Source of the DNA: Sphaerochaeta globosa str. Buddy
Lineage (GTDB): Bacteria > Spirochaetota > Spirochaetia > Sphaerochaetales > Sphaerochaetaceae
Length of the DNA: 64,000 nt
Direction: 5' to 3'
NCBI RefSeq assembly: GCF_000190435.1
Contig: NC_015152.1
Coordinates: forward strand, 2,114,458 to 2,178,457
Part shown: piece by piece, positions 1-64,000 of the stretch
Layout of the letters: every line of letters begins with the position of its first letter
Numbering within the stretch: position 1 is the stretch's first letter
Notes under the pieces: model-generated
Seen by the model: only the letters and a program-made list of their open reading frames with translations
What the model was told of the DNA's origin: nothing
Database searches by the model: none
Translations under genes and position numbers: made by a program

Positions 1-342
1 CTGCAGCAGGACAGCTGCGTCGCTGGAACCGCCTCCAAGCCCAGCTTTGACAGGAATCTGCTTATCACAACGGATGTCAAGCGAAAGTGGATACCCCCCG
101 GCTTCATGCCAGAGGCGGGCTGCCTTCGTCAGGGTATCGTTCTGGGCACTGCAATACGCTTCCAAGCCAGTTACCTTTACATCGAACGTCTTGCTCTCTT
201 TCCATTGCAACGTGATGGAATCACTGAGATCCACCAATGCAAACAGGGACTGGATGGGATGATACCCATCCGGATAAGGAAGCCCGACAGCCAAATGCAA
301 ATTTACCTTGGCATAGGCAGGACGCGAACACACGGTATCCAT
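1..342 (-). CDS. ispE: 4-diphosphocytidyl-2-C-methyl-D-erythritol kinase, N-terminal part
   Basis: GHMP-family kinase of the non-mevalonate (MEP) isoprenoid pathway; it phosphorylates CDP-methylerythritol at the 2-hydroxyl in the cytoplasm. Only the first 114 residues are in the window; the gene runs off the left end. Seen: an N-terminal PAYAKVNLHL segment matching the family start, GYHPIQSL (substrate region), and the glycine-rich ATP loop KAGLGGGSSDAA right at the window edge. ATG at 342 is chosen because it places the conserved AKVNLHL at residue 11 as in other IspE proteins. There is no Shine-Dalgarno site; instead a TAGACA-17-TACTCT promoter ends 7 nt before the ATG, so the mRNA may be leaderless. 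Confidence 0.9.
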   Translation of the reverse strand, partial: MDTVCSRPAYAKVNLHLAVGLPYPDGYHPIQSLFALVDLSDSITLQWKESKTFDVKVTGLEAYCSAQNDTLTKAARLWHEAGGYPLSLDIRCDKQIPVKAGLGGGSSDAAVLLQ

Positions 343-378
343 GGCTAACAGAGTATCAAAGCCGACCGTGATTGTCTA
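343..378 (-). promoter_or_regulatory. Putative leaderless promoter of ispE
   Basis: On the minus strand, -35 TAGACA (373-378), 17-nt spacer, -10 TACTCT (350-355), then 7 nt to the ATG. The -10 is weak (3/6 match to TATAAT). No purine-rich ribosome site lies between promoter and start. One of a set of similar arrangements in this window. Confidence 0.4.
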
Positions 379-443
379 GTAAGATTTTTGCATATGTAGT
401 TTCCCAGAGCAGATTTTTCACGATTTAATCGCTCTCTAAGTGA

Positions 444-1214
444 TTAATTGTCTGGAAAAACAATACAATTCTTGGATTTATCCAAAGTCCAGACTCCCAA
501 CGAGGAGAGATGCGTTTCAGTCTTTTCCTTCCATCCACGATTTGCTTGAGGACTTGCCGGGCTTGGATGGAGAATTGAAGATATCACAACCCCAGGTCTT
601 TGACTCGCAACATGAGTAAACTTTTGCATCGCATATTTACCGATCCCTATCAAATAGGTGGGCTCAAGGAGCTCAATCATGTCTATAAGGTATCGATCGC
701 ATATGGTTTCCAAGGCAAGGCGCTCCCCTTTTACCAGCATATCGGGAGTAATGTTTTTGGCTGTTGGTTTTCTATCCAAAAAAACCAATGGACAATAGTT
801 TATAACAGCCATCTCCTGGGCAAAAGCTTGGGCGCTCCCATAGTGATCTGCAATCAGACCCCACAAGCGCCTTCCACTGACTTCGCTTCGTTGCGTCTTC
901 AAACCAAGTACCGGTCTGCCGGGGTGTTCCGTCAAAGGCTTCGAAATCTCTGCATCAAGCTTCAGAAAGTTCTTTACTGCTTCTATTTCGCCGAAGGGAA
1001 CACCGGTTTGCGTCATCCCAAAAGGACCGGGATTCATCCCCAGCAAAAGAGTTCTGATTGGATTGCTGAGATAGGTGCGAATATACAATTCATGCATCGG
1101 CCAAGCATAAGTCAATGGGTTGTAGATATAGCAATCGCAGCTGAAACGAAGCGTTTCAACTTGTTGTGCGAAGATTTTTGTACGTTCAATGACCTTTTCT
1201 TGCAGTGCGAGCAT
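444..1214 (-). CDS. SMUG1-like uracil-DNA glycosylase
   Basis: Base-excision repair enzyme that removes uracil (and probably oxidised pyrimidines) from DNA. Seen: the SMUG1 active-site motif GMNPGPFGMTQTGVPFGE (residues 59-76), whose Asn is the catalytic residue, and the second motif HPSPASPQANRGW (216-228) with the His and minor-groove wedge. Length 256 aa fits SMUG1 (about 270). Start ATG 1214 follows AGGGGGG with 5-nt spacing. Divergent from the HAD gene at 1267. Family assignment is strong; substrate range is inferred. SMUG1 is better known from animals and is patchily distributed in bacteria. Confidence 0.92.
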   Translation of the reverse strand: MLALQEKVIERTKIFAQQVETLRFSCDCYIYNPLTYAWPMHELYIRTYLSNPIRTLLLGMNPGPFGMTQTGVPFGEIEAVKNFLKLDAEISKPLTEHPGRPVLGLKTQRSEVSGRRLWGLIADHYGSAQAFAQEMAVINYCPLVFLDRKPTAKNITPDMLVKGERLALETICDRYLIDMIELLEPTYLIGIGKYAMQKFTHVASQRPGVVISSILHPSPASPQANRGWKEKTETHLSSLGVWTLDKSKNCIVFPDN

Positions 1215-1266
1215 TCATTCCCCCCTAGGCAGAGTGCGAGTGTGTACCGTATGATGATACCCCAAC

Positions 1267-2028
1267 ATGGCACAAATGAATGAGAAACTCAAGGGAATCA
1301 TTTTTGATAAGGACGGCACACTCTTTGATTACGCCCAAGTATGGGAGGATGTGCTGAAGGAAGGCATCGATAGCGCCTTCATTTCTATGGGCAAAGCCAG
1401 CCACCAAAAAGCAAAAAACGCTATGCTTCATCTCATGGGCATCGATGAACATGGTGATTGCCATCCCAAGGGATTGGTATTCACCCACCGCCCCGTGCAG
1501 ATTTTTCGAAGGTTCTTGGTGTACTGCATCCGGTATCGAGTAAACGCACTCAAGGCAATGAGAGCCTATCACCAAAGTGTGCAGAACAGCGAAGTACTCC
1601 TGAGCAAAAAGCTGAAAAAAATGGATTTTTCGCTGCAACAGACACTGTTTTCAAACTTGAAACAATGCGGCTACTCAATTGGAATCATCACCAACGACAA
1701 CGCTTCCTCCACCTCGCTCTTTCTCTCCCTCATGGGACTGAGTGAGTATATTGACTTTGTATCCAGCCGGGACAGTAACTACAAAAAGAAACCACACCCC
1801 CAAGCATTCCTTGAATTCTGCAATCAGGAGGGCATTGTCCCCAGCCAAGTTGCCATGGTCGGAGACACCATCACCGATATGTTGTTTGCCAAACGTTCAG
1901 AAGCAGGATATACCATCGCACTCTTGAGTGGAAGCAATGATACAAAGAGCCTTAGGCCTCTTTCGGATGTCGTGTATCCCGATATCTCCGCTCTTCTGAC
2001 GGATAAACACCTTTTTCCTCGTCTCTAG
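1267..2028 (+). CDS. HAD-superfamily hydrolase, phosphoglycolate phosphatase-like
   Basis: Cytoplasmic haloacid-dehalogenase-type phosphatase, 253 aa, substrate unknown. Seen: motif I FDKDGTLFD (nucleophile Asp14, acid Asp16), motif II in IITNDN near residue 140, a Lys-containing KKKPHP region (motif III), and motif IV GDTITDM near 199 with the Mg-binding aspartates. Helical cap residues lie between motifs I and II (C1 cap), as in Gph/PGMB-type enzymes. No Shine-Dalgarno site is obvious before ATG 1267; ATG 1276 is an alternative. A TATGAT hexamer at 1250-1255 could be a -10. Followed by about 150 bp before the acyl-CoA ligase. Confidence 0.8.
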   Translation: MAQMNEKLKGIIFDKDGTLFDYAQVWEDVLKEGIDSAFISMGKASHQKAKNAMLHLMGIDEHGDCHPKGLVFTHRPVQIFRRFLVYCIRYRVNALKAMRAYHQSVQNSEVLLSKKLKKMDFSLQQTLFSNLKQCGYSIGIITNDNASSTSLFLSLMGLSEYIDFVSSRDSNYKKKPHPQAFLEFCNQEGIVPSQVAMVGDTITDMLFAKRSEAGYTIALLSGSNDTKSLRPLSDVVYPDISALLTDKHLFPRL

Positions 2029-2181
2029 TGATTTTTAACTATTCAATCAATCATAATTGAGTAAAGGAGTTAACGGTTTCTTGACAAATACGGTGTATTC
2101 TGTGAAAATCAACGCAGTAACGCTTATTTTGTGCGTATAGTATATTTGTATCATGCGCGGCAACGTGGAGTATTCCCTATC

Positions 2182-3891
2182 ATGAAACATTCTTGGGATG
2201 ATTTGGACCAATATCGTGGAGTACTGTTCGATGGACAGTGGCCTACCATCATAGATTTGCTTCTCATCACCGAACAGCAGTTCGGCAGCAGAAATAGTTT
2301 CACCATCTTTAAGCCCAACAGGACCACCCTTACCTATACAGAGGTACTCAATCATGTCAAACGTGTTGGCTCCTACCTCATGGAAATGGGAGTAAACAAG
2401 AACGACAGGGTCATCATCAATGGGAAAAACAGTCCAGCTTGGGCAATAGCGTATCTTGCCGTCTTGTATGCAGGGGCTGTGGTGGTTCCGTTGGACCACC
2501 AACTGCATATCGACAGAGTGGAAAATCTCAGCAGTTTTGTGAACGCCTCGTTTTTTTTCGGTGATAAGAATGTCCTTGAAGCCCTCGATTCCCAAAAAGC
2601 ATGGTATAAACAGCTCAAGGGGTTGGCGTCCTTACAAGAGGATAGTAAGCTGTTTCCTCATATTGATGAGCTTAAGGCTGCCAAGCTTTCAGAGCGCAGA
2701 GCTAGAGGGGAACACGATCTCGCCGCCATTCTCTTTACGAGTGGGACTACCGGCAATGAGAAAGGAGCCATGCTCACGCATGCAAACATAGTCAGCGACC
2801 TGTATCAAGCCTGTGATGGTACGTTCCTCAGCCTGAACGAGACTGATGTCCTGTATGCCTTGTTGCCCCTGCACCACTCCTATTGCTGTACTGCGGTGCT
2901 ACTCGAATCGATCAAGCATGGGGCTGAGTGTGTCTTCGGCCAGGACATTGCCGTCAGCCGTATGATCAATGACCTCACCCAGGGCAAGGTAACTATTTTC
3001 ATGGGGATTCCTCTGTTGTATAACAAGCTGCTTGCTGGACTACTCAAACAGGTAAAGAAGAAGGGACCCTTCGTGAATGCCCTTATTCTTACCATGATGA
3101 CCATCAACGGTTTTACAAAGAAGTACCTGCGTTGGAATCTCTTCCGGAAAGCTTTCAATGCAATGCTCTTGAGCAAAGTCGGTCTGGATCGCAACAACTT
3201 CTTGATTTGTGGTGCAGGTCCCCTAAGCCCGAAGGTATTCAAGCAGTACCAGCAACTCGGGCTGGATTTCATCCAAGGATACGGTCTGACTGAGACCAGC
3301 CCGATTCTCACGCTCAATCCCATAAGCCATTTCAAGATTGAATCGGTGGGAATGGTTTTTCCGATGGTCGATATGAAAATTGCCGACCCTGACCAGAACG
3401 GTGTGGGAGAAATTCGGGTCAAGGGACCGAATATCACCCAAGGGTACTTCAACGATGCAGAACACACTGCCGAACTCTTCGACGAAGAGGGATACCTGAA
3501 AACAGGAGACCTTGGGTATTTGGACAAGGAGAACTACCTCTACCTTAAAGGAAGGGCTAAGAATCTGATTGTCACCGAGGGTGGAAAGAATGTCTATCCC
3601 GAGGAAATCGAAGACCTCTTTCAGTTATACACCCAGATTGACCAGATACTTATTCGAGGATATCAGGAGAACAAGGATGTACCTGCTGAAATGATCGAGG
3701 CAGTCGTCTATCCCAATGCAGAGTATTACAAGGAACATGGGGTTTCATCGAAGGATGACTTGGAAAGGGTTATCAAGGAAGTGAACCAACAGCTCTCAGG
3801 CTACAAGAAAATTACCCGTCTGACGATTTTGGATGCGCCTATGGATATGACTAGTACCAAAAAGATCAAACGTAACAAGGTGACTGCTTAA
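2182..3891 (+). CDS. AMP-dependent acyl-CoA synthetase (long-chain fatty acid CoA ligase-like)
   Basis: ANL-superfamily enzyme that adenylates a carboxylic acid and transfers it to CoA. Seen: P-loop A3 motif FTSGTTGNEKGAM (about 184-196), A5 motif YGLTETSP (about 366), A7 TGDLGYLD (about 441), A8 hinge GRAKNLIVTEGGKNVYPEE (about 456-474), and a C-terminal A10 lysine context TSTKKIKR (about 556), so all catalytic elements are present. 569 aa is normal length. ATG 2182 is preferred over the upstream in-frame GTG (2131) because GGAG lies 11 nt before it and the upstream stretch is AT-rich promoter-like DNA. Chain-length preference cannot be told from sequence; it may feed phospholipid synthesis from exogenous fatty acids. 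Confidence 0.85.
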   Translation: MKHSWDDLDQYRGVLFDGQWPTIIDLLLITEQQFGSRNSFTIFKPNRTTLTYTEVLNHVKRVGSYLMEMGVNKNDRVIINGKNSPAWAIAYLAVLYAGAVVVPLDHQLHIDRVENLSSFVNASFFFGDKNVLEALDSQKAWYKQLKGLASLQEDSKLFPHIDELKAAKLSERRARGEHDLAAILFTSGTTGNEKGAMLTHANIVSDLYQACDGTFLSLNETDVLYALLPLHHSYCCTAVLLESIKHGAECVFGQDIAVSRMINDLTQGKVTIFMGIPLLYNKLLAGLLKQVKKKGPFVNALILTMMTINGFTKKYLRWNLFRKAFNAMLLSKVGLDRNNFLICGAGPLSPKVFKQYQQLGLDFIQGYGLTETSPILTLNPISHFKIESVGMVFPMVDMKIADPDQNGVGEIRVKGPNITQGYFNDAEHTAELFDEEGYLKTGDLGYLDKENYLYLKGRAKNLIVTEGGKNVYPEEIEDLFQLYTQIDQILIRGYQENKDVPAEMIEAVVYPNAEYYKEHGVSSKDDLERVIKEVNQQLSGYKKITRLTILDAPMDMTSTKKIKRNKVTA

Positions 3892-3915
3892 GAGGTTCAT
3901 GCTACAATACCGGCC
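3880..3915 (+). promoter_or_regulatory. Putative leaderless promoter of the MTA/SAH deaminase gene
   Basis: GTGACT (3880-3885), 17-nt spacer, TACAAT (3903-3908), then ACCGGCC and the ATG at 3916. The -35 overlaps the end of the acyl-CoA ligase gene. There is no Shine-Dalgarno site close to the ATG. The TACAAT-nCCGGCC-ATG context is nearly the same as before tyrA (45608-45620 on the minus strand). Confidence 0.5.
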
Positions 3916-5205
3916 ATGAAACTACTTATTTCCAACGCCCTTATTGTGCCGATGACACAAGAAGGTACCTATTTCCGTGGTGATATCGGCATTGATGGCA
4001 AACATATCGTCTTTGTCGGGGAAGCCGACCCCGGCTTTGTAGCAGATCGCATCATTGACGGCTCCTTCCATATAGCCATGCCCGCACTTGTGAACGCCCA
4101 TACTCATTTGAGCATGGGCTTGATGCGCAACTATAAGGATGACCTGCCCACGCTGCAGGCTTGGCTGGGTGAAATTTTCCCCATCGAAGATAAGCTGACT
4201 GAGAAGGATATCCTGATTGCATCTCGACTTGGTCTGGTCGAGTTGATCCAAAGCGGTGTCACTACATTTGCCGACATGTACTTCCATCCCCAGGCAAGTG
4301 CTGAAGCTGTGCTGGAAACCGGCCTGCGCGCCAGTATCAGCATAACGCTGTTCGGAAGCTTGGAAGAGAACAAAACTCGGGTGTTCGATCGGGAAAGGCT
4401 CTTGAGCCCGTACGTAGGACGAAGCGAAGGGCGCATCCAGGTCGACTGTGCCCCCCACGCCATCTATACGTGCCCCAAGGAAACGTACCAATTCGCTCAT
4501 AGCTGGGCGAAAGATCATCAGGCCATCCTGCATACGCATCTAAGCGAAACGATGCAGGAGGTTCAGGATTGCCTGAAAGAGACAGGAAAAACTCCCCTGC
4601 AGTACCTGCTCGATTGCGGGGTCCTCAAGGATGTCAAAAGCCTGCTCGCCCATTGTGTACACCTTACTGATACGGAAGTCGAACTGCTCAAGGGTCTAGA
4701 CAGCACCATCGTGCACAATCCAAGCAGCAACTGCAAACTATCCAGCGGAATCGCGCCCATCAGCACCTATTTCCAAAAAGGAATCTCCGTAGCTCTTGGC
4801 ACCGATGGGGCCAGCAGCAACAACAACCTCAACATGTTTGAGGAGATGCATGTGGCAAGTCTGCTCGGTAAGGTGTACAAGCCGACTGGCTATACGTTGC
4901 ATCCGTATGAGGTGCTCAGTATGGCGACCGTCAATGGCGCAAAAGCTTTGGGATTGGAAAAGAAAATCGGACAATTGAAAGCCGGTATGGAAGCTGACAT
5001 TCTGCTTGTAAATACGCACGCGAGTCATTTGACACCGCTTAATGACCCGTTTAGTGCCTTGGTTTATGCAACCCAGGCTTCTGACGTGGACACCCTGCTC
5101 TGCCAAGGCAGGATTCTCATGGAAGGACGAAAAGTGATGACCATAGACGAGGATCAGGTCATCAAGGATGCACAAAAGAGCTGGGCTGAAGTTCAGCAGC
5201 GATAG
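3916..5205 (+). CDS. mtaD: 5-methylthioadenosine/S-adenosylhomocysteine deaminase
   Basis: Metal-dependent amidohydrolase (TatD/ATZ-TRZ type barrel) that deaminates MTA or SAH to the inosine derivatives. Seen: NAHTHLSM metal site (about 59-66), LHTHLSET (about 204-211), the LAHCVHL histidine, and ALGTDGASSNNNLNMFEEM (about 293-311) with the catalytic Asp; 429 aa is standard. MtnA follows 11 bases later, so the pair probably recycles the methylthioribose of MTA through methylthioinosine. The phosphorylase needed between them is not in the window. Confidence 0.88.
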   Translation: MKLLISNALIVPMTQEGTYFRGDIGIDGKHIVFVGEADPGFVADRIIDGSFHIAMPALVNAHTHLSMGLMRNYKDDLPTLQAWLGEIFPIEDKLTEKDILIASRLGLVELIQSGVTTFADMYFHPQASAEAVLETGLRASISITLFGSLEENKTRVFDRERLLSPYVGRSEGRIQVDCAPHAIYTCPKETYQFAHSWAKDHQAILHTHLSETMQEVQDCLKETGKTPLQYLLDCGVLKDVKSLLAHCVHLTDTEVELLKGLDSTIVHNPSSNCKLSSGIAPISTYFQKGISVALGTDGASSNNNLNMFEEMHVASLLGKVYKPTGYTLHPYEVLSMATVNGAKALGLEKKIGQLKAGMEADILLVNTHASHLTPLNDPFSALVYATQASDVDTLLCQGRILMEGRKVMTIDEDQVIKDAQKSWAEVQQR

Positions 5206-5216
5206 GAGAGAGACTC

Positions 5217-6254
5217 ATGGATGAATCGTTTGTTGCTCTGAATTTCACAGAGGGAAAGCTGATCCTTCTCGACCAAAGGGTTTTGCCGACCCAAGTAACG
5301 TATGTGACCTGTGCAACCTATGAAGAGGTCGAATTTGCCATTCGTGATATGATTGTGCGTGGTGCTCCGGCCATCGGTGCAGTTGCGGCCTATGGGGTAT
5401 ACCTCGCCTTACAGCAGTGCCCCGAGCAAGCTGCCTTTTACCAGGCTTGCAAATTCCTCAGTCTTGCCCGACCTACCGCCATTAATTTGGGTTGGGCCAT
5501 CGATCGCATGCTCGGCGTCTATGAAACAGTCAAGGCTCAAGGTCGTCCCAAGACCCTTGAGAGACTGCTTATGGAAGCGCATACCATCAGGGAAGAGGAT
5601 ATCCAGACAAACAAGACCATCAGCAGAATTGGGAACCAGGTCGTTCCCTACAAGGCAACCATCCTCACGCATTGTAATACTGGAGCGCTTGCCACCGCAG
5701 GCTGGGGAACCGCTTTGGGGGTAATCAAGCAAGCTTTCTATGATAAGAAGGATATTTTTGTCTACGCCGATGAAACCAGACCCCGATTCCAAGGGGCAAG
5801 GCTTACTGCCTGGGAGTTGATGGAGTCCAAGATTCCTTCCAAACTCATCCCCGATAGTGCTGCAGCAACCCTCATCCGCGATGGCAAGATCGACTTGGTC
5901 ATCCTTGGTGGTGACCGTGTTGCAGCCAATGGGGATGTTGCCAATAAATTGGGAACATTCGCCCTCTCGGTTATCTGCAAGGCGTATGGCGTCCCGTTTT
6001 ATAGCGTAGTCCCCGTCTCCACCATCGATTTTACCATTCGTGATGGATCAGAGATTCCCATCGAGGAACGGGAAGCAGAAGAAGTCACCCATGTCCAGGG
6101 AGTGCAAGTCGCACCTTCTGGAATGCAGGTCTATAACCCTGCCTTTGATGTAACACCGCACCAAAACCTTACAGGTATTATCACTGAACGAGGAATCATC
6201 TATCCCCCGTTCAAACAAAACATTGAGAGGCTTAGACGCGGCGAAACACTCTAA
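5217..6254 (+). CDS. mtnA: S-methyl-5-thioribose-1-phosphate isomerase
   Basis: Aldose-ketose isomerase of the methionine salvage / MTA recycling pathway, related to eIF2B subunits; it converts methylthioribose-1-phosphate to methylthioribulose-1-phosphate. Seen: MIVRGAPAIGA (about 43-53), catalytic Cys in THCNTGALATAG (about 150-161), DETRPRFQGARLTAWEL, and catalytic Asp in GGDRVAANGDVANK (about 230-243). 345 aa is typical. AGGAGAG precedes the ATG and the gene is co-directional with and 11 bp behind the MTA deaminase. Some homologues act on ribose-1-phosphate-type substrates, so the physiological route is inferred. Confidence 0.92.
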   Translation: MDESFVALNFTEGKLILLDQRVLPTQVTYVTCATYEEVEFAIRDMIVRGAPAIGAVAAYGVYLALQQCPEQAAFYQACKFLSLARPTAINLGWAIDRMLGVYETVKAQGRPKTLERLLMEAHTIREEDIQTNKTISRIGNQVVPYKATILTHCNTGALATAGWGTALGVIKQAFYDKKDIFVYADETRPRFQGARLTAWELMESKIPSKLIPDSAAATLIRDGKIDLVILGGDRVAANGDVANKLGTFALSVICKAYGVPFYSVVPVSTIDFTIRDGSEIPIEEREAEEVTHVQGVQVAPSGMQVYNPAFDVTPHQNLTGIITERGIIYPPFKQNIERLRRGETL

Positions 6255-6326
6255 AATCCCGTATGCTCATTTTTTTTATAAAAAACATCCCTTTTGCCAA
6301 ATTGGTGAAATGGGCAATTGAAAAGC

Positions 6327-6354
6327 CCTCAGTTGAGCACTCCCTCAACTGAGG
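6327..6354 (+). terminator. Perfect 11-bp hairpin downstream of mtnA
   Basis: CCTCAGTTGAG (6327-6337), six-base loop, CTCAACTGAGG (6344-6354). It sits 72 nt after the mtnA stop and is followed only by a loosely T-rich tract on the plus strand (ATGTTTATCATG), whereas the minus-strand reading ends in CTTTT. Probably a terminator, possibly bidirectional, insulating mtnA from gdhA. The rest of this 247-bp gap holds only AT-rich promoter-like sequence. Confidence 0.6.
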
Positions 6355-6462
6355 ATGTTTATCATGTGTTTCTACGCATCCCTCAAAATTTTTCTACATT
6401 TTTTCGTATTTCCGAAAGCCTTTACCAACTTGAACAAATTCTGTAGTATCGTATGCAGTTTT

Positions 6463-6478
6463 ATGTATATTTATACAT
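6463..6478. promoter_or_regulatory. Perfect inverted repeat upstream of gdhA
   Basis: ATGTATA (6463-6469), TT, TATACAT (6472-6478), ending 23 nt before the gdhA ATG. It overlaps the likely promoter/start-site zone, so it is a candidate operator for a repressor or activator of gdhA. No regulator is identified. Confidence 0.4.
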
Positions 6479-6501
6479 GCATATGAGGAGTGATACCCGA
6501 C

Positions 6502-7863
6502 ATGAATGACGCAACCCAAAAGATACTTGACCACGTGATCAAGCTCGATCCCCATCAGAAGGAATTCATCCAAGCGGTGACCTCTTTCCTGTCTTCCATA
6601 GATACCTTGGTGGATGACCTTCCGCAGGTTGTGTATCATAAAGTACTGGACCGTATTGTAGAACCTGAACGTGTGATTATGTTTCGTGTGCCCTGGATCG
6701 ACGACGACGGGCAGTTGCAAATCAACCGCGGCTTCAGAGTACAGATGAACAGCGCCATCGGCCCGTACAAAGGCGGTTTGCGTTTCCATCCCTCGGTAAA
6801 TCTCTCCATCCTCAAGTTCCTCGCTTTCGAACAAACCTTCAAGAACAGCCTCACCGGCCTTTCCATGGGCGGTGGTAAAGGCGGCAGTGACTTCAACTCC
6901 AAGGGAAAGAGTGATAATGAGGTAATGCGCTTCTGCCAGAGCTTCATGACCGAACTTGCCCGACACATCGGAGAGGATACCGACATCCCCGCCGGTGATA
7001 TCGGCGTCGGCGGCCGTGAAATTGGCTATATGTACGGCCAATACCGTCGGATGACCAACCGATCGGTGGGCATTCTCACCGGTAAGGGACCATCGTACGG
7101 CGGATCTTTCATCCGTCCTGAGGCAACCGGCTATGGATTGGTCTACCTGTCTGCAGCAATTCTTGAATCCAAGGGAAAGAGTCTGGAAGGCAAGACCTGC
7201 CTTGTCAGCGGTAGCGGTAACGTTGCCCAGTACACCATCGACAAATTGCTTCAGATGAATGCAAAGGTGCTCACACTCAGTGACTCTTCCGGTGTGTTGA
7301 TAGATCCAAGCGGTATTGATGAAAAGAAGCTTGCTTACATCAAGACGCTAAAGAACGTCCGCCGCGGTAGAATTGCCGAGTATGCACAGCAGTTCAAGGA
7401 AGCTACCTATATCCCGCATAATGGAAGCCAGGAAAGCAACCCGCTTTGGGAAGTGAAAGCCGACTATGCATTCCCCTGTGCCACCCAGAATGAAATCAAC
7501 GCAAAGGATGCGCAGAACCTTATTGCCAATGGCATCCAACTCGTTGGTGAGGGCGCAAATATGCCTACCACCTTGGAAGCTGATGCAATCTTCAAGGATG
7601 CAGGAATTCTCCATGCACCCGGCAAGGCGGCAAACGCCGGTGGTGTTGCCGTATCCGGCCTTGAGATGGCCCAGAACAGTCAGAAATTGCAATGGACGCC
7701 CCAGCAGGTTGACCAGCAACTTCAGCAGATCATGAAGAACATCTTCGCTTCCATCAGTAGTGCAGCCGAAAAATACAGCACCAAGGACAACTATGTTGAT
7801 GGTGCCAACATTGCAGGCTTTGTGAAAGTCAGCGAGGCCATGATCGCCCAAGGCTACGTGTAA
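6502..7863 (+). CDS. gdhA: NADP-type glutamate dehydrogenase
   Basis: Hexameric family I GDH that makes glutamate from 2-oxoglutarate and ammonia. Seen: IGPYKGGLRFHPSVN substrate region, catalytic Lys in MGGGKGGSDF (about residue 125), PAGDIGVGGREIGYM, the dinucleotide fold GSGNVAQYT (about 229), and EGANMPTT. The sequence is collinear with enterobacterial GdhA to the last residues (ANIAGFVKVSEAM); 453 aa is standard. ATG 6502 is chosen because it gives the usual short N-terminus and follows GAGGAG by 11 nt; the in-frame GTG at 6490 would sit directly on that site. Confidence 0.95.
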   Translation: MNDATQKILDHVIKLDPHQKEFIQAVTSFLSSIDTLVDDLPQVVYHKVLDRIVEPERVIMFRVPWIDDDGQLQINRGFRVQMNSAIGPYKGGLRFHPSVNLSILKFLAFEQTFKNSLTGLSMGGGKGGSDFNSKGKSDNEVMRFCQSFMTELARHIGEDTDIPAGDIGVGGREIGYMYGQYRRMTNRSVGILTGKGPSYGGSFIRPEATGYGLVYLSAAILESKGKSLEGKTCLVSGSGNVAQYTIDKLLQMNAKVLTLSDSSGVLIDPSGIDEKKLAYIKTLKNVRRGRIAEYAQQFKEATYIPHNGSQESNPLWEVKADYAFPCATQNEINAKDAQNLIANGIQLVGEGANMPTTLEADAIFKDAGILHAPGKAANAGGVAVSGLEMAQNSQKLQWTPQQVDQQLQQIMKNIFASISSAAEKYSTKDNYVDGANIAGFVKVSEAMIAQGYV

Positions 7864-7883
7864 ACCATAGGATTCCTTCAATG

Positions 7884-7911
7884 CAGGCAGGTCTGATGAC
7901 CTGCCTGTTTT
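7884..7911 (+). terminator. Rho-independent terminator of gdhA
   Basis: CAGGCAGGTC (7884-7893), TGAT loop, GACCTGCCTG (7898-7907) followed by TTTTG. A perfect 10-bp GC-rich stem 20 nt after the gdhA stop. Confidence 0.85.
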
Positions 7912-8002
7912 GCATGCAGACTGAAACTTCGCTTACCAGTACAAAGTATCGACTGTACGGCAACGCAATTTTCGGGTAGAATGGGAGACAAGGAGAATAC
8001 CG

Positions 8003-8383
8003 ATGAAAGAACAAGAATTTTACATTTGCAAACATTGTGGAAACATTGTTGCCAAGGTAATCGACCGTGGACCGAAGATTTCTTGCTGCGGCGAAGAGAT
8101 GATCGTTCTGAAAGCCAATACTGTCGATGCTGCCAAGGAAAAGCACGTTCCTGTCGTTAAAGTGGAAGGAAACAAGCTGGAAGTGAACGTGGGATCGGTG
8201 GACCATCCAATGACCAAAGAACACCACATTGCCTTCATCTATGTCCAGACCGAGAATGGCGGCATGCGCAAAAGCCTTCCAGTTGACGGAAAGCCACACG
8301 CAACATTCGCTCTCGACGACGACAAGGCTGTAGCTGTGTACGAGTACTGCAACCTGCATGGACTTTGGAAGGTAGACCTCTAA
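8003..8383 (+). CDS. dfx: Desulfoferrodoxin (class I / 2Fe superoxide reductase)
   Basis: Reduces superoxide to peroxide without making oxygen, the usual defence of anaerobes. Two domains are complete: an N-terminal desulforedoxin rubredoxin-like iron site (Cys9, Cys12, Cys28, Cys29) and the C-terminal superoxide reductase site with His48, His68, His74, His119 and Cys116, plus the catalytic Lys47 next to His48. 126 aa is normal. AAGGAG precedes the ATG and a TAGAAT -10-like box lies at 7977-7982, so it is probably its own transcription unit. Its stop codon overlaps that of the convergent ABC gene by four bases. Confidence 0.95.
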   Translation: MKEQEFYICKHCGNIVAKVIDRGPKISCCGEEMIVLKANTVDAAKEKHVPVVKVEGNKLEVNVGSVDHPMTKEHHIAFIYVQTENGGMRKSLPVDGKPHATFALDDDKAVAVYEYCNLHGLWKVDL

Positions 8384-9093
8384 GCGCCGACCAATGTCTG
8401 TACCAGGGAGGCTTCCAAAGCCAACAAGGTTTGATCACCAATATTCCTCGCGTTGCGAGGAATATGTATTTGTTGGTAGAGCAACGGTTTTTTAGGATCA
8501 CCCAGACAACACACGGCATCGCCAAGCAGGATAGCCTCCTTGGGGTCATGGGTGACAAACAGCGTAGTTCTCGGGCTCTCCTCCCAAAGACGGAGGAAGG
8601 AGTTCACCAACGTAACCTTGAGCTTGATGTCCAGGCTCTGAAACGGTTCATCGAGCAACATCAGTTTTGAAGGATGGGCAAATGCCCTGGCAATGGCCAC
8701 CCGTTGGCGCATTCCCCCCGAAAGCTGATCAGGATATAGTCCCATACTGTCTGCCAGGCCAACCATCCTTAGGTAATGCAAAGCACTTTCTTCTCGCTCT
8801 TTCTTGTTGGACAGGAACGAGCGCAAGGCGAGTTCCACATTGGTAAAAACGGTACTGAAGGGAAGCAGGCGCGGCTCCTGAAACAGATAGCTGATACTTC
8901 CCTCTTCCTCAACCTCTTTGATCACAATCCCGCTATCAGGCTGAATCAAGCCGGCTGCAATCTGCAGCAAGGTTGTCTTTCCCTCGCCGGAAGGGCCTAC
9001 CACAGAAAGGATGGTTCGCTTTGTAATTTCCAAACTGAATTCATCGAAGATACAATTTTGGCCGTAGGCTTTGCTTATCCTTTGGAACTGCAT
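8380..9093 (-). CDS. NitT/TauT-family ABC transporter ATP-binding protein
   Basis: Cytoplasmic ATPase of an SsuB/TauB-like importer, 237 aa. Seen: Walker A GPSGEGKTT (about 33-41), signature LSGGMRQRVAIARAF, Walker B LMLLDEPFQSLD and the switch His in LFVTHD. It starts inside the 3' end of the permease gene (19-bp overlap) behind AAGGAGGGTGGA. The operon order is binding protein, permease, ATPase. The substrate (sulfonate, nitrate, pyrimidine or other) cannot be deduced. Confidence 0.88.
   Translation of the reverse strand: MQFQRISKAYGQNCIFDEFSLEITKRTILSVVGPSGEGKTTLLQIAAGLIQPDSGIVIKEVEEEGSISYLFQEPRLLPFSTVFTNVELALRSFLSNKKEREESALHYLRMVGLADSMGLYPDQLSGGMRQRVAIARAFAHPSKLMLLDEPFQSLDIKLKVTLVNSFLRLWEESPRTTLFVTHDPKEAILLGDAVCCLGDPKKPLLYQQIHIPRNARNIGDQTLLALEASLVQTLVGA
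8441..8465 (+). terminator. Strong hairpin inside the ABC ATPase gene, likely dfx terminator
   Basis: ATATTCCTCGC (8441-8451), loop GTT, GCGAGGAATAT (8455-8465): a perfect 11-bp stem starting 57 nt after the dfx stop but lying within the 3' end of the convergent ATPase gene. On the plus strand it is followed by GTATTTGTTGG. Since there is no intergenic space between the two genes, this is the best candidate for ending dfx transcription. Confidence 0.55.
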
Positions 9094-9863
9094 TCCACCC
9101 TCCTTGCATCAACATGCTTCTTCAGCTTTCTCAAGGACCATGCAAGGCTATCAAAAAGCAAATCACCTAGTGCGGTCAAAAGAATGGCGATCAGGGTCCA
9201 AGAAAGAACTTGGTCAGTCTGAAGCTGTACCTGGGCAAGCTGCATGCGTGATCCCACGCCAAAGCGCGGAACGGTGAGGACCTCGGCTGCTATGACAACC
9301 TTCCATACCATGGAAAGCGTTGCACGCGAGCCGATGACAAAGAACGGCAAAAGCGAAGGAATGGTATAGTGGATCAGTTTGTCCTTGCCGTGTATATCAT
9401 AGAGCCTACACATTTCATCGAGGAGTCTGTCCTTCTGTCTCACTCCCCCCTCGATTTGCACATACATGACAGGAAAACCCATAAGGAAGGCAGAAAAGAG
9501 CGGTACAGTTCCACTGGTGAACCAGATGAAGGCAAGCAGGATGATGCTCATCACTGGAATTGCCTTCAGCACGGTGACAAAAGGCTTGAGCGCAAGCGAA
9601 AGCAGGGGGTACCTGCCGGCAGCTATACCAATCACCGTTGCACTGGCAACAATAATCAGAAAACTCTCAAGAGCCCTGACCACGGTAGAAAACACATTGG
9701 TGGTAAAGGGCTTTTGACGCACAAGCTCCACCAGAGCTGAAAATACCGGGCCAAGGCCTGGAAGCAGAATCTGACTGTCAAGCATCACAGAGCCAACCTG
9801 CCAAAGCAAGAGCAGGAAGGCCGAAGAGAAGAAGAGAATCAGACTACGCTTAAGCGAGGACAT
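9075..9863 (-). CDS. NitT/TauT-family ABC transporter permease
   Basis: Inner-membrane permease of the SsuC/TauC type, 262 aa, about six membrane segments, with an EAA-like loop around GSRATLSMVWKVVIAAEVLT. ATG 9863 is chosen because AAAGGA lies 7 nt upstream; the GTG at 9869 would be almost on top of that site. It begins 11 bp after the binding-protein stop and overlaps the ATPase start. Confidence 0.85.
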   Translation of the reverse strand: MSSLKRSLILFFSSAFLLLLWQVGSVMLDSQILLPGLGPVFSALVELVRQKPFTTNVFSTVVRALESFLIIVASATVIGIAAGRYPLLSLALKPFVTVLKAIPVMSIILLAFIWFTSGTVPLFSAFLMGFPVMYVQIEGGVRQKDRLLDEMCRLYDIHGKDKLIHYTIPSLLPFFVIGSRATLSMVWKVVIAAEVLTVPRFGVGSRMQLAQVQLQTDQVLSWTLIAILLTALGDLLFDSLAWSLRKLKKHVDARRVECSSKG

Positions 9864-9874
9864 CAACACATCCT

Positions 9875-10849
9875 TTACAGATACAAGTCTTCAGAAGGAA
9901 TCGTACCACCAATGGAGGCGGGACTGAAGCCGTGCAGGAAGGTAAAGTATGCCTGCACCTCATTTTTTGCTTCCTGACTGGGAACAAAGACCAAATTACA
10001 GGAAGGAATTGCCGGAGTTGCCATGGCACTGGCCATAATACCCGCGGCTTCGATGGCCAGTCCTGCTGCCTTGGGGTCGGCATTGACCCATGCAACCGAT
10101 TCCTCGTATGCCTTGAGTACTGCTGCCAAGGCAAGCGGATGGTTCTTTGCAAAAGACTCAGAGACGACAAGCACGCTCATCGGATATGTGGGGACGCCGG
10201 ATAATTGGGAATACAGTGCCTGGACATCCACAACTTCGCGAGCGTTGGGACTGCGGCCTAAAACCATGGAAACAAACGGTTGAGGAAGAACTGCTAGCGA
10301 TACTTTGCCTGCGATAACCAGTTGGGCAAGCTGGGCTGGAGCTGCGACGGAGTAATCAAGAATGACATCCTTACCTGCAACCAAACCAGCCTTCTGTAGC
10401 AGCAGCTGACTCATCTGGTCAGGAGTAGAGCCTGCACCGGGGACATGGACCGTCCTGCCAAGCAAATCCTGAACGCTGGCAACCGAACCATCACTGGAGA
10501 GGACACTGAGCATACCGTTGCCGATGACGGCAGCAAGCTTTACCTTCACACCCTTATTGTAGAGATTCGCCGCCACATTGGTGGGAAGGCTTGCAAAATC
10601 CAGTTCCCCATTGGCCAATCGGGCAATAACCTCGTTTGGAGAGGGGAACACACTCATCGTGACTTTCAGATTATCAGCAATTCTACCCTCATTGAGGCTC
10701 AGGGCAACCGAAGAGAAGCCGGTGGGACCGGCCATGACACCGAACTGTATATCCAAAGCAGAAGCAGCAGGTGTTTCTGCCACCGCTTGCGCTGTCAATG
10801 AAAAAGAGGCAATCAGGACAATACAAAAAATACTTACAAAACGTTTCAT
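9875..10849 (-). CDS. ABC transporter substrate-binding protein (NMT1/SsuA-like)
   Basis: Periplasmic ligand-binding protein, 324 aa, first gene of the importer operon. Seen: a clear signal peptide (MKRFVSIFCIVLIASFSLTA, cleavage near AVA-E), no lipobox Cys, then two-lobe NitT/TauT fold with NGELDFASLPTNVAANLYNKG and a later AVLPQPFVS segment. AGGGAG precedes the ATG. The ligand is unknown. Only 52 bp separate it from tyrS, with a weak hairpin between, so some readthrough from the synthetase operon is possible. Confidence 0.8.
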   Translation of the reverse strand: MKRFVSIFCIVLIASFSLTAQAVAETPAASALDIQFGVMAGPTGFSSVALSLNEGRIADNLKVTMSVFPSPNEVIARLANGELDFASLPTNVAANLYNKGVKVKLAAVIGNGMLSVLSSDGSVASVQDLLGRTVHVPGAGSTPDQMSQLLLQKAGLVAGKDVILDYSVAAPAQLAQLVIAGKVSLAVLPQPFVSMVLGRSPNAREVVDVQALYSQLSGVPTYPMSVLVVSESFAKNHPLALAAVLKAYEESVAWVNADPKAAGLAIEAAGIMASAMATPAIPSCNLVFVPSQEAKNEVQAYFTFLHGFSPASIGGTIPSEDLYL

Positions 10850-10869
10850 GAACTATCTCCCTATGAAGG

Positions 10870-10888
10870 AAGGGGGTTCCCCCCCCTT
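10870..10888 (-). terminator. G/C-tract hairpin between tyrS and the ABC operon
   Basis: AAGGGGG (10870-10876) can pair with CCCCCTT (10882-10888) around a 5-base loop. On the minus strand it follows the tyrS stop by about 13 nt and is followed by CCTTCATAGG rather than a T-run, so it is a weak terminator or attenuator. Confidence 0.4.
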
Positions 10889-10901
10889 CTCTTCTTATAA
10901 A

Positions 10902-12158
10902 CTAAGCAATGGTGATACGGAAGTACCGCTTCTTTCCCGCCCTGAGGATCATCTCCCCAAAACCATCCAGATAGGTTTTATCAATGAGGGTCTTGGGATC
11001 CTCTATCTTGGTTTCACCAATCCAGGCTGCTCCACCGGCAACCAATCGGCGGGCATCACTGTTGGTAGCCGCCAGATCGGTACGACTGAAGAGGTCGAGA
11101 ACAGGGATGCCGTTCTCAAGTTCAGAGGCTGCAATGGCCAGGGAGGGCATGCCGTCCCTACCTTCCTGCCCAAGGTTGGCTCCCTTGAACATGGTCTTGG
11201 CAGCAATCCTTGCCTTTTCCGCTTCCTCGACGCCGTGGATGATTTTGGTCTGCTCGTAGGCAAGCCTCTCCTTGGCATCGTTGATATTCACATCCGCTTT
11301 CTCATACTGGGCAATTTCTTCCAAAGGAAGGAACGTAAACAGCTTGAGGAACTTAATTACATCATCGTCATTGACATTGCGCCAGTATTGGTAGAAGTCA
11401 TACGCACTGAAGAGCTCGGGATCCAAAAAGACTGCACCCTTTTCACTCTTGCCCATCTTGTGGCCGTCGCTTCGGGTAATGAGATTGAAGGTAAGTCCGT
11501 AGCACTCAGCTCCGTTCATCCTACGAATCAACTCAATACCGCTGACGATATTGCCCCACTGGTCATCACCGCCGATCTGCAGTCTGCAACCATGCTCCTG
11601 ATTGAGCACATAGAAGTCGTAGGACTGAAGGAGCTGATAGTTGAACTCAATGAACGAAAGGCCGCGTTCGAGCCTCTGCTTATAGGATTCAAAGGTCAGC
11701 ATGCGGTTGACCGAGAAGTGACGCCCGATCTCACGCAGGAAAGTGATGTAATTCAAATCAGTCAGCCAGTCTGCATTGTTGAGCATGATTGCTTTGCCCA
11801 TCCCCTCCTGAGGATGTTCGGTGAAGTCTACCACCGTCCCAAGCTGGGCCTTGATGGATTTACAGTTCTCCGTTACCTGCTCGGGGGTGAGCATCTTGCG
11901 CATCTCTGTCCTGCCAGAGGGGTCACCGATCATTGCAGTCCCGCCGCCGACTAAGGCGATGGGATTATGACCAGCCTTCTGCAGGTGATGCATGGCAAAG
12001 AAAGGCACCATGTGACCGATATGAAGGCTTCGGCCAGTCGGGTCTGCCCCCACATAGAAGGTAACCTTTTCCTTGTCCATCAAGTCACTGAGTGCATCAT
12101 AATCTGTACATGCTTTAATGAACCCACGGTCCATCAAAGTCTGAAGTGCTGTGTTCAT
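10902..12158 (-). CDS. tyrS: Tyrosyl-tRNA synthetase
   Basis: Class I aminoacyl-tRNA synthetase, 418 aa. Seen: YVGADPTGRSLHIGHM with the HIGH signature (about 35-50), GGDDQWGNI (tyrosine pocket), the KMGKS loop in DGHKMGKSEKG, and a C-terminal S4 RNA-binding domain (SDARRLVAGGAAWIG). It starts directly after the glyS stop (1 bp apart) and closes a three-synthetase operon. Confidence 0.95.
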   Translation of the reverse strand: MNTALQTLMDRGFIKACTDYDALSDLMDKEKVTFYVGADPTGRSLHIGHMVPFFAMHHLQKAGHNPIALVGGGTAMIGDPSGRTEMRKMLTPEQVTENCKSIKAQLGTVVDFTEHPQEGMGKAIMLNNADWLTDLNYITFLREIGRHFSVNRMLTFESYKQRLERGLSFIEFNYQLLQSYDFYVLNQEHGCRLQIGGDDQWGNIVSGIELIRRMNGAECYGLTFNLITRSDGHKMGKSEKGAVFLDPELFSAYDFYQYWRNVNDDDVIKFLKLFTFLPLEEIAQYEKADVNINDAKERLAYEQTKIIHGVEEAEKARIAAKTMFKGANLGQEGRDGMPSLAIAASELENGIPVLDLFSRTDLAATNSDARRLVAGGAAWIGETKIEDPKTLIDKTYLDGFGEMILRAGKKRYFRITIA

Positions 12159-12159
12159 G

Positions 12160-13491
12160 TTACCGCTCCACCCGCTTGTACTCCTTGGTTGCCTTTTTGA
12201 TAGTGGCTACCAGGTCCGTAATGGCGACTCGTACTTGCTCCATGCTATCGCGCAGCCTCAACGTTACCGTCTGGTCTTCAAGGCTCTGATAATCGACGGT
12301 TACGCAGTAGGGGGTTCCGATCTCATCCATACGCCGATAGCGTCTGCCGATTGCTCCGCTGACATCGTAGAAGGTGGAAAAATCGTCTCTCAGTTCATGT
12401 TCCAACTTGGAAGCAAACTCGGCAATACCATCCTTCTTCACCAACGGCAACACGGCAACAGTGACGGGAGCAAGACTGGGATGGAAATGCAGGACTGTCC
12501 TGACATCGCCGCCTTCAAGCTCCTCTTCATCATAGGCATCGCCTAGAGCCATCAAGACATTTCGGGTAAGACCGGCAGAGGTTTCCACAACATAGGGGAT
12601 ATACCGTTCGTTGGACTCGGGATCCAAATACGTCATCTCCTTGCCGCTGAAAGTCTGGTGCTGGGTGAGGTCATAATCGGTGCGGCTGTGAACACCTTCA
12701 AGTTCCTGCCATCCCATGGGGAAGAGGAACTGGATGTCGTAGGCATCCTTTGCATAGAAGGCCAGTTCATCCGGACCATGCTGGTGCCATCTGAGGCTCT
12801 GCGGCTTAATACCCATCTTATGGTAGAAAGCCATACGCTGCTCTCTCCAGTAGCTAAACCATTTCTCATCGGTTCCCGGTTTGCAGAACCATTGCATCTC
12901 CATCTGCTCAAACTCGCAGGAACGGAAAATGAAGTTCTTGGTGGTAATTTCGTTGCGGAAGGATTTACCTACCTGGGCGATACCGAAAGGAATCTTCACC
13001 CGGCTTGAGGAAACCACATTCTTGAAATCGACATAGATGCCCTGTGCGGTCTCAGGTCGGAGATAGATGGTCGAACTGGCATCGGCGTTAGCCCCGATGT
13101 GGGTGGCGAACATGAGGTTGAAGTTCCTCGGCTCGGTGAAGCTGTCCTTGGTACCACAGGTCGGGCAGGCGCCCTTGAGGTCGATCTGGTCGGCTCGGAA
13201 ACGGCTTTTGCACTGCTTGCAGTCAACCATCGGATCACTGAAGTTGGAAACGTGGCCGCTGGCCTCCCAAACACGGGGATGCATGAGGATGGAGGCGTCC
13301 AAACCGACGATGTCGTCATGGATCTGTGTCATCTCCTTCCACCAGAAATCGCGGATGTTATTCTTCAACTGGACACCCAGTGGACCGTAGTCATAGGCGC
13401 CGTTCAAACCGCCGTAGATTTCGCTCGACTGGAAAATAAATCCACGTCGCTTGCACAAAGAGACAATCTTGTCCATCGTTACTTCTGCCAT
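12160..13491 (-). CDS. glyS: Glycyl-tRNA synthetase, homodimeric type
   Basis: Class II synthetase of the single-chain alpha2 type, 443 aa. Seen: N-terminal KRRGFIFQSSEIYGGLNGAYDYGPLG, a Cys4 zinc-like insert (CKQCKSRFRA ... CPTCGTK), motif 2 SFRNEITTKNFIFRSCEFEQMEMQ and motif 3 ETSAGLTRNVL. The C-terminal anticodon-binding domain is present (APVTVAVLPLVKKDG). Its start abuts the gltX stop with no gap. Confidence 0.95.
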   Translation of the reverse strand: MAEVTMDKIVSLCKRRGFIFQSSEIYGGLNGAYDYGPLGVQLKNNIRDFWWKEMTQIHDDIVGLDASILMHPRVWEASGHVSNFSDPMVDCKQCKSRFRADQIDLKGACPTCGTKDSFTEPRNFNLMFATHIGANADASSTIYLRPETAQGIYVDFKNVVSSSRVKIPFGIAQVGKSFRNEITTKNFIFRSCEFEQMEMQWFCKPGTDEKWFSYWREQRMAFYHKMGIKPQSLRWHQHGPDELAFYAKDAYDIQFLFPMGWQELEGVHSRTDYDLTQHQTFSGKEMTYLDPESNERYIPYVVETSAGLTRNVLMALGDAYDEEELEGGDVRTVLHFHPSLAPVTVAVLPLVKKDGIAEFASKLEHELRDDFSTFYDVSGAIGRRYRRMDEIGTPYCVTVDYQSLEDQTVTLRLRDSMEQVRVAITDLVATIKKATKEYKRVER

Positions 13492-14976
13492 TTATCGTAC
13501 CTCTCTCTTCAGTAAAGCCAATGCGTTTTCAATGCGTAAGCACGTCACTTCCTGCCCAAGCAGGCCAATGGAATCAAATAATGGAAGGCTGACGGTACTG
13601 CCGGTCAAAGCTACTCTGAGGGGCATGAACACCCCGTTGACCTTCAGTTCCAGCTCTGCTGCCAAATCGGTTAGCTTCTGCTCGGTCACTTCATGACTCT
13701 CATGCGACTCAAAGCCTTGTTTCAGGACATCATATGCGCGTTGGAGTGCCAAAGCAGCAACAGAAAGCTCAACACCCTTGGCGGCAAACAAACTCAAGTC
13801 GTCATAAGAGGGCGTCTCAAAAAGGAACCGAGTCAAATCCACCACATCACCGAGGACCTTCAGCCGATCTTTCACCACCTTGGTGATTTCCAAGAACTTG
13901 GTTTTCTGTTCTTCAGAAAGTGAGGCAGGTAAAAATTGAGCCTTGTTCATATAAGGCAGCAATAGAGCCATCAACTCTTCATCGCTCTTTTGGCGGATGT
14001 ATTGGCCATTGAACCAGTCAAGCTTCTTGTAGTCAAAAACACCGGGGGCCTTGTTGATTTTTTCCAGGCAGAAGACCTGTTCGAGGTCCTCCTTACTGAA
14101 GAATTCCCGCTGCCCGTCATACGACCAACCAACCATGCTCACATAGTTCATCAAGGCTTCGGGCAAGTAGCCTTTTTCCTTGAAATCGCGTACCGAAGTT
14201 GAACCATGACGCTTGGAAAGCTTCTGGCCGTCCTTGCCCATGACCATGGGCAGGTGGCAGTACATCGGAGGCTCCCAGCCGAACGCTTCATACAGCAGAA
14301 TGTGCAGCGGTCCCGAGGGAATCCACTCCTGGGCTCTCATGATATGGGTGATGCCCATCAGATGGTCATCGATGACATTTGCCAGGTGGTAGGTAGGAAA
14401 GCCGTCACTCTTGAGCAATATGGGATCGGGACTGACGTCACGATTGCGACGGGTGATATCGCCCATCAGCACATCGTGAAAGGTGGTCTTTCCGTCTGTA
14501 GGCACCTTGAGCCGGATAACCGGCTGAATGCCCTGCTCCGCATAGTTGGCGTGATCGGATTCAGAAAGATGGAGACAGTGCCGGTCGTACCCTTGCACTT
14601 CACTCTTTTCTTCCTGTTGCTTGAGTCGGACCGCCTCCAAGCGTTCAGGGGTGCAATAACAATAATACGCTTTTCCGTCACGTACCAATTGCTGGGCATA
14701 GTCGCGATACAGCTCAAAGCGCTCGCTCTGGATGTAAGGACCACAAGGGCCGCCTACAACCGGACCTTCATCCCAAGCAATACCCAGCCAAGACAGGGTG
14801 TCATAGAGATCTTGTAAAGACTCATCGCTATAACGCTCACGGTCGGTATCCTCGACACGCAGTATAAACTTGCCTCCGTTCGCTCGGGCAAAGAAATAGT
14901 TGAACAAAGCTGTCCTTACTCCACCGATATGTTGCAGACCAGTCGGAGATGGGGCATAGCGTACTCTCACTTCCAT
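13492..14976 (-). CDS. gltX: Glutamyl-tRNA synthetase
   Basis: Class I synthetase, 494 aa. Seen: RYAPSPTGLQHIGGVRTAL (HIGH motif, residues 5-23), DTDRERYS, and the KMSKS-equivalent KLSKRHGS at about 252. Shine-Dalgarno AGAGGAG sits 9 nt before ATG 14976. First gene of the gltX-glyS-tyrS operon and preceded by an extended -10 promoter. Many bacteria with one GltX also mischarge tRNA-Gln and rely on GatCAB; that cannot be checked here. Confidence 0.95.
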   Translation of the reverse strand: MEVRVRYAPSPTGLQHIGGVRTALFNYFFARANGGKFILRVEDTDRERYSDESLQDLYDTLSWLGIAWDEGPVVGGPCGPYIQSERFELYRDYAQQLVRDGKAYYCYCTPERLEAVRLKQQEEKSEVQGYDRHCLHLSESDHANYAEQGIQPVIRLKVPTDGKTTFHDVLMGDITRRNRDVSPDPILLKSDGFPTYHLANVIDDHLMGITHIMRAQEWIPSGPLHILLYEAFGWEPPMYCHLPMVMGKDGQKLSKRHGSTSVRDFKEKGYLPEALMNYVSMVGWSYDGQREFFSKEDLEQVFCLEKINKAPGVFDYKKLDWFNGQYIRQKSDEELMALLLPYMNKAQFLPASLSEEQKTKFLEITKVVKDRLKVLGDVVDLTRFLFETPSYDDLSLFAAKGVELSVAALALQRAYDVLKQGFESHESHEVTEQKLTDLAAELELKVNGVFMPLRVALTGSTVSLPLFDSIGLLGQEVTCLRIENALALLKREVR

Positions 14977-15021
14977 CAGGATATACTCCTCTCAATGGTA
15001 CTGTTGTACCGTAAAACAGAG

Positions 15022-15052
15022 ATTATAGCAACACAAAGAAGGCTTGTAGCAA
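15022..15052 (-). promoter_or_regulatory. Promoter of the gltX-glyS-tyrS operon
   Basis: Minus strand: TATAAT at 15022-15027 with an extended TGC before it, and TTGCTA (15047-15052) 19 nt upstream. Start would be near 15015, leaving a leader of about 40 nt that contains a small GGTAC-AACA-GTACC hairpin and the GAGAGGAG ribosome site. Confidence 0.6.
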
Positions 15053-15102
15053 GGGTGAAACATACACCTGTCCAGAGAGAAATAGAAAAAGAGGTGTGAG
15101 GC

Positions 15103-15816
15103 TTGACCATACCCAGCTATTTCGATACCGTACACTCAATTGACCTTAGGAGGACTATCCTGATACCTGATGCTTTTCCTGCCTTCCTTACTGGGGGAAA
15201 CACCCACCTTGTAAAACTATTCAAACTGCCTGTAGGACTTTTTACCACATTCTATACATCCAAAGTTTTCAATATAGCAAGCTTTTTCAATCTCTTTCCC
15301 ATTGAGCTTCTTTTCCTGCTTTTCTCACTCTTTTCCCTGCTCTTTGCCTATACCATCCAGCGTTCAACGATACAGCAGCTGAGAACCCAACACACCTTGT
15401 TGGTAGAGGATATTCTGCAACACGAGCAATTCCTCAAGCTCAAAGAGTTCCGCCATCACACCAACCACATCTACGACCACGCAAATCGCGTATCCTATAT
15501 TTCCTTTCGCATAAGCAAGGCTTTGGGCATGGATTATCAGGCAGCCGCCCGAGGCGGTCTTTTGCACGATTTCTTTTTGTATGATTGGCGGCAGCGAAAA
15601 GAGCAAGATGAAAAACGTTCAAGCCACGGTAAAGAACATCCGTTCATCGCCTTGGCGAACGCAAAGACCTATTTCTCTGTCAATGATATGGAAGAGGACA
15701 TTATTACCAAGCACATGTTTCCCAAAACCCTGGCGCTCCCACGGTACAAGGAAAGCGTGGTGGTAAGCATTTCGGACAAGCTTTCGGCTATCTACGAATA
15801 CCTGGTGCGCGCCTAG
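15103..15816 (+). CDS. Membrane-anchored HD-domain phosphohydrolase
   Basis: 237 aa. A hydrophobic stretch at about residues 56-86 (FNLFPIELLFLLFSLFSLLF) predicts a membrane anchor, followed by a helical linker and an HD domain: HIYDHANRVSYI, GGLLHDFFLYDW (about 153-164) with the HD pair, then HPFIALANAK and KHMFP. The substrate could be a nucleotide; it is unknown. The start is TTG 15103 with GAGGTG 8 nt upstream; no ATG occurs until deep in the HD domain. The N-terminal about 55 residues match nothing I recognise. Its stop overlaps the stop of the convergent esterase gene by four bases. Confidence 0.75.
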   Translation: MTIPSYFDTVHSIDLRRTILIPDAFPAFLTGGNTHLVKLFKLPVGLFTTFYTSKVFNIASFFNLFPIELLFLLFSLFSLLFAYTIQRSTIQQLRTQHTLLVEDILQHEQFLKLKEFRHHTNHIYDHANRVSYISFRISKALGMDYQAAARGGLLHDFFLYDWRQRKEQDEKRSSHGKEHPFIALANAKTYFSVNDMEEDIITKHMFPKTLALPRYKESVVVSISDKLSAIYEYLVRA

Positions 15817-16655
15817 CGCTTTCCCTGCATCCAAGCAACCACAGCAGCCATAGCCTCATTCTGGGCATCAATATTCTTATCGTAGGGCATAAGATGCCCG
15901 ATTGTCTTGATATGCAAATGCTTATTCACCCCTTTGGGTTTGCTGGTCACCAACACAGAAGCCTCTTCGGGAATGGTTGGATCGAGTCCACCGCTGATGG
16001 AAAGCGTGTCGGCAAGTACGTGATCGATGGAAGCTACTGCGCGCCGTCTGACTCTTTCAAGCTCCCAAATGCCCTTGGGAAACTGATACGACCAATATTC
16101 AGAGCCTAAAAAGGCATCATCGTCAGCATCGCCCTCATAGTGGAAATGATACTCCAGATCCGCCTTCCAGGCGACTTTCTTACGTTTGACCACATGCCTG
16201 AGAATCCTTACCTGGGTGGCTGGCAGCGAGGGGATCACCAAGGCAGGAGCAAGCAAAGCCAGGGTGTCTGCATCAAAAGCATCAGCAATAATGGTGGCAA
16301 TCGCCCCACCCATGGAATGGCCTACCAACGAAACGTGCTCATAGCGTTGGGCAAGGTATGCAAAAGCGTCATAGGCAGTACCGATCCAATCCTCGGCTTT
16401 GCTGGATAAAAAATCTTTTCCACTGGTTCCATGTCCCGGGTACCGGGGGCAGTACACATCAAAGCCCGCCTCAAATAAATCGGTACCGGGACGAATGAGT
16501 TCACCCGGATAACCTGTATACCCATGACACAACAATACGGCCTTTTTCACCGCCTCATCATGGACCATGGCCCACGGCCGTGCACACTTTCTGATCGGTG
16601 CCTTATCCTGATAATGGTGTTCTGCGAAGTTGGGAACCTCATATGTTATCTGCAT
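15813..16655 (-). CDS. Alpha/beta-hydrolase (carboxylesterase/monoacylglycerol lipase-like)
   Basis: 280-aa serine hydrolase. Seen: oxyanion region CHGYTGYPGELIRP, PRYPGHGTSG, nucleophile elbow GHSMGG (about 117-122), catalytic Asp in SGGLDPTIP and His in IGHLMPYDK. Resembles the Est30/YvaK carboxylesterases. ATG 16655 chosen because TAGGAG ends 5 nt before it; that site includes the stop of the upstream LuxR-type gene, so the two are translationally close. Substrate unknown. Confidence 0.82.
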   Translation of the reverse strand: MQITYEVPNFAEHHYQDKAPIRKCARPWAMVHDEAVKKAVLLCHGYTGYPGELIRPGTDLFEAGFDVYCPRYPGHGTSGKDFLSSKAEDWIGTAYDAFAYLAQRYEHVSLVGHSMGGAIATIIADAFDADTLALLAPALVIPSLPATQVRILRHVVKRKKVAWKADLEYHFHYEGDADDDAFLGSEYWSYQFPKGIWELERVRRRAVASIDHVLADTLSISGGLDPTIPEEASVLVTSKPKGVNKHLHIKTIGHLMPYDKNIDAQNEAMAAVVAWMQGKR

Positions 16656-16663
16656 GGAATCTC

Positions 16664-17551
16664 CTACCAACTCTGCTTCAGCAGATTCAAAAGGTCGATG
16701 CGGCTCCTTACCTGGGTTTTCCCATAGATATTCGCCACATGGTTGTTTACCGTGTTTGCACTGATACCCAGCTGGCTTGCAATTTCCTTATTGGTTAGAC
16801 CCTTGCTGATCAGCTGGATGACGGCAAACTCACGTTCAGTAATATGGTACTCTTCCAAATCCCCCAACACAAGCTCTTTGCTTTTCACCACCTCAGCCCT
16901 TCCCAAAATAACAAACTGCATGAATAAAAAGGTCATGATGGTAATGGAGAGAGCAAGGAAATAGATGCCGAAAAGAAGTGGTTTGAGGGAGGGAAAGAAC
17001 ATTGCAAGTAAAATAGCCGGAACCATCGAGGCACTGACAATGATAATTGAAATCGCTGAAGTACGAGCGGTTTTGTTTGCGATCGAGTTGATGTTTTTCA
17101 GTGTTATGGAGAGGCAGAAAGCGATTACAAACACAAACAGCACAAGCATCAATTGGTCGAAAAGTGAAATCTGCCATATCTCACGACCGATCCCTAAGAA
17201 CAGGTAGACAAGGGCAAGGGAAAAGAACAAGCCCTTGTAAGGTTGCCTCCATGGATGGGCTATCACCCAGGTGGTGAAATACGGAATAAAGACAATCAGG
17301 AAGGTAACATCGGCAAGCACCACAAAGCCGATGCTGTACGTAATTATCTCATATACCAAGCCTGACAGATACATACGAGAGAGCACTTGCAGGGCCAAGA
17401 GCATCATGCATCCCAAAAGGGATGCATGACAGACGATAAAATACGTTGCCCATCTCTGCTTATTCGCAAGCCGATAGACTATGGCAAGTGCCAAAGTCAT
17501 ACACCCCAGAGCGAAGGCAAGCATGTAGACAAGCAGCAGGATTCCACTCAC
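16664..17551 (-). CDS. Seven-TM membrane protein with C-terminal LuxR-type DNA-binding domain
   Basis: 295 aa. The first about 215 residues form roughly seven hydrophobic helices (e.g. ILLLVYMLAFALGC, VVLADVTFLIVFIP); the last about 65 form a LuxR/GerE helix-turn-helix: ITEREFAVIQLISKGLTNKEIASQLGISANTVNNHV. This predicts a membrane-bound transcription regulator sensing a lipophilic or external signal. Start GTG 17551, 6 bp after the RloB-like gene; no strong Shine-Dalgarno is visible, and ATG 17524 would cut into the first helix. Target genes are unknown; neighbours are candidates. Confidence 0.78.
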   Translation of the reverse strand: MSGILLLVYMLAFALGCMTLALAIVYRLANKQRWATYFIVCHASLLGCMMLLALQVLSRMYLSGLVYEIITYSIGFVVLADVTFLIVFIPYFTTWVIAHPWRQPYKGLFFSLALVYLFLGIGREIWQISLFDQLMLVLFVFVIAFCLSITLKNINSIANKTARTSAISIIIVSASMVPAILLAMFFPSLKPLLFGIYFLALSITIMTFLFMQFVILGRAEVVKSKELVLGDLEEYHITEREFAVIQLISKGLTNKEIASQLGISANTVNNHVANIYGKTQVRSRIDLLNLLKQSW

Positions 17552-17557
17552 TGAGCA

Positions 17558-18205
17558 CTACCCGTTTTTCTTGTTCAAGCCAAGTTGCTTCTGATTGTGG
17601 GTAAGGTCGGCCAATCCACAAATTTCGGTGATGTCATTGAGCATTCCGACAATATTGGTAGGAGCCAAACCCAGTTTCCCCGCAACCAATGCGTTGTAGG
17701 AGCTGGCATTGACAGCTGCTTTCGACTTGGCTGAATAGAGCCTGAGATGAAGATTCATCCCATCACCAAGCAGATAGGAGGCGTCGCTGGAGAATGAGGG
17801 GAACTGTTTGGCCAGGGCACTCTCAATCATGTTTGGATCTTGTACGAAGCCCTTGGGAGCCTGCAGATGCAATAGATACCAAAGCGGTAGCGAGGGATTG
17901 TTCCATGCCAGTTTCACCTTCTTTTGCTCAGCGTGAGCGAGCAGCTTGGAAACCTGTTCAGGCGAGACACCAAGGTCGGCAAGGCCGAACACCACCCATA
18001 CACTGCTGTAGTTGCCAGCATTTCGCATCCGGCTAGCCAGATTGATCAAGGCAGAAAGGTCCTTGCAGTCCTGCTCCCAGACCACCGTCATATTGGAATA
18101 GCGGCAGTCCTTGCGCATTTGGGAGAAATACAGGGCCTCCGCTTCAGTTGCCGTCACCAACAGAATGGTTTGACGGGGCTGCTGGGAAATTCGTTTGCGT
18201 GCCAT
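17558..18205 (-). CDS. RloB-like protein, putative toxin/nuclease partner with altered motifs
   Basis: 215 aa, partner of the RloA-like ATPase directly upstream (2-bp gap, ribosome site GGAGG inside rloA). RloB-family proteins (also AbiL-type) are thought to carry a TOPRIM-like nuclease core. Aligned by eye, the family acidic motif EGEKTEPxYF appears here as TATEAEALYF (about 18-27), and the VFDxDE segment appears as VFGLADLG (72-79); the downstream SNPxFxLWxLLHF is kept as WNNPSLPLWYLLHL (101-114). So the fold is recognisable, but most presumed catalytic acids are gone. Function is uncertain; phage defence is only a family-level guess. Confidence 0.65.
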   Translation of the reverse strand: MARKRISQQPRQTILLVTATEAEALYFSQMRKDCRYSNMTVVWEQDCKDLSALINLASRMRNAGNYSSVWVVFGLADLGVSPEQVSKLLAHAEQKKVKLAWNNPSLPLWYLLHLQAPKGFVQDPNMIESALAKQFPSFSSDASYLLGDGMNLHLRLYSAKSKAAVNASSYNALVAGKLGLAPTNIVGMLNDITEICGLADLTHNQKQLGLNKKNG

Positions 18206-18207
18206 GG

Positions 18208-19455
18208 TTACTCCTCCTTATCCTTATTCGCATCAATGAAACAGAACTCCGAAAGAATCGGAAGGGCACCGTAGGCTCCGTTCATATACTGACTCTGCGT
18301 CTTGTCCTTGCTGCGTGAATACTTGAAGTTCGCCAAGCTGAAGTAGACGGTAGCGCTTTCGCTGTTCTTTTCTGCAAAATATACTCCATCGCGCCTGAGC
18401 AAGCCCGGTCTGAGAAGTGAGGGGTTGCAGTCGACGACAAGCATTTGGGAGGGACAACTAATGTTGCTTGCCTCGAAGACCTCAACAATGTGACACAATA
18501 CGTCGGGATGCAAAAGCATGCCAAAATCATCGATAACCAAGGTTTTTGGTTTCGTGAAGCTCTCAAAGAAAGCAACACCCATCAAACAGAGTCTTCTCAG
18601 ACTCAAGCTCTCAAGGTTGAAGAAGGATGCATAGTGCTGGGTGACATTGGTGTGAATGAAGATAATGCGATCATCTTTGACACGAATGTCGCGAATATCG
18701 GTGATGTCGACACTCCACAGGAAGTTGATCAGCTGCTGCACCCAATCAGGATGCTCGGTGAGCTGAGCAATCAGATATTTTTCACTGATGTTGGACACAC
18801 CCATGGGGAGCAGATGCAGACTATCGTTGAACCAAGTATAGAGAGGGAGGGTCGTTTCACTACCCTTGACAGCTGAAGCTGCGAGGTATGAATGCTTCTC
18901 ATCCACTTTGCCTACCAAGCGTTTTTTCTCACCCCGATAGGCCTTGCCCCACCGGTAGGTATAGGTTAGCTTGACATCGTCAAGAAGAAGCGCACCTTCA
19001 TCAAGCTTGCGCTCGAACATCAGTTTCTTCGATCTACCGATCAGATGATATAACGACTCCTCAAACACTTTCTCCCGGTCTGCAACCAGCGTATATTGGG
19101 CGATTATCACCTCTTCAGTCTGCTCATCCCGGCCAAGCAAAATGCGGATAATGATGGTCGCAGGCTGGCCTTTCTCCTCAGAATAGGCAAAGGAAGTCCC
19201 GCTGAGAATCTGCAGGGGATTATCCATATCCTCTGCTGCACACACAATGCCTTTCAGTGCTTCCAGTGCTCGAACAAACGAGCTCTTGCCCGCTCCATTG
19301 GGCCCTACGATGGCCGCAGTCTTGATTATCCTCAACTTCTCAGTCACCGGTACAACCTTCGATTCAGGAAAACGGTTGTCCTTTACAGCCTCAAACGAAA
19401 TCGTTTGCGCTGACTTCACTGACTTGAAGTTCGCTATCGTCATATCCAGCAGCAT
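18208..19455 (-). CDS. RloA-like AAA ATPase (AAA_15/21 type) with degenerate Walker B
   Basis: 415 aa, SMC/ABC-like ATPase. Seen: N-terminal FKSVKSAQTISFE, intact Walker A GPNGAGKSS (51-59), and the C-terminal family signature with YMNGAYGALP. But Walker B reads TLVIDDFG (about 303-310) where the family has IDEL, the switch His of the THD motif is replaced in VDCNP (about 340), and the SxGTxR signature reads SLSLRR (about 283). ATP binding looks possible, hydrolysis doubtful. Starts behind AGGAGG, 34 bp after the CpsB-like gene, and is followed at once by its RloB-like partner. Confidence 0.68.
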   Translation of the reverse strand: MLLDMTIANFKSVKSAQTISFEAVKDNRFPESKVVPVTEKLRIIKTAAIVGPNGAGKSSFVRALEALKGIVCAAEDMDNPLQILSGTSFAYSEEKGQPATIIIRILLGRDEQTEEVIIAQYTLVADREKVFEESLYHLIGRSKKLMFERKLDEGALLLDDVKLTYTYRWGKAYRGEKKRLVGKVDEKHSYLAASAVKGSETTLPLYTWFNDSLHLLPMGVSNISEKYLIAQLTEHPDWVQQLINFLWSVDITDIRDIRVKDDRIIFIHTNVTQHYASFFNLESLSLRRLCLMGVAFFESFTKPKTLVIDDFGMLLHPDVLCHIVEVFEASNISCPSQMLVVDCNPSLLRPGLLRRDGVYFAEKNSESATVYFSLANFKYSRSKDKTQSQYMNGAYGALPILSEFCFIDANKDKEE

Positions 19456-19489
19456 GCGCTACCTCCTCATTCACCTTTCCCAGGTGGAA

Positions 19490-20122
19490 TTACAAAAGTG
19501 TTTCCATCTTTCCATACACTTGGGGCCAAGCATTCAAGCATTGCACCATGCGCAAGGGAAGATTCTCATCTCCATGATTGTCCGTCGCTATGAGATCAAT
19601 CAAATTACGTTTCAAATACGGGTGCGAGTCACCATTCTCCACTGCCTCCACATTGGTTTGCAACAGGCAACCAAGTTTCAGCAACTCCGAGAGGAGTGCA
19701 CTTTCAGGCTCCAGCCAGCGATATCGTTCCACATGGGCAAGAATGGGAACAAGATTTCGCTCACGAAGAACGGCTATACGCTCAAGCATTCGGGCAGGCG
19801 GAAGCGAGAGACCAAATTCCAGCAAGGCATAGGTTCCTGCAATAGGGATGGAAGTGAGCTCCGGCTGGTCTCCCACGTAGAGTTCACTGCCCAGATACGT
19901 AGTGATTCCTACCTTCAAGGCCTCCTCCTCAGCCCAGCTATACGTGGACCTGAGTGCAGCAATATTGGTAGTCACATACGGATTGTAGATATGCGGAGTA
20001 AAGGCAATCGTGGTAATCCCGTTCTCCAAGTAGAGGTGCAACATACGGGAAAAGGATTCTTTGGAAACATAGCCATCATCGATCAAGGGAAGAAGATGAC
20101 AGTGAAAATCACAAAGGGCCAT
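19490..20122 (-). CDS. PHP-domain tyrosine-protein phosphatase (CpsB/YwqE-like)
   Basis: 210 aa. Seen: metal-binding DFHCHLLPLIDDG (5-17), FTPHIYNPY, GSELYVG, LLEFGLSLPP, LAHVERYRWL and ATDNHG near the C-terminus, the set of His/Asp/Glu ligands of the manganese-dependent CpsB/YwqE phosphatases that dephosphorylate BY-kinases controlling polysaccharide export. No kinase or polysaccharide cluster is near, so the substrate is unclear. AGAGGAG precedes the ATG and a TATAAT promoter lies just upstream. Confidence 0.8.
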   Translation of the reverse strand: MALCDFHCHLLPLIDDGYVSKESFSRMLHLYLENGITTIAFTPHIYNPYVTTNIAALRSTYSWAEEEALKVGITTYLGSELYVGDQPELTSIPIAGTYALLEFGLSLPPARMLERIAVLRERNLVPILAHVERYRWLEPESALLSELLKLGCLLQTNVEAVENGDSHPYLKRNLIDLIATDNHGDENLPLRMVQCLNAWPQVYGKMETLL

Positions 20123-20140
20123 GGTAAACTCCTCTGGCTG

Positions 20141-20168
20141 ATTATACCCGGTATCACAAAAATGTGAA
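20141..20168 (-). promoter_or_regulatory. Promoter upstream of the CpsB-like gene
   Basis: Minus strand TTCACA (20163-20168), 16-nt spacer, perfect TATAAT (20141-20146). Start near 20135, giving a short leader with AGAGGAG. It could drive the whole run CpsB-RloA-RloB-LuxR-esterase. Confidence 0.6.
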
Positions 20169-20201
20169 AGGAAAAAAGGAGCTCACTTGCGATTTAGGAC
20201 A

Positions 20202-20738
20202 TCAAAACTCAATCATTGCTTCTGCTTTACGGCCTGATTGCTGCAAATGATGCTTTACTTCCTGAATTTCACTGACCATGTCAGCTATCGCAATAAGTGC
20301 TTTTGGCGCATTGCGGCCGCTGATGACAAGGTGGGGAAACCCTTCTTTACTGCGATGGTCGGAAATCCAGGTACACACCTCATCGGTATCGAGGTACCCA
20401 AAATTGAGCGTGTAGGTGAATTCATCCAAGACAATCACATCAAAAGCCGATGCAGAAATCCAGCGCTTAACCTGCTCCCATCCGCGCTTGGCAAGCTCGG
20501 CGTTCACCGTGTTATTATCACCTTCCCACGTGAAACCGGCTCCGAAATGTTTCCACGTAACACCCAGCTGTTTGGCTATCGCATATTCACCGGAGCCGAG
20601 AATCTCGGGATCTTGTTTGATGAATTGTGCAACAGCACAATGAGCACCGTGGCCAAGTGCACGGATTAGCTGCCCCATGGAAGCGCAGCTCTTGCCCTTT
20701 CCATCACCGGTATATACCAACACCATTGCTTTGCCCAT
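20202..20738 (-). CDS. cobO: Cob(I)alamin adenosyltransferase (CobA/BtuR type)
   Basis: 178 aa; transfers adenosyl from ATP to cob(I)alamin to make adenosylcobalamin. Seen: P-loop YTGDGKGKSCASMG (9-22), AQFIK, FDVIVLDEFTYTLNFG (Walker B-like) and LVISGRNAP. It starts 3 bp after the lipoprotein stop with GGAG nearby, so it is the last gene of pdxA-lipoprotein-cobO. Its role may be to activate salvaged cobalamin; no other B12 genes are in view. Confidence 0.9.
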   Translation of the reverse strand: MGKAMVLVYTGDGKGKSCASMGQLIRALGHGAHCAVAQFIKQDPEILGSGEYAIAKQLGVTWKHFGAGFTWEGDNNTVNAELAKRGWEQVKRWISASAFDVIVLDEFTYTLNFGYLDTDEVCTWISDHRSKEGFPHLVISGRNAPKALIAIADMVSEIQEVKHHLQQSGRKAEAMIEF

Positions 20739-20741
20739 TCT

Positions 20742-21920
20742 CTACTCCATCACCACGTATTGCATCATCATTACCCCTTGGCCATCCTGGGCGCTCTCCC
20801 CGCTGATCTGCCGTTGGGCTTTCTCACTCTGGCTCTTTGCCTCCTGCATACGCAAAAGAGCAGTATATGCCTGTTGCGAGCCGGATCGATTGAAAACGTC
20901 GTTCATTAAGTCAACCGCCTCCGGGAGCCTGTTCAAGGCCTCCAGCAGCAAGGCAGCATTATAGCCGCTGGCAATGTGTCCGCTCAGCTCATACAGCGAA
21001 AGGAATTGCCGATATGCCTGCTCATATGAGCCACGCTCGGTAAGGGTGTATGCACTCTTGGCAGCCTCCAGTTTTGGTTTGTTGCTCATGAGAGTCAGGC
21101 GCTTGGTCTGCCAGGAAGGTGCCAATTGCTTGGAAATGGTTGAGGAGAACGAACGCAGGACTTTCTCAAACAATGGTTTGAAGGAAGGAGCAAAGCCACT
21201 TGAGTATCTTCTCTCGTCCCGATACCCACCAGGGGCTCCGGCGTCATAGGTCCTGATTCCGATTTTCGTCTCCTGATCCTCCTTGCCGGTAAAAGAACGG
21301 GTAAGCAGGATACGATTGTTAACCAAGTCATAGACGGTATAGGTCAGTGTCAGGGTAGCCTTCTGCACTAAAAAATACTCTCTGGATGTTACCTTTTCAT
21401 AACTCTTCATTGTAGTGACTGTGGGACTGGGGTCTATATCCTCGGTCACATAGGTTTTCACGTCCCTTCCCACCACCTCTTCCTCAACATCCATGTAGGA
21501 GATATTGCTGGAAAGCAGGGCCTGTACACCCTTTGACTTGAGCATGGCAGAGCTGTTTTCCCCTACCTTGGAAAGCGAAAGATAGGCATCGGTCACATCG
21601 GGAGTAAGGATGGTGAAGTAGCTCGTACTCTGGGCAGCATCGAGCAGCATGCGTGTGGAGGTATTGGCAATACTGGACGGCAGGTTTGCATCATATCCAC
21701 TTGAGAGGGTGAAATCGGTTTCGCTGAGGCCGCTGATCCAAGGACTGAGGGGTCTTCCATAGGGGAACTTGAACGGTACAGTCGATGCGATGGCAATGTT
21801 TCTTGATACACTTAGGTCAACCTCGCCGGGTACAAGATGTCTCACGGTTATGGAGGTTGCACAAGAGGTGAGAAAAACCACCGTCAAGGCTACGATCAGA
21901 ACTTTGCTCAGAATTTTCAT
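20742..21920 (-). CDS. Predicted lipoprotein of unknown function
   Basis: 392 aa with a lipoprotein signal ending in the lipobox LTSC (Cys20). The body is mixed alpha/beta and polar; near residues 290-350 there are TPR-like helices (SAYTLTERGSYEQAYRQFLSLYELSG), and the tail is Gln/Ser-rich. The arrangement (lipidated, IAIASTVPF strand, later TPR-like part) recalls spirochaete DUF-type lipoproteins, but I cannot name a family. The start overlaps the pdxA stop (ATGA) behind GAGGAG, so it is translationally coupled to pdxA. Confidence 0.7.
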   Translation of the reverse strand: MKILSKVLIVALTVVFLTSCATSITVRHLVPGEVDLSVSRNIAIASTVPFKFPYGRPLSPWISGLSETDFTLSSGYDANLPSSIANTSTRMLLDAAQSTSYFTILTPDVTDAYLSLSKVGENSSAMLKSKGVQALLSSNISYMDVEEEVVGRDVKTYVTEDIDPSPTVTTMKSYEKVTSREYFLVQKATLTLTYTVYDLVNNRILLTRSFTGKEDQETKIGIRTYDAGAPGGYRDERRYSSGFAPSFKPLFEKVLRSFSSTISKQLAPSWQTKRLTLMSNKPKLEAAKSAYTLTERGSYEQAYRQFLSLYELSGHIASGYNAALLLEALNRLPEAVDLMNDVFNRSGSQQAYTALLRMQEAKSQSEKAQRQISGESAQDGQGVMMMQYVVME

Positions 21921-22945
21921 AGTATCTCCTCTTTACTGCAGGTATATTCGGCTGCAACTTCCAGTGCACGGATCATCCCATTCGGATCAGCCAGACCTTT
22001 ACCGGCAATGTCGAATGCGGTGCCGTGATCGACACTGGTTCTTAAAAACGGCAGGTCCCAGGTGATGGAAATGGTTCGGTTGAAATCATACGTCTTGGCG
22101 GCAATATGGCCTTGGTCGTGGTACAGCGAAATCACTGCACGATATTTGCCCATGCGGGTCTGGTAGAATACCGAGTCCGCCCCGATGGGGCCGACCACGT
22201 CAATGCCTTTCGCACGCGCATCATTGATAGCCGGTTCAATGCTCACCACTTCCTCATCCCCGAACAGGCCATGCTCACCGCTGTGGGGATTGAGGCCGGC
22301 GACAGCCAGACTCAGTCTCTGGTCAAAAGCAGGGTTGCTCTTGGATATCCTGTCGCAGGTCACGATGGTATCTACTAGGCTCTCTTTGGTCACTGCATCG
22401 CACGCCTTTCGCAAGGAGAGATGCCGTGAGTGAAAGAAAATTTTCAGTCCCATCGTATCAAACATGGTTATCGCCTTCTTGGTGCTGGTTAGTGCAGAAA
22501 GTATTTCGGTATATCCGATATGCTCGATGCCCGCAGCCTTCAAGGCTTCTTTATGAAGCGGAGGGGTAACCACTGCACGAGCAAAACCTTTCTGTACGAG
22601 ATGAACAGCAGTCTCAGCCGAGACATACGCGGCTCTGCCGCACATGGCGTTGATCTTTCCATAGGCAAATTGGTTCATGTCTACTATATGTTGGGTATAG
22701 AGAATCTTCCGACTCCCTCCCTGAATGGCACGTTTCAGCTCTTCTTCATCATTGACAACTGCGTCGAAGTCGGCTTTCAGTCCCAAATCGGTGGCTACCT
22801 TGGCGAATACAGGGGCGTCTGCAATAACAATCACGCCTATATCTATGGGCAACCGGACTGCCTTCAATGCCTTCACAATAATCTCAGGGCCAATACCGGC
22901 CGGGTCCCCGCTGGGAACCGCTAAATATCGCTTTGCTTGCATCAT
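21917..22945 (-). CDS. pdxA: PdxA-family 4-phosphate dehydrogenase (4-hydroxythreonine-4-phosphate dehydrogenase or PdxA2)
   Basis: 342 aa metal-dependent NAD(P) dehydrogenase. Seen: SGDPAGIGPEII (12-23), TPPLHKEAL with the metal His (about 127), HIGYTEILSAL, LNPHSGEHGLFGDEE, SLYHDQGHIAAK and SVDHGTAFDIAGKG, all family signatures. PdxA makes the vitamin B6 precursor; PdxA2 relatives oxidise threonate/erythronate 4-phosphates. No partner gene (pdxJ or a four-carbon acid kinase) is present to decide. First gene of a three-gene operon, with a promoter whose -10 lies 5 nt before the ATG. Confidence 0.85.
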   Translation of the reverse strand: MMQAKRYLAVPSGDPAGIGPEIIVKALKAVRLPIDIGVIVIADAPVFAKVATDLGLKADFDAVVNDEEELKRAIQGGSRKILYTQHIVDMNQFAYGKINAMCGRAAYVSAETAVHLVQKGFARAVVTPPLHKEALKAAGIEHIGYTEILSALTSTKKAITMFDTMGLKIFFHSRHLSLRKACDAVTKESLVDTIVTCDRISKSNPAFDQRLSLAVAGLNPHSGEHGLFGDEEVVSIEPAINDARAKGIDVVGPIGADSVFYQTRMGKYRAVISLYHDQGHIAAKTYDFNRTISITWDLPFLRTSVDHGTAFDIAGKGLADPNGMIRALEVAAEYTCSKEEIL

Positions 22946-22979
22946 GGCACATGATAACAGTGTGCGGGTGAGCTGTCCA
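22946..22979 (-). promoter_or_regulatory. Putative leaderless promoter of the pdxA operon
   Basis: Minus strand TGGACA (22974-22979), 17-nt spacer, TATCAT (22951-22956), GTGCC, then tandem ATGATG. No ribosome site. Both boxes match consensus at 5/6. Confidence 0.6.
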
Positions 22980-22994
22980 TAACCACAGAACCAA

Positions 22995-23023
22995 TTGACA
23001 ACTGTACTACCTTCTCTTATGTT
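22995..23023 (+). promoter_or_regulatory. Promoter of the acidic-protein gene
   Basis: Perfect TTGACA (22995-23000), 17-nt spacer, TATGTT (23018-23023). Start near 23030, leaving about 35 nt of leader with AAGGAG before the ATG at 23065. Confidence 0.65.
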
Positions 23024-23064
23024 GTAATTAGTGGGAAATGATTAAGGTTTCAAGGAGTACCGGC

Positions 23065-23343
23065 ATGGCTAAATACCGTGAAGAAGAAGATGAGCTTGAT
23101 GATGAGGAAGATCGTTATTTCAGTAGGCTTGAGGACGAAGAAGACGCCTATCTTGCTGATTTATACGATGCTCCGGAAGTGATTGATTTCGGGGACGATG
23201 ACGATGACATCCTTGACGATGAAGAAGATGATGATGAACTGCTCGACGATGGCTTCATGGTCGAGGGCGATGAGTCATTCGAGGACGAATTCTTTGAAGA
23301 AGAAGATGAATTCGATGATTTGGAAGAGGATGAAGTTCTCTGA
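23065..23343 (+). CDS. Small, extremely acidic protein of unknown function
   Basis: 92 aa; by my count 51 residues are Asp or Glu and only 4 are Lys/Arg. No Cys, no signal peptide, no membrane segment. Aromatic and aliphatic residues recur between acidic blocks (e.g. DAPEVIDFG, DGFMVEG). ATG 23065 is chosen because AAGGAG lies 8 nt upstream. It has its own strong promoter and a perfect terminator, so it is a separate and probably well-expressed unit. It resembles the acidic tail of RNA polymerase delta or a DNA-mimic in charge only; no homology is claimed. Confidence 0.75.
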   Translation: MAKYREEEDELDDEEDRYFSRLEDEEDAYLADLYDAPEVIDFGDDDDDILDDEEDDDELLDDGFMVEGDESFEDEFFEEEDEFDDLEEDEVL

Positions 23344-23368
23344 GTTGTCCGATCAATACACAACCAAG

Positions 23369-23390
23369 CCTCCCTTCGGGGAGGTTTTTT
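23369..23390 (+). terminator. Terminator of the acidic-protein gene
   Basis: CCTCCC, UUCG tetraloop, GGGAGG, then six T. A textbook intrinsic terminator 25 nt after the stop. Confidence 0.93.
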
Positions 23391-23477
23391 ATTGCAACTG
23401 GAGACCCGAGAATCAGGCATGCCGACACAAGCAGTGAAAAGGATAGAGAAAAAATCTATGTTTCTATCAATAGATAC

Positions 23478-23506
23478 TTGCACTCCCAAACGTTTCTTTG
23501 TATAGT
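23478..23506 (+). promoter_or_regulatory. Promoter of the first TrpX-like gene
   Basis: TTGCAC (23478-23483), 17-nt spacer, TATAGT (23501-23506). A short inverted repeat TCTAT-CA-ATAGA lies just upstream of the -35. Confidence 0.65.
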
Positions 23507-23532
23507 AACACCAACACGTAAGGAGAAAGACC

Positions 23533-24531
23533 ATGACCCGAAAAATCTTGTTGTTTGTCTGCTTTTTGAGCGCCTCTGCACTACTGTTTTCCCAGCCCAA
23601 TACCGAAATATCAAAAGGCTATGAAATCGGAATATCAAAAATGGTGAGCCATCCCGCCCTCGATTCCATTGAACAGGGAATTATGGATTACCTTACGAGT
23701 ACCGATCTTACGGTAAATTTCGACCTGCAGAACTGCAATGCGGAAATTGCAACCGCTATCGCGATAGCCCAAAAATTCAAGAGTGACGACAAGGATTTGG
23801 TAATCGGTATTGCAACTCCCCCGGCCCAAGCGTTGGCGCAAGTCATTACCGACAAACCGGTGGTTTTCGGAGCGATAACCGATCCCTTGGCTGCCGGATT
23901 GGTAGTCAATTATGACAAAACTGAAGATACGAACATCGCAGGCATTTCCGACCTCAACCCCTTGCAGCTTCAGCTTGAGACCTACTTTCGCATCGTCAAA
24001 CCCAAAGCCCTCGGTATGATCTACACCAGCAGTGAAGCCAACGGGGTTGCACAGATGGAAATGGCCAAACAGATTTGTGCCCAGAACAAGGTGGCCTTCG
24101 TTGGTGCAGCAGTAAGTAACTCCAGTGAAGTAAAGATGGCTGCCCAATCAATTATCGGACGTGTTGATGCCATGTATGTCGCCATCGACAATACGGTAGT
24201 CAGCGCAATCCCCTCGGTTAGTGAAGTATGCATGAAAGAGGGAAAACCGTTGTTCAATACCGATACCACCAGTAGCGACGGCATCGACTTTCTCATGAGT
24301 TGGGGCTTCAATTATTACACCGTCGGTGTAGAAACCGGAAAAGTGGTTGAGAGGATTCTCAAGGGTGAAAAACCGAAGGACATCGGAGCCATCTTCTTCG
24401 ACGATCCTGCCCAATTTGAACTCTGGTTCAACCTTGATACAGCAAAGAAACTGAACATCACCATCCCTGAGGATTTGCTTTCTTCGGCCAAAGTATTGGT
24501 TCAGGACGGGAAAAAGATAGTACGAGAGTAA
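23533..24531 (+). CDS. TrpX-like ABC transporter substrate-binding protein, copy 1
   Basis: 332-aa periplasmic binding protein of the TrpX/DUF534 family, associated in Firmicutes with tryptophan uptake but with broader use in spirochaetes. Seen: signal peptide (MTRKILLFVCFLSASALLFS), then GISKMVSHPALDSIEQGIMD, DLQN, IAQKF, GIATPPAQALAQ, NSSEVKMAAQSI, DFLMSWGFNYY and a C-terminal FNLDTAKKL. It is collinear with copy 2 at 24737 and mostly identical in the conserved blocks: a tandem duplication. It has its own promoter and terminator, no permease of its own. TAAGGAG precedes the ATG. Confidence 0.82.
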   Translation: MTRKILLFVCFLSASALLFSQPNTEISKGYEIGISKMVSHPALDSIEQGIMDYLTSTDLTVNFDLQNCNAEIATAIAIAQKFKSDDKDLVIGIATPPAQALAQVITDKPVVFGAITDPLAAGLVVNYDKTEDTNIAGISDLNPLQLQLETYFRIVKPKALGMIYTSSEANGVAQMEMAKQICAQNKVAFVGAAVSNSSEVKMAAQSIIGRVDAMYVAIDNTVVSAIPSVSEVCMKEGKPLFNTDTTSSDGIDFLMSWGFNYYTVGVETGKVVERILKGEKPKDIGAIFFDDPAQFELWFNLDTAKKLNITIPEDLLSSAKVLVQDGKKIVRE

Positions 24532-24549
24532 CGTTCATACTCCTTGTTT

Positions 24550-24581
24550 GGAGCCTGGTCCTCGCGATCAGGCTCCTTTTT
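24550..24581 (+). terminator. Terminator between the two TrpX-like genes
   Basis: GGAGCCTGGTC (24550-24560), CTCGC loop, GATCAGGCTCC (24566-24576), five T. One G-T wobble in an 11-bp stem. Confidence 0.9.
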
Positions 24582-24667
24582 CTGTATGTATAATGATCCT
24601 AATTGATTACAATAGCCTCCTCTATGCATAATCGGTGAATTAATATTCAGTTATTTGCATAGTACGA

Positions 24668-24696
24668 TTTACAAAACAAAAAAATCGGGCTATAGT
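24668..24696 (+). promoter_or_regulatory. Promoter of the second TrpX-like gene and transporter operon
   Basis: TTTACA (24668-24673), 17-nt spacer, TATAGT (24691-24696). The start region carries TTTTGCAAACG (24696-24706), whose reverse complement recurs at 28969-28979 before the sugar importer. Confidence 0.65.
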
Positions 24697-24736
24697 TTTG
24701 CAAACGAAAAGGATTACCCGTATTGGAGGAAATCAG

Positions 24737-25735
24737 ATGAACATTACACGCCGCTCCTTGCTTACCGTTGCTCTTGTTTTACTCGTAACATTCAGCGTTT
24801 TTGCTGCCGGACAGGCTGAAGTGAAAGAAAGTGCTACCTACAAGATTGGAGTTTCCAAGCTTCTCGCCCACCCCGCTCTCGACGCTGCTGAGAAAGGCCT
24901 GATGGACCACCTTGCCACTACAGGACTTTCAGTCTCTTATGACCTCCAGAACGCCAATGGGGACATCTCTACAGCCTCTTCCATTGCTCAGAAGTTCAAG
25001 AGTGACAAGGTCAATGTTGCCGTCGGTATTGCAACTCCCTCAGCACAAGCCCTTGCCCAGGTGTTCCCTGCCTCTTCCGGTACTTCTGTTGTCTTTAGTG
25101 CCGTCACCGATGCAGATGAAGCCGGTTTGGTAGCTGCAAACATCGCTGGTGTCTCCGACAAGAATCCGGTTGACGAACAGATCAAACTCTTGATCGACCT
25201 TACCGGTGCCAAGCGCATTGGTAACATCTATGCTTCCGGCGAGGCAAATGGTGTTGTTCTTATGGAAATGGCAAAAGCTGCCTGCCAGAAATACGGTGTC
25301 GAGTTTGTTGCTAGCGCCATCAGCAATTCCAGCGAAGTAAAAATGGCTGCGCAGTCCATTATCGACCGTGTCGATGCCATTTACATCGCTACCGATAATG
25401 CTGTCATCAGTGCCATTGCTTCTATTGACGATGTCACCACCAAGGCAAACAAGGTGCTCTTCTCTGCTGATCCCAGTGGAGTGGAAGGCCTGAACGCCAT
25501 GATTGCCTGGGGCTTCGACTACTACAGCATCGGGGTGGAGACCGGCAAGGTCATCGAAAGAATTCTCAAGGGTGAGCAAGCTGGTTCGGTGGGAACCGTC
25601 TATATCACCGATCCAACCAAGTTTGAACTGTGGTTTAATCTTGATACCGCCAAGAAGCTTGGCTATACTATTCCGCAGTCACTGCAGGATGGTGCTGCTG
25701 TGCTCATCAAGGACGGAAAGAAAATCAGCCAGTAA
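24737..25735 (+). CDS. TrpX-like ABC transporter substrate-binding protein, copy 2
   Basis: 332 aa, paralogue of the preceding gene. Signal peptide MNITRRSLLTVALVLLVTFS with AAG-QA cleavage region; then GVSKLLAHPALDAAEKGLMD, GIATPSAQALAQ, NSSEVKMAAQSII, and FNLDTAKKLGYTIPQ. GGAGG lies before ATG 24737. Followed after a terminator hairpin by its permease and ATPase, so this copy is the one encoded with the transporter; copy 1 may supply an alternative ligand specificity to the same permease. Ligand not determinable from sequence. Confidence 0.85.
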   Translation: MNITRRSLLTVALVLLVTFSVFAAGQAEVKESATYKIGVSKLLAHPALDAAEKGLMDHLATTGLSVSYDLQNANGDISTASSIAQKFKSDKVNVAVGIATPSAQALAQVFPASSGTSVVFSAVTDADEAGLVAANIAGVSDKNPVDEQIKLLIDLTGAKRIGNIYASGEANGVVLMEMAKAACQKYGVEFVASAISNSSEVKMAAQSIIDRVDAIYIATDNAVISAIASIDDVTTKANKVLFSADPSGVEGLNAMIAWGFDYYSIGVETGKVIERILKGEQAGSVGTVYITDPTKFELWFNLDTAKKLGYTIPQSLQDGAAVLIKDGKKISQ

Positions 25736-25751
25736 GTATGGCTTGGGAAAG

Positions 25752-25785
25752 AATCGCCGGACTTGCTTAAGACCGGCGATTTTTT
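25752..25785 (+). terminator. Intra-operon terminator/attenuator after TrpX-like copy 2
   Basis: AATCGCCGG (25752-25760), 12-base loop, CCGGCGATT (25773-25781) and further T. It lies between binding protein and permease with no new promoter visible, so partial termination would give much binding protein and less membrane complex. Confidence 0.8.
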
Positions 25786-25803
25786 CTGTGTAAGGGGTTT
25801 TAC

Positions 25804-26754
25804 ATGATTGAAGGTATTTTCGTGGATGGCTTGGTCTTTTCGATCATGGTCATTGGTATTCTCATTTCCTATCGGATTCTCGATTTTGCCGATTTGACCT
25901 GTGATGGTGCAGTAGCAACAGGGGCAGCTGTAGCCACCATGAGCATTGTAGCCGGTTTCCCGATATTTGTAGCACTGCTGCTTGCGTTTCTCTCCGGTGT
26001 CATCGCCGGCATGGTAACTGCGGCAATCCACAACAAGCTGAAAATTCCCGGCTTGCTCGCCGGTATTCTGACCATGACCATGCTCTACTCCATCAACCTG
26101 AGGGTGCTGGGCAACAAGGCTAACGTGCCGCTGCTCAGAGTTGAAACCTTGTACTCCAAACTCCCGAAAATCTTCAGCTTCATTCCCGGTGAATGGGCTG
26201 CATTACTGGGGACCTTGCTGGTGGTACTGTTCGTCAAGGTGCTGGTCGATATCTTTTTTCGTACTGACCTTGGTGTCTCGATGGGTGCAATGGGAGGCAA
26301 TGAACAGATGGTTATCAGCCAAGGAATCAATCCCGATGTCCTTAAGCTGATGGGTATCGGCCTTTCCAACGGGCTCATAGCCCTTTCCGGAGGCCTTCTT
26401 GCACAGTATCAGGGCTTTGCCGATGCAAACCTCGGTCAGGGTATGGTTGTCCAGGGCCTGGCGGCCATCATGATTGGAGAGTTCCTTTTCTCATCCAACC
26501 GTATTTCACTGCTTACCCTTCGCGCCGTGTTGGGTGCGATCATCTATAAAGCGCTCATGTTCTTCGGACGTAAATACGGTTACTTGGTGAATATCACTCC
26601 GAACGACTTCAAGTTGCTCACTGGTATCCTCGTCATCGCCAGCCTTTTCATCGCACAGACACGGAGTGCGGCTTCCTCGGCAGGAGCAAAGAAAAAGGCC
26701 ATTGCAAGGTCGCTGGCAAGACACGATTCGAAGGAGGATTCAACCAATGCTTGA
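25804..26754 (+). CDS. TrpY-like ABC transporter permease
   Basis: 316-aa inner-membrane protein, eight or more hydrophobic segments, of the branched-chain-amino-acid-permease superfamily used by TrpXYZ systems. Seen: SYRILDFADLTCDGAVATGAA at the N-terminus, KIPGLLAGILTMTMLYSINLR, MGAMGGNEQM and GLSNGLIALSGGLLAQYQGFAD, all typical. AAGGGG lies before the ATG. Its last 8 bp overlap the ATPase start. Confidence 0.85.
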   Translation: MIEGIFVDGLVFSIMVIGILISYRILDFADLTCDGAVATGAAVATMSIVAGFPIFVALLLAFLSGVIAGMVTAAIHNKLKIPGLLAGILTMTMLYSINLRVLGNKANVPLLRVETLYSKLPKIFSFIPGEWAALLGTLLVVLFVKVLVDIFFRTDLGVSMGAMGGNEQMVISQGINPDVLKLMGIGLSNGLIALSGGLLAQYQGFADANLGQGMVVQGLAAIMIGEFLFSSNRISLLTLRAVLGAIIYKALMFFGRKYGYLVNITPNDFKLLTGILVIASLFIAQTRSAASSAGAKKKAIARSLARHDSKEDSTNA

Positions 26755-27538
26755 TTTGAGCAACATCACCAAAGTATTCTACCCCGGTACGGTCAATGAA
26801 AAGATGGCCTTGGATAATGTTAATTTGCATGTAAACAAGGGCGATGTCATCTGCATTGTCGGTTCCAACGGTTCAGGAAAGTCTACGCTTTTCAACCTTA
26901 TCAGTGGGACCTATCCGGTTACCAACGGTAAAATTATTTTTGACGGGACTGATATCACGGCAAGTCCTGAATACAAACGGGCCATGACCATCGGGCGCAT
27001 TTTCCAGGACCCGACCAAGGGAACTGCTGCCAATATGTCCATCGAGGACAATATGATTACCGCAGAATCCAAAGGGATGAAGGGTCTGAGAATCAGCCTG
27101 AACAATGAGAAACGGGAGCATTTCCGTTCGCTTTTACAGTTTATTGGACTACAGGACAGGCTCAAGGACAACGTCGGACTTCTCAGCGGCGGACAAAGAC
27201 AAGCACTCACCTTGCTGATGACTGTCATGAGCAGGCCTAAGATGCTGCTGCTCGATGAACACACTGCAGCCTTGGATCCACGCAATGCCCAGATTGTCAT
27301 GGACCTTACCGAACATTTCATTGCAGAGTACAAGCTCACGGCGTTGATGGTTACCCACAACATGCAGTTCGCAATCAATTTCGGCAACCGCTTGATCATG
27401 ATGGATGAAGGAACAATCATTCTTGATGTCAGCGGCGAGGAAAAGTCCAAGCTTACCGTTGAAGAATTGGTCAGGCTTTTCAAGAACTTGAGAAATAAAA
27501 CCTATGCCAATGACGAAGCTTTGCTTACCAAGGAATAG
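26747..27538 (+). CDS. TrpZ-like ABC transporter ATP-binding protein
   Basis: 263 aa. Seen: Walker A GSNGSGKSTLFN, Q-loop IFQDP, signature LLSGGQRQALTL, Walker B MLLLDEHTAALDP with the unusual EHTA in place of EPTS common to this family, and switch His in MVTHN. ATG 26747 is used because AAGGAGG precedes it by 9 nt; it overlaps the permease stop (ATGCTTGA). Confidence 0.88.
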   Translation: MLDLSNITKVFYPGTVNEKMALDNVNLHVNKGDVICIVGSNGSGKSTLFNLISGTYPVTNGKIIFDGTDITASPEYKRAMTIGRIFQDPTKGTAANMSIEDNMITAESKGMKGLRISLNNEKREHFRSLLQFIGLQDRLKDNVGLLSGGQRQALTLLMTVMSRPKMLLLDEHTAALDPRNAQIVMDLTEHFIAEYKLTALMVTHNMQFAINFGNRLIMMDEGTIILDVSGEEKSKLTVEELVRLFKNLRNKTYANDEALLTKE

Positions 27539-27553
27539 AATTCCAAAAGGTGC

Positions 27554-27588
27554 TTGCTTGGTTTGGTGATTCAGCCTAAGATAGGTTC
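27554..27588 (+). promoter_or_regulatory. Putative leaderless promoter of the first MATE gene
   Basis: TTGCTT (27554-27559), 17-nt spacer, TAAGAT (27577-27582), AGGTTC, then GTG. No ribosome site. The -35 is weak (3/6). Confidence 0.4.
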
Positions 27589-28953
27589 GTGAGAGCTAAT
27601 AAACCAATCCAAGCGGCGTCCGATCGTATGTTCACCCGCCGCTTTTTGTATACCCTGATCGTTCCTTTGGTGATTGAGCAATTTCTTGCTGTCACCATCG
27701 GTATGGCTGATACTGTCATGGTTGCTTCATCAGGGGAAGCGGCGGTCAGTGCAATCAGTTTGGTCGATGCCATAACCATCCTGGTGGTCACCATGTTTGC
27801 AGCCTTTGCCACCGGCGGGGCCGTTGTTGCCAGCCAATATCTGGGCAGAAAGGACTATGCATCGGCCAATAGTGCCGCAAAACAACTGTTGGTAGTTTCG
27901 GTGGTGGTCTCTACGATTATGATGCTGCTGTGCATCCCGTTTCGCCGTCAGATTATCAGCTTCACGTTCGGTTCTATTGAAAAACAGGTACTGGATAACG
28001 GGGCCACTTACTTTTTATATATTCTTGCTTCCCTACCCTTCTTGGCTACCTACAATGCCTGTGCCGCCCTATTTCGGTCGATGGGCCACAGTAAAGTCAA
28101 CCTTTGGGTAAGCGTAATCATGAACCTGATCAATGTTGTCGGAAACGCCTACTTCATTTTCGTTCTCCATCTCGGTGTGACCGGAGCCGGCCTGGCAACA
28201 CTTCTGAGCAGAATCATTGGTTCTGCCATTATTCTTGTGCTCATTGCAAACCCGATGAACGTAATCTCCATCCGAAATTATCGCAGACTCGAGTGGCGAT
28301 GGGAGATGATCAAGCGAATTCTTCGCATCGGAATTCCCAACGGGATCGAGGGGAGTGTTTTTCAGGTAGGAAAGCTGTTGGTGCAAGGTTTCATCGCAGT
28401 CTTCGGGACTGCTTCAATTGCCGCTAACGCCATTTCCGGTTCCGTAACGTCATTTATCAATATACCCGGCGGGGCCATCGGCCTTGCCTCCATAACCGTA
28501 ATCGGGCAGGCTATCGGTGCAAAAAGGCCTGACCAGGCTGTATACTATGGCAAACGCCTTTTACTGATTACCTATATCAGTATGGCAGCGCTTGCCATCC
28601 CTGGTTACTTTCTTACTCCCAGTATTGTGCATATTTTTAATCTTTCGGCTGAAGCAACCGAGTATGCCCGTACCATCATCCGTACTGCGATGATTTTCAG
28701 TGCATTGCTTTGGCCGACTGCTTTTGCACTTCCAAACTTTCTCAGGGCCGCAGGTGATGCAAAGTTCACCATGTTGGTTTCCATGTTCAGCATGTGGGCT
28801 TTCCGGGTGGCGATGAGCTACTTCTTGGCCATCACCCTTAACTGGGGAATCTATGGGGTTTGGATCGGAATGTATTTCGACTGGTTCAGCCGCAGTGTTT
28901 TCTTTCTTGTCCGGTTTGTCCGCGGGAAATGGAAAACCAAGCGCGTCATTTAG
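27589..28953 (+). CDS. MATE-family multidrug/metabolite efflux protein
   Basis: 454 aa, twelve predicted membrane helices, cation-coupled antiporter. Seen: FLYTLIVPLVIEQFLAVTIGMADTVMV at helix 1, ATGGAVVASQYLG, LFRSMGHSKVNLWVS and FLRAAGDAKFTMLVS, the duplicated MATE pattern. Start GTG 27589 is inferred: no ATG with a ribosome site is nearby and the protein start fits the family; the next in-frame ATG (about residue 11) is possible. Substrate unknown. Confidence 0.82.
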   Translation: MRANKPIQAASDRMFTRRFLYTLIVPLVIEQFLAVTIGMADTVMVASSGEAAVSAISLVDAITILVVTMFAAFATGGAVVASQYLGRKDYASANSAAKQLLVVSVVVSTIMMLLCIPFRRQIISFTFGSIEKQVLDNGATYFLYILASLPFLATYNACAALFRSMGHSKVNLWVSVIMNLINVVGNAYFIFVLHLGVTGAGLATLLSRIIGSAIILVLIANPMNVISIRNYRRLEWRWEMIKRILRIGIPNGIEGSVFQVGKLLVQGFIAVFGTASIAANAISGSVTSFINIPGGAIGLASITVIGQAIGAKRPDQAVYYGKRLLLITYISMAALAIPGYFLTPSIVHIFNLSAEATEYARTIIRTAMIFSALLWPTAFALPNFLRAAGDAKFTMLVSMFSMWAFRVAMSYFLAITLNWGIYGVWIGMYFDWFSRSVFFLVRFVRGKWKTKRVI

Positions 28954-28970
28954 GCAAAAGTGTTCAACGT

Positions 28971-28985
28971 TTGCAAAAATTGCAA
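28971..28985. promoter_or_regulatory. Candidate operator TTGCAA-AAA-TTGCAA
   Basis: Two self-complementary TTGCAA hexamers three bases apart, upstream of the chvE promoter. Possible site for the LacI-type regulator encoded downstream. Related 11-mer present in inverse orientation at 24696-24706. Confidence 0.35.
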
Positions 28986-28993
28986 TTCATCTC

Positions 28994-29021
28994 TTTACAA
29001 ATTTGAAAAGTGAGATATCAT
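28994..29021 (+). promoter_or_regulatory. Probable promoter of the sugar importer
   Basis: TTTACA (28994-28999), 16-nt spacer, TATCAT (29016-29021). A leader of about 125 nt would follow, containing no obvious riboswitch. Other -10 choices (CATAAT at 29019-29024) exist. Confidence 0.4.
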
Positions 29022-29155
29022 AATACTTGTAATGTGCTCGGGCACTACGCAGAACCTTGAGTATTTCCACCACAAGTTTTGAGCATCCGTCCTACGTATA
29101 CCCCTTTAGCCTCATGGTCAATCACTGGAGTAATCCAGAAAAAAAGGAGTCGTAT

Positions 29156-30235
29156 ATGAAAAAGAGTTTGTGTGTCCTCTTGATGGTGTTGCTCACAGTA
29201 GCAACTCTCTTCGGAGCAGGTACAAAAGAAGATGCTTCTGTTGTCAAGATTGGTGTTTCAATGCCCACCCAGAGCCTCCAGCGCTGGAATCAGGATGGAG
29301 CAAACATGAAGAGCCAGCTCGAAGCAGCAGGATACAAAGTTGACTTGCAGTATGCAGGCGACAATGACATCCCGACTCAGGTTGCCCAACTTGAAAACAT
29401 GATCACCACCGGCTGTAAAGCTCTGGTCATTGCTTCCATTGATGGATCCGCCCTGAGCGAAGTTCTGAAGCAGGCAAAAGCAAAGGACATCGCTGTCATA
29501 GCGTATGACCGCCTAATCATGAACACTGACGCCGTCACCTACTATGCAACCTTCGACAACTTCAAGGTCGGAACCATCCAGGGTACCTATATCCGCGATG
29601 CTCTGAAACTTGACAGCACCCCCGGTCCCTACTACATCGAACTGTTCACCGGTTCTCCTGACGACAACAACATCAATTTCTTCTTTGGTGGTGCCATGTC
29701 GATTCTTGAGCCGTACATCAAGAGCGGTAAGTTGGTAGTTCGCTCCGGCCAGACCAGCAAGGCCCAAGTTGCAACACTCAACTGGTCCACTGAAGAAGCC
29801 CAGAAGAGAATGGAAAACCTGATCACCGCCAACGGCTACGGCCCGAAGGGCAATCGCCTTGACGCAGTCTATTCTTCCAATGACTCCATTGCAAACGGTC
29901 TGACCAACGCTCTCGTTGCTGCCGGCTATACCAAGGCCAACTTCCCGATCATCACTGGTCAGGACTGCGACAAACCCGCTGTAAAGAACATGCTGCAAGG
30001 TCTGCAGAGCATGTCCATTTTCAAGGATACCCGCACATTGGCAAGCAAGGTCGTCGAAATGGTCAACTCCATCGTCAAGGGCGAGAAAGTTGATGTCAAT
30101 GACACCAAGACCTACAACAATGGCGTCAAAGTTGTTCCTTCCTATCTTTGTGAGCCCGTCTTCGCAACTGTTGACAATTACAAGGCTCTGCTGATCGACA
30201 GCGGCTACTACACTGAAGCTGACCTGAAGATCTGA
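29156..30235 (+). CDS. chvE: Multiple-monosaccharide ABC transporter substrate-binding protein
   Basis: 359-aa periplasmic sugar-binding protein, closely resembling Agrobacterium ChvE throughout: GVSMPTQSLQRWNQDG, LQYAGDNDIPTQVAQLENM, ALVIASIDGSALSEVLKQA, VIAYDRLIMN, TYYATFDNFKVGT, FTGSPDDNNINFFFGGAM, TGQDCDKPAVKNM, and TKTYNNGVKVVPSYL. Signal peptide MKKSLCVLLMVLLTVATLFG. ATG 29156 follows AAAGGAG. ChvE-type importers take up several aldoses such as galactose, glucose, arabinose and xylose. Confidence 0.9.
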   Translation: MKKSLCVLLMVLLTVATLFGAGTKEDASVVKIGVSMPTQSLQRWNQDGANMKSQLEAAGYKVDLQYAGDNDIPTQVAQLENMITTGCKALVIASIDGSALSEVLKQAKAKDIAVIAYDRLIMNTDAVTYYATFDNFKVGTIQGTYIRDALKLDSTPGPYYIELFTGSPDDNNINFFFGGAMSILEPYIKSGKLVVRSGQTSKAQVATLNWSTEEAQKRMENLITANGYGPKGNRLDAVYSSNDSIANGLTNALVAAGYTKANFPIITGQDCDKPAVKNMLQGLQSMSIFKDTRTLASKVVEMVNSIVKGEKVDVNDTKTYNNGVKVVPSYLCEPVFATVDNYKALLIDSGYYTEADLKI

Positions 30236-30252
30236 TTCTCCTTTGATCCTTT

Positions 30253-30274
30253 GCGGGCAACCTAGGTTGCCCGC
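30253..30274 (+). repeat. Perfect 22-bp palindrome between chvE and mmsA
   Basis: GCGGGCAACCTAGGTTGCCCGC, followed by ATCTTT. It ends 7 bp before the mmsA ribosome site GGAGG. Likely an mRNA processing or attenuation hairpin that protects the abundant binding-protein message. Confidence 0.75.
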
Positions 30275-30291
30275 ATCTTTGGAGGTCCGTT

Positions 30292-31836
30292 TTGGATACC
30301 CTATTACTGGAAATGCAACACATCACCAAGACCTTTCCCGGGGTCAGGGCACTGCATGATGTGAACCTTCAAGTCCGTCCGGGAGAAATACACGCCATAG
30401 TTGGGGAGAATGGGGCAGGCAAGTCCACACTGATGAACATCCTCAGTGGAGTCTATCCTGCTTCAACCTTTGATGGTGAAATTTTGGTGCATGGAAAGCC
30501 ATGCCAGTTCCACACCATAAAGGAAAGCGAGGAGCAGGGAATCGTCATCATCCATCAGGAGTTGGCACTCGTTCCCTATCTTACCATTGCTGAAAATATG
30601 TTCTTGGGTAATGAGCAGGGCAGAATATTTTCCATCGACTGGGACAAGACATACAGCCGATCCGATGAACTGCTCGCCTTGGTTGGTCTAGAGGAATCCA
30701 GCAAGACCATCATCAAGGATATCGGCGTAGGCAAGCAACAGCTTGTTGAGATTGCCAAGGCTTTGGCAAAGAACGTCAAGGTCTTGATTTTGGACGAGCC
30801 GACTGCATCCCTTAATGATACGGAAGCCAAGAAGCTGCTTGATCTGCTATTGCAGTTCAAAGAGAGGGGAATGACCAGCATTCTCATTTCCCATAAGCTC
30901 AACGAGGTTTCCTATATCGCCGATCGTATTACCGTCATCCGTGATGGTGAAGTAATTACGACCATGGATAAGACTGAAGAGGCTTTCGATGAGAATAAAA
31001 TCATCAAAGCCATGGTTGGCAGGAATATCAGTGACCGATTCCCCAAACGCAATGCTAAAATCGGTCAAGTGAGCCTTGAAGTTGAACATTGGACCGCTTA
31101 TCACCCCCTGTATGAGGGTAAGAAGGTCTGTGAGGATATCAATCTCAAACTGCATAAGGGTGAGGTTGTCGGCATCAGCGGACTTATGGGGGCCGGGCGA
31201 ACAGAATTTGCCATGAGCTTGTTCGGTAAGAGCTACGGACGCAACATCAGCGGAACGCTGAGGATCAACGGCAAGGAAGTCCAGCTTAATTCCGTCAAGA
31301 GTGCCATTCAGAATAAACTCGCCTATGTCACTGAAGACCGCAAGGGCAACGGACTGATTCTCTCCAAGTCCATCATGCAGAACACCACCCTTGCCAAATT
31401 GGACGCCATCAGCAAATATCAGGTCATTGACCCTGATTTGGAACTGAAGGTATCAAAAGAGATGAATGAGAAGCTGCATACCAAATGCTCGTCTGTCCTG
31501 GAGGACGTGAACAACCTTTCAGGAGGAAACCAGCAAAAGGTACTGTTGAGCAAATGGATTTTTGCAGAGCCGGATATTCTCTTGCTCGATGAACCGACGA
31601 GGGGAATCGATGTCGGGGCGAAATACGAAATTTACTGCATCATCAATCAGCTTGCCGAAGAAGGGAAATCCATCCTCTTCATCTCCAGCGAGATGCCTGA
31701 AATCCTGGGTATCTGCGACCGCATCTACGTCCTCAGTGAAGGCAAGATAGTCGGGGAGATGTTGGGATCTGAGGCAAGCCAAGAAAAAATCATGAAATGC
31801 ATTGTACAGAATCAGAAAGGAGACCAACTGCCATGA
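30292..31836 (+). CDS. mmsA: Multiple-monosaccharide ABC transporter ATP-binding protein
   Basis: 514-aa double ABC ATPase (GguA/MmsA). Domain 1: Walker A GENGAGKSTLMN, signature IGVGKQQLVEIAKAL, Walker B LILDEPTASL. Domain 2: GLMGAGRTEFAMSLFG (Walker A-like), signature NNLSGGNQQKV, Walker B LLLDEPTRGIDVGAK, the usual sugar-importer pattern. The start is TTG 30292: GGAGG lies 6 nt before it, while the first ATG (30313) is too far from that site. Overlaps mmsB by four bases (ATGA). Confidence 0.92.
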   Translation: MDTLLLEMQHITKTFPGVRALHDVNLQVRPGEIHAIVGENGAGKSTLMNILSGVYPASTFDGEILVHGKPCQFHTIKESEEQGIVIIHQELALVPYLTIAENMFLGNEQGRIFSIDWDKTYSRSDELLALVGLEESSKTIIKDIGVGKQQLVEIAKALAKNVKVLILDEPTASLNDTEAKKLLDLLLQFKERGMTSILISHKLNEVSYIADRITVIRDGEVITTMDKTEEAFDENKIIKAMVGRNISDRFPKRNAKIGQVSLEVEHWTAYHPLYEGKKVCEDINLKLHKGEVVGISGLMGAGRTEFAMSLFGKSYGRNISGTLRINGKEVQLNSVKSAIQNKLAYVTEDRKGNGLILSKSIMQNTTLAKLDAISKYQVIDPDLELKVSKEMNEKLHTKCSSVLEDVNNLSGGNQQKVLLSKWIFAEPDILLLDEPTRGIDVGAKYEIYCIINQLAEEGKSILFISSEMPEILGICDRIYVLSEGKIVGEMLGSEASQEKIMKCIVQNQKGDQLP

Positions 31837-33014
31837 GACACAGCCTAGGCATCAAAGATACCGTGAAGAAGAACTCCATGCTCATCGTTCTTCTGGCAAC
31901 AATGCTTCTTTTCCAGGTGCTCATCAGCAGCAGTGGAAGGGGCTCTCTCTTTGCTCCCTCCAATATTTCCAACCTTATCAGCCAAAACTCATATGTTGTC
32001 ATTTTGGCAAGCGGCATGTTGCTGTGCATCCTCACCGGTGGAAACATCGACCTTTCTGTTGGTTCGGTCGTTGCCCTGGTCGGTGCTCTGGCAGGAACTC
32101 TGGTAGTAAACCTGCATTGGAACATCTATGTTTCGATTATAATCTGTCTTTTAACCGGTCTTGCAATCGGTGCATGGCAGGGTTTCTGGATTGCCTATGT
32201 CCGCATCCCTCCGTTCATCACAACCCTCGCGGGCATGTTGTTGTGGCGTGGTGTCGCCCTCCTGATTCTCAATGGATTGACAATCTCCCCCTTCCCTGCT
32301 GAGTATACGAAGTATTTCAACAGTTTCCTTCCCAACACAGAGGACGCCGCAACCGTGCTTTCCGTTACGGTCATTGTGGGTGTCGTCATTTGTCTGATCT
32401 ACGGATTCTGGGCTCTTTTTGATCGCTATACCAAGAAGAAGAAGGGCTATACAACTGAACCCTTGGCGGTAACCTTAGCCAAGGTAATCCTGCTCTCCGT
32501 TGCCGTCTTGGTCATTTTCTTTCTGCTCGGAAGACATAAGGGTGTTCCCGTAGTATTGATCCTGCTTGCCGTCATCGTATTAGGCTACAGTTACTTCACC
32601 TCCCGTACCGTTCCAGGCAGACATTTGTATGCCATGGGAGGCAACGAGAAGGCCGCAAAGCTTTCAGGGGTGGATACAAACCGAGTTCTTTTCTTTGCGT
32701 ATGCTAACATGGGTTTCCTCTCTGCAGTAGCAGCCTTGGTCGGTGTCGCCCGCTTCAACTCAGCCGCCCCAACGGCGGGAACCAACTATGAGATGGACGC
32801 CATCGGTTCCTGCTTCATCGGAGGAGCAAGTGCCTACGGCGGAACCGGAACCATCGGGGGAGCAATCATTGGTGCAATTTTCATGGGTGTCTTGAACAAT
32901 GGTATGTCCATTCTCGGAATTGATGCCAACTGGCAAAAAGCTGTAAAAGGTATTGTAGTGCTTGCAGCGGTAGTCTTTGATGTGCTCAGCAAAAAGCGGG
33001 TAAAATCTAGTTAG
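31833..33014 (+). CDS. mmsB: Multiple-monosaccharide ABC transporter permease
   Basis: 393 aa (GguB/MmsB), about ten membrane helices. Seen: GGNIDLSVGSVVALVGALAG near residue 75, FITTLAGMLLWRG, GRHLYAMGGNEKAAKLSGV and FIGGASAYGGTGTIGGAIIGA, all typical of CUT2 permeases; the large central hydrophilic insert (YTKKKKGYTTEP) is characteristic of the GguB branch. ATG 31833 follows AAAGGAG and overlaps the mmsA stop. Confidence 0.92.
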   Translation: MRHSLGIKDTVKKNSMLIVLLATMLLFQVLISSSGRGSLFAPSNISNLISQNSYVVILASGMLLCILTGGNIDLSVGSVVALVGALAGTLVVNLHWNIYVSIIICLLTGLAIGAWQGFWIAYVRIPPFITTLAGMLLWRGVALLILNGLTISPFPAEYTKYFNSFLPNTEDAATVLSVTVIVGVVICLIYGFWALFDRYTKKKKGYTTEPLAVTLAKVILLSVAVLVIFFLLGRHKGVPVVLILLAVIVLGYSYFTSRTVPGRHLYAMGGNEKAAKLSGVDTNRVLFFAYANMGFLSAVAALVGVARFNSAAPTAGTNYEMDAIGSCFIGGASAYGGTGTIGGAIIGAIFMGVLNNGMSILGIDANWQKAVKGIVVLAAVVFDVLSKKRVKSS

Positions 33015-33020
33015 ACACTG

Positions 33021-33049
33021 TTGCCACGTTGTATAAAGTAGCGTATTCT
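33021..33049 (+). promoter_or_regulatory. Promoter of the LacI-type regulator gene
   Basis: TTGCCA (33021-33026), 17-nt spacer, TATTCT (33044-33049), about 14 nt before the ribosome site AAAGGAC. Suggests the regulator can be expressed apart from the importer. Confidence 0.5.
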
Positions 33050-33068
33050 CAGCTAAAAAAGGACAACC

Positions 33069-34100
33069 ATGGCTGTTACGATTAGGGATATTGCAAAACG
33101 AGCAGGAGTATCGAGAGGAACTGTCGACCGAGTACTCCATAACCGGAAAGGGGTCAATGAGGAGGTTGCCTGTCGGGTCAGAGCTATAGCCAAGGAATTG
33201 GGGTTTATTCCCAATCTTGCAGGTAAAGCCTTAGCCAACCGCAAGCAACCGCTGAGAATCGGCTGCCTCCTTCCAAGTATCGGCAACCCTTTTTTTACCG
33301 AAGTCATTGCTGGCTTCAGACAAGCTGAACGTGAACTTTCTGATTTCGGTGTATCCGTAGACATTATGGAGGTTAAGTCCTTCGACCGAGCCGTCCATCT
33401 CGATGCAATAGAAACGTTGCAAAGCAAACACTACGATGGCCTTTGCATCACTACCATCAATGTGGAACCGGTTATAGCAGCAATCGATAGAATCACCGAA
33501 ACCGGTACCACGGTGGTTACCGTCAATACTGACATCAGCGATACACACCGCCTTTGCTATGTTGGACCGGATTACTATTTGGGGGGAACCACCGCCAGCG
33601 GGTTGCTCAGCTTGGTCTGCAAGCAGCAGGAGCAAAAGATACTCATCGTCACCGGGTCATTCAACATCAAGGGCCACCAGGAGCGTATCAGAGGCTTTCT
33701 GGAAGGCCTTACCACCCGTCAGATGCCGCACAGCATCGTCGATGTGATAGAAAGTTTGGATGACAACGATAAGGCATACGAGCGAACACTCTCCTGCCTC
33801 AAGGAAAAACCGGAAATTAATTGTCTCTATTTAACTGCAGCAGGCGTGCAAGGTGCCTGCCAAGCAGTTCAGGAATTGGGGAAAACGGGAAATATCCGCA
33901 TCCTCAGCTTTGATGATATTCCCACCACCAAAGCGTTGATACAGAAAGGTGTCATCACCTTTACCATATGTCAGGAACCTCAACGACAGGGCTATGATGC
34001 GATTCAGAAGTTGTTTTTTCACCTCATGAATCAGCAGGAGCCCGTCGTCGATACTATAACAAGAACCATCATCAAGATCAGGGAAAATCTTGACGATTGA
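33069..34100 (+). CDS. LacI-family transcriptional regulator
   Basis: 343 aa. N-terminal helix-turn-helix TIRDIAKRAGVSRGTVDRVLHNRKGV (4-29) with hinge LGFIPNLAGKALANRK, then a periplasmic-binding-protein-like sugar-sensing domain (IGCLLPSIGNPFFTEVIAGF ... ILSFDDIPTT). The RGTVDRVLHNRKGV recognition helix is of the RbsR/DegA-like type. Located directly after chvE-mmsA-mmsB, so it most likely represses that importer in response to a sugar. Converges on rsfS with only 2 bp between stops. Confidence 0.88.
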   Translation: MAVTIRDIAKRAGVSRGTVDRVLHNRKGVNEEVACRVRAIAKELGFIPNLAGKALANRKQPLRIGCLLPSIGNPFFTEVIAGFRQAERELSDFGVSVDIMEVKSFDRAVHLDAIETLQSKHYDGLCITTINVEPVIAAIDRITETGTTVVTVNTDISDTHRLCYVGPDYYLGGTTASGLLSLVCKQQEQKILIVTGSFNIKGHQERIRGFLEGLTTRQMPHSIVDVIESLDDNDKAYERTLSCLKEKPEINCLYLTAAGVQGACQAVQELGKTGNIRILSFDDIPTTKALIQKGVITFTICQEPQRQGYDAIQKLFFHLMNQQEPVVDTITRTIIKIRENLDD

Positions 34101-34102
34101 GC

Positions 34103-34441
34103 TTACATTTCCCGTTTCTGCCAGAGTTTCTCCAGCGAATAAAAATCCCTCAACTCAGAACTCATCAGGTGGATGACGATATCGTTGCAATCGATAAGCT
34201 CCCAACCATCACCGACGGGGTTCTTATGGCGGTTGGCGACTTCCAAGCCCAGCTCATTCAACTCACTCCAAATCTCGTGGGCGACACCTTTGAGGTGACC
34301 TATGCTGGAAACTGTAGCTATGATGAAACAATCAGCCCAGGAACACTCCGCTGATACATCCAGGATGCTTACATCCTGACACTTATGGTCTTCTAGAAAT
34401 TGGCCGATTGCCTGGGCATTGGCCAGAACCAAGTCATTCAT
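34103..34441 (-). CDS. rsfS: Ribosome silencing factor (RsfS/Iojap)
   Basis: 112 aa; binds ribosomal protein L14 and blocks subunit joining in starvation. Seen: ILDVSAECSWADCFIIAT, HLKGVAHEIWSEL and GDGWELIDCNDIVIHLMSSELRDFYSLEKLW, the family core. AAGGAGTAAGGAAG precedes the ATG and overlaps the upstream lipoprotein stop. Last gene of the rplU-rpmA-obgE-nadD-yqeK-lipoprotein-rsfS run. Confidence 0.93.
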   Translation of the reverse strand: MNDLVLANAQAIGQFLEDHKCQDVSILDVSAECSWADCFIIATVSSIGHLKGVAHEIWSELNELGLEVANRHKNPVGDGWELIDCNDIVIHLMSSELRDFYSLEKLWQKREM

Positions 34442-34447
34442 TCTTCC

Positions 34448-35029
34448 TTACTCCTTACGCTGGTAGCGCCTCAACTCTTCAATATAACGCTTGAGATGAA
34501 CTCTCATTCGCTCCCAGTCGGTATTCTGCGATACTGCAAGACTCTTTCGCATATCAAAGACAGTTGCTTGCTTCACTGTCTGTAGTTCTCCAAACGGGTC
34601 AGCATGACCGGTAATGGAAGCAAGTGTATCGGCCAAGAGGGTTTTCCTCAAGTGGGGTGCACCCTCCGTCAGGGCCTCGAGCCTCAGCTGGGCATCGACT
34701 TGGCTTCGCTCTACTGTCTTTACAGTCACGGCCAACGTGGTGGCCAATTCCCCAAAAGAAGCTAGAGCGGCTTGGCTGGTACGTATCACCTTTCTCGCCG
34801 GTAGGCCGCAAAGATGCTGGATAGCCAGGGAAGCTTCAAGCTTTGAATATGCTGCAAACCCATCCACAACCTGCTGATCAAGCAACAATACTGCCAGATA
34901 GTCCGCCTCAACCCAGGCAACACAGGCAAGTTCCCCATCACTGAGTATGTAGGTGGCTTCTACCGATTCAGAGTGGCAACCGATGAACACCATACAAACC
35001 AGGACAACGGAGAACAACAAAGACTTCAA
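34448..35029 (-). CDS. Small predicted lipoprotein in the nadD-rsfS operon
   Basis: 193 aa. With TTG 35029 as start the N-terminus is a clean lipoprotein signal, MKSLLFSVVLVCMVFIGC. TTG is chosen because GGAGG lies 6 nt upstream and it overlaps the yqeK stop as TTGA. The mature part is helical, with no recognised domain; LytR-type proteins often occupy this operon place in other bacteria but the LytR motifs are absent. Confidence 0.7.
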   Translation of the reverse strand: MKSLLFSVVLVCMVFIGCHSESVEATYILSDGELACVAWVEADYLAVLLLDQQVVDGFAAYSKLEASLAIQHLCGLPARKVIRTSQAALASFGELATTLAVTVKTVERSQVDAQLRLEALTEGAPHLRKTLLADTLASITGHADPFGELQTVKQATVFDMRKSLAVSQNTDWERMRVHLKRYIEELRRYQRKE

Positions 35030-35610
35030 AACGTTCCTCCGCTGCAAAGAAACTGATACAGCTCTTCACCTGAAAAGCTAATTTGCTTCCCCTTGGCAAC
35101 AAGATAGGCCCGTTCCTGTTTCAGGACAGCCAGGCAGAGGTCCTCCGGCTTAGGAAGGGCCAATAACAGTTCCCTATCCTGGTCACACAGATGCATCCGA
35201 TTTGGTTCAAGGTAGTCGGCAATATAGAGCAGAAGCCCCATTTTTCCCATATGTATACTGCCAACGGTGTGATACCGCACTGCAGTACACACTTGCTCTG
35301 AGAATCCTCTGGCGCTAAGCAGGGAAGCTCCCACCGGAGCATGGAGCAACACCGGGTATTCACGTTCTTCGCTGCTAAGTTTCAGATGATGAGCCAAAGC
35401 ATAGTCGACCAGCTGCTCCCTACTCCACTCCCGCACCATGTCATGCATCAAGGCACAACTACACAACTCAGTAGTATCAAGGTGTAGTTCATAACGGTCA
35501 TTCAGAAGCAGGCAGGTCTGTGCCACCGCTTTACTATGACGATAGCGTTTCTCGCTCAAGCTTTCTTTCAGCTCTTGCTCAAGGACGGTACAATCGATGT
35601 TCTCGTACAT
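35026..35610 (-). CDS. yqeK: YqeK-like HD-domain dinucleoside tetraphosphate hydrolase
   Basis: 194 aa. YqeK enzymes cleave Ap4A symmetrically. Seen: KRYRHSKAVAQTCLLLN, SCALMHDMVREW (HD pair), LLHAPVGASLL, AVRYHTVGS and LLLYIADYLEPNR, the full HD metal-binding set. ATG 35610 follows AAGGAGG by 9 nt; the gene overlaps the end of nadD by 32 bp, as is common for this pair. Confidence 0.9.
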   Translation of the reverse strand: MYENIDCTVLEQELKESLSEKRYRHSKAVAQTCLLLNDRYELHLDTTELCSCALMHDMVREWSREQLVDYALAHHLKLSSEEREYPVLLHAPVGASLLSARGFSEQVCTAVRYHTVGSIHMGKMGLLLYIADYLEPNRMHLCDQDRELLLALPKPEDLCLAVLKQERAYLVAKGKQISFSGEELYQFLCSGGTF

Positions 35611-36214
35611 ATCGAGCAACCTCCTTGGGCATTAGGCACGCAATATCGTCACCAAGCTCTTGGTGTACTTCCAACACGCTGCATCGATTTCTGATCTTCG
35701 TGGAACTGTCCTCCAGAAGAGGGTTTTCCAAATAGATAATATCGGCGGCGATGTCGGAGAACCGTTCAGCGCTGTCTTCCCGCCTGATGACCACGAAGGT
35801 GACCAACTCCTTGAGCTGTTCATACGCATGCCATTGATTCAGTGCGGAAAGCAAATCGTCCCCCATCACCACCGCAAGCCTACCCTTGATCGAATAGTGC
35901 AAATATATATATTTGACCGTGTCATAGGTATATGATACACCACCTCGCACCAATTCACAGTCTTCAGCTATCAGTTGGATCGGTGGGTCATCAGGATAGA
36001 GCTCCCTATAGGCCTCAAAGCTCAAACGCAGCATGCTCATACGATGCTCTGCAGAAGCCGGTTCGGCATCCTGCTTGAAGTTGTTGCGGGCAACAGGTAC
36101 GAAAATGAACCTTCGATAGGGGGTGGAGGTAGCCACCGTGTGCACCAGGTGCAGATGCCCTAGATGCACGGGATCGAAACTTCCGCCTACCATTGCAGTC
36201 GGTTCTGCCGCCAA
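35579..36214 (-). CDS. nadD: Nicotinate-nucleotide adenylyltransferase
   Basis: 211 aa; makes deamido-NAD from nicotinate mononucleotide and ATP. Seen: nucleotidyl-transferase motif MVGGSFDPVHLGHLHLV and C-terminal SSTKIRNR. Start TTG 36214 is chosen: AGGAGG lies 6 nt before it and 10 bp follow the obgE stop, while the next ATG (36193) is 27 nt from that site and would leave too short an N-terminus. An in-frame ATG inside obgE (36262) lacks a ribosome site. Confidence 0.9.
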   Translation of the reverse strand: MAAEPTAMVGGSFDPVHLGHLHLVHTVATSTPYRRFIFVPVARNNFKQDAEPASAEHRMSMLRLSFEAYRELYPDDPPIQLIAEDCELVRGGVSYTYDTVKYIYLHYSIKGRLAVVMGDDLLSALNQWHAYEQLKELVTFVVIRREDSAERFSDIAADIIYLENPLLEDSSTKIRNRCSVLEVHQELGDDIACLMPKEVARYVREHRLYRP

Positions 36215-36224
36215 AACAAGCCTC

Positions 36225-37331
<1,107 letters not shown>

Positions 37332-37338
37332 CTATCGT

Positions 37339-37590
37339 TTACTCAGTTACGATGCTGATATACTTCCGGTTGTTTCTGATATGGAACAGAACAGTACCTT
37401 CAGCTTTTGCAAACAGCGTATAATCGGAACCGAGGCCTACATTCTGACCAGGATGGAACTTGGTTCCATGCTGGCGAACAAGGACTTCACCTGCTTTGAC
37501 CAATTGGCCACCAAAGCGTTTCACTCCCAGACGCTGGGAATTCGAATCGCGACCATTGCGGGAACTTCCGCCACCTTTCTTATGTGCCAT
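37339..37590 (-). CDS. rpmA: 50S ribosomal protein L27
   Basis: 83 aa, starting [16 protein letters not shown] without the cleavable extension found in Firmicutes, consistent with the absence of a Prp protease gene between rplU and rpmA (only 12 bp). AAGGAGG precedes the ATG. Confidence 0.97.
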
Positions 37591-37602
37591 CTTGCGTCCT
37601 CC

Positions 37603-37917
37603 TTATGCAATGATCTTGTCGATCGTGATCAGGGAGTACCGCTCGCGGTGACCCTGGGTCCTTTTATAGCCCTTGCGGCGCTTTTTCTTGAACACTCTGA
37701 TCTTGTCACCCTTGATGTCGCCTACCAGGGTCGCCTTGACCACTGCATCAGCTACGTACGGGGTGCCAAACTTTGCATTGCTCTCATCCACAACGGCGAG
37801 AACGGTGGCGTACTCAAGGGAGGAACCAGCTTCACAGCTGCTGATATAATCAACCTGGACGGTTTCCCCTTCGACGGCCTTGTACTGCTTTCCGAGAATC
37901 TCTACAAGTGCGTACAT
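37603..37917 (-). CDS. rplU: 50S ribosomal protein L21
   Basis: 104 aa. MYALVEILGKQYKAVEGE at the N-terminus and KKKRRKGYKRTQGHRERYSLI at the RNA-binding C-terminus. ATG 37917 gives the canonical N-terminus; AAGGA lies 11 nt upstream. An ATG at 37929 would add four residues but overlaps that ribosome site. Confidence 0.95.
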   Translation of the reverse strand: MYALVEILGKQYKAVEGETVQVDYISSCEAGSSLEYATVLAVVDESNAKFGTPYVADAVVKATLVGDIKGDKIRVFKKKRRKGYKRTQGHRERYSLITIDKIIA

Positions 37918-37954
37918 GTCGATATTCATCCTTAGATTTAGTTTGTGCTTGTCC

Positions 37955-37984
37955 CTTATACCACACATAGAAAAGAAGATTCAA
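37955..37984 (-). promoter_or_regulatory. Promoter of the rplU operon
   Basis: Minus strand TTGAAT (37979-37984), 18-nt spacer, TATAAG (37955-37960). Transcript would begin near 37949, about 30 nt before rplU. Confidence 0.6.
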
Positions 37985-38026
37985 CAACTTTTTCATATAA
38001 ATGGTTGAAAAACAAAGAAAAAGCTC

Positions 38027-38061
38027 TTGAAAACTTACCGACCGATAAGTTAGTATTGATT
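38027..38061 (+). promoter_or_regulatory. Putative leaderless promoter of the tetR-type gene
   Basis: TTGAAA (38027-38032), 18-nt spacer, TAGTAT (38051-38056), TGATT, ATG. No ribosome site. The spacer is almost entirely a palindrome (next entry). Confidence 0.55.
38032..38051. promoter_or_regulatory. Palindromic operator within the tetR-type promoter
   Basis: AACTTA-CCGACCGA-TAAGTT: perfect 6-bp arms, 16 of 20 positions symmetric, filling the spacer between -35 and -10. The size and CCGACCG core fit TetR-family operators, so autorepression by the adjacent gene is likely. Confidence 0.7.
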
Positions 38062-38637
38062 ATGCACACAACCCAAACCAAACAAAATCTCATCCTTTCA
38101 CTGCTCAAGCTTGGCTCTGAACAAGGCCTTGAAGCTATCTCCCTAGCCGCTCTTGCCAAGGAAAACAACATCAGTAAAGCTGCTATTTTCCATCACTTTG
38201 CAAATAGGGAGGCCATGATTGAAGAACTCTTTGCCTACTGCAACACACTCGCCTACCAGCAGATGGCAACCATCAGCCTTGCAGGAAAGAGCAGTGAGGT
38301 ACTCAGGCGTGCTGTAGAGCACTGGCACGAACTGTATGCCACCGATCCGATGCGATACTTTTACCGAATCATCCAGTCGGAAGCTTTGACACACCAAGCG
38401 GCAAAAGCAATCCAAAAGACGTTGGATGAAATGCTCCAAGGCCAGAGCGGGGTCTTATTGGAGAGCTTAAGCGAATCCGGGCGTCTGGTTATTGAAGACC
38501 TGGATTTGGCCATTCTCAATTTCAGCTGTGTCGTCCAACAGTTTCTCAGACGGGTACTGTTGGACGACCAAGAGGACTTGGAGTGGGAAGAGGAGCGCTT
38601 CATCCAAAGCTTCTGTGCCCTGTATAAAGGGCTGTAA
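38062..38637 (+). CDS. TetR-family transcriptional regulator
   Basis: 191 aa. N-terminal helix-turn-helix LEAISLAALAKENNISKAAIFHHFANREAMIEE, followed by an unclassified ligand domain. ATG 38062 is the first residue of a canonical TetR N-terminus (HTTQTKQNLILSLLKLG). It lies divergent to rplU and convergent to argS (stops 1 bp apart), so no partner gene adjoins it in the same operon; targets other than itself are unknown. Confidence 0.85.
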   Translation: MHTTQTKQNLILSLLKLGSEQGLEAISLAALAKENNISKAAIFHHFANREAMIEELFAYCNTLAYQQMATISLAGKSSEVLRRAVEHWHELYATDPMRYFYRIIQSEALTHQAAKAIQKTLDEMLQGQSGVLLESLSESGRLVIEDLDLAILNFSCVVQQFLRRVLLDDQEDLEWEEERFIQSFCALYKGL

Positions 38638-38638
38638 G

Positions 38639-40402
38639 CTACATGGATGCCAAGAAGGGAATGCCCACCAAGCCAAAAGCGTTCTTCAACACCTGCAGCA
38701 CCATGGAGGCAAGCTCGATGCGGCTTCGTACCAACTCAGCGGTAGCTGCCTTGAGTATCGGATTGTCGTGGTACCATCGGGAGAAGAGCTTGGACAGGTC
38801 ATACAGGTAGGTGCAGAGCAGCGAAGGATCAAGTGCTGCGCCGGCCTTCTCCACCACTTCGGGATACAGGGCGATTTGCTTGATCAGCTCCCTCTCATCA
38901 CTGAGCGTAAGCAGGCTGCTGTCAAAGCTGAGTTTACGGATGTCGGCATACTCACTCTCATACTTACGCAGCATACTCGATATTCTCGCACCCATGTACT
39001 GCAGATAGGGACCGGTGTTCCCATTGAAGGAAATGGACTCGGCAGGATTGAAAATCATATCCTTGGTGGGAGTGACCTGCAACAGATAATAGTTTAGGGC
39101 ACCGAGGGCGATGCTTTGGCTGGTTTTCTGGACATCATCGACCAGGGCTTCGCGTTCCTTGGCCTCAATTTCCTTACGGGCCAGAGAAGTGAGGGTATCG
39201 ACCAACTCATCGGCATCGACAACCGTCCCCTCTCTGCTCTTCATTTTCCCTTCAGGCAGGTTGACCATTCCATAGCTGAGGTGGTGCAGATCCTGTGCCC
39301 ACGTATAACCCAACTGTGCAAGTACATAGAACAGAACACGGAAATGGTATTGTTGTTCGCTGGCCACGACGTAGATGAGGGAGTCAAACGGCCAATCCTT
39401 ATGTCGCATAATGGCGGTTCCCACATCCTGGGTCATGTAGAGGCTGGTACCATCTTTTCGCAGCAGAACCTTCTTATCCAGCTTGATGGGCTCGAGGTCA
39501 ACCCAAACCGAGCCATCCTCCTCACGGTAGAAAACCCCGTTTTCCAGTCCTTTGAGGATTTCATCCTTGCCGTACTGGTACGTTTCCGATTCATAGTAAT
39601 AGGCATCGAAGCTGATACCCATCTTTATATAGCTTTCACTCAAGCCGTCCAGCGTCCAACCATTCATCAGCTTCCACAAGGCAATGACTTGCTCATTACC
39701 CGCCTCCCACTGTCGGAGCATCTCCTGGGCTTGGTCCTCGGCAGTCGGATCCTCTTTCGCCCATTGGGCAAACTTCACATAGTATTTTCCGACCAAATGG
39801 TCACCCTTGATCCCGCTGTTTTGGGGAGTCTCCCCATTGCCGAACTTCTGGTAGGCAAGCATGGATTTACAGATATGGACACCACGATTGTTGATAAGGT
39901 TGACCTTGCGCACCGTAGCTCCATTTGCCTTCAGAATTGCTGCGACACTCTCGCCTAAGCTATCGTTTCGCATATGTCCCAGATGCAGGGGCTTATTGGT
40001 ATTCGGGCAGCTGAACTCGATGGTCACACGTTTGGGAGCCATACTCTCATTAGTGCCGTACCGCTCTTGCTTATCTGCAATCAAAGCCGAAAGCGAAGTC
40101 GCCAAGGCAGCCATATCGATGCGTACATTCAGATACGGACCGGCAACCAGCAATTCACCCAGAGGTCGTTGATCAAGTTTTTCAATGCGATCCTTGAGCG
40201 TTGCAGCAAGCATCGGGGGGGCGGTTCTCAAAAGTTTTGCGTACGCAAAGAGGGGAAAAGCCAAATCTCCCAGCTCGGGTTTGGGTGGTGTCTGTACGGC
40301 AAGAGGAGGGAGAACCTGATCTTGTCCAAGCACTTCTTTTGCATAGAGAGCCAACTGCTCCTCAATGAGCGACTTCCAAATCTCACGTACGGCATTAAGC
40401 AT
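38639..40402 (-). CDS. argS: Arginyl-tRNA synthetase
   Basis: 587-aa class I synthetase. Seen: FSCPNTNKPLHLGHMRND with the HIGH-type HLGH, EVYGMVNLPEGKMKSREG-like region (SYGMVNLPEGKMKSREG) where KMKSREG is the KMSKS equivalent, and the C-terminal anticodon-binding domain (YLYDLSKLFSRWYHD). AAAGGA precedes the ATG. Confidence 0.95.
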   Translation of the reverse strand: MLNAVREIWKSLIEEQLALYAKEVLGQDQVLPPLAVQTPPKPELGDLAFPLFAYAKLLRTAPPMLAATLKDRIEKLDQRPLGELLVAGPYLNVRIDMAALATSLSALIADKQERYGTNESMAPKRVTIEFSCPNTNKPLHLGHMRNDSLGESVAAILKANGATVRKVNLINNRGVHICKSMLAYQKFGNGETPQNSGIKGDHLVGKYYVKFAQWAKEDPTAEDQAQEMLRQWEAGNEQVIALWKLMNGWTLDGLSESYIKMGISFDAYYYESETYQYGKDEILKGLENGVFYREEDGSVWVDLEPIKLDKKVLLRKDGTSLYMTQDVGTAIMRHKDWPFDSLIYVVASEQQYHFRVLFYVLAQLGYTWAQDLHHLSYGMVNLPEGKMKSREGTVVDADELVDTLTSLARKEIEAKEREALVDDVQKTSQSIALGALNYYLLQVTPTKDMIFNPAESISFNGNTGPYLQYMGARISSMLRKYESEYADIRKLSFDSSLLTLSDERELIKQIALYPEVVEKAGAALDPSLLCTYLYDLSKLFSRWYHDNPILKAATAELVRSRIELASMVLQVLKNAFGLVGIPFLASM

Positions 40403-40430
40403 CTGTTCGTTCCTTTATCTGTAGATACCG

Positions 40431-40460
40431 ACTATACAATAAACCAAAGTCATACTTCAA
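40431..40460 (-). promoter_or_regulatory. Promoter of argS
   Basis: Minus strand TTGAAG (40455-40460), 18-nt spacer, TATAGT (40431-40436), overlapping the last codons of birA. Start near 40425, leader about 22 nt with AAAGGA. Confidence 0.6.
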
Positions 40461-41424
40461 GCCGGATACTGATTTCAGCCGAGCTGAGAGTATACTGTTT
40501 TCCCGCTTCATCCTGCACAACCAAATGGGCCTCATCGTCGATGCTGACGGCCAAGGCAGAGTATGAGTTCTTCCCCTGATGGACAACGACCTTGCGTCCC
40601 AAGAGCATGGAGCGCTTGCGGTACACCGATAAGAATGCGTTGTCCGGCAACTTTAGAACCAATTCCTGCAGAGTATTCACGACTGCGGCAACCAGCTCAT
40701 TGGCGTCGAAGGACGGAGGAATAGAGGAAGGCCCGTCATACAATGAAGTCGCCAAGCCTTGCAGCTCAAGAGGGAATGCGGTTTTTGGGGTACACAAATT
40801 GATCCCGATCCCCACCACAACGGCACTGAGTCTGCCACTTTCCACACCCAGCACCCCCTCGGTGAGAATGCCGCATACCTTTTTGCCCTCCAGATAGAGG
40901 TCGTTGACCCATTTGATGGAACAGCTTTTGGAGCAGACCTGCTCAATGGCCTTAAGGGTAGCCACGCTGGCCGCACTGGTAATGAGAGCGGCTGCTTCAA
41001 GGGAGAACGAGAAAGGCAACATTACGCTGATGTACAGCCCACCCTTCGGGCTGAAGAATGAACGGCCAAGCCGCCCCCTGCCTCCGCTTTGGTAGGTGGC
41101 GATCACCACCGAGGGTTTGTCTTTCATCTCACTTGCAAGCACTTTTGCATAGCGGTTTGTCGAATCAAGCGAATCAAAAAGATGTACCGCATACGAGCCG
41201 AGCAGGCCTTCAAGCTTTTCCTTGGAAAGCTGGGTGGTTGCCGTCAGGAGTCGATACCCCCTACGGGAGATCCCTTGGATGACATGGCCTTGGTCGCGAA
41301 GGCTTTCGATCGCCTTCCACACGGCACTGCGGGTGATGCTCAGTTTGCCTGCAAGTTCCTCTCCTGAGAGGTAGCAATCCCTGTTCTGCTCCAAAAGATG
41401 CAATACGGTTTGTTCACTAGTCAT
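40450..41424 (-). CDS. birA: Bifunctional biotin-protein ligase / biotin repressor
   Basis: 324 aa. N-terminal winged helix (LSGEELAGKLSITRSAVWKAIESLRDQG, about 18-45) followed by the ligase core: SLDSTNRYAKVL, GGRGRLGRSFFSPKGGLYISVML (biotinyl-AMP loop) and KWVNDLYLEGKKVCGILTE. The DNA-binding domain makes it a repressor as well as a ligase. Its own promoter and that of divergent bioY share a BirA-like inverted repeat. No ribosome site: the -10 box ends 6 nt before the ATG. Confidence 0.93.
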   Translation of the reverse strand: MTSEQTVLHLLEQNRDCYLSGEELAGKLSITRSAVWKAIESLRDQGHVIQGISRRGYRLLTATTQLSKEKLEGLLGSYAVHLFDSLDSTNRYAKVLASEMKDKPSVVIATYQSGGRGRLGRSFFSPKGGLYISVMLPFSFSLEAAALITSAASVATLKAIEQVCSKSCSIKWVNDLYLEGKKVCGILTEGVLGVESGRLSAVVVGIGINLCTPKTAFPLELQGLATSLYDGPSSIPPSFDANELVAAVVNTLQELVLKLPDNAFLSVYRKRSMLLGRKVVVHQGKNSYSALAVSIDDEAHLVVQDEAGKQYTLSSAEISIRLEV

Positions 41425-41459
41425 GAGCTGATACTAGGCAAGGAAGTCTCAATTGTCAA
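41425..41459 (-). promoter_or_regulatory. Putative leaderless promoter of birA
   Basis: Minus strand perfect TTGACA (41454-41459), 17-nt spacer, TAGTAT (41431-41436), CAGCTC, ATG. Predicted start is at or next to the A of ATG. Confidence 0.7.
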
Positions 41460-41478
41460 CCTGATGGGTGTTTACAAT
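41452..41478. promoter_or_regulatory. BirA-like operator between birA and bioY
   Basis: ATTGTCAAC (41452-41460) and GTTTACAAT (41470-41478) form an inverted repeat with one mismatch. The half-sites TTGTCAACC and TGTTTACAA resemble the known BirA half-sites TTGTAAACC/GGTTTACAA, but the gap is 7 bp instead of the usual 14-16. It covers both divergent -35 boxes, as expected for a dual repressor site. Confidence 0.65.
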
Positions 41479-41506
41479 CAGAAAACCGGCATGGTACAGT
41501 CGTCCT
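41471..41506 (+). promoter_or_regulatory. Putative leaderless promoter of bioY
   Basis: TTTACA (41471-41476), 18-nt spacer, TACAGT (41495-41500), CGTCCT, ATG. No ribosome site; the -35 lies inside the operator. Confidence 0.6.
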
Positions 41507-42049
41507 ATGCAATACAAACGGCTTCTACTTACCTCACTGTTTAGTGCCTTGATCATCATCGGTGCCTACCTTCGCTTCCCGCTCCCCCCCGTCCCCATCA
41601 CCTTGCAAACACTTTTCGTATTGCTCGCGGGCATGCTCGGGGGAACGAGAATTGCAATTTCCAGCACTGCCATCTACCTTCTGCTTGGGGCCGTAGGATT
41701 ACCCGTATTTTCCAGCGGAGGAGGACTTGGCAATCTAATCGGTCCCACCGGAGGCTTTCTCCTAGCATTGCTGCCGGCTGCTTTGATATCAGGCATCGCC
41801 GGTAATTTTCCCCGGAAGGTTGAGAGGCCGAAAACCTACTTCACCCTGTGCCTGGTCTTCGGATTGGCTGCTACGCTTGTCATCTATCTCATCGGTGTTC
41901 CCTTTCTTAAATACAATCGCTCTCTTTCTTGGAGCGTTGCCATCCAGGCTGGCATGCTGCCGTTCTTGATCGGTGATTTCATCAAATTATTTGCCGCCGC
42001 ACAGCTTGCAAGGCTCTTTCATCCAAGAATCACCCAGCTGCTGGGCTGA
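41507..42049 (+). CDS. bioY: Biotin transporter BioY (ECF S component)
   Basis: 180-aa integral membrane protein, about six helices. Seen: FSALIIIGAYLRFPLPPVPITLQTLFVLLAGMLGG at the N-terminus, YLLLGAVGLPVFSSGGGLGNLIGPTGGF (biotin site) and the C-terminal FIKLFAAAQLA. Start ATG 41507 gives a normal BioY N-terminus; upstream in-frame codons would run into the promoter. The energising EcfAAT module is not in the window. Paired with divergent birA, so biotin uptake is probably repressed by biotinyl-AMP-BirA. Confidence 0.92.
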   Translation: MQYKRLLLTSLFSALIIIGAYLRFPLPPVPITLQTLFVLLAGMLGGTRIAISSTAIYLLLGAVGLPVFSSGGGLGNLIGPTGGFLLALLPAALISGIAGNFPRKVERPKTYFTLCLVFGLAATLVIYLIGVPFLKYNRSLSWSVAIQAGMLPFLIGDFIKLFAAAQLARLFHPRITQLLG

Positions 42050-42053
42050 GCTC

Positions 42054-42089
42054 TTGCATAAAGACCTACAAGACACGTATGGTATGGGC
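42054..42089 (+). promoter_or_regulatory. Putative leaderless promoter of cysE
   Basis: TTGCAT (42054-42059), 18-nt spacer, TATGGT (42078-42083), ATGGGC, ATG at 42090. The -35 is weak (3/6). The alternative ATG at 42084 would precede the predicted start site. Confidence 0.4.
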
Positions 42090-43010
42090 ATGAAACAGTG
42101 CACAGATCAGCAATTCGATGCTTCAGAGTATGTTCCCGCTTTTTTGGGAACTTTTGATAGAGTAGCCGGAAACGCCAACTTTCACGGTCTCAAACCCCTA
42201 CCCCAGATGCTCAGCATCGGGGACTTTTCCAATGAGCTGCTTGAGCTCATGTTCCCGGGTCGCTGCGGCCGGGACCAAGCGAATCTCAGCCTGAAAGAAA
42301 TTCTTACGGTACAGATGAATAAAGTCTGTTCGCTGCTCAAAGGACAGCTATTTTTAGCCTATCGCTATGATGCCCCATCCTTGGAAGAGTGTGCAGCCAT
42401 ACAGAAGGCCGACACCACCATACGTACGCTTTGTAGCCTGCTCCCCCAGCTGCGTGTCAGCCTGAAAATGGATGCCCGTGCGGCTTTCGAAGGTGACCCG
42501 GCAGCGAAAAACCTCAGGGAAGTCATCCTTTCCTACCCCTGCATAAAAACACTGACCATCCACCGGTTTGCTCATGAGCTTTTCAAGATGGAAGTCCCCT
42601 TGCTGCCCAGAATGATGAATGAGTTCGCACACAAGGAGACGGGCATTGATATCCACCCCGGAGCCCAAATCGGCAACTCCTTCTTCATCGACCACGGCAC
42701 CGGTACGGTTATCGGTGAAACATCGGTCATCGGAAACAATGTGAAACTGTACCAAGGGGTCACCCTTGGTGCCTTAAGTTTTCCCAAGGATGCCTGTGGG
42801 GCCCTCATCAGGGGAACCAAGCGTCATCCGACCATCGAGGACAATGTCACCATCTACTCGAATGCAACTATTCTAGGGGATATAACCATCGGCAAGAATG
42901 CCGTCATTGGTTCCAACGTCTGGATAAAGGAATCGGTTCCAGCTGACACCATGGTAGTCATCCAAGAACCTGAAATCACGTTCAGAGACCTGAAAATGCG
43001 CAGGAACTAG
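42090..43010 (+). CDS. cysE: Serine O-acetyltransferase
   Basis: 306 aa; acetylates serine for cysteine synthesis. N-terminal helical domain, then left-handed parallel beta-helix: GIDIHPGAQIGNSFFIDHGTGTVIGETSVIGNNVKLYQGVTLGA, with catalytic DHG, RHPTIEDNVTIYSNATILG hexapeptide repeats and the closing loop. Longer than E. coli CysE (273), like the plant/EpsC-type long form. The stop overlaps the convergent acetyltransferase stop by four bases (CTAG). Confidence 0.9.
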   Translation: MKQCTDQQFDASEYVPAFLGTFDRVAGNANFHGLKPLPQMLSIGDFSNELLELMFPGRCGRDQANLSLKEILTVQMNKVCSLLKGQLFLAYRYDAPSLEECAAIQKADTTIRTLCSLLPQLRVSLKMDARAAFEGDPAAKNLREVILSYPCIKTLTIHRFAHELFKMEVPLLPRMMNEFAHKETGIDIHPGAQIGNSFFIDHGTGTVIGETSVIGNNVKLYQGVTLGALSFPKDACGALIRGTKRHPTIEDNVTIYSNATILGDITIGKNAVIGSNVWIKESVPADTMVVIQEPEITFRDLKMRRN

Positions 43011-43564
43011 GGTCTGACCCGTTCGTTGCACAAAGCATACCGGAGGTGGTCTTCCCACCTCCCATTCAGGTACAGGTAGCTTTTGCTCACTCCTTCACAG
43101 GAGAATCCAAGACTGGTGGCAAGGTGGATGCTGGCTTCGTTTGCCCTCATGATATTCGCCTCGATGCGGTGCAGTTTCATGGTGTTGAAGGCATACTCGA
43201 TTACAGACGATACAGCTTCATTACCATAACCTTGCCTTTGAAAGGCATGGTCTATGCTGTAACCGATTTTAGCCGATAGATTCACTCCCCACACAATATG
43301 ATTGAGGTACACTGTACCCAACACATGCCGCTGCTCCTGCTTGGAAAAGAAGAGCAGGGGCAGCATACGCCGCTGCCCATAGAGGTAGGCCTGCCTACTG
43401 CAGACATCCTCCAAAGAAGAGAGCGTATAGTAACTGCTCTGATAGGTGACAGAGAACGGTCGAAAAGCCTCACGATTACGACTCTCATAGGCAAGCAGAT
43501 GCTTTGCCAAGCCGATAGTACTCACATATGCATACAGCCGTTCAGTCTCAAAGAGTGGTTGCAT
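43007..43564 (-). CDS. GNAT acetyltransferase (RimJ/RimL-like)
   Basis: 185 aa. Seen: TERLYAYVSTIG start, GTVYLNHIVWGVNLSAKIGYSID, QGYGNEAVSSVIEYAF (acetyl-CoA loop, motif A) and HRIEANIMRANEASIHLATSLGF, the RimJ/RimL pattern. ATG 43564 lies in the last codons of mtaB (17-bp overlap), so it is coupled to it. Substrate (an N-terminus, an antibiotic or a metabolite) unknown. Confidence 0.82.
   Translation of the reverse strand: MQPLFETERLYAYVSTIGLAKHLLAYESRNREAFRPFSVTYQSSYYTLSSLEDVCSRQAYLYGQRRMLPLLFFSKQEQRHVLGTVYLNHIVWGVNLSAKIGYSIDHAFQRQGYGNEAVSSVIEYAFNTMKLHRIEANIMRANEASIHLATSLGFSCEGVSKSYLYLNGRWEDHLRYALCNERVRP
43042..43062 (+). terminator. Hairpin inside the GNAT gene, candidate cysE terminator
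   Basis: GGAGGTGG (43042-43049), loop TCTTC, CCACCTCC (43055-43062), starting 31 nt after the cysE stop. No T-run follows, so intrinsic strength is doubtful. Confidence 0.35.
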
Positions 43565-44861
43565 CCGGGATGAACTCCATCCATGTCTGTTTGCCAATCA
43601 CTTGGCCGAAGGTACCTCCGAGCAACATGCCTTCCCTGGCAAAAGCAGGAGAAGAGAGCACTCGTACATCAAGATAATTTCCACTCAAGGCGTACCAGTA
43701 TCCGCCCTTGCGATTCTGCAATATCACCTCGGTTCGTTTACCTACTTGTCGCTTCCTGTATGCATCGTGCAACTGCTCGCTGATAGTTCTCAGCTCGAGA
43801 GCACGCTCATCACGAAGTGATTCCGTAACCCGGTCCTTTGCCTTGTACAGCACCGTATCAGGTCGTGGTGAAAAGGGAAACACGTGCAGGAAAGAAAACT
43901 GCTGGTCGATGACAAACTGACGGGTCGCTGCAAAATCCTCTTCACGCTCCCCGGGAAGCCCGGTAATTATGTCAGCAGCCAAAAAAGGATCATTCTTAGC
44001 CTTCCTGAGCCGGTCGAGTATGACCGAAAGCTCGGAAATCGTATAATGACGATCGACATGCTTGAGGATATGGTCGCTGCCTGACTGCACAGGAATGTGA
44101 AAATGCGGCTGCATTCGCCTATCGGTCAAGACATCAAGCAATCGGTCATCGATATGATCCGGTTCCATCGATGAGAGACGAATCCTCACTGAAGATGAGA
44201 GCTTTGCCAACAGCTTTTCCAAGAGTCCGCCCAAGCCTTCACCCTGATGATCATACATTGTCAGGTTAACCCCGGTGAGCATTATTTCCTGAAAGCCTGA
44301 AGCCTCAAGGGCGAGGGCTCTTTCAATAACCTGTTCGGTTTGCAGGCTTACCGCCTTACCGCGGGCGATATGTACACGGCAATAGGCACAACTGTTATCG
44401 CAGCCATCCTGAATTTTCAAATAGGCTCGGCTGTGATAGGAAAAGGAAGCTGCATCATAGTCGAAAACGCTGGCCTTTCCATCGCTGAAGGAAAGACAGC
44501 CGCCCTTGAGGTCCATTCCGCTGACAAGACACGCCTTCAAATGCAGGGCAAGCTTGAGCAGGTGGGCCTTTTTTTCCAAGGGTACGACGATTACATTGTC
44601 GCTGAGTTCTTTCAATTCCTGCTCATTGACCTGGGCATAACAACCTGTGGCAAGCGTAGGAGCCAGTTCTGCGAACTTGCGGATCATCCTGCGAGCTTTC
44701 TGTTCTGCCTTGCTGGTAACAGTGCAGGTGTTGACGACATACAAGTCGGCAGGAACTTGCTCTTCGACGATGGTGAAACCTTCTTTTGCGAAGCTATCGG
44801 CTATGGCCTCGCTCTCGCATTGGTTGAGTCTGCATCCCAAAGTATATACACATACGTTCAA
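43548..44861 (-). CDS. mtaB: tRNA t6A37 methylthiotransferase
   Basis: 437-aa radical SAM enzyme that converts t6A to ms2t6A in tRNA. Seen: YTLGCRLNQCESEAI (N-terminal cluster), VVNTCTVTSKAEQKARR, ATGCYAQ, and the radical SAM triad CDNSCAYCRV (about 147-156); C-terminal TRAM-like domain is present. NQCESE rather than NxxDSE supports MtaB over MiaB. Start TTG 44861: AGGAGG lies 7 nt upstream and TTGA overlaps the tyrA stop; no ATG gives the conserved YTLGC start. Confidence 0.92.
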   Translation of the reverse strand: MNVCVYTLGCRLNQCESEAIADSFAKEGFTIVEEQVPADLYVVNTCTVTSKAEQKARRMIRKFAELAPTLATGCYAQVNEQELKELSDNVIVVPLEKKAHLLKLALHLKACLVSGMDLKGGCLSFSDGKASVFDYDAASFSYHSRAYLKIQDGCDNSCAYCRVHIARGKAVSLQTEQVIERALALEASGFQEIMLTGVNLTMYDHQGEGLGGLLEKLLAKLSSSVRIRLSSMEPDHIDDRLLDVLTDRRMQPHFHIPVQSGSDHILKHVDRHYTISELSVILDRLRKAKNDPFLAADIITGLPGEREEDFAATRQFVIDQQFSFLHVFPFSPRPDTVLYKAKDRVTESLRDERALELRTISEQLHDAYRKRQVGKRTEVILQNRKGGYWYALSGNYLDVRVLSSPAFAREGMLLGGTFGQVIGKQTWMEFIPDATTL

Positions 44862-45607
44862 CGTCCTTCCTCCTGCTTCTTGAGGGTCTCCATCACTGTA
44901 TCAAGAGCCCCCTTGAGACCCATACGCATCTGTTTGGCATACGGGTTGTACCGTTGCAGGTCATAAAACAGCTGCAACGGGTCATTGCAGGTTTGTTGCA
45001 TTACCGTCAGGAGTGTACGATACCCTTTGGTGGCCAGTTCCGTATCCCCAAGCGAGAGCTCGGAGAGGGTCCGCCCGATAAAGTGGGTGATGCCTTGCGA
45101 CCAAGCCGCCTCGCGGTCGTGCTGGTCGCAGGACATAGCAAGCACATTCAGCTTCCATCGCGTAAACTCTTCAATCCACCAGGTGAGCGTCTGGCTGTCG
45201 CAGCGTACCCCGCTGATGACCATGGGAAGCCCCTCTACCCCGTCCTTGCCTGAATCAGGACCGAACATGGGGTGGGTGGCAATGCATTGTACCTGTTTGG
45301 GAAGCTTTTCCTGCATCAGTTTTGCCGGGTAGATTTTTACCGAACAGGTATCCATCACTACCGTATGATCGGCAATTCGAGAGCTGGTCCGGTCGAGGAC
45401 TTCACTGAAAGCGCTTATGGAAACGCAATAAAAAAGTACTGAACAAGCAAGAACCTCGTCCTCGCTTCCCAGCCTCACCCCTTGTGGAGCAATTTTTGCA
45501 CTTCTTCCATACCCGATGACAGAGAACCCATGTTTGGCTAATTCCTTTGCCCAAAAGGAACCGAAACGACCCATCCCATACACTCCGACGCTTTGCTTAG
45601 CTTCCAT
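44858..45607 (-). CDS. tyrA: Prephenate dehydrogenase
   Basis: 249 aa; NAD-dependent step of tyrosine synthesis (prephenate or arogenate). Seen: nucleotide fold VGVYGMGRFGSFWAKEL (7-23), VVMDTCSVKIYPAKLM, catalytic-site ATHPMFGPDSGKDG, and SQGITHFIGRTL. Single-domain form without chorismate mutase or ACT domain. ATG 45607 is preferred over ATG 45625: the promoter TACAAT ends 7 nt before it. Followed by coupled mtaB. Confidence 0.87.
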   Translation of the reverse strand: MEAKQSVGVYGMGRFGSFWAKELAKHGFSVIGYGRSAKIAPQGVRLGSEDEVLACSVLFYCVSISAFSEVLDRTSSRIADHTVVMDTCSVKIYPAKLMQEKLPKQVQCIATHPMFGPDSGKDGVEGLPMVISGVRCDSQTLTWWIEEFTRWKLNVLAMSCDQHDREAAWSQGITHFIGRTLSELSLGDTELATKGYRTLLTVMQQTCNDPLQLFYDLQRYNPYAKQMRMGLKGALDTVMETLKKQEEGR

Positions 45608-45644
45608 GGCCGGCATTGTACTCAAAAATCACGCACCCTAGCAA
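45608..45644 (-). promoter_or_regulatory. Putative leaderless promoter of tyrA
   Basis: Minus strand TTGCTA (45639-45644), 18-nt spacer, TACAAT (45615-45620), GCCGGCC, ATG. The -35 overlaps the stop codon of the MFS gene. No ribosome site; same -10 and flank as before mtaD (3903-3915). Confidence 0.55.
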
Positions 45645-46786
45645 GGAGTTGACTCTCCCTTGGATGCGAGCAAAAACAAAGCTGCAATGCCCATGCTCAG
45701 CGACAGCAACAAAAACGAGGTGGACAAGGAAGAGAAACTGATCACCACCCCTACGGCAAGGGGCATGCCGATGCGGCCAAGGGTGGAACCCATGGACCTG
45801 ATATTTGCCAGTTGCAGCAAGTCTAGAGGCCAACGCGAAATCTCCAGCACTTGGCTTATCGGGTTTACTCCCCCCATGCCCAGTCCCATCAAAGCCATGC
45901 TCAGATAGGCGAAGCCAAGGGATGGAGCGAGAAAAAATCCCCCCAAACCCAACATGCTCAACAAGCAATGCACGAAAAGGATGCGCTGGGGTGCAAACCC
46001 TTTTTTGAGAAGAGGAATTGCAAATAAGCGGGAAAGCGTGCTTCCCGCATGAAGCATGATGATGGCCAACCCGACCTCTTTAGCCCCGCCCTGGTGCAGC
46101 TGGCTGATGGCAAGCAAGGGGTACACCACATTGCAGTACTCCACAGAGTTTGCAATGATGAGAAACGCCAAATACTTCACAAACGATCTGTTTCTCAAGA
46201 GGGAAAACGAGTCGGAAAGTGTTTGCCCCTTCCTTCTCTCCCATTGTTCGGTGCCTACAGGTTTGAACGCTATAAACAACAGACCCATTACCAAATAGGC
46301 AAGGGCCATCTGCACATACCCGTGATACCACGTATGCAATTTAAGGTAGGTGATGTAATACCCGCTGAAAATACTGGCGATGCTGAAAGTCAGGTGCATC
46401 AGGGGAATATTGGTTTTCATGTGAGCGCGGTCGACATTGATCAGGACCATGACATTGCTGGTTCCATAGAGATACCCGCCCAATGCGTTGAGTAAGAAAA
46501 ATGTGCCAAAAAAAAGTAAATTCCGACTGAGGCCCATTCCAAGCAAGGTGACCGAACTGGCAAGTATTCCCCAGATCAACAGAGAATAGGCACTCAGTCT
46601 CTTTGCCAGCAGGGGAAGGGTTACAAAGGAAATGAAGGAGCCAACTTGACTGAGGCTCATGAGCAAACCCATTTGGGTGAGGGAAATCGAACACGCACGC
46701 TGAATTTCCTCCCCCAAACCACCGAACAGGCTACCGGAAAAGGCCAACACCATCACCATGGCGAAGAGAAGGATGCGTATACCCAT
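45638..46786 (-). CDS. MFS transporter
   Basis: 382 aa, twelve hydrophobic segments. Loop 2-3 motif is degenerate (LAKRLSAYSLLIWG); residues such as GGYLYGTSNVMVLINVDRA and MALMGLGMGGVNPISQ are typical of sugar/drug MFS proteins. Substrate unknown. A TGCTATTGT extended -10 lies 6 nt before the ATG, with no ribosome site. Confidence 0.78.
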   Translation of the reverse strand: MGIRILLFAMVMVLAFSGSLFGGLGEEIQRACSISLTQMGLLMSLSQVGSFISFVTLPLLAKRLSAYSLLIWGILASSVTLLGMGLSRNLLFFGTFFLLNALGGYLYGTSNVMVLINVDRAHMKTNIPLMHLTFSIASIFSGYYITYLKLHTWYHGYVQMALAYLVMGLLFIAFKPVGTEQWERRKGQTLSDSFSLLRNRSFVKYLAFLIIANSVEYCNVVYPLLAISQLHQGGAKEVGLAIIMLHAGSTLSRLFAIPLLKKGFAPQRILFVHCLLSMLGLGGFFLAPSLGFAYLSMALMGLGMGGVNPISQVLEISRWPLDLLQLANIRSMGSTLGRIGMPLAVGVVISFSSLSTSFLLLSLSMGIAALFLLASKGESTPC

Positions 46787-46801
46787 GAGCGGACAATAGC
46801 A
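46787..46801 (-). promoter_or_regulatory. Putative leaderless extended -10 promoter of the MFS gene
   Basis: Minus strand TGC-TATTGT (TATTGT at 46793-46798), CCGCTC, ATG 46786. No convincing -35; the extended -10 could compensate. Confidence 0.45.
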
Positions 46802-46835
46802 TAAGCGGCCAATGAAATACAGAGCCTTGGCGTAC

Positions 46836-46864
46836 TTTTCTAAGCCTTCTGAACGTGGTAGAAT
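46836..46864 (+). promoter_or_regulatory. Promoter of pta
   Basis: TTTTCT (46836-46841), 17-nt spacer, TAGAAT (46859-46864) with an extended TGG. Leader about 33 nt with AAGGAG before ATG 46905. Confidence 0.5.
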
Positions 46865-46904
46865 ATATCAGATTGAACCAAATATCCTGTCAAGGAGCAG
46901 AACC

Positions 46905-47906
46905 ATGACGTTTGCAGAAAAAATGAAGGCCCAGGCTACAAAGGCCCAAAAAAATCTTGTCCTCGCAGAGGGAACCGAGCTGAGAACCATTCAGGCGGCA
47001 CGCAAGATTGTCGATGAGAAACTCGCCAAGGAAGTAATTCTCGTAGGAAATGCTGAGGCTGTTGCACAAGCTGCCGCCTCGGTTTCCACCTCGCTTATGG
47101 GCATCACCGTAATCGATCCCACAACCAGTGAATACCGCACGGCCTTCGCCCAGGAATACTATGAACTGCGTAAGCACAAGGGCTTGACCGAGCAGGAAGC
47201 CTTTGAGGGCATTATCGATCCTCTGCGCTGGGGAGCCATGATGGTTCGCCTTGGCAAGGCCGATGCCATGGTTGCAGGTGCTGAGAATACCACTGGCAAC
47301 GTCCTGCTTGCCGCCTTCAACATCATCAAGACCAAACCCGGCATCAAGTTTGCATCCTCGTGCTTTGTAATGGCTACCGACAAGAGCCAGTACGGAGTCA
47401 ACGGGTCCTTCATTTTTGCCGATTGCGCTACCATCCCCAATCCCACTGCAGAGCAGCTGGCCGAAATTGCCGAGGCTTCCGCGCTCTCCTGCAAGACCTT
47501 CCTCGGTGCCGAGCCGAAGGTGGCCATGCTCTCCTACTCGACCAAGGGGTCTGCAAAGGGAGATTTGGTTGACAAGGTGGTCACCGCCACCCGCATTTTG
47601 AAAGAGAAGCTTCCGAATCTGGCCGTTGACGGGGAGCTGCAGCTCGATGCAGCCATCGTTGGCAGCGTCGCCAAGAGCAAGGCCCCGGGCTCCGAAGTAG
47701 CCGGTAGTGCAAATACCTTGGTATTCCCGGACCTGCAGGCAGGGAACATCGGCTACAAGCTTGTTCAGAGGCTCGCAGGAGCTGAAGCGTACGGCCCGAT
47801 CCTCCAAGGTTTTGCAAAACCGATCAGCGACCTCAGCCGCGGTTGCTCGGTCGAGGATATTGTCGTCACCAGCGCCATTACACTCGCCCAAGCTGCTGCC
47901 AATTAA
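46905..47906 (+). CDS. pta: Phosphate acetyltransferase
   Basis: 333 aa; interconverts acetyl-CoA and acetyl phosphate. Single-domain short Pta. Seen: [80 protein letters not shown], and [29 protein letters not shown], which fit the family. ATG 46905 follows AAGGAG; the longer reading frame upstream lies over the promoter. ackA is not adjacent. Confidence 0.94.
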
Positions 47907-47918
47907 ACATCCGCATCC

Positions 47919-47946
47919 AGGGCAGGAAGGAATCTCTTCCTGCCCT
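47919..47946 (+). terminator. Perfect 11-bp hairpin after pta
   Basis: AGGGCAGGAAG (47919-47929), loop GAATCT, CTTCCTGCCCT (47936-47946), then TGCTCC. Strong stem but no T-run; terminator or processing site. Confidence 0.6.
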
Positions 47947-48002
47947 TGCTCCAATTACTGCTTTCCACTACGATAACCGCGCCTCACAAGGAGAGGCTTT
48001 GT

Positions 48003-49400
48003 ATGAGGCGTGTAAGCAATCCCATCAACCTTCTTGATCGTTCCATACCTGTGGGTATCATTATCTGGTCTCTTGCCTGGCCGTCCATCCTTGAGCAGAT
48101 CCTCCAGGTTACCGTTACCTATGTCGACTCAGCCATGGTGGGTTCCCTCGGGGCTCATGCAACCGCAGCAATTTCAGTCCCCACTTCCACTATCTGGCTG
48201 ATAAATGGCTGGATGAATGCATTTGCCATTGGATTTTCCGTCCTTATGGCCCGCAATCTTGGTTCCGGCAACACAATGCGGGCCAAGCAAATTACCAAAC
48301 AAGCCCTCTTCTCGTCGGTCTATTTCGGTCTTGCCCTCACGTTGATCGGCATTATCCTCGCACGCTATCTCCCCGCCTGGATTGGCGCTGAAGCCGAGGT
48401 CCAGCTGCTTGCCCGACACTATTTCCACTACATAGCCTTGGGATACTTTCCCAACCTGGTGATGATTCTCATCAGCACCCTGCTCAGGTGCAGTGGAGAT
48501 TCCAAGAAAGCACTCTACCTGAACGGCTTGAACAATATCCTGAATATCGTATTCAACTTTTTCTTTATTTTTGAGACCATTTCACTGGGGTCCCTCCAAG
48601 TGAAAGGCTTGGGCTTGGGCGTCAAGGGAGCTGCCATGGCTACTTCCCTATCCTGCACCATCACCAGCATTCTGCTGCTGATCATTCTCATCGGCACAGA
48701 CAATCCCATACGAATCCGTCTGTTTGAGCGCTTCTCTTATGAAAAATCCATCCAAAGAAGTGCCATCAGACTAGGTATTCCGGTGGCATTGGAACGCTCC
48801 ACCCTTTCGCTCGGCCAGATAGTATTTACAAAAATGGTGGGGACTCTGGGAACCACAGCCTTGGCCGCCCACTTCCTGGCCAATACCGCAGAATCCATAA
48901 CGTACCTGCCACCTTCGGGATTCTCAACCGCAGCGACTACCCTGGTTGCCCAATCGCTGGGCAGCAACGATAAGGAGCTGGCAAAGAAGTTTGCCAATCT
49001 CTGTACCTTATGGGGAACGCTGCTGATGAGTTTCATGGGGTTGATGCTCTATATTTTTGCACCAAATTTGATGGGTTTCTTCACTTCCGATGCTGCAGTC
49101 ATCGCCTTGGGGACAACAATATTGCGCATCGAAGCCTTTGCCGAACCTGCTTTCGGCCTTTCCATGCTCGCGTTCGGGGTGTTCAGGGGAGCCGGGGATA
49201 CAAGAAGACCATTCTTTATTTCCATTGCAGGCATGTGGTTGCTCCGCTTGCCTCTCGCATATCTGTTGCTACACACTACAAGCTTGGGCCTGTTGGGCAT
49301 CTGGATAGCCATGGCCAGCGACCTTACACTCAGAGGAATCATTTGCTTGGTGCAGTATCGTAGATTTACTTGGCTTGATAGCTGGAAAGAGACTCACTGA
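48003..49400 (+). CDS. MATE-family efflux protein, second copy
   Basis: 465 aa, twelve helices, distinct from the MATE gene at 27589. Seen: WSLAWPSILEQILQVTVTYVDSAMVGSLG, VLMARNLGSGNT, LLRCSGDSKKALYLNGLNN and FGVFRGAGDTRRPFFISI, the MATE duplicate motifs. ATG 48003 follows AAGGAG by 11 nt. Its end overlaps the convergent rsmA gene by 35 bp, the largest convergent overlap in the window. Substrate unknown. Confidence 0.85.
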   Translation: MRRVSNPINLLDRSIPVGIIIWSLAWPSILEQILQVTVTYVDSAMVGSLGAHATAAISVPTSTIWLINGWMNAFAIGFSVLMARNLGSGNTMRAKQITKQALFSSVYFGLALTLIGIILARYLPAWIGAEAEVQLLARHYFHYIALGYFPNLVMILISTLLRCSGDSKKALYLNGLNNILNIVFNFFFIFETISLGSLQVKGLGLGVKGAAMATSLSCTITSILLLIILIGTDNPIRIRLFERFSYEKSIQRSAIRLGIPVALERSTLSLGQIVFTKMVGTLGTTALAAHFLANTAESITYLPPSGFSTAATTLVAQSLGSNDKELAKKFANLCTLWGTLLMSFMGLMLYIFAPNLMGFFTSDAAVIALGTTILRIEAFAEPAFGLSMLAFGVFRGAGDTRRPFFISIAGMWLLRLPLAYLLLHTTSLGLLGIWIAMASDLTLRGIICLVQYRRFTWLDSWKETH

Positions 49401-50244
49401 GAGCAATAAAGTCCGACCACACAAGCGCTTCGGCTCGTTTGGAAGCATCAACACCCGACCGTCTCAACAGTTCCTCCACTCCCTCTTTTCCCACTTGGGC
49501 GGCAATCTTACCTGAGAGTAAATTATTCTTGGCCGTCTTACGTCGTTGGGCGAACAGGTCACGGATGACCAAGAGAAAGAGGTGTCTCAGCTGTGAAGGA
49601 ACCAAGCTCTGGGGGCGAAGCGTGAATACTACCGTGCTGCTGGTCACTTTCGGAGGTGGGTAGAAAGACCCGCTGCTGATGCTGAAGGCTGGTTTTACCT
49701 CATAGTCCATCTGAGCGAGCATGGAGAAGGATGACCAATCCTTCGAATCGGGTGATGCACACAGTCGGTCGACTACTTCTTTTTGCAGGGTGAATACCAT
49801 AACAGGGGGACGATAGTCGCTCTCCAAGACTTTGGCTATTACCACCGACCCTACATTGTACGGCAAATTGCCGCACAGCCTATCAGGAGCTCCTTCTTGG
49901 CCGAGCGTGAGAGGAAGCGTTTTCAGGGCATCCCCCGCAATGAGACGGAATGACAATTCATCTGCAAAGGCTTGCTCAGAAAGAATACGACAAAACCCAT
50001 GATCGATTTCAAAAGCAGTCACCTTCGTCCCTTTTTCAAGAAGCAGGCTGGTGATCGCTCCGATCCCCGGTCCCACTTCCCAGACCGTCTGTGCCTGTTG
50101 GACATCCAATAGTGCTACTATCTTCTCCCTCACTGCTCGGGAGATCAGGAAGTTCTGACCAAATTTCTTGGACATCGAGAGCTCCTCTTCCTTGAGCAGA
50201 GCAGTGATTGCTATCGGGGAGTCGTATGCGAATGTCCAACTCAT
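49366..50244 (-). CDS. rsmA: 16S rRNA dimethyladenosine transferase
   Basis: 292 aa (KsgA); dimethylates A1518 and A1519 of 16S rRNA. Seen: SKKFGQNFLISRAVREKI, SAM motif VWEVGPGIGAIT, LCGNLPYNVGSVVI (catalytic NLPY) and C-terminal helical lobe. ATG 50244 has AAGGAG 8 nt upstream, which gives an N-terminal extension of about 25 residues before the conserved KKFGQNFL; its first 209 bp overlap the annotated end of comEC in another frame. Confidence 0.92.
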   Translation of the reverse strand: MSWTFAYDSPIAITALLKEEELSMSKKFGQNFLISRAVREKIVALLDVQQAQTVWEVGPGIGAITSLLLEKGTKVTAFEIDHGFCRILSEQAFADELSFRLIAGDALKTLPLTLGQEGAPDRLCGNLPYNVGSVVIAKVLESDYRPPVMVFTLQKEVVDRLCASPDSKDWSSFSMLAQMDYEVKPAFSISSGSFYPPPKVTSSTVVFTLRPQSLVPSQLRHLFLLVIRDLFAQRRKTAKNNLLSGKIAAQVGKEGVEELLRRSGVDASKRAEALVWSDFIALSESLSSYQAK

Positions 50245-51583
50245 AGTGTGATCTCCTTCGCTTCTGTACAGCTTTTGTAGCATAGCCAATTGAGACAAGA
50301 CAGGTCAACAACACAAGGATATACACACCATATCCAAGCAGGCCTACCTGCATGGCATACCCCTGGTTTGTTGAGAGCACTCGTTGCAGCAGATCCTGTA
50401 CAAGCGTAAGGATTTTTCCAAAAAATGAGCCAAAGACAAGGCTGAGGAAACTAAAGGCCATGGCAACGTTGATTACGGGGGTAAGGATGGGAGAGAAGAA
50501 CAATCCCGCAAGATTGCAGCTGCCATTCATAAGCAGGGAGGCAGGGCCGGTACCTGCGATGATGATAGCGGTATTCTGCAGGGGGAACTTGGGCAAGAAA
50601 GCTGCCAGCAGCAGCATTGAGTAGGCTGCCCAGCTGTATAAGCAGGCAAGGCTGGAGAGCGAGTACGGAAACAGCAACAGCTGCAAGAAGAACGTTAATT
50701 GAAAGGCTGCAATACGGGATATGGGAAGTAGTGAACACAGATGCATACCCAAGGCCCTGACCAAAGAAGGTTTTGGGCCTACGAGTACGACATATAGGAT
50801 TGCAGGAATTGAGCCTACCCGCTTCCCCCAGAATCGTCCAAAAAGAACTATGCTGATGCGGCTGCTCAACGACAGAAAAAAGTGAAGGTGCATACCCGAG
50901 AGCGCAAGGAGGTGGGAACACCCGCAGGCGAGACTTACATCCTTGAGAAGGAAGCCTGCCTGTCCCGTCTGGCCCAACAAGAGCATTGTGGCAAGGTTTT
51001 GCGTCGCTTCATCGGCAATTACCTGCTGTATTCGTGCACTGAGCAAACGCAGAAAATACAGGCGCAGGCGGGCGAGCATGGAAAGGTACATAACCTGGAG
51101 GCTATCGGCAATGAATAAACCGGATTGCAGGTCCAAATGCCCTTTCATCCTCAATTGGGATCCCGAGGCCAGCACCTCGTCCACCGCAATCAGGGCTGAC
51201 ACTGTTCCCTTGCATGTAGCACGATACCCTTCCTTGGAAGTACAACAGCTGAGGGCGATACGGGCGAGTTGCTTGTTCGAACGAGTAAGCAGGGAGTCTT
51301 CTACCAGAGTTCCCTCGATCTCGGTGATATGCTGCACTGGATAGCCGTAGCTTGGCTGGTTAACCCCACCCGCCCATCCCAATACGGCATACAGGCAATA
51401 AAGCACAAGCGAAAGCAACACTATGCTGATTCGCTTTGTCTTGCACGTCTGCATCAGGCTGAAGGTAATCAAGGCACCCAGCAAGCCTATAGGCAAGGGA
51501 TAGGCAACCAGAGCGACAGAAAAACTCGCCATATAGAGACCTACGAGGGACAGGAGCAAGAGAGCGGCATGATAGGCTTGCAT
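50036..51583 (-). CDS. comEC: ComEC/Rec2-family DNA-uptake channel protein, short form
   Basis: 515 aa. An OB-like N-terminal part followed by the Competence domain with the hallmark CGCSHLLALSGMHLHFFLSL (about 224-243) and many membrane helices. The C-terminal metallo-beta-lactamase domain of full-length ComEC (about 750 aa) is missing. The last about 70 residues, after GYATKAVQKRRRSHYELD, are read out of frame over the start of rsmA and look like non-native sequence (GCPTGTDGLGSGTGD), so the true protein may have been shorter. Whether it transports DNA is unknown. Ribosome site weak. Confidence 0.75.
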   Translation of the reverse strand: MQAYHAALLLLSLVGLYMASFSVALVAYPLPIGLLGALITFSLMQTCKTKRISIVLLSLVLYCLYAVLGWAGGVNQPSYGYPVQHITEIEGTLVEDSLLTRSNKQLARIALSCCTSKEGYRATCKGTVSALIAVDEVLASGSQLRMKGHLDLQSGLFIADSLQVMYLSMLARLRLYFLRLLSARIQQVIADEATQNLATMLLLGQTGQAGFLLKDVSLACGCSHLLALSGMHLHFFLSLSSRISIVLFGRFWGKRVGSIPAILYVVLVGPKPSLVRALGMHLCSLLPISRIAAFQLTFFLQLLLFPYSLSSLACLYSWAAYSMLLLAAFLPKFPLQNTAIIIAGTGPASLLMNGSCNLAGLFFSPILTPVINVAMAFSFLSLVFGSFFGKILTLVQDLLQRVLSTNQGYAMQVGLLGYGVYILVLLTCLVSIGYATKAVQKRRRSHYELDIRIRLPDSNHCSAQGRGALDVQEIWSELPDLPSSEGEDSSTIGCPTGTDGLGSGTGDRSDHQPAS

Positions 51584-51602
51584 GCCTGCAAAGGTAGGTT
51601 AG

Positions 51603-52382
51603 TTATCCTGTTGCTTCAGATAAGGTAACCAAGAGGGAGAGCAACGGCAGATCGATCCTCTGTTGCATGTGCTGGTGGAAAAGCCTTGCCGCAAGACGGG
51701 AATCGACCCTCTTCTGACGTCTGAGACTTACAAGGTTCCGAGCAGTCTTCAGTAAAGCCTTGTCATTGATACGAATATACAGAAACAACAATTTGGTAAT
51801 CTCGGAAAGTTCGTCCAGCTGCCCTTCAAAGGAGAACGGCACCATCTGTTCAGAAGAAACAAGACACAAGGAATTGCACAGTGATAAGGCATCGACTTTG
51901 GAAACCTCATCCAGATACTCCTCCAAGGTAAAGATCTGTTGGTCGATTACCTCTTGCAACTGTGATGACCGGACTTTCAGCTCATAACGTCGGCGCTGGG
52001 CAACCGAGGAACGGGTGTCACGTTTTGCAAGTGCTGTCCAACCCAGGACCGTCAACGCAACGCTGATGGCAATCTCATCTACCATGGGAAGAGGATCTCG
52101 TATGCCCAAAGAGAGCACAAAATAGGAAGCAGTGAAAAGGATGGCGCAAAGCAACAAGCGGGGTACATATTGTTTGTTCTGTATCCAGCGATCTACGCTG
52201 AAGTCTATGGCAGAATACAAAGCATACGTAACCTCATCCTTCTGGTTTTTAGTCAACATCCCACTGCTCTTGAGCACTACCTCTTCATCTTCCTTCCAAT
52301 CATCCATACGCTCAACATCCAAGTACGGAGAGAGGCAAAGACTGTTTTTCTGATGTCGGGCAAGTACATAACAAGTAATCAA
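51603..52382 (-). CDS. Hypothetical membrane protein of the pgm-comEC operon
   Basis: 259 aa with two adjacent hydrophobic helices (about 74-112: LLLCAILFTASYFVLSL, DEIAISVALTVLGWTAL) and helical cytoplasmic parts; a leucine/charged-rich C-terminus (LLSLLVTLSEATG). No family recognised. Start TTG 52382 is inferred because it overlaps the pgm stop as TTGA with AAGGCGG 7 nt upstream; the first ATG (residue 26) would remove a Cys- and Arg-containing segment. Confidence 0.65.
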   Translation of the reverse strand: MITCYVLARHQKNSLCLSPYLDVERMDDWKEDEEVVLKSSGMLTKNQKDEVTYALYSAIDFSVDRWIQNKQYVPRLLLCAILFTASYFVLSLGIRDPLPMVDEIAISVALTVLGWTALAKRDTRSSVAQRRRYELKVRSSQLQEVIDQQIFTLEEYLDEVSKVDALSLCNSLCLVSSEQMVPFSFEGQLDELSEITKLLFLYIRINDKALLKTARNLVSLRRQKRVDSRLAARLFHQHMQQRIDLPLLSLLVTLSEATG

Positions 52383-54091
52383 CTGAGGGCCGCCTTATAA
52401 CGCTGGATGCGGGAGGCAAGCTCAAGCTCATCTTCTTCCCGCTTCCCCCCTTCCAGGGTAAAGAAGAGGTAGTATTTAATTTTGGGTTCCGTCCCGCTGG
52501 GGCGGACAACCAATTTGTCACCGCATTCGAATCGGATAATCAGCACATCGGAGGGAGGGAAGGCTGTCTGCTTTCCATCCAACAAATCCTGGATGGAGGA
52601 AATTTTGGCTCCTGCAAGCACATCGCCGAGGGACAACTTGCGCAGATTTGCCATAATGGCTGCCATTTTTTCCTTTCCACTGGCGCCTTCGTAGTCTTTG
52701 GAGAAGACTGCCTCGGTACTGTATCCCCACGTTGTATAAATTTGCTCTAGACGCTGTTGCAAGGTCAAACTCTTCGTCGCCCAATAGCTCATCATCTCTA
52801 CGCTTGCAAGGGCACTGCTGATAGCATCCTTGTCCCTGACCTGGGGAAGTGTCAAGAACCCATAGCTTTCCTCACAGCCAAAAAGGAAATATTCCGACTC
52901 CCCTTTTGGTCCTTCCAAATCAGCAATCTGCTCAGCAATATACTTGAATCCGGTGAGAACGTCCTTGCAACGGCCACCCTGACTCTCCACAATCCTGGCT
53001 ACCAGGTCGGTGGTAACCAGACTCTTGACCACCAAGGGTTTCTTAGCCAATTTCTTATGGCTGTCCGCTTCAATCAGGTAATCAACCAGCAAGGTAGCAA
53101 TCTGATTTCCTGTCAGCAGCTGATATTGCTTCTTTTCTGCATCGAGGGGAATGGCAATGCCTAGTCGGTCTGCATCGGGGTCCGTTCCCAGTACAATATC
53201 TGCTTTCTCTTTCTTGGCAAGAGCTATTGCCATTTGCATGGCTTTCGGATGCTCCGGATTGGGAAGCGGGACAGTGGGGAAATTCCCATCCGGCTCCTGT
53301 TGCTCTGGCACAACTATGCAACGGATTCCCACCTTGTGCAGCAAATGCTGAACGGGTATGTTGCCCGAGCCATGCAAGGGAGTGTAGACCACAGTGACAG
53401 GACTGTCCTGCACCAAGGCAGGGCGCCTAAGGCTCATGAGAGATGCATGGTAGTAAGCCTCATCCACCTTTTCAGGAACGGGAACCAGAAGACCCTTCGA
53501 ACGGGCACTCTGCTCAGTCATTTCCTTGATGTCCTCAGGTTTCACTGCATTCGCACGTTCGGCAATACTATAGTCATGGGGAGGTGTGACCTGCCCTCCA
53601 TCACGCCAATACACCTTGTAACCATTATACTGGGCGGGGTTGTGGCTGGCAGTGATGACAATGCCTGCGGTTGTCTGTAAGTAACGGACAGCAAAACTGA
53701 GCATCGGAACCGGATGCAAATTGGGATAGAGATAGACTGAAATTCCATTTGCCGCGAGGACCAAGGCTGCCTCATTGGCAAAAAGGTCGCTGTAACGACG
53801 GCTGTCATAGGCAATGACTACGGAGGGATTCTTGGAAGCGAGATTCAGATAGTCACTCAGGCCTTGGGTGACCTTGCGAACCATGAAGCTGTTCATGCGG
53901 TTGGTACCGCCGCCGATGACACCTCTCATTCCGGCCGTGCCGAAGGCAAGACTGGTATAGAAACGATCATACAAGGACTCCCAGTTCGATTGGGAAAGTT
54001 CAGCTTCGACTTCTTTGGAAAACACTTCCTGCCGCTCGGCTCTCAAATATGAGTCGGCCTTATTCCGTAAATCCTTCTCGTTGTATGCCAT
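52379..54091 (-). CDS. pgm: Phosphoglucomutase/phosphomannomutase
   Basis: 570 aa, alpha-D-phosphohexomutase family, long PgcA-like form. Seen: active serine TASHNPAQYNGYKVYW (about 136-151), metal loop GTDPDADRLGIA, substrate loop FGCEESYGFLT and phosphate loop RPSGTEPKIKYY near the C-terminus. ATG 54091 follows GGAGG by 9 nt; it overlaps the end of gph by 32 bp. Substrate preference (glucose, mannose, ribose or deoxyribose phosphate) not determined. Confidence 0.9.
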   Translation of the reverse strand: MAYNEKDLRNKADSYLRAERQEVFSKEVEAELSQSNWESLYDRFYTSLAFGTAGMRGVIGGGTNRMNSFMVRKVTQGLSDYLNLASKNPSVVIAYDSRRYSDLFANEAALVLAANGISVYLYPNLHPVPMLSFAVRYLQTTAGIVITASHNPAQYNGYKVYWRDGGQVTPPHDYSIAERANAVKPEDIKEMTEQSARSKGLLVPVPEKVDEAYYHASLMSLRRPALVQDSPVTVVYTPLHGSGNIPVQHLLHKVGIRCIVVPEQQEPDGNFPTVPLPNPEHPKAMQMAIALAKKEKADIVLGTDPDADRLGIAIPLDAEKKQYQLLTGNQIATLLVDYLIEADSHKKLAKKPLVVKSLVTTDLVARIVESQGGRCKDVLTGFKYIAEQIADLEGPKGESEYFLFGCEESYGFLTLPQVRDKDAISSALASVEMMSYWATKSLTLQQRLEQIYTTWGYSTEAVFSKDYEGASGKEKMAAIMANLRKLSLGDVLAGAKISSIQDLLDGKQTAFPPSDVLIIRFECGDKLVVRPSGTEPKIKYYLFFTLEGGKREEDELELASRIQRYKAALS

Positions 54092-54755
54092 AGATTGCGT
54101 CCTCCAATTCACCTACCGTATCGACAACCACAGACCCTTCCAGAGCCAGCAGTTCATCCTTTGGCCGAAAACCCCACGAAACAAGTATATGGGAACAGTG
54201 TGCATTATTTGCGGTTTGCCAATCAACTTCACTATCTCCAACATACAGCAAGTCTTCCGATGGAATACCTACTTTCCTGCAAAAATAGTCGATTCCCGAC
54301 CTGTCGGGCTTTCTGGGAAATCCTTCCTGCAATCCCCGAACCCATACAAACGAGTAGGTGGGAAAGAGAGAGGAAACAATGCGTTTGGTCAGCCCATCCT
54401 CTTTATTGGAAAAAATGCCTATGGGAATATTCTGCTTTGCAAGGCGTACAAGCAAGCTTTCTATTCCCTCATATGGATGACTATACACTGCATAGTGTTC
54501 ACGATAATAGAGAAGCATGGCTTGGTAGAGTTGATCGAACCGATTTTCGTCAACTTGGTGGCCAAACGAGGAGAGAACCCCTTTCAACGCATTGGAAAGC
54601 CCCCTGCCAACCACCTGTTTGGTGAGGGTTGCTGAAGGAGAAGGAAGATTTTCACCAGCAAGTGCATGTGCCAATGAGCGGCGTATATCCTCGATGGTGT
54701 TAACCAGCGTCCCGTCCAAATCGAAAAGGATCGCCTTGACAACCGGTTTCTGCAT
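54060..54755 (-). CDS. HAD-superfamily phosphatase (phosphoglycolate phosphatase-like)
   Basis: 231 aa. Motif I LFDLDGTLVNT (residues 10-20), motif II FSNKED, motif III KPDRSG, motif IV GDSEVDWQTA. Gph-type cap. Start ATG 54755 is set by a TTGACT-18-GATAAT promoter that ends 6 nt upstream; no ribosome site. First gene of the gph-pgm-hypothetical-comEC-rsmA operon. Substrate not certain. Confidence 0.85.
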   Translation of the reverse strand: MQKPVVKAILFDLDGTLVNTIEDIRRSLAHALAGENLPSPSATLTKQVVGRGLSNALKGVLSSFGHQVDENRFDQLYQAMLLYYREHYAVYSHPYEGIESLLVRLAKQNIPIGIFSNKEDGLTKRIVSSLFPTYSFVWVRGLQEGFPRKPDRSGIDYFCRKVGIPSEDLLYVGDSEVDWQTANNAHCSHILVSWGFRPKDELLALEGSVVVDTVGELEDAIYGIQREGFTE

Positions 54756-54791
54756 AGGGCCATTATCCGGTATGCACAGGGAGCAAGTCAA
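54756..54791 (-). promoter_or_regulatory. Putative leaderless promoter of the gph operon
   Basis: Minus strand TTGACT (54786-54791), 18-nt spacer, GATAAT (54762-54767), GGCCCT, ATG 54755. Both boxes are 5/6. The divergent rlmI -35 begins 8 bp further on. Confidence 0.7.
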
Positions 54792-54799
54792 CAAACGTT

Positions 54800-54834
54800 T
54801 TGACAAAACCATGGCCTTCGGCTACTGTGTAGCC
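54800..54834 (+). promoter_or_regulatory. Putative leaderless promoter of rlmI
   Basis: Perfect TTGACA (54800-54805), 17-nt spacer, TACTGT (54823-54828), GTAGCC, ATG 54835. No ribosome site. Confidence 0.65.
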
Positions 54835-56061
54835 ATGCAAATCATTACAATCAAGGATGGTAAGGAAAAGCAACTCCTTCGCCATCACCCTTGGGTCTTC
54901 AGTGGTGCTCTCTCTACCCCAACCACAGCGTTGGAAACCGGAATTGCCAGGGTGGAAACCCAGGAGGGCTCCTTTATTGCCTTTGGCTGGTACGACCAGG
55001 AAAGCCATATCCCGCTTCGACTGCTTAGTTGGGACGAAGCAAGAATCCCTGACATGGCATGGTGGAAACAAGCCATTACCGATAGTGTACGCAGACGAAG
55101 CACCTTTTTTCAGGATAAGGCAGGGGGTACAACCACCTTCCGCATTATTTTTTCTGAAGCCGACATGCTTCCCGGTGTGGTCGTCGATGTGTATGGCACG
55201 CTACTGAGGATCATCATCAGTGCCAGGGTTGCTTGGGACCATCGCGATGTGATTGTCTCCACCTTGGATAGTCTGCTTAAGCCTTCATTGATGCTGCTGA
55301 CAACCGACAGTGCGTTCTGCGGAGCAGAAAAGTTAAGTGAAACCATGCTCTATTATCAGGATGGACAGTATTTCAATCCCTCCAAGCGGCTGGATCCCAT
55401 CCGCTTCCGAGAGGATGGTCTGTACTATGAGGTAGTTCCGGGCAAGGGGCAAAAGAGTGGATTCTACTGCGACCAGCGGGAGAATCGCAAGGCCATCGAA
55501 GCCTATGCCAAGGATGCGGTAGTGCTGGATGGGTGTTCCTACACGGGGGCCTTCAGCCTTCATGCACTGAGAGCCGGAGCAAAGAGTGTTGACTTGTTTG
55601 ATTCCAGCGACCCTTCTCTTCGCCAAGCGTTGGTGCATGTGCATATCAACCAAGATATGAAAACCATCCCCCAGGACAGCCGCAGTAAAGTAACCACTAC
55701 AGTCTGTGACATCTTTGAACAGATGCGAGTCATTGAAAGCAACCACTACGACTTGATGATTCTCGACCCTCCCAAGTTGGCGCAGACCAAGGCGCAAGCT
55801 GAAGGGGCACAAAAGGCGTACAAGGATTTGAACCGTCTTGCCATGCAAAAAATCAAGAACGGCGGCATTATTGCCACCTTCAGTTGCAGTGCATCGATCA
55901 GTGCAGAACAGCTGCGGATGATTCTGGCTTGGAGTGCAAAGGATGCCAATGTTGAGATTCAGGTCCTGAAAGTCCTCGGCCAAGCCGAAGACCATCCAGT
56001 GCGCCTCTCGTTCCCTGAATCAGAATACCTATGCGGGTATATTTTGCGGGTTCTGCGCTAA
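54835..56061 (+). CDS. rlmI: 23S rRNA cytosine methyltransferase, RlmI-like
   Basis: 408 aa. N-terminal PUA-type RNA-binding domain (IITIKDGKEKQLLRHHPWVF) and SAM-dependent methyltransferase domain: VLDGCSYTGAFSLHALRAGA (motif I), MILDPPKLAQTK (DPPK) and a catalytic Cys region ATFSCSASISAEQL. RlmI methylates C1962 of 23S rRNA in E. coli. No ribosome site; start set by the promoter position and the conserved N-terminus. The stop overlaps the convergent YkgJ-like stop by four bases. Confidence 0.85.
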   Translation: MQIITIKDGKEKQLLRHHPWVFSGALSTPTTALETGIARVETQEGSFIAFGWYDQESHIPLRLLSWDEARIPDMAWWKQAITDSVRRRSTFFQDKAGGTTTFRIIFSEADMLPGVVVDVYGTLLRIIISARVAWDHRDVIVSTLDSLLKPSLMLLTTDSAFCGAEKLSETMLYYQDGQYFNPSKRLDPIRFREDGLYYEVVPGKGQKSGFYCDQRENRKAIEAYAKDAVVLDGCSYTGAFSLHALRAGAKSVDLFDSSDPSLRQALVHVHINQDMKTIPQDSRSKVTTTVCDIFEQMRVIESNHYDLMILDPPKLAQTKAQAEGAQKAYKDLNRLAMQKIKNGGIIATFSCSASISAEQLRMILAWSAKDANVEIQVLKVLGQAEDHPVRLSFPESEYLCGYILRVLR

Positions 56062-56696
56062 CTGGCCAACGGATTCGGCGTATCGTCGGGATTGGAATCG
56101 TCAAATTCAAGCATGCTTGCCAGAAATTGAAGCTGGTCGAGCATGCTTGATACTTTTTCCGGGAGGAATCCGACTTCCCCTTCTTGGTCATCAAGTGAAC
56201 GCAATGCATAGGAGTAGTCCTGCATGACGGGAACATCGGCTGTAAAGGCAATATGTTCTGGCATGGTTTTTTCCGCGTTGTATTTGCATCTCCGAAATAC
56301 TGCAGCACCATTTTTGTCCTGATTGGCACAAGCTCCGAACAAGCGGCAGATCAAAGGCCGTGCGGCATACACTGAGCAATGAAACGGGGAATCGAAGCGG
56401 TACAAGGGGCAGGGACCCTGTTGATTGCCCATATTCTGGCGCACGCTTTCAATCAGTGAGGCATCCTTCTTGATAAAGAGCAGATAGGCTGCAACCAAAC
56501 GTGCCTCGCTTGCAGTGATGTCAGGCATGAAATGCTCACAGCAGGTTCCACACCCCGGGCCGCAGGCTATGGCATACTCACTACAAAAGGCATTACTCTT
56601 TTGTTCGATATCTGTATATAGGGAAAACAAGTCGGTCATCGATTGACCGGCGTAGGTTCCGCCAAACGCGGAACAGAGTTGTGCGATGCTGTCCAT
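56058..56696 (-). CDS. YkgJ-family Cys-rich (zinc/iron-chelating) protein
   Basis: 212 aa. Cys cluster CGPGCGTCCEHF and later HCSVYAARPLICRLFGAC plus RRCKY, matching the CxxCxxCC / PxxCRxxG pattern of this family (UPF0153-like), thought to bind a metal or Fe-S cluster. ATG 56696 is selected since AGGAG lies upstream, though 12 nt away; ATG 56735 is the alternative. Function unknown. Confidence 0.72.
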   Translation of the reverse strand: MDSIAQLCSAFGGTYAGQSMTDLFSLYTDIEQKSNAFCSEYAIACGPGCGTCCEHFMPDITASEARLVAAYLLFIKKDASLIESVRQNMGNQQGPCPLYRFDSPFHCSVYAARPLICRLFGACANQDKNGAAVFRRCKYNAEKTMPEHIAFTADVPVMQDYSYALRSLDDQEGEVGFLPEKVSSMLDQLQFLASMLEFDDSNPDDTPNPLAS

Positions 56697-56751
56697 GATA
56701 AAAGTACTCTCCTGAGAACTTTGTGATGGTAGCATTACAAAATTGAGTGAA

Positions 56752-57777
56752 TCAATCGGGTAAGGACCGTTTCTTGCGCTTTTTTCTCCGATTCTCTTTT
56801 TCTGTCACCCGAGCTCCGAGCAAAGACCGTTGCACCAACCTTGCGTTGCGGCGGTCCGAGAGAGTCCAACCACCGATCAGAGCACTTACTCCGCAGAAGG
56901 TCAGGATGCCTATCCAAGCAAAGGGATTGTTCATGAAGGGTAGATTGACGTTCATCCCATAGAAACCCGTAACAAAGGTGGGGAACATCAAGCTGATGGA
57001 GATAATGGTCAGCCGCTTCATGATGACATTCATATTATTGCTGATGACCGAGGCAAAAGCATCCATGGTTCCCGTAAGAATTGAGGAATAGATATTCGCC
57101 ATCTCGATGGCCTGCTTGTTGTCGGTAATGACATCGTCCAAAAAGTCACGCTCCTCCTCCCCTGCCAATTTGAAATAGGGAGTTCGAAGCAGTCGTTCAA
57201 GAAGTGCCTCATTCGTAGTCAAGCTGGTGGAGAAGTACACCAAGGACTTTTGGATCTGCAGCAGCTGAATAAGCTCATAGTTCATGATACTTTTCTGAAG
57301 CTGTTCTTCAACCTGGCTCTTCTGACGGTTGATGTATTTGAGCAGGCGGATGTAGACCATCACAGCACGGCCGAGAATGCTGATCACAAAGCCTTCCATC
57401 GTCTGCACGGGATACTGGCGATATCGGTTCTTGGCAAAGTCCTCAAGCACAATACTGTCACTTTGGCAGATGGTGATGACGGTATCGCGGACCAGAACAA
57501 TGCCCAACGGAACAGCATACTGGTTGATTCCCTTGCAATCATCGGCCATGGCGGGCAGACGCACGATGAGGGCGATGTAATCATCCTCTTTCTCTATGCG
57601 CGCCTGTTCGTCCTGGTCCATGATATCTGCTAGCAATTCACTGGAAATCGAATACTGCTCCTCGAGCTGGGAGATGTCATCGCGGTTGATGTCTCGTGCA
57701 TCAACCCAAGTGTATGGAGCCTCCTGGATGATTTCTCCTGGATTTTGGCTCATCAGATTTTTTCTGATTGTGATCAT
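56752..57777 (-). CDS. corA: CorA-type magnesium/cobalt transporter
   Basis: 341 aa. Large N-terminal cytoplasmic funnel, then two C-terminal helices; the signature YGMNVNLPFMNNP (GMN selectivity filter) follows helix 1, and a basic tail (KENRRKKRKKRS) follows helix 2. CorA conducts Mg2+ into the cell. GGAGGAATT precedes ATG 57777. A structured leader of up to about 190 nt lies upstream. Confidence 0.93.
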   Translation of the reverse strand: MITIRKNLMSQNPGEIIQEAPYTWVDARDINRDDISQLEEQYSISSELLADIMDQDEQARIEKEDDYIALIVRLPAMADDCKGINQYAVPLGIVLVRDTVITICQSDSIVLEDFAKNRYRQYPVQTMEGFVISILGRAVMVYIRLLKYINRQKSQVEEQLQKSIMNYELIQLLQIQKSLVYFSTSLTTNEALLERLLRTPYFKLAGEEERDFLDDVITDNKQAIEMANIYSSILTGTMDAFASVISNNMNVIMKRLTIISISLMFPTFVTGFYGMNVNLPFMNNPFAWIGILTFCGVSALIGGWTLSDRRNARLVQRSLLGARVTEKENRRKKRKKRSLPD

Positions 57778-57779
57778 AA

Positions 57780-57980
57780 TTCCTCCGTGGATGATTGGGG
57801 CGTTCTCCCGATTCCACAGGGGATGGACCTGGTAGGTCTACATGCAATACCAGGAGGACGCCATAAGCGGGTTTCTAGGCAGGGGTGTTATACTGCCACC
57901 ATCGTCTAACGTAGACATCTGGCTCCTCCTTACATGAGATGGCCTGCCTAGCTGGCAAGCACCGATCTCAGTCTAACACA
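57780..57980 (-). promoter_or_regulatory. Structured leader of corA, candidate metal-responsive RNA
   Basis: Within about 200 nt before corA several helices can form: CTAGGCAGG (57875-57883) with CCTGCCTAG (57943-57951); AGGAGGA (57852-57858) with TCCTCCT (57924-57930); CCTGGTA (57828-57834) with TACCAGG (57848-57854); GTCTA (57904-57908) with TAGAC (57912-57916). Both strands of the first helix can instead fold locally (GGCAG/CTGCC at 57878-57897 and CUUGCC/GGCAGG around 57943-57958), giving mutually exclusive structures. It does not show the M-box core I know. No ORF of note. Confidence 0.5.
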
Positions 57981-58023
57981 GACAGAGAAGAAGAATAAAG
58001 GGGGCATGAAAGAAAAATCAACC

Positions 58024-58052
58024 TTTTCCAAATCAAACAAACAGCCTATACT
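58024..58052 (+). promoter_or_regulatory. Promoter of the HD-domain gene
   Basis: TTTTCC (58024-58029), 17-nt spacer, TATACT (58047-58052), followed by AAGGAGG and ATG 58072. The -35 is weak. Confidence 0.45.
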
Positions 58053-58071
58053 CGGTTCAAGGAGGAACGCT

Positions 58072-58623
58072 ATGGTCACGAGAGAAGAAGCCGAGGTTCT
58101 GCTGCGTAAGTATAATCCCAATGAGGCATTGATATATCATGCATTCTGCGTTGAGGAGACAATGATGCGCTTTGCCGTCGAGTATGGTCACGACCCACAC
58201 TACTGGGGCTTGGTAGGCTTACTGCACGACATCGATTGGGGGATGTTTCCCGCTGAGCACTGCAAAAAAGCTCCCGAGCTCTTGAAGGAAATCGATGTTG
58301 ACGACGCATTCGTGCGTGCAGTTTGCAGCCACGGATGGGGCCTGTGCAGCGATATTGAGCCAAAACTCTTCATGGAAAAAGTACTGTATACCATCGATGA
58401 GCTGACCGGCCTGATATATGCGACAGCCCTCATGAGACCGGAACACATGCAGGGCATGGGTGTAAAATCTGTCAAGAAGAAGTGGGCTTCCAAGGGATTC
58501 GCCGCGGGAGTAAACCGCGACTTGATCACCCAAGGAGCTCAAATGCTCGACATCCCACTACAGCACATCATCGATCTCACCATTGAGGCAATGGAAAAAG
58601 CCAGCACCAAAATAGGTCTTTAG
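58072..58623 (+). CDS. HD-domain phosphohydrolase
   Basis: 183 aa. Seen: YHAFCVEETMMRFA, WGLVGLLHDIDWGMFP (about 44-59, HD pair), VCSHGWG, and YTIDELTGLIYATALMRPE, a soluble HD domain like those in COG2316 proteins. ATG 58072 has AAGGAGG 6 nt upstream. Substrate unknown. Its stop overlaps the convergent gene by four bases and a hairpin with a T-run follows. Confidence 0.82.
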   Translation: MVTREEAEVLLRKYNPNEALIYHAFCVEETMMRFAVEYGHDPHYWGLVGLLHDIDWGMFPAEHCKKAPELLKEIDVDDAFVRAVCSHGWGLCSDIEPKLFMEKVLYTIDELTGLIYATALMRPEHMQGMGVKSVKKKWASKGFAAGVNRDLITQGAQMLDIPLQHIIDLTIEAMEKASTKIGL

Positions 58624-60104
58624 GCCAGCGGCATCTGCTCAATGCGGACGATGCCGCTTTTATTGAGCACCACCGTGTAGTGACTATAGTTGTCCAGATC
58701 TTCTTTCTTGGAATACTCGCGGATGACCAAGTGCATATGATAGACCCGTTCGCTACTGAGCTGGTCCAGTTCATCCGCGTTGGGATCCATCCTGAAAACT
58801 ACATCGTTGGGGTCGTCCATTTCCTTGAGGAAGTCATCGAGGCGTATGCGGGTAACAAGGGTGAAATTGTTCTCCCTTGGAAAGCTATCCCGCTCCAAAG
58901 CATGCTTGGTCAAAGGATGCATGGATAGATCGCGGATATAATGAATCACATCCTCTTTGGGGAGCATGTCCCTGAAGGGGTTGTTTTTATCCTTTCGGAT
59001 TTCCTTCACAACAGGAGGGAGATTTTCAACATCCTCAAAGGTGAGACGAATACGGCTCGAACAGATTTTTTTGTTCGTTTTGGGTGAGAGAAACGAGGAT
59101 ATCTCGTCAGCCATCATCCTAGGAAGGACAGCCTTGAAGAAAAGACGCAGCCATTCCTTGATTCTATCCTTGAAGACATATCCAATAATTACTATGAACG
59201 CCCACTGGAAGCTGTTGCGTATGAACGTTGTCTCGGCAAAAATGGTCGTCAATGTAGCGAATGCCATAGCAACACCAGCGGCCGTACCGGCTAGGATTTC
59301 TGAAACACGCTTGGGCCATCGGGAGACTTCAGGAACCAGATAGAGTGAGGATTGGGTCCACTTCTTCAGTATTGCCTTGCGGTACTGCACAGTTTCGGAA
59401 TTATTGCTTCCGCTTGGGTAATCATGTTCACTGCGATATTCCATTTCCTCACGAGAAAAGCTCAGCAACTCCGAAAGGATTTTCGGAATTTGCGGCTGCA
59501 AGGAACTACAAGCCATATACAGGTCGATCGCATGTTTCTCACAGAGCAGGCTGTTCGCTTCATCGGCCCAAAGAAAGGCAAGCAACAAACGATTGTCGGG
59601 ACTGAATTTTGCCTGAATGGCTTCCACAAGGTCGCGGATGGTCACACAAAGCTGGTTTGTATTGGCATGCCAGGCATTCAAGGTCATCTCAAGGTCGTTG
59701 ACCATGCCCAGCTTCACCATGTCCTTGCAATCCTGAAGGCACGCTTTGTTCTCATGCCGCACGGAGTTTACAATGGTTTGCAGTTCATGGATTACGTTGC
59801 GTTCGGGCACACTGGTCACATCCTTAACCAGATCATCGGTGTATCGCTTGAGGATGGTCAGAGGACTGAGGTTGTTGCGCATATCCAGCAGCTCTTCCAG
59901 CGTTATTTCCGGAGAAGAGTACCTTCCATGGCTTTGAAACTTGTGGAGCAGCCGTTCTTCTGAATACGTATTCTTGTTCACATACAACTGTGGTGGGGAA
60001 AACAGATAGTAGTGAATTTCGCGGTCATACCGTTTTGTCTCAGGAATCGGCAATATGAGTTTAGTTTCCAGGTGTCTGCTCGAGTGTTTACGAAGATCTA
60101 TCAA
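58620..60104 (-). CDS. Hypothetical membrane protein
   Basis: 494 aa. Large soluble N-terminal half (helical, ELLDMRNNLSPLTILKRYTDD), two membrane helices near 277-315 (ILAGTAAGVAMAFATLTTIF and WAFIVIIGYVF) and a charged cytoplasmic C-terminal half ending VVLNKSGIVRIEQM. No family recognised. TTG 60104 is chosen because GGGAGG lies 5 nt upstream; the longer frame would overlap pyrC by 118 bp. A good promoter sits just before it. Confidence 0.7.
   Translation of the reverse strand: MIDLRKHSSRHLETKLILPIPETKRYDREIHYYLFSPPQLYVNKNTYSEERLLHKFQSHGRYSSPEITLEELLDMRNNLSPLTILKRYTDDLVKDVTSVPERNVIHELQTIVNSVRHENKACLQDCKDMVKLGMVNDLEMTLNAWHANTNQLCVTIRDLVEAIQAKFSPDNRLLLAFLWADEANSLLCEKHAIDLYMACSSLQPQIPKILSELLSFSREEMEYRSEHDYPSGSNNSETVQYRKAILKKWTQSSLYLVPEVSRWPKRVSEILAGTAAGVAMAFATLTTIFAETTFIRNSFQWAFIVIIGYVFKDRIKEWLRLFFKAVLPRMMADEISSFLSPKTNKKICSSRIRLTFEDVENLPPVVKEIRKDKNNPFRDMLPKEDVIHYIRDLSMHPLTKHALERDSFPRENNFTLVTRIRLDDFLKEMDDPNDVVFRMDPNADELDQLSSERVYHMHLVIREYSKKEDLDNYSHYTVVLNKSGIVRIEQMPLA
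58627..58661 (+). terminator. Terminator of the HD gene, inside the convergent gene
   Basis: AGCGGCAT (58627-58634), 16-base loop, ATGCCGCT (58651-58658), then TTTA. It begins 4 nt after the HD stop codon and lies within the last codons of the opposite gene. Confidence 0.6.
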
Positions 60105-60124
60105 GTCGCCCTCCCGACTGCAGT

Positions 60125-60153
60125 AGTATACAGGAGCGAATGCGCTAACGCAA
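60125..60153 (-). promoter_or_regulatory. Promoter of the hypothetical membrane protein gene
   Basis: Minus strand TTGCGT (60148-60153), 17-nt spacer, TATACT (60125-60130), overlapping the end of pyrC. Start near 60118, then GGGAGG and TTG 60104. Confidence 0.6.
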
Positions 60154-61191
60154 TCGTAACTTGCTAAAGCTGTCGTATGGATAGGCGAGGGAAGCTGCAA
60201 GAGACAGATCTGAAAGCTGGTCGTAGGAGGGGATGGAAATTTCCCGTTCTTCCAGACGGGCAACCTGAAGGATCCTCCCTCCCAGCAGCTGTGTCAGCAA
60301 AGCAGGTGAAGCTCCGTGCTCGATGAGCTGTTTCACCAACAGAAGCAAACCGCTGAAGCCGGGAATGCCGCAGGCTCCCGCTTCCTTGTCTACCAGGGTA
60401 TGGGGTGCATGATCAGTTTCAATCCAGTCCACCCTCCCCTGAAGCAAGGCGGCAAAAAGGGAACTCCTCTGCGTTTCACTGCGTAGCGGAGGATTCATTT
60501 TTGCATACAGTGAACGATCTTTTGCATCCTCTGTTGTGAGAAGAGCGTGATGAGGGGTCACTGCACAGCTGATTCGTCGATGATTGCGCTTTGCCTCCTC
60601 GATACCACGGAGAGCCTCAATGCTGCTGAGATGGCAGATATGCAAATGGCCTTTGAAGCCTGCCTCTTCAGAGAATTGAATCTGGTCGAATACCGAGGCA
60701 ACCTCGGCCTCAACAGGTCTGGCAAGGCTGTGGCTGGAGAAATCATGAGCATCTTCCAAATCAGATTTGAGCAACGACTCCTTTTCGCAGTGAACGGCGA
60801 CCATTCCCTCGTACCCTACCTTTGCCAGGGTTTGGTACACCGTACGCTGCATCGCCTCATCAACAAGGCCCATATTCCCGGTCGAATGCCCGGCAAAAAG
60901 TTTCAAACCGATTACTGAGGGAAACAGCGTTTTTGCAAGAGAGGCAACTTCTTCTACCTGCTTCAAGTCGGAGGTCACTCCGGCCCAAAGGTGGTAGCGG
61001 ACATCCTGGCTGGCATGGGCGGCATCTTTTAGGCGCTTACGGATCGCCGCCTCGGTTGTAAGGGGTGGATTGGTATTCGGCATATCGAACAGCTCATCTA
61101 TTTTGCACCGAAAGGCAACCTCCATCCCATGTCCCAAGGTTTCTTTCTCTGCCTGATCCCAGTCCCTGAGGTGTACGTGTGGGTCAATCAT
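60145..61191 (-). CDS. pyrC: Dihydroorotase
   Basis: 348 aa; closes carbamoyl aspartate to dihydroorotate. Seen: MIDPHVHLRDW (metal HxH), LFDMPNTNPPLTT, LKLFAGHSTG, VHCE, HICHLSSIEAL, and ETDHAPHT, the metal ligands of PyrC; an Lys in GLKLFAG is the likely carbamylated residue. ATG 61191 overlaps the pyrDK stop by 8 bp; ribosome site weak. Confidence 0.88.
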   Translation of the reverse strand: MIDPHVHLRDWDQAEKETLGHGMEVAFRCKIDELFDMPNTNPPLTTEAAIRKRLKDAAHASQDVRYHLWAGVTSDLKQVEEVASLAKTLFPSVIGLKLFAGHSTGNMGLVDEAMQRTVYQTLAKVGYEGMVAVHCEKESLLKSDLEDAHDFSSHSLARPVEAEVASVFDQIQFSEEAGFKGHLHICHLSSIEALRGIEEAKRNHRRISCAVTPHHALLTTEDAKDRSLYAKMNPPLRSETQRSSLFAALLQGRVDWIETDHAPHTLVDKEAGACGIPGFSGLLLLVKQLIEHGASPALLTQLLGGRILQVARLEEREISIPSYDQLSDLSLAASLAYPYDSFSKLRLR

Positions 61192-62917
61192 AGGCCAACA
61201 ACTCGCTTGCTTCCTGCCTAAGGAAATCATAGCGCATGAACGTACCCCAGCGACACGTAAGTCGATCGCCGCATGCACACTCGCCGCACATACCGATACC
61301 GCAGAGCGTCATCCGCTCCATCGAGAGGTAGAGGTTCGTTTCTTCGATGTTTCGGCCAAGCAGCTTGCGGCTGGCTATCGCCATGAAAATCTCAGGACCA
61401 ACCAAGTAACATGCCGTTTCGTTCCCCAATTCGATGGTATCCAACAAATCGAGCACCCTACCCGGCCTTCCATCATCAGAGACACAGGTAAATGATCCAT
61501 ACAAACCAAGCTCATCCTCCAAGAGGGCCTTACTTGCAACCGCCTCGCTCGTCCCTATGAGAATAGTCATTTCCGTTCCCTGTTCCTTCAGTTGCTTGGC
61601 CAGGGAAGGAAGTACCGCAACCCCGGTGCCTCCTGCTAGTAAAAGGGCACGTTTGGTTGGTGTATTTTGTAGTTGGGCACCGTAGAGTCCCCGCACATAG
61701 AGCGTCGAGCCTACCGACAAATTGCACAGAGCTTCAGAGAAAGGACCCCGCTTCTTGATGATGAACGTCAAGGGCTTGTTGTGGGCAACTGAAAAGGGCT
61801 TCTCCCCGATCGTCGGAAGCCAAAGAAAGGCAAACTGACCGGCTTTGCAGTCAAGACTGCCGTCCAGGGTAATAATGACGGTATCCTTTCCATACCGCTC
61901 AAAAGCGGTTACTACATGTTTTTCATAAGCCATTTGCCGTTCGTGCTTGATGAAGGAAGTTGAGTGTCGAACCCTACTTGTTTCAACATTTCGCAATAAA
62001 GCTTCTGCTTCAGTCTTGACCGCATACAGGTAGGAAGGCCAGTCCTGTTGGTCCACTGTGCCCAAAGCCGACCCGATGCCTACTGCATCAGCTCCCGCCT
62101 GGACCAAAAGGGCAACCTCATCTCCGGTGCTCACCCCGCCCATTGCAATGAGGGGAATAGCATCCCCGCAAGCATGGCGAATGGCCGTAACAGCATGCAG
62201 GGCGGCAGAAAAAATTTGCTTGCCGCTGCATCCACCCTTGCCGCCGAGCTTGTTCTGAAGAATGGGCATTCCACTAACCGGGTCCAGATGGACAATGGGC
62301 CCAACGGTGTTGATGGCGACCAGCCCATCGGCACCACTGTCCATCACCGCTTTGGCGATAGAGCCGATATCCTCTACATTGGGAGTCAGCTTTACAAACA
62401 GGGGGGCTTTGCAGCAGGAGGTTGCTTCCTTGATGGCCCGAACATATTCGGCAGCGATTGCTTGGTCGCAACCGATGGAGGCTCCGTATCCTACGGAGGC
62501 GTGGGGGCAGGAGAAGTTCAACTCGACCAAGTCGGCAACTTCATCGAAGGCTTTCACCAACGTGATGAAATCCTCGATGCTGTTGGCTGAAAGGGAGACA
62601 TTCAGCAAGGCATTGAACGTATGCTCGCTTCTCAGCATTCTCAGTTCATACAGTGCCTGCTGCAGCCCGGGATTACGCAGGCCTACTGAATTACCGAAGT
62701 TTCCCGTCTGGGTTTCGCAAATGACTGGTTCCCGGTTTCCAGGATTCACTTCAACCTGGAAACTTTTGGTTGTGATAATGCCGATGCTCGGCACTTTGGT
62801 ATCAAAATAGGTGATGAGCTTTGGTTTTGTGGATGCGACACCGCTGACAGTTGTCAGCAATACCTCCTTGGAACAATCCAGATGCCGACGGCCAAGCGTC
62901 CTCAGAACATCCTTCAT
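61184..62917 (-). CDS. Dihydroorotate dehydrogenase fused to PyrK electron-transfer subunit
   Basis: 577-aa single chain. Residues about 1-310: class 1B PyrD (TTVSGVAS, GNFGNSVGLRNPG, LNFSCPHASVGYG, KLTPNV, INTVGP, IAMGGVSTGDE). Residues about 330-577: PyrK (FAD-binding PFSVAHN, NAD fold LAGGTGVAVLPSLAKQL, and [2Fe-2S] cysteines CGIGMCGECACGDRLTC). PyrD and PyrK are normally separate proteins forming a tetramer. Overlaps pyrF by four bases. The pair uses NAD+ as electron acceptor. Confidence 0.9.
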   Translation of the reverse strand: MKDVLRTLGRRHLDCSKEVLLTTVSGVASTKPKLITYFDTKVPSIGIITTKSFQVEVNPGNREPVICETQTGNFGNSVGLRNPGLQQALYELRMLRSEHTFNALLNVSLSANSIEDFITLVKAFDEVADLVELNFSCPHASVGYGASIGCDQAIAAEYVRAIKEATSCCKAPLFVKLTPNVEDIGSIAKAVMDSGADGLVAINTVGPIVHLDPVSGMPILQNKLGGKGGCSGKQIFSAALHAVTAIRHACGDAIPLIAMGGVSTGDEVALLVQAGADAVGIGSALGTVDQQDWPSYLYAVKTEAEALLRNVETSRVRHSTSFIKHERQMAYEKHVVTAFERYGKDTVIITLDGSLDCKAGQFAFLWLPTIGEKPFSVAHNKPLTFIIKKRGPFSEALCNLSVGSTLYVRGLYGAQLQNTPTKRALLLAGGTGVAVLPSLAKQLKEQGTEMTILIGTSEAVASKALLEDELGLYGSFTCVSDDGRPGRVLDLLDTIELGNETACYLVGPEIFMAIASRKLLGRNIEETNLYLSMERMTLCGIGMCGECACGDRLTCRWGTFMRYDFLRQEASELLAYD

Positions 62918-63780
62918 AGAGCTGTCTCCTTGATCAGTTGACGCAGGTTATCCTCACACATCTCAAGCCAATCCTCGGGTACCGGAGCCTTCTTCCATGG
63001 ATGGGTAAGCGCACTTGAGCTGTTGATTCTCGCCAAGGCGATGGGATACCCGACATTTCTGAGAATATCCATGACCTGGGGGGCAGAACCTCCCTGACTA
63101 CCGACACCGGGGATGAGCATGGGGACCAACTCGGCCTGATAGAACGAGGCGATAGCGCTCAATTCCTCAAGATTGGTCGCACCCACGACCGCCCCTACTT
63201 GTGATCGTTTCTGGTTATAGGAGGCAATTTGCGCTGCAACCTCAAGATAGAGAGGCCTTTGATCGGAGAGCAACAGATTCTGCAGATCCCTTCCACCCGG
63301 ATTGCTGGTTCGATTGAGGATGTAGATTCCCTTGCCCTCGAAGTCAGTGAAGGGCTTGATCGAATCGCTACCCATGTAGGGTGCCACCGTAACCGCATCC
63401 GCATTCCAAGCCTCAAAGGCTTCGTTGGCATAGTTGAGACTGCTTCGGGCGATATCACCACGCTTGCTGTCAAGAATCACCGGAATTCCGGGAAAGAAAT
63501 TCTCCACCAGATCCAGGACATCACAGAGGGCCATGCTTCCTGAAAAGTCTTCTTCCCGGGGTCTGTCCAAGCTCTGATAATACCCGATGTTGGGTTTGAA
63601 CGCAGCGGGGATAAGTCCGGAAAGAGCCATTCTTCGGAACAGTTGTTGGAAAAATGCATTCAAATCGGTACGCAAATCTCCGCTGTCAAACGGCAGAGAC
63701 TCTCTTTGAGGATCCAAACCCATACAGGCGATATTCCCTACCTGCTTCGCGCTCGCCTCTAGTAATGCTCCATACTGCAT
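62914..63780 (-). CDS. pyrF: Orotidine 5'-phosphate decarboxylase (type 2)
   Basis: 288 aa, longer PyrF2 form. Seen: CMGLDPQRESLP, KPNIGYYQ, catalytic LDSKRGDIARSS (KxxD pair), VTVAPYMGSDSI, and PGVGSQGGSAPQVM. TAAGGAG lies 6 nt before the ATG. Middle gene of pyrE-pyrF-pyrDK-pyrC. Confidence 0.92.
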   Translation of the reverse strand: MQYGALLEASAKQVGNIACMGLDPQRESLPFDSGDLRTDLNAFFQQLFRRMALSGLIPAAFKPNIGYYQSLDRPREEDFSGSMALCDVLDLVENFFPGIPVILDSKRGDIARSSLNYANEAFEAWNADAVTVAPYMGSDSIKPFTDFEGKGIYILNRTSNPGGRDLQNLLLSDQRPLYLEVAAQIASYNQKRSQVGAVVGATNLEELSAIASFYQAELVPMLIPGVGSQGGSAPQVMDILRNVGYPIALARINSSSALTHPWKKAPVPEDWLEMCEDNLRQLIKETAL

Positions 63781-63789
63781 GTTGACTCC

Positions 63790-64000
63790 TTATTTGGCAA
63801 CCATAGGAAATCCGTGTTTCTCTCCCCATGTAAAGGGGTCCTCTCTCCACTGGGACAGATAGCCTGCTTCTTCTTCATTCACATAGCCTTTTTTCAATGC
63901 GCTTTCCACCATGACATCGTAGTCGAGAATTGTGTAGAACGTGCATTTCTGATCCAGCGCTTCAAAAGCCTTGACTGCGGCATCGAAGCCATAGGTGAAG
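63790..64000 (-). CDS. pyrE: Orotate phosphoribosyltransferase, C-terminal part
   Basis: 70 in-frame codons, including the stop, are visible; the gene continues past the right end. The residues read FTYGFDAAVKAFEALD, then YVNEEEAGYLSQWREDPFTWGE, matching the C-terminal helices of PyrE. Stop at 63790-63792 is 9 bp before the pyrF start. The operon promoter lies beyond the window. Confidence 0.82.
   Translation of the reverse strand, partial: FTYGFDAAVKAFEALDQKCTFYTILDYDVMVESALKKGYVNEEEAGYLSQWREDPFTWGEKHGFPMVAK

Follow-up and report, generated by a model that had tools for sequence, protein, structure and literature searches.

A candidate cis-acting leader peptide in front of corA in Sphaerochaeta globosa and other spirochaetes

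How might the long leader in front of the Mg2+/Co2+ channel gene corA of Sphaerochaeta globosa str. Buddy control this gene? The window, by which we mean the whole stretch of 64,000 nucleotides analysed here (NC_015152.1, positions 2,114,458 to 2,178,457), is part of a single-contig genome of 3.3 Mb. The corA gene has an ATG start, encodes a protein of 341 amino acids and lies at 56752..57777 on the minus strand, so its leader is read on the minus strand as well, from about 57963 down to 57778. The product matches the Pfam CorA family with an E-value of 1.2e-56 and scores 121.7 bits against NCBIfam TIGR00383, below the cut-off of 200.75 bits. The Shine-Dalgarno (SD) sequence of corA is GGAGGA at 57786-57781 (minus strand). 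A first-pass annotation had described the leader as a possible new structured RNA with two mutually exclusive pairings of CTAGGCAGG, and had suggested a metal-sensing element or a leader-peptide attenuator. The leader itself is real. Its 213 nt fold better than most shuffled sequences (z-score of -2.36, with 3 of 200 shuffled sequences folding as well), and there is an SD-led open reading frame (ORF) inside it.

This leader ORF of 26 codons, MSTLDDGGSITPLPRNPLMASSWYCM, lies at 57838..57918 (minus strand) and is conserved in the genus. Its ATG stands 6 nt downstream of the SD sequence AAGGAGG (57925..57931, minus strand) and its stop codon is 60 nt 5' of corA. The aspartates of codons 5-6 open the conserved core GAC GAT GGT GGC AGT (D-D-G-G-S; 57892..57906, minus strand), which is the window's only GAYGANGGNGGNAGT match and ends with a serine codon AGT (57894-57892, minus strand) that is near-invariant in the genus representatives. 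Codons 12-14, CCC CTG CCT (57877..57885, minus strand), encode Pro-Leu-Pro (PLP), which is kept through the genus and retained in related genera of the family, where the synonymous codons differ. All 18 aligned corA loci of the same genus carry the leader ORF, and both AGGAGGA and the ATG-TCT start are invariant among them.

Upstream of the leader SD, the genus alignment points to a promoter-like block, CCTTTATT...TGTGTTAGACT, at 57970..58001 (minus strand), a prediction in which TGTGTTAGACT (57980-57970, minus strand) is the candidate extended -10 element. Blocks resembling CCCCTTTAT and TGnTAGtAT are kept throughout this alignment; the promoter-like block is absent from the output of a generic promoter scan. 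This places the predicted 5' end of the transcript near 57963, where the 5' hairpin P1 described below has its base. A search of the corA leader for an intrinsic terminator found none.

The gene at 58072-58620 (plus strand) is divergent from corA, starts near 58072 and has a weak, sub-threshold HDIG match. As the promoter regions of this gene and of the corA leader abut, the two may be co-regulated. Next to it is an ORF of 547 amino acids (58620-60263, minus strand), for which neither Pfam nor NCBIfam gave a match at an E-value of 0.001. On the other side, 16 nt after corA, lies a CxxCxxCC gene (56058-56735, minus strand; putative zinc/iron-chelating), which apparently also stands 3' of corA in several relatives. 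This short distance and the arrangement in relatives suggest a corA operon.

For a wider comparison, corA upstream regions were taken from spirochaete genomes and, through a single CorA scan, from named genomes. Diverged leader ORFs precede corA in other spirochaete families and in Clostridia. Among the spirochaete peptides are MDDGSYPLP..., MDEGGSIKPLPRK..., MSDPDGGSPRL..., MDSDPGSKRIYF..., MDETPGSRRRLNFFHFI and MNDPDGSSHPH..., and among the clostridial ones MDTDPGSNTATV..., MNPDPGSINAPS... and MDSDPGGSRDIY.... An acidic residue is found close to the start in the collected peptides, and the N-terminal motif is M-(x)-D-[D/E or xD]-(P)-G-(G)-S, with PLP next in many cases.

The search motif was defined after both locus sets had been seen, and with it an SD-led motif ORF was found upstream of corA at 47 of 95 spirochaete loci, a set that contains close relatives, compared with a mean of 0.17 and a maximum of 2 in 100 dinucleotide shuffles. 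The same search gave 13 of the 25 named spirochaete regions (0.04 in shuffles) and 5 of 31 Firmicutes regions, these five being Clostridia (0.03 in shuffles). The reverse-complement control had 0 matches. Among 11 Bacteroidota-type, five archaeal and seven other loci no SD-led motif ORF was detected, and one Bacteroidota locus (L132) has a motif match without an SD. Genome-wide, the pattern SD-ATG-GAYGANGG has 11 matches, hardly more than the 8 of the backward-pattern control, and at a cursory look the corA leader is the only one recognised among them. The genome also encodes a second, remote CorA paralogue with 22% identity (G000:C1:54143-54988, locus L002). Upstream of this paralogue no leader ORF of the corA-leader type was seen, and the leader peptide seems to be confined to one CorA lineage. 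Searching the open-access literature, we found no description of such a leader peptide outside Gammaproteobacteria.

The first residues of the leader ORF are under purifying selection as protein. In 23 close pairs the core, taken from the first acidic residue to the conserved serine plus PLP if present, has 21 differences at 105 synonymous sites and 8 at 345 non-synonymous sites, which corresponds to a dN/dS of about 0.12 (Fisher P 8e-9). Judged from sequence, the conserved core of the leader is a leader peptide, predicted to be translated, and not riboswitch-like RNA. Of the two suggestions of the first-pass annotation it is the leader-peptide attenuator that has support, from the SD-led ORF and its conserved N-terminus under purifying selection.

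One codon of the core stands out. The serine of the motif is encoded by AGT in 44 of 46 genus representatives, while AGT makes up 14% of the serine codons in corA of the same loci, and codon identity played no part in the motif search. This codon showed 0 changes in 22 pairwise comparisons, whereas the Gly, Asp and Pro codons did change. AGT is also present in the serine block of 7 of the 7 clostridial leaders listed by the motif search. CCT predominates among the early proline codons, at 63 of 102 compared with a background of 28%. A codon-tRNA effect is our simplest guess for the cause of the AGU bias.

The leader RNAs of relatives are structured to a modest degree as well, with group mean z-scores of -1.5 to -2.0. 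Just upstream of the leader SD, the hairpin P1 (57938..57963, minus strand) can form by the local pairing of CTAGGCAGG with CUUGCC, most of CTAGGCAGG being contained in its 3' arm. Among 17 distinct sequences of the same genus, five of the six tested pairs of P1 vary on both sides. Double-change cells number 14 as against 4.3 in shuffles, a value reached by 0 of 500 shuffles, and 84% of the cells are paired as against 70% in shuffles, with all slid controls lower.

The second pairing proposed for CTAGGCAGG (57951-57943) involves its perfect 9-nt complement CCTGCCTAG at 57875..57883 (minus strand). Both pairings are present in the window and P1 covaries, but the pairing with CCTGCCTAG is not kept in relatives. 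The long-range pairing CTAGGCAGG:CCTGCCTAG has no compensatory change, its proportion of paired cells (59.5%) equals that of shuffles, and we rejected it as a conserved element. CCTGCCTAG is at the same time coding, which the first-pass annotation had overlooked: it is the Leu-Pro-Arg stretch of the leader ORF.

Another candidate for RNA control is an anti-SD sequence, UCCUCC, in leader codons 21-22 (57853..57858, minus strand), which complements both the leader SD and the corA SD. Within the genus the longest complement to the leader SD has a mean length of 6.6 nt (4.4 in shuffled sequences) and the SD:anti-SD stem is 98% paired, without covariation because both strands are invariant. In seven loci of the family's other genera the mean longest match is 5.7 nt versus 4.2 nt shuffled. 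Examples from other genera are ATC CTC CCG, ACC CTC CGA and GCA TCC TCC, so the anti-SD occurs in more than one reading frame. The complement is weak in more distant groups. Fold predictions also place a hairpin over part of the corA SD, with low confidence (57782..57823, minus strand). As a general switch this hairpin was rejected, since across families the pairing of the corA SD does not exceed that of shuffles. When the leader was folded with the ribosome's position masked (at codon 6, at codon 12 or at the stop codon), the state of the corA SD did not shift in a consistent way. From the weak anti-SD in distant groups and the missing signal at the corA SD we infer that wide conservation is a property of the peptide and that the RNA switch would be lineage-specific.

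The resemblance to the M-box had been doubted from the start, and rightly: the M-box model (RF00380) has no match in the window or in 40 genomes of relatives, while the B. subtilis and L. lactis controls were positive. More broadly, none of the Rfam 15 families, among them the known Mg2+ and Ni2+/Co2+ motifs, reaches its gathering score in the window and none matches up to an E-value of 1 in 57700-58100. Outside the genus no RNA structure common to the corA leaders was seen, the peptide being all they share. A new structured metal-sensing RNA is therefore not what the comparison favours. The proposed link to metal is likely, given the gene context and the resemblance to CorL and MgtL.

In E. 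coli, corL translation and corA expression go in opposite directions; the effect of Mg2+ runs through the leader, and Rho takes part (PMC11552253). Like the window's peptide, CorL of E. coli and Salmonella is encoded 5' of corA by a short ORF that has its own SD and RNA structure around it. E. coli CorL, MDTPSRYWLTILSSRINS, has an acidic and Pro-rich start, as does E. coli MgtL; its M-D-T-P-S start, with an acidic residue, a proline and then a serine from AGT, resembles the spirochaete and clostridial peptides. In a comparison limited to a single E. coli CorL, D-(x)-P-(G)-S with an AGT serine occurs in both, the peptide being too short for a significance test. Unlike CorL, the peptides described here come from Spirochaetota and Bacillota hosts and have the core D-x-D-P-G-S or D-D-G-G-S. 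The acidic and proline residues of MgtL, as summarised in PMC11552253, hamper its own translation at low Mg2+. MgtL, upstream of mgtA in E. coli and Salmonella, shares with the window's peptide the acidic, Pro-rich N-terminus and a T-P-L-P-R run, which may be convergence or chance; unlike the window's peptide, it belongs to a different transporter and has no G-S motif.

In Salmonella mgtQ, acidic codons destabilise the ribosome, translation is aborted and competing stems open the ribosome binding site of mgtB (PMC8092293). Both systems have a short ORF with acidic codons early on, and the alternative, mutually exclusive stems by which mgtQ masks or exposes the transporter's binding site would have their putative counterpart here in the leader SD, anti-SD and corA SD. 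Unlike our ORF, mgtQ has 8 amino acids and is intergenic within an operon, and the likeness in sequence is limited to the acidic residues. The corA motif, a riboswitch candidate found in Gammaproteobacteria only (Stav et al. 2019; PMC6429828), is likewise a structured element immediately 5' of corA, whereas none of the Rfam 15 families matches the window's leader. In the Mg2+ leader of M. tuberculosis pe20 (Mbox), there is a conserved uORF, and SD1, anti-SD and SD2 compete (PMC12810186), as may be the case here, but the pe20 uORF is controlled by an M-box aptamer, which the window does not have. As in the CorL/MgtL type, the leader of a gene for a Mg2+ transporter contains a short SD-led ORF, predicted to be translated, and its N-terminus is acidic and contains proline (D-D, P-L-P), with ribosome destabilisation being putative here. 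The anatomy is thus that of CorL and MgtL as far as sequence can tell; the peptide may, but need not, share its descent with CorL.

We consider it probable, though well short of certain, that the peptide encoded in the corA leader is of the CorL/MgtL type and acts in cis, and that corA is switched on when low Mg2+ makes ribosomes abort its translation early. With ample Mg2+, the leader ORF would be read through to its end and corA held down: the UCCUCC anti-SD, released from the leader SD, would bind the corA SD, and, alternatively or in addition, transcription might be terminated early. At low Mg2+, ribosomes would become unstable or slow at the acidic and Gly-, Ser- and Pro-containing start (D-D-G-G-S...P-L-P), and translation would break off early. 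Renewed pairing of the anti-SD with the leader SD close by would then leave the corA start open, and more Mg2+ channel would be made. The output would act in cis, and the free peptide would not be the effector. In three Treponema-like loci (L061, L063 and L068) the leader ORF extends 29-50 nt beyond the corA start, so full translation of the leader would cross the ribosome binding site of corA. These loci fit the proposed direction, in which complete leader translation represses corA. No MgtE match and no M-box were found in the genome, which would make leader control of CorA physiologically sensible. The sensed metal could alternatively be Co2+, Ni2+ or Mn2+.

The nearest alternative from the RNA side is a riboswitch, in which the leader RNA would fold around Mg2+ or Co2+ and so hide or free the ribosome binding site of corA, the ORF being secondary. 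The covariation of P1 within the genus, leaders that fold somewhat better than shuffles and the gammaproteobacterial precedent of a proposed corA riboswitch (PMC6429828) would all suit it. We nevertheless regard it as quite unlikely, because Rfam has no match even at an E-value of 1, because the families have the peptide and not an RNA structure in common, with CTAGGCAGG:CCTGCCTAG not conserved, and because the core tolerates synonymous changes that an aptamer core would resist.

The codon preferences raise another reading, classic attenuation through tRNA supply in place of ribosome destabilisation, where the signal would be slow decoding of AGU and CCU, brought about by starvation for Pro or Ser or by poorly modified tRNA. 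It would draw on the near-constant AGU and the excess of CCT described above, and in Salmonella mgtL the proline codons are important (Gall 2016, as cited in PMC11552253). Sensing of serine supply by a single AGU codon is improbable, though, many family members have no PLP in their leader peptide, and the most constant feature is the acidic residues; we hold this reading to be unlikely. Conservation of the N-terminus at the protein level would also be expected of a functional small protein that acts, for example, on CorA and is not a cis regulator. Against this stands that only the first ~5-13 residues of the leader peptide are kept, that the ORF varies from 11 to 47 codons across loci with an unrelated C-terminus, and that some leader ORFs overlap corA. 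The free length and the non-conserved C-terminus argue for a cis-acting leader peptide, and a functional small protein appears very improbable to us.

The preferred reading of a cis-acting leader peptide can be extended, speculatively and with considerable doubt on our side, to a widespread ribosome-based Mg2+ sensor for CorA that is common to Spirochaetota, Clostridia and Enterobacteria and consists of a short nascent peptide of the form D-x-(D)-P/G-G-S with an obligatory AGU-decoded serine. Ribosome destabilisation driven by the peptide does not account for the near-invariant AGU, and, as a clear pointer to the mechanism, this serine codon needs an explanation in every model based on the nascent chain. 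If the AGU-dependent sensor is true, the signal would be the nascent chain together with one specific codon-tRNA pairing. Control of Mg2+ transporters via translation of a leader peptide has so far been described mainly in enterobacteria. A corA leader peptide in many spirochaete families and some Clostridia would widen ribosome-based Mg2+ sensing among bacteria, and leader control would explain how Mg2+ uptake is regulated in organisms without an M-box or MgtE.
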